DNA of 10,081 bases from an uncultured bacterium (GTDB taxonomy: Bacteria; CALINM01), in the NCBI GenBank assembly GCA_938045315.1, contig CALINM010000062.1, positions 1 to 10,081 on the forward strand, given 5' to 3'. Made by a program: the position numbers and the translations under genes. Of this stretch, positions 1-10,081 are shown in pieces. The first letter of the stretch is position 1; every line of letters starts with the position of its first letter. Below the pieces are notes generated by a model. It did no database searches, had not been told where the DNA came from, and worked only from the letters and a program-made list of their open reading frames with translations.

Positions 1-431
1 AGAGTACCTATAATTTCGAAGAAAATCACAAAGAAAAATACCCTTTTTATAAACCTGATCAAACCACTTGCTCCCGGGTAATTTAGCGATTCAGCAAGTA
101 TCAATCTATCTCTAAAACTTATTTTCTGCCCAAAAGTTAGAAGAAAAAAAGTAGTAAAAGACATATATCCAAGTCCACCAACTTGCAGTAATGTTAGTAT
201 CACAATTTTGCCAAAAAGGGTAAAATCGTTTGGGGTATCAAGAACTATTAACCCCGTATCGGAAACAGCAGAAAAGGATGTAAAAAGAGCATCAATAAAG
301 GAAATTTTTTTTGTTGTAGAAAAGGGCAAATATAGTATTAAACCACCGACAAACATAATAGTTAGATAAACACTAAAAAAAATACGTGCTGGAGTGTTAA
401 AGAACTTATCTATCAATTTTTTTATTTCCAT
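1..431 (-). CDS. ktrB: KtrB/TrkH-family potassium transporter subunit, N-terminal part (cut by window edge)
   Basis: The reverse strand from the ATG at 431 reads 143 codons without a stop and runs off the left edge. The translation matches the start of the KtrB/TrkH superfamily, the membrane pore subunit that takes up K+ (often with Na+) together with a cytoplasmic TrkA/KtrA regulator. Visible parts are a first membrane helix at about residues 15-37, the pore-loop stretch ALFTSFSAVSDTGL (48-61), the conserved LLQVGGLGYMSF (81-92) at the second helix, and a third hydrophobic helix starting near 128. The loop order and spacing fit the KtrB branch better than classical TrkH, though databases often call both trkH. 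The ATG has no Shine-Dalgarno sequence and the frame stays open for a while upstream, so a TTG start 10 codons earlier cannot be excluded; the ATG matches the usual family N-terminus. The regulatory subunit is not in the window. Family call firm, exact symbol less so. Confidence 0.85.
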   Translation of the reverse strand, partial: MEIKKLIDKFFNTPARIFFSVYLTIMFVGGLILYLPFSTTKKISFIDALFTSFSAVSDTGLIVLDTPNDFTLFGKIVILTLLQVGGLGYMSFTTFFLLTFGQKISFRDRLILAESLNYPGASGLIRFIKRVFFFVIFFEIIGT

Positions 432-440
432 AAGAAGTAT

Positions 441-468
441 AGTATATACAACATACAAAATAAGACAA
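441..468 (-). promoter_or_regulatory. Candidate promoter for the ktrB-like gene, possibly leaderless
   Basis: On the minus strand a -35-like TTGTCT (468-463) is followed after 16 bases by a -10-like TATACT (446-441), which differs from TATAAT at one base. Only nine bases separate the -10 from the ATG at 431, so transcription would start at or just before the start codon. A+T-rich DNA gives chance -10 matches, so this is a candidate only. Confidence 0.4.
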
Positions 469-505
469 TCATAAATATCTAAAACTCGATAATATATAAA
501 ATCGC

Positions 506-534
506 TTTAAATACAACTTAAAATAATTTATATT
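506..534 (+). promoter_or_regulatory. Candidate promoter for the DUF4911-tldD operon, possibly leaderless
   Basis: A weak -35-like TTTAAA (506-511, 4 of 6 matches) is followed after 17 bases by TATATT (529-534, 5 of 6 matches to TATAAT). The -10 ends six bases before the ATG at 541, which would place the transcript start on the ATG. There is no Shine-Dalgarno sequence in between. The site is back to back with the ktrB-like promoter, with a small CGAT...ATCG dyad (487-504) between them. Confidence 0.35.
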
Positions 535-540
535 AATTCT

Positions 541-759
541 ATGACATATTTAGTAACCATGGACAAAAGGGATATTCTCTTCTTTTGCGCTTTAATAGAA
601 TCTGCTGAAAGGTTTTGTTTTGTAAGAACAATTGATAAAAACAAACCTTTACTTGAAATCTCAGCTTCATCTTATTATACAAAGGACCTCAAGGAATTGT
701 TAGAATTGATCAAAAAAACTATTAATTTTGAAATTTTAGAGGTGCTAAATGATTATTGA
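541..759 (+). CDS. Small DUF4911-like protein
   Basis: This 72-residue protein has the pattern I associate with DUF4911: a basic-Asp-Ile segment (KRDILFF, about 9-15), an Ile-Glu-Ser-Ala-Glu segment (19-23), a central VRTIDKNKPLLEIS strand pair (28-41), then a Leu/Lys-rich helix with acidic residues (48-61). Members of that family are short, cytoplasmic and of unknown function, so no reaction is proposed. There is no signal peptide or membrane segment. An in-frame stop at 508-510 limits the start to 541 or a second ATG at 559. Neither has a Shine-Dalgarno sequence; the first was chosen because the -10-like element fits it and the family usually has a beta strand here. Its last 11 bases overlap tldD, and the tldD ribosome binding site lies inside it, so the two genes are very likely co-expressed. 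The family assignment is from memory of the pattern and is moderately sure. Confidence 0.65.
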   Translation: MTYLVTMDKRDILFFCALIESAERFCFVRTIDKNKPLLEISASSYYTKDLKELLELIKKTINFEILEVLNDY

Positions 760-2101
760 TATTGATCATTTATCTTTAGTAAAAAAAATGGCTTCCTACT
801 CTGATTTTGGAGAGGTTTATCAAGAGGATACAAAAATCTATTATATAGAAAATGAAAACGGTAAAATTGAGAAGTGTTATAAGATCAGCGATTCTGGTTA
901 TTCACTGAGAACCTTCAAGGATGGGAATATAATATTTTCATCAACAAACAGTACCACCCCTGAGGAAATGTTAAATTTACATTTAAAAAATGTGAAGGCA
1001 AACAGGGATATAAACATTAACTTTGTAAAAAATACTTTCAGAAGCATAACAAGTTTTCCCATATTTTTATTTGAAGAGAAGATAAAAATAATAAATGAAC
1101 TATACAAACAACTAAAATCAGAATTTAAAGAACTAATTAACTCTAGAATAACAGCTCAGTATTATGAAAAAGAATTTTCAGTTTCGAATACAGAAGGAAA
1201 GATAAACTCAAGTGAAATTTTTGGTGAAAGAGTTTCTATACAGATAACATGTATTATAGATAATGAAAAATTTACTGTATTTGAAAGTGTTGGAAAAACT
1301 TTCACCAATTTATTAGAAGAAGAAATCTTTTACATATTAAAAAAAACTATAAAAAGAATGAAAAATATGTACAATGCCAGGCCATGTCCAGCAGGTAATA
1401 TGCCTTGTATCCTCTCATCAGAAGCAGGAGGTACCTTAATACACGAAGCTGTGGGACATGGTTTAGAAGCAGATTTAATCGACAAAGGCATTTCTATTTA
1501 CAGAGATAAACTGGGAGAAAAGGTAGCATCACCGCTAATAACTGTTGTTGATGACAGTACCTTAAAAGAGGGCTGGGGGTCATTTTTATGTGATGATGAA
1601 GGTACACCAGCACAAAGGACAATACTCATAGAAAACGGAATTTTAAAAAATTATCTTTATGATAAGTACTATGCATTAAAACACAATAGAAAATCCACTG
1701 GAAATGGTAGAAGACAGTCCTATTCCCATAAGCCATTCCCAAGAATGACAAACACTCTAATCCTACCTGGTATTTCAAAGGCAAATGAAATAATAAAAAA
1801 TTTTCAAAAAGGTATTTTAGTCAAAAAAATGGGAGGAGGGCAAGTTAATACACTTACAGGTGATTTTATATTTTATGTTGAGGAAGGATATCTAATTGAA
1901 AATGGTAAAATAATACACCCCATTAAACAGGCAAGTATAATAGGTAATGGCCCCAGAGTTTTAAATGAAATAGAGGCTGTTTGTGATGATTTTGGTACAT
2001 CCCTTGGCACATGTGGCAAAGAGGGACAGGGTGTGCCTGTTGGTGATGGTCAACCAACACTTCTCATACCAAACATAACTATAGGTGGAACTTCTTTTTA
2101 G
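749..2101 (+). CDS. tldD: TldD-family metalloprotease (TldD/PmbA superfamily)
   Basis: TldD forms a zinc metalloprotease with its paralogue TldE/PmbA. In Escherichia coli the pair trims modified peptide precursors such as microcin B17 and degrades CcdA. The 450-residue product carries the TldD HExxxH motif, HEAVGH at residues 232-237, in the classical context EAGGTLIHEAVGHGLEAD, plus the C-terminal CGKEGQGVPVGDG (422-434) whose Cys supplies a further zinc ligand in TldD, and a terminal IGGT. These residues mark the catalytic TldD subunit rather than the inactive TldE type. It is somewhat shorter at the N-terminus than E. coli TldD (481 residues) but otherwise looks intact. The start is supported by a good Shine-Dalgarno sequence, AGAGGTG at 738-744. 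No TldE partner is in the window; it overlaps the DUF4911-like gene upstream. The stop codon abuts the stop of the convergent cyclase gene, and no terminator is visible. No export signal: cytoplasmic. Confidence 0.95.
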   Translation: MIIDIDHLSLVKKMASYSDFGEVYQEDTKIYYIENENGKIEKCYKISDSGYSLRTFKDGNIIFSSTNSTTPEEMLNLHLKNVKANRDININFVKNTFRSITSFPIFLFEEKIKIINELYKQLKSEFKELINSRITAQYYEKEFSVSNTEGKINSSEIFGERVSIQITCIIDNEKFTVFESVGKTFTNLLEEEIFYILKKTIKRMKNMYNARPCPAGNMPCILSSEAGGTLIHEAVGHGLEADLIDKGISIYRDKLGEKVASPLITVVDDSTLKEGWGSFLCDDEGTPAQRTILIENGILKNYLYDKYYALKHNRKSTGNGRRQSYSHKPFPRMTNTLILPGISKANEIIKNFQKGILVKKMGGGQVNTLTGDFIFYVEEGYLIENGKIIHPIKQASIIGNGPRVLNEIEAVCDDFGTSLGTCGKEGQGVPVGDGQPTLLIPNITIGGTSF

Positions 2102-4219
2102 TTACATACATACCCTATTTCTTCCAGTTTGCTTTGCACTATAAAGAGCTCTATCTGCCCGCTCTATAAAATCTTCTTTGGAGGTCATATAAGAAAAAAA
2201 TCCAGTTATACCAATGCTTACTGTAATATTAATATATCCTGGCTCATCATCTATTATAAAAGCATGTTCTTCAACCCTCTTTCTTATTCTTTCTGCAGCA
2301 ATAAAAGCCCTGTCTGCTGGTGATTCTGGCATTAAAATTATAAACTCTTCACCTCCATATCTTGCTGCAACATCGCTTTTCCTTATCGAAGTTTGTATAA
2401 TTTCTCCAAGCTGCTTTAATATAGAATCACCTGACTGGTGACCATAGGTATCATTTATCTTCTTAAAGTGATCTATGTCTATCATACATAATGAGGATTC
2501 TCTACCATATCTTTGACATCTTGCGAACTCACTTTCTAACTTAGTTTCAAAATACCTTCTATTGAATAATTTAGTTAAAGGATCCTTAAAAGATAATTCC
2601 TCTGTTATCTCATAACGCTTCGCATTTGCTAATGATACTCCTAATTGTATCATACAGGTCTCAATAGCAGACACTACGTTAGGGCTAAATATATCTTTTA
2701 ATTCACTAAATAGGATAAAATATCCATAAATACTTCCTTGATATAGCACTGGAAATAGGGAAATTGTATGCACGTCAATTAATTTTTTAGCTTCAATAGA
2801 TAATTTTTCTTCCTCTAACTCTAAACGATATGGCACATGGTGTTTTGATACAAATTGAATTACCCCTTTTTTAATTAAACTGTCAATAATAATCTTCACA
2901 TCATCTTCATTAGAAATCGATGAAATAATACCATTAAAATTCAAATTACCATTCTCATTGGATAAAAACAAATAACCATCAATTCCAAGCACTGTAACAA
3001 GTTCATCCCCAGCCGTTTTAATTATCTCATAAACATAAAGTGACTTAGATACAGCAGAAGTGAAAGAATATAAAAGTAATAATTCCTTTGTCCTTTCTTC
3101 TATTTTGCTTTCTAAATTTAAATATAGACTTTTCAGCTTACTTGACATCTCATTAAAATTATTAGCTAATTCCTCTATCTCATCATTTGTCTTTACTTTT
3201 ATTTTTTCATTGAAATTACCTTCAGCTATAAAAGAAGTTAGCTCTTTAAGTTTTACTATTGGCCCTGCAATATCTTCACTAACCTTCTTACTTAACATTA
3301 GAACAAGTAAAAAAAGAATTAAAGATAAAATTACAAAAAGTTTAATTGGCCTGTAAGTACTTGAAAATACTTCTCTTTCACTTTGAGCAACTGATAAAAT
3401 CCAGTTAAATTTATCAATATAAAACGAAGTAAATAAGTATTTCCCGTTTCTTTTATCTCTAAAAGTACCATGCACATAAACACCTTTGTTTTTTAGAACC
3501 TCTCTAATCTGTTTTTCAATACCTGAATACTCATTTATAATATTAGCATGCTTAATAACTAAACCATAATTTGCATGAGCAATAATATCCATATTACCAT
3601 CTGTTATGAAAGAGAATCCTGTTTCACCAAAGGTAGTATTTGATATCAAATTCTGAATATCTAGAAGCCATAATTTACTCACTAAGATGCTATTTATTGT
3701 TCCATCAAACTTAAAAACTGGGATAGCAATTATCATGTATGGCTTTGTATTATCGTAAAAAAGTAAAACTTTTGAATAAAATGTTTTTCCCCGTATTGCC
3801 TCTTTAAAATACTCTTCCTGTGATACATCTAACAATTCATTACCAGTCTCCCTTTTAATTTTGGAAGCATAAATCATGACTTTACCATTTTTATCTACTG
3901 CTGAAACTTCGAATACCGATGGATTGTGTTTAAGTATCTTCCAGAGATAAAATCTAAATCTCTCATTTATACCTTCTTCAAGAACTCCTTTTGAGTGGCT
4001 GCTCAACTCCATCAACTTCTCTATTAAAGCTAATTTATTGTTTATCTCATTAACAAGATATTTAAGTTGCTCTTTCTGATGGTTATAAGCATTCCTTTGA
4101 GCCTCTAAATAACTTGTTACTGCCTGAAATATGGTTAGAACCAATAAAGCAGAGTAACTTATCAAAAGTATTGGATAGAAAAGTTTTTTTGATATTTTAT
4201 TACGTGCAATCTTTTTCAT
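2102..4219 (-). CDS. Membrane diguanylate cyclase: dCache - HAMP - GAF - GGDEF
   Basis: The 705-residue protein should make cyclic di-GMP from two GTP in response to an extracytoplasmic signal. Domains in order: membrane helix at about 13-33; periplasmic double-Cache sensor at about 35-290 (EEYFKEAIRGK near 135-145, FNWILSVAQ near 271-279); second membrane helix at about 293-310; HAMP at about 311-365; a short coiled coil (365-385); a GAF-like domain at about 387-535; and GGDEF at about 544-703. The GGDEF domain has DPLTKLFNRRYF (546-557), DIDHFKKINDTYGH (581-594) and an intact active-site GGEEF (622-626). An RxxD product-inhibition site (R613-D616) sits five residues upstream, so the enzyme is probably active and feedback-inhibited. 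No EAL or HD-GYP domain. The ATG overlaps the upstream lipoprotein stop by one base (TAATG), with a weak AAGG Shine-Dalgarno at 4230-4227. It is the last gene of its operon, and no terminator is seen before tldD. Confidence 0.93.
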   Translation of the reverse strand: MKKIARNKISKKLFYPILLISYSALLVLTIFQAVTSYLEAQRNAYNHQKEQLKYLVNEINNKLALIEKLMELSSHSKGVLEEGINERFRFYLWKILKHNPSVFEVSAVDKNGKVMIYASKIKRETGNELLDVSQEEYFKEAIRGKTFYSKVLLFYDNTKPYMIIAIPVFKFDGTINSILVSKLWLLDIQNLISNTTFGETGFSFITDGNMDIIAHANYGLVIKHANIINEYSGIEKQIREVLKNKGVYVHGTFRDKRNGKYLFTSFYIDKFNWILSVAQSEREVFSSTYRPIKLFVILSLILFLLVLMLSKKVSEDIAGPIVKLKELTSFIAEGNFNEKIKVKTNDEIEELANNFNEMSSKLKSLYLNLESKIEERTKELLLLYSFTSAVSKSLYVYEIIKTAGDELVTVLGIDGYLFLSNENGNLNFNGIISSISNEDDVKIIIDSLIKKGVIQFVSKHHVPYRLELEEEKLSIEAKKLIDVHTISLFPVLYQGSIYGYFILFSELKDIFSPNVVSAIETCMIQLGVSLANAKRYEITEELSFKDPLTKLFNRRYFETKLESEFARCQRYGRESSLCMIDIDHFKKINDTYGHQSGDSILKQLGEIIQTSIRKSDVAARYGGEEFIILMPESPADRAFIAAERIRKRVEEHAFIIDDEPGYINITVSIGITGFFSYMTSKEDFIERADRALYSAKQTGRNRVCM

Positions 4220-5199
4220 TAAATAACCTTGTCTGCAAGGTATAGAATCTCATTAGGAATAGTATAACCCGCTCCTTTTGCCCAGCTATTATTGATAATT
4301 AAGCTTATCTTTTCAGGAACAAAAATTGGCAAATTTTCAGGTGTTCCACCGCTTAGAGTATGTTCTATCATTAAGAATGAATATTTTCCTACTTCTCCAA
4401 GATCGACACCATAACTAATCGTAGCATGTTTATCTACAACAAACTTTTCTTCATGTAAACATGTGGGTATTTTTCTTTCCTTTGCAAAAGCTATAATATC
4501 ATCAACTACTGCTATAACTACGGGATCGGGTATAATAAAAATTCCATCAGCCCCTTTTAATTTAATATCCTTTAACCTTGTTCTTAACTCATCAGTTGTT
4601 GTGACGCTAATTTTTTTAACTTTTATTTTTAATTCTTCTGATAAATTCTCTACATCCTGAACTGTCAACGTTGAATAAATATTTTGACTATTGAAGAAAG
4701 TTAATATTGTTCTCATTTTAGGAAAAGCCTTTATAAAATATTCCCACCTTTTTTCCGTAAGCTTCCTACTTAAATCGGTAACACCTGTAATTCCTTTCTT
4801 TGGCGACTTAAGGTTTTCTGCCAATCCAACTCCCACTGGGTCACCAACGGCAGCAAAAATTATTGGTTTATTTTTAATCATTTCATAGGCAGCAATAGTA
4901 GCTGGTGTTGTAATGGTATAAAATAGATCAATATCAAGACCCTGTAATATTTTTACAGCTGATTTAAATTCTTCATAATTAGTGGGAAAATCTTTTACGA
5001 TAAACTCTATTCTATCTTTGTAAATACTTTTATCTACCTCTGCCTTAAGCCCTTCTATAACCTTCTCGTAACCAGATTTAGGCATTATAATCCCAATTCT
5101 ATATTTTCTCTCAACTTTTTCTATGCCACATCCAATAAAAAACAAAGAAATAATTAAAAAATAAAGAAAGATAGAAAAAAAACCTTTTATTCTGGCCAC
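4219..5199 (-). CDS. ABC_sub_bind-family solute-binding lipoprotein
   Basis: This 326-residue protein belongs to the periplasmic binding proteins of the ABC_sub_bind type (Pfam PF04392, the family of TrpX). Visible hallmarks are YRIGIIMP after the signal (33-40), the family signature GDPVGVGLAENL followed by GITGVTDL in mid-protein, and the C-terminal SGGTPENLPIFVPEK with INNSWAKGAGYTIP. A lipoprotein signal is present: basic start, hydrophobic core at about 7-20 and lipobox FIGC with Cys24; the -3 position is Phe rather than the usual Leu. Gly at +2 would allow outer-membrane sorting under E. coli rules. The start is a GTG, anchored by an in-frame TGA two codons upstream (5205-5203) and by the signal peptide. 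It overlaps the hydrolase gene by 13 bases and the cyclase gene by one. No permease or ATPase gene adjoins it, so it more likely serves as a ligand sensor for the cyclase than as part of an importer. The ligand is unknown. Confidence 0.88.
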   Translation of the reverse strand: MARIKGFFSIFLYFLIISLFFIGCGIEKVERKYRIGIIMPKSGYEKVIEGLKAEVDKSIYKDRIEFIVKDFPTNYEEFKSAVKILQGLDIDLFYTITTPATIAAYEMIKNKPIIFAAVGDPVGVGLAENLKSPKKGITGVTDLSRKLTEKRWEYFIKAFPKMRTILTFFNSQNIYSTLTVQDVENLSEELKIKVKKISVTTTDELRTRLKDIKLKGADGIFIIPDPVVIAVVDDIIAFAKERKIPTCLHEEKFVVDKHATISYGVDLGEVGKYSFLMIEHTLSGGTPENLPIFVPEKISLIINNSWAKGAGYTIPNEILYLADKVI

Positions 5200-6032
5200 T
5201 TTTCAACCACTCTACCTTTTTCATCAAATTTAGCTGCATGTAAGAAGGGATCATGATAGAAAGTAATCCATGCATTATTTTTTAACACAAAATCTTCCCA
5301 AAACTCTTTTTGTTTTATAGATTCGAGGGGATAATTATCGTATGCCATAACCCACAGGGGATTATAGTGGGAATGCATAGGCATAAGATCACCAAAATGA
5401 ACTGCCATATGACCATAAGATTCAAGAATAATTATTTGATGCCCCCTGTTATGCCCACCTGTCCATACTACCTTAATTCCTTCAATGATTTCACAATCAC
5501 CATCTACTAAAAGGAGATTATTCGATTCCTTTAACTTTTCATAATTAATATTCCAAAAGGTATTGATAGATCTTCTGTTGGGATTAAGTACATCCTCCCA
5601 TTCTTTTTTCTGAATAATACACTTAGCATTGGGAAAAGTTAACTCCAATTCTTTATTTTCATTTAACATTATAATTCCACCGGAGTGATCAAAATCAAAA
5701 TGAGTTAAAATTACATATGATATATCATTTCTTGATAATCCAAGCATCTTAAGTTCCTCTAACAATGCCCAGTCTTTATTTACACGAAACATTTCTTTTT
5801 GTTTTTGAGTAAGTTTGTTACCCAAACCAGCCTCAATCATTACATATACATCTTTCTTTTTCACTAATATAGGATAAGCAACAAGAGGGATATAATTATT
5901 GTCATTAATAGGATATTTTTTTGACCATAGTACCTTGGGTACAACACCAAACATAGCACCACCATCTAATTCAAATTCACCACCATTTAACCAGAAAAGC
6001 TCATTATCACCTAATTTAAAAGGACCTCTCAT
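5187..6032 (-). CDS. Metallo-beta-lactamase-fold hydrolase, lactonase-like
   Basis: The 281-residue protein has the layout of metallo-beta-lactamase-fold hydrolases close to the AHL-lactonase branch. It starts with the DGGAMFGVVPK motif (23-33) typical of that branch. The metal site segment is THFDFDHSGG (110-119), so the usual HxHxDH reads HxDxDH, with Asp113 in place of the second His. Other likely metal ligands are His194 or His198 (TGGHNRGH), Asp215 (HFGD) and His260 (FYHD). There is no signal peptide, so it should act in the cytoplasm. A lactone or ester substrate is plausible from the family, but the substrate is unknown and I do not call it a quorum-quenching enzyme. The start has a clear Shine-Dalgarno, AAAGGTG (6043-6037), and the gene leads the minus-strand operon, overlapping the binding-lipoprotein gene by 13 bases. 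This suggests it handles the same small molecule or one related to it. Confidence 0.88.
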   Translation of the reverse strand: MRGPFKLGDNELFWLNGGEFELDGGAMFGVVPKVLWSKKYPINDNNYIPLVAYPILVKKKDVYVMIEAGLGNKLTQKQKEMFRVNKDWALLEELKMLGLSRNDISYVILTHFDFDHSGGIIMLNENKELELTFPNAKCIIQKKEWEDVLNPNRRSINTFWNINYEKLKESNNLLLVDGDCEIIEGIKVVWTGGHNRGHQIIILESYGHMAVHFGDLMPMHSHYNPLWVMAYDNYPLESIKQKEFWEDFVLKNNAWITFYHDPFLHAAKFDEKGRVVEKWPE

Positions 6033-6052
6033 AAAACACCTTTAATTGAAAA

Positions 6053-6081
6053 ATAATAAGTTTTTTGTTTGATTTTTGCAA
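6053..6081 (-). promoter_or_regulatory. Candidate promoter of the hydrolase-lipoprotein-cyclase operon
   Basis: On the minus strand TTGCAA (6081-6076, 4 of 6 matches to TTGACA) is followed after 17 bases by TATTAT (6058-6053, 5 of 6 matches to TATAAT). The start would lie near 6046, giving a leader of about 14 bases that includes the Shine-Dalgarno sequence at 6043-6037. TTGCAA is its own reverse complement and lies inside the opposing htrA promoter spacer, so the two divergent promoters interlock and may compete for polymerase. Confidence 0.45.
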
Positions 6082-6096
6082 CATATAAGACATAAT
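6069..6096 (+). promoter_or_regulatory. Candidate promoter of the htrA operon, probably leaderless
   Basis: TTGATT (6069-6074, 4 of 6 matches) and CATAAT (6091-6096, 5 of 6 matches) are 16 bases apart. Eight bases separate the -10 from the ATG at 6105. An in-frame TAA at 6093-6095 rules out an earlier start codon, and there is no Shine-Dalgarno sequence in the nine bases after it. Other A+T-rich -10 choices overlap this one, so the exact hexamer is uncertain. Confidence 0.4.
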
Positions 6097-6104
6097 ATAT
6101 AAAT

Positions 6105-7556
6105 ATGCGTAAATTTGTAATCTTTTTTTTAACCTTTTTAGTTTTGGGCGGTTGTGATAACCTGGATAGTAGTTTTTTCAAAAATTTATTCACTTCTAAA
6201 AGATCAATTTTAAATGAAGAACCTCAAAAAATAACACCTTCCGAACAAATCATAAATATTCAGCAGGCCTTTGAAAAAGTTGCAGAGGTTGCACTACCCG
6301 CAGTCGTAAATATTTACACAAATCAAAGAGTTAAAGTTCGTCCTTTTTATCCAATGCCCTTTGATGACTCTCCCCTTTTTAGAGATTTCTTTGAAGATTT
6401 TTTCAATGACATATTACCAAAAGAGAGAGAATATAAATCTACAAGTTTAGGATCGGGATTTATTATTTCCTCTGATGGCTATATAGTTACTAATGATCAT
6501 GTTATAAAAAATGCTGATGAAATAAATGTTAAACTCCACGATAAAAGAACATTTAAAGCAAAAGTGGTGGGTAGAGACCCAAAAACTGATGTGGCTGTCA
6601 TAAAGATAAATGTTAATAACCTCCCTTTCTTGAAATTTGGTGACAGTGGAAAAATTAAAATTGGCCAATGGGCTATCGCCGTTGGTAATCCCTTTGGTCT
6701 TAACGGTACTTTAACAGTTGGTGTCATAAGCGCTACTGGAAGAAGCAATCTAGGTATAGAAACTTATGAAGACTTCATCCAAACAGATGCTTCAATAAAT
6801 CCAGGGAATTCTGGTGGGCCTCTATTAAATATATATGGAGAAGTCATTGGCATAAACACAGCTATAGTTGCTTCGGGACAGGGAATTGGCTTTGCCATAC
6901 CAGCCAATATGGCAAAAAACATTATTGAACAAATCATTAAAAAAGGTGTTATCGAAAGAAGCTGGTTAGGAGTGGGCATACAAAAACTAACACCCGAACT
7001 TGCTGAGTCCATGGGTATAAAAAAAGTTGAGGGAATACTCATCAATAGAATATACGAAAACTCTCCTGCGGAAAAAGCTGGTTTAAAAGAAGGAGATGTA
7101 ATTCTGGAATGTAATGGTACAAAGTTAGAGGATCCTTCGGATTTGCAAAAAATTGTTATTGGAGTTCCCGTGGGCACTGTACTAAAGCTTAAAATATTAC
7201 GTGATAACAAAACGTTACAAATTGATATTAAAACAGAAAAAATGCCTTCAGATGAAAAAATAGAAAAGTCTGAGATAAATAGAAATATTTTAGGTATAAA
7301 GGTACGCGATCTTTTGCCCAAAGAGAAAAAAGAGGCTTTCTATAAATTTGGTGTTGTTGTTTTAGAAGTGATGCCTAATTCTCCGGCCGATTTAGCTGGT
7401 ATTATGGAAGGTGATATAATTTTTACTATAAATCAAAAACAAATAAAAAATTCAAATGATTTCAAACAAATTGTATCAAATCTCAAAAAAGGCAGTATTA
7501 TAAACATTTTTTTACAGAGAGATAATAGAACCTTTTATATAGCTGTAAAGTTATAG
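6105..7556 (+). CDS. HtrA/Deg-family serine protease, lipoprotein form, two PDZ domains
   Basis: HtrA/Deg proteases degrade or refold misfolded envelope proteins. The 483-residue protein has a trypsin-like domain at about 110-275 with a full catalytic triad: His132 in VTNDHV, Asp162 in KTDVAV and Ser236 in NPGNSGGPL. Two PDZ domains follow, at about 285-375 and 393-480. Domain order and length match DegP/DegQ (close to E. coli DegP), with a short Phe/Asp-rich LA-loop region at 81-110. Unlike those soluble periplasmic proteins, it begins with a lipoprotein signal: MRKF, a hydrophobic stretch, then lipobox LGGC with Cys17 as the lipid-carrying residue. The next residue is Asp18, which in E. coli keeps lipoproteins in the inner membrane. 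The start is fixed by an in-frame stop at 6093-6095 and has no Shine-Dalgarno sequence. It leads a five-gene operon, and the next gene starts eight bases after its stop. The choice between degP and degQ is not made. Confidence 0.95.
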   Translation: MRKFVIFFLTFLVLGGCDNLDSSFFKNLFTSKRSILNEEPQKITPSEQIINIQQAFEKVAEVALPAVVNIYTNQRVKVRPFYPMPFDDSPLFRDFFEDFFNDILPKEREYKSTSLGSGFIISSDGYIVTNDHVIKNADEINVKLHDKRTFKAKVVGRDPKTDVAVIKINVNNLPFLKFGDSGKIKIGQWAIAVGNPFGLNGTLTVGVISATGRSNLGIETYEDFIQTDASINPGNSGGPLLNIYGEVIGINTAIVASGQGIGFAIPANMAKNIIEQIIKKGVIERSWLGVGIQKLTPELAESMGIKKVEGILINRIYENSPAEKAGLKEGDVILECNGTKLEDPSDLQKIVIGVPVGTVLKLKILRDNKTLQIDIKTEKMPSDEKIEKSEINRNILGIKVRDLLPKEKKEAFYKFGVVVLEVMPNSPADLAGIMEGDIIFTINQKQIKNSNDFKQIVSNLKKGSIINIFLQRDNRTFYIAVKL

Positions 7557-7564
7557 GAGGAATT

Positions 7565-7825
7565 ATGGCACTTATAACAAATGAGGAACAGGCATTTAGA
7601 TTAGCCAAGGCAATAGTATCGGATATTTTATTATATAATCAGGAAAAAGTAAAAAAGGGCATCGAAAACGACGATCTATTTGATAAAATAAATGCCGAAT
7701 TAGAGGAAGGAAAAAAGCTTTTTGAAAGTCGTGTAGATAAATCTATATCAAAAACTATTTTTGATAGAGCAGTGGTAGATGTTCTCTTTAAATCATCGGG
7801 GCGTTATGATTCAAAAATATGGTAG
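7565..7825 (+). CDS. Small conserved-looking hypothetical protein, 86 residues
   Basis: I cannot assign a function. The protein is mostly charged and likely helical. It carries a pattern I recall from delta-proteobacterial proteins, sometimes at the C-terminus after a zinc-ribbon domain: AFRLAKAIVSDILLYN (10-25), a charged stretch, then LEEGKKLFESRV (46-57). Here the module stands alone with no zinc ribbon. There are no Cys residues, signal peptide or membrane segment, so it should be cytoplasmic. The start is well supported by a consensus AGGAGG (7555-7560) four bases before the ATG, the best ribosome binding site in the window, which suggests it is made in more than trace amounts. Its end overlaps rluD by seven bases, and rluD has no ribosome binding site of its own, so its translation probably feeds rluD. 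Surely a real gene; role unknown. Confidence 0.85.
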   Translation: MALITNEEQAFRLAKAIVSDILLYNQEKVKKGIENDDLFDKINAELEEGKKLFESRVDKSISKTIFDRAVVDVLFKSSGRYDSKIW

Positions 7826-8766
7826 TTAATATAAGAGTTGATAGTTCTTTTAAAAGGGCTGATCTTTTTTTGTCTCAAACTTTAGGATTAACGAGAAATA
7901 GAATTCAACAATTGATTGAACAAGGTTTTCTGCTTTTAAATTGCAATCCTTTCAAACCCTCTTCTCGATTAAAAAATGGTGATATCATATCTGGAACTAT
8001 ACCTGAAGCAACAGAGGATGAAGAGTTAAAACCAGTAAATCTACCTCTTGATATAGTTTATGAAGATGAATCATTGATTATTATTAACAAACCCAGGGGC
8101 ATAGTTGTTCATCCATCTTTTGGGCACAAAGAAGATACAATTGTAAATGCTATTATCCACCACTGTAAAGACATTCTTAGTATTTCAGGGGCTAAAAGAC
8201 CTGGAGTTGTCCATAGATTAGATAAGGATACTTCAGGCTTACTTCTTTTTGCCAAAAATGATAAGGCACTTAACGAATTGCAAAGACAATTTAAAAATAG
8301 AGAGGTTATAAAAAAATATTTAGCCCTACTCTTAGGGAAACCAGAAAAAGAAGCTGACACAATAATAACGAACATTGGAAGACATCCAAAAGATCGAAAA
8401 AAATTTGCAGTAACTAAAGAGGGCAGACAAGCTATAACAGAATATAAAATATTAAAATCCTATTATGGGATATCATTAGCAGATATTACAATAAAAACAG
8501 GGCGTACTCATCAAATCAGAGTACATATGAGTTATATTAAAACACCTATCATAGGCGACAAGGACTATAACAAAAAAAAATATGAAGATATAATTAATAA
8601 CAAGGATTTGCTTAAATTATGTAAAAATATTTCCGGACAGGCACTTTGTGCTTATTTCTTGTCTTTTAGACATCCAGCTATAAACAAAATGATGGAGTTT
8701 AAAATAGATCCACCATCTGATATGGCAGAAATTATTAACTGGATAGAAAAAAATGGAACTAATTAA
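7819..8766 (+). CDS. rluD: RluD-family 23S rRNA pseudouridine synthase
   Basis: RluA/RluD-family enzymes turn uridines into pseudouridine. RluD modifies helix 69 of 23S rRNA (U1911, U1915, U1917 in E. coli), which matters for ribosome assembly and release. The 315-residue protein has an N-terminal S4 RNA-binding domain at about 11-60 and a catalytic domain from about 75 onward. The catalytic motif is GVVHRLDKDTSG (129-140) with nucleophile Asp135. Further family marks are INKPRGIVVHPS (89-100) and TGRTHQIRVHM (227-237). Length and the S4 domain fit RluD better than RluA. The start is fixed by an in-frame TGA at 7807-7809 that leaves only three sense codons before the ATG. There is no Shine-Dalgarno sequence, and the gene overlaps the preceding one by seven bases, so translation is likely coupled. 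The pairing with pgeF downstream is common in bacteria and supports the call. RluC is a less likely alternative. Confidence 0.92.
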   Translation: MVVNIRVDSSFKRADLFLSQTLGLTRNRIQQLIEQGFLLLNCNPFKPSSRLKNGDIISGTIPEATEDEELKPVNLPLDIVYEDESLIIINKPRGIVVHPSFGHKEDTIVNAIIHHCKDILSISGAKRPGVVHRLDKDTSGLLLFAKNDKALNELQRQFKNREVIKKYLALLLGKPEKEADTIITNIGRHPKDRKKFAVTKEGRQAITEYKILKSYYGISLADITIKTGRTHQIRVHMSYIKTPIIGDKDYNKKKYEDIINNKDLLKLCKNISGQALCAYFLSFRHPAINKMMEFKIDPPSDMAEIINWIEKNGTN

Positions 8767-9502
8767 AAAACCAGACTATTGTTACATTAAACCTTCCACG
8801 CACTTTGACGGACTGGAGGTTTATTTTTTGTCAAAACATCTTGGTATAGATTCAGGAAATCTCGAATTTGATTCTTACCCATCTCTAAAAGCATTGCAAA
8901 AAATTTCATCATATTTCCCCATAAATACTAAAGAAATGGTTTTTCTAAAACAAATCCATGGTGATGAGGTAATCAATAAAACAAACAAAAAAAAATCTTA
9001 TCCCTCTGGCGATGCTATAATTACACCATTGAAACATATAGGTTTATTTTTAAAAACCGCTGATTGTGTACCAATTTTTCTATTTGACCCTATAAATAAA
9101 ATAATTGGTGCTGTTCATGCCGGCTGGCGAGGAACAAGTCTTAAAATACTAAAAAAAGCTATTCAAAAGATGGAGCATTATTACAAGACAAAACCAGAAG
9201 ATATATATATTTTTATAGGTCCTTCTATAGGGGCTTGTTGTTATCAGGTTAAAGAAGATGTCTATAATCATTTTAGTTTTTTAGGTAAGGAAAGGCAAAA
9301 TTTTTTCGCAAGAAGAAAAGATAGAAGCTATATGATGGACCTAAGGGGGATCAACGCCTATATTGGCGAGAAGGCCGGGGTTTTAACAGACCACATTGAA
9401 ATATCAGAACTTTGCACTTTTTGCAATCCTGAGTTTTTTTACTCCTATAGAAGGGACAAAGAAAAGGCTGGTAGTAATTTAAGCTTCATAATGATGAAAT
9501 GA
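8753..9502 (+). CDS. pgeF: PgeF/YfiH peptidoglycan editing factor (laccase-domain family)
   Basis: PgeF (YfiH, also annotated as polyphenol oxidase or multicopper oxidoreductase) removes wrongly incorporated amino acids, such as L-Ser in place of L-Ala, from UDP-MurNAc precursors in E. coli. Some homologues show purine nucleoside phosphorylase or adenosine deaminase activity. The 249-residue protein has the three metal or active-site elements of the family: KQIHGDEV with His69, LKTADCVPIFLFD with Cys105, and GAVHAGWRGT with His122. The family motif FIGPSIGACCYQV (154-166) follows, and near the end CTFCNPEFFYSYRR (221-234). Length is normal. The start is fixed by an in-frame TAG at 8744-8746; only a weak GGAT lies upstream. 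It overlaps rluD by 14 bases and the photolyase gene by four. Cytoplasmic, with no signal peptide. Confidence 0.93.
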   Translation: MELIKKPDYCYIKPSTHFDGLEVYFLSKHLGIDSGNLEFDSYPSLKALQKISSYFPINTKEMVFLKQIHGDEVINKTNKKKSYPSGDAIITPLKHIGLFLKTADCVPIFLFDPINKIIGAVHAGWRGTSLKILKKAIQKMEHYYKTKPEDIYIFIGPSIGACCYQVKEDVYNHFSFLGKERQNFFARRKDRSYMMDLRGINAYIGEKAGVLTDHIEISELCTFCNPEFFYSYRRDKEKAGSNLSFIMMK

Positions 9503-10081
9503 TTGATTCTTTTGATACAAGAAGGATTAAAGTTCTAAAAGAGGAACAAATTAGAAACAATGGTCCTGTTATCTACTGGATGAGCAGAGAACAACGGGTT
9601 AATGATAATTGGGCGCTTATTTTTGCTCAAAATAAGGCTTTAAAAGATAAGAAGCAGTTTATTGTAGTTTTCTGTTTGGTAGAAAAATTTCTTGATGCCA
9701 CAATCAGACAATATGATTTTTTATTGCGGGGACTAATAGAGGTTGAGAAGAAGTTAACAGAAAAGCTCATACCCTTTTATATATTAACAGGTAATCCTTC
9801 CGAAAAAATAATAGAATTTATTCAAAAAAATAGGGCATCTTTACTAATCACCGACTTCGACCCCCTTAAAATCAAAAAAGAATGGAAGAAAAAAATATCA
9901 GAAAATATATTAATACCATTTATTGAAGTAGATTCCCATAATATAGTTCCATGTTTTTTCGTATCCCAGAAAAAAGAATATGGGGCTTATACATTGAGGC
10001 CTAAAATTCTAAAGCTATTGCCCCAATTTTTGACAAACTTTCCCGAGGTTATCAGACACCCATTTAATAAAGATTCCCTGT
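9499..10081 (+). CDS. Class II deoxyribodipyrimidine photolyase, N-terminal part (cut by window edge)
   Basis: The first 194 codons of a photolyase gene run off the right edge. Class II photolyases use light and a reduced flavin to split cyclobutane pyrimidine dimers. The visible part is the N-terminal Rossmann-type domain. Marks of class II enzymes are VIYWMSREQRVNDNWAL (24-40), FLLRGL (74-79), TDFDPL (118-123), EVDSHNIVPC (143-152) and EYGAYTLRPKI (160-170). The FAD-binding and catalytic domain lies beyond the window, so the presence of the electron-transfer Trp residues and of an intact enzyme cannot be judged. The ATG overlaps the pgeF stop codon as ATGA, and the nearest in-frame stop upstream is at 9475-9477. 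With no Shine-Dalgarno sequence, translation is probably coupled to pgeF. It is at least the fifth gene of the htrA operon. The symbol phr would be usual; left blank because the gene is partial. Confidence 0.92.
   Translation, partial: MIDSFDTRRIKVLKEEQIRNNGPVIYWMSREQRVNDNWALIFAQNKALKDKKQFIVVFCLVEKFLDATIRQYDFLLRGLIEVEKKLTEKLIPFYILTGNPSEKIIEFIQKNRASLLITDFDPLKIKKEWKKKISENILIPFIEVDSHNIVPCFFVSQKKEYGAYTLRPKILKLLPQFLTNFPEVIRHPFNKDSL

Follow-up and report, generated by a model that had tools for sequence, protein, structure and literature searches.

What does a solute-binding lipoprotein do when the gene coupled to it encodes not a transporter but a diguanylate cyclase? The window, by which we mean the whole stretch of 10,081 nucleotides analysed here, carries on its minus strand three genes tightly coupled by overlaps, in the order MBL-fold hydrolase (5187-6032), PF04392 (ABC_sub_bind) solute-binding lipoprotein (4219-5199; 326 aa, GTG start) and transmembrane diguanylate cyclase (2102-4219; 705 aa). 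The latter two lie where the first-pass annotation had placed them, and the stop of the lipoprotein gene overlaps the start of the cyclase gene as TAATG just as it had read (the junction is GTT ATT TAA TG, and a sister genome of the same genus has ATGA there); the operon's first gene, the hydrolase, was absent from that description and shares 13 bp with the start of the lipoprotein gene. The observation that neither permease nor ATPase adjoins the lipoprotein also stands, with no ABC genes in the 10-kb contig or in the 14 kb around the sister locus.

The assignment of the lipoprotein to the ABC_sub_bind family proves secure: Pfam matches it to PF04392 with an E value of 1.9e-39 and 136.1 bits against a gathering cut-off of 25.9, and direct reading of the N terminus reveals a signal peptide (5131-5199, minus strand; hydrophobic segment aa 1-30) with the lipobox FFIGC and a predicted lipidated Cys24. 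Its relatives in the PDB are 6hni, 3lkv and 3lft, solved members of PF04392 that bind Tyr, Phe and Trp (PMC6816091). The TrpX equivalog model NF041285 scores it at 113.2 bits, below the cut-off of 390, and AlphaFold monomers of the lipoprotein and the cyclase, each built from a two-sequence alignment, are poor (pLDDT 51 and 34). In E. coli a Gly after the lipidated Cys sorts lipoproteins to the outer membrane, a rule that may not be this host's. The lipid anchor would favour proximity to the inner membrane; yet the linker is short, and Cys24 is followed by Gly, pointing to the outer one if E. coli rules apply.

The cyclase is laid out as a membrane receptor, with two transmembrane segments located by hydropathy (aa 12-36, 4112-4186; aa 287-315, 3275-3361) on either side of a periplasmic dCache_1 domain (aa 41-277, 3389-4099; Pfam 72.6 bits, cut-off 45), followed by a HAMP domain (aa 317-363, 3131-3271; 36.5 bits) and a GGDEF catalytic domain (aa 545-702, 2114-2587; 171 bits), all on the minus strand and with no EAL domain in the Pfam scan. 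The dCache-HAMP-GAF-GGDEF architecture proposed at first pass therefore holds for its dCache, HAMP and GGDEF parts, whereas the GAF is weak: the possible GAF-like domain (aa 390-535, 2615-3052, minus strand) drew no Pfam match in the window protein even at E<=10, and what there is comes from the sister cyclase only, as a GAF_2 match with an E value of 0.009 and 16.6 bits, below the cut-off of 28.6; an hhalign profile comparison of the presumed GAF region with a clear GAF was also negative. The motifs expected of a working diguanylate cyclase are all present, namely the active-site GGEEF (aa 622-626, 2342-2356), the metal/substrate motif DIDHFKKINDTYGH and the inhibitory RKSD (aa 613-616, 2372-2383), which stands five residues upstream of GGEEF, the spacing required of an I-site, so that the earlier description of GGEEF and RxxD as intact is borne out.

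How far does this arrangement extend? Another genome of the genus (G001; contig JAOABK010000008.1, from a MAG under the name Proteobacteria bacterium SKW176) has the three genes in unchanged order, with identities of 70, 52 and 66%. A contig scan with a two-sequence alignment of the solute-binding protein (SBP) recovered only this sister genome, a five-sequence alignment being too divergent for the purpose, and the SBP-cyclase pair was not found in the family's other genus. The exact operon is thus a genus-level feature, so far seen in these two genomes.

The underlying principle reaches considerably further. As the first-pass annotation had suggested, we surveyed SBP genes adjoining receptor genes, collecting 73 SBP loci, almost all PF04392, from diverse genomes without regard to their neighbours and reading the neighbours afterwards, with HAMP, GGDEF, kinase or chemoreceptor genes counted as receptors. 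ABC genes accompany 20 of these SBPs (two of them LivJ-type by-catch), an adjacent same-strand receptor accompanies 19, and 34 have neither, so that being an orphan is not in itself evidence. The receptor lies downstream of the SBP in every one of the 19 receptor-linked loci, often with a 4-bp overlap, and these span 14 genome families; among more distant open reading frames of the same loci receptors make up 9 of 385 (2.3%), which places SBP-receptor adjacency at about 10 times background (binomial p ~5e-15 counting one neighbour and ~6e-10 counting two, approximate values because the loci are related). Conserved adjacency, on which the first-pass annotation had staked its proposal, is thus seen both in the order kept by the sister genome and in its recurrence across families. 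By Pfam, the receptor outputs comprise GGDEF, GGDEF-HD (L133), class III cyclase (L116), kinase (L043, L138, L145-L147, L115, L034, L047 and L077) and chemoreceptor (L143, L144 and L153), with one more GGDEF output at L079, outside the 19 receptor-linked loci. Two further arrangements were noted in passing: five tandem PF04392 SBP copies upstream of the dCache-HAMP-class III cyclase of L116 (6961-13709), and PF04392 SBPs that adjoin a TonB-dependent receptor without ABC genes (L129, L136 and L044).

The Cache domain itself points to the same association. The window Cache shares 26% identity with that of the SBP-paired kinase at L043 (E 2e-28 in a BLAST comparison including HAMP), and the Cache of the L116 cyclase is the best match outside the genus of a profile built from this genus alone; the SBPs of both loci fall in the window protein's part of the SBP tree, in which the window protein groups with its sister and a kinase-linked SBP (support 98/81) and this group is joined next (88/81) by a clade in which both of those SBPs lie. 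SBP and Cache hence travel together while the output changes, to a kinase in the former and a class III cyclase in the latter. A search with the Cache alone found 26 loci in 18 families besides its four seeds, among which were L043 and L116, so that its independence from SBP-paired receptors is incomplete; an orphan SBP stands directly upstream in 8 of the 18 families, belonging to SBP_bac_5 in six, to an NMT1-like family in one and to Bmp in one, and the wider loci that were read contained no ABC genes. The loci L212, L213, L214, L217 and L218, from several unrelated families, place an orphan SBP_bac_5 gene before a dCache kinase and a response regulator, of sigma-54 type in several and without ABC genes, and L215 (1783-6633) has three tandem binding-protein-like genes upstream of a dCache kinase, the last of them confirmed as NMT1-like.

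Genomic context and evolution together suggest that the lipoprotein and the cyclase probably form a two-gene ligand-to-c-di-GMP receptor, in which docking of the lipoprotein on the Cache domain would set the output. The best-surviving alternative, which we nevertheless judge unlikely, is that the Cache senses a ligand of its own and the lipoprotein is only co-expressed with it, serving perhaps as a scavenger in some unlinked role: dCache domains usually bind ligands directly, and the 34 of 73 SBPs with neither receptor nor transporter beside them are in keeping with such independence, but a self-sufficient Cache would account poorly for a tenfold excess of SBP-receptor adjacency in which the SBP always comes first, or for related Cache domains whose partner SBPs come from four Pfam families.

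The third gene of the operon raises a different possibility. The hydrolase matches Lactamase_B in Pfam and is a relative of the YtnP-like lactonases, with 320.7 bits over its full length to the YtnP quorum-quenching lactonase model NF047919, under the cut-off of 425, and with the motif HFDFDH instead of the usual HxHxDH; its family is present in 91 of the 386 genomes searched, and the orthologue in the sister genus is solitary, beside other genes. That solitary orthologue makes it less plausible that the hydrolase is a constant component of the sensor, and the association of hydrolase and pair is not a general one. An operon dedicated to a single compound, in which the hydrolase would degrade or process a lactone-like molecule sensed by the lipoprotein-cyclase pair, would fit the translational coupling of the three genes in both genomes and the closeness of the enzyme to YtnP-type lactonases, yet we regard it as rather improbable in view of how widespread the hydrolase family is, the solitary orthologue in the sister genus, the enzyme's score below the curated cut-off, its departure from HxHxDH and its lack of a signal peptide, which makes a cytoplasmic enzyme likely.

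Whether the lipoprotein could still be an importer subunit is best judged from its ligand pocket. TrpX contacts its ligand through T108, A127, T129, D152, N233 and Q273 (PMC9382623). The corresponding signature T-A-T-D-N-Y is kept by 16 of the 18 genuinely transporter-linked SBPs, by none of the 19 receptor-linked ones and by 2 of 29 with neither partner. The window lipoprotein departs from the aromatic-amino-acid pocket T-A-T-D-N-Q/Y, reading T-A-G-D-P-L (T98, A117, G119, D142, P226 and L267), and its sister reads T-A-E-D-S-L; pairwise HMMER alignment agrees with these positions, the columns being less sure in the most distant proteins. Since the two orthologous lipoproteins differ from each other, with G or E at the T129 position and P or S at N233, the ligand may differ between them or be absent. 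In the SBP tree the transporter SBPs form one supported clade (97/94) with the window protein outside it, and a search of the family's three genomes for a TrpX-type permease, whose presence elsewhere the first-pass annotation had singled out as damaging to its proposal, returned none beyond weak LivH-like matches (E>=4e-7); the genome that holds the window is 92% complete, so that a permease could lie in the gap. The least probable explanation is accordingly that the lipoprotein takes part in import together with a distant ABC permease, its link to the cyclase being incidental. In favour of this, members of PF04392 often work with transporters, T98, A117 and D142 are kept and the genome is incomplete; but it runs counter to the permease search, the loss of the T, N and Y pocket positions, the position outside the transporter clade and the low TrpX equivalog score. 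Conserved coupling, recurrent SBP-receptor adjacency, the lost transporter signature and the lack of a cognate permease lend good support to the view that the lipoprotein serves sensing and not transport. Separately, two PF04392 SBPs with the full aromatic-amino-acid pocket and without ABC genes (L065, 1523-4753, and L118, 6652-9888) stand directly after a membrane H+-pyrophosphatase gene.

How might the two-gene receptor work? We infer that the exported, lipid-anchored lipoprotein would capture a small molecule outside the cytoplasm in its interlobe cleft and then dock on the dCache domain of the co-transcribed cyclase; its binding state would then be relayed through the second transmembrane helix and the HAMP domain to set GGDEF activity, in whichever direction that control may run, and RKSD would presumably add a brake through product inhibition. 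A candidate docking surface is offered by a conserved stretch of the Cache (aa 70-107, 3899-4012, minus strand), which is 97% identical between the two orthologues and includes a run of 32 identical residues, against 56% identity in the rest of the domain. Its expected place in a dCache fold is towards the end away from the membrane, which would suit a docking surface, as judged from two sequences and general knowledge of the fold.

The closest functional parallel is the one already cited at first pass, in which the SBP NspS controls the c-di-GMP enzyme MbaA encoded beside it, in Vibrio cholerae and also in Sinorhizobium meliloti (PMC8967002, PMC9993111). In both cases an SBP gene without a transporter of its own is coupled to the gene of a transmembrane c-di-GMP enzyme, whereas NspS is a polyamine-binding, PotD-type protein and MbaA combines GGDEF with EAL, in contrast to the PF04392 lipoprotein and the EAL-free dCache-HAMP-GGDEF cyclase found here; the window pair are hence not NspS-MbaA orthologues proper. 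The transport proteins TrpX, CD0873 and VC_1101 share Pfam family and fold with the lipoprotein, but the window protein has neither the accompanying ABC permease and ATPase genes nor the aromatic pocket that mark transporter-linked members. In LuxP-LuxQ and other SBP-coupled sensor kinases, too, a periplasmic binding protein acts on the periplasmic domain of a membrane receptor, there with kinase output and other SBP families. Further comparison is offered by L043 (dCache-HAMP-GAF-kinase) and L116, which share the window's Cache family and have other outputs, and by L133 (HAMP-GGDEF-HD) and L079 (GGDEF), whose input domain differs from that of the window cyclase; in all four a PF04392 SBP lies directly upstream of the receptor or cyclase.

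The bolder claim that such a pair would represent a separate class of sensor is not supported by this comparison: NspS-MbaA set the principle, and PF04392-GGDEF is one output variant of widespread SBP-coupled receptors. The principle of SBP-receptor coupling has been reviewed, and the coupling is regarded as widespread and counts 13 SBP families to date (PMC9602780); in a review of c-di-GMP sensing, periplasmic-binding domains figure chiefly as fusions (PMC8846402). A literature text search combining PF04392 or ABC_sub_bind with signalling found nothing relevant, the main SBP-receptor review lying outside the search. We propose, with the arguments for and against about evenly balanced, that several PF04392 branches, on losing the aromatic pocket, turned into dedicated sensory subunits, and that a dCache receptor family draws such orphan SBPs from four or more Pfam families. 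These SBPs would serve interchangeably as input modules for outputs of kinase, class III cyclase and diguanylate cyclase type, and the window pair would represent the last of these. Most receptors among c-di-GMP enzymes have no known ligand, and if these cyclases listen through a separate SBP, ligand screens on the receptor domain alone would miss the signal; the gene pair and the six-position pocket signature mark PF04392 proteins to be screened as sensors and not as importers.

The family that harbours the operon also encodes a second PF04392 SBP, at L040 (291-1166) in G000, L036 (6517-9488) in G001 and L038 (368-3339) in G002. The G000 copy sits at a contig end; in G001 and G002 the gene adjoins a chemoreceptor and two conserved envelope genes precede, which makes an SBP-coupled chemoreceptor likely.
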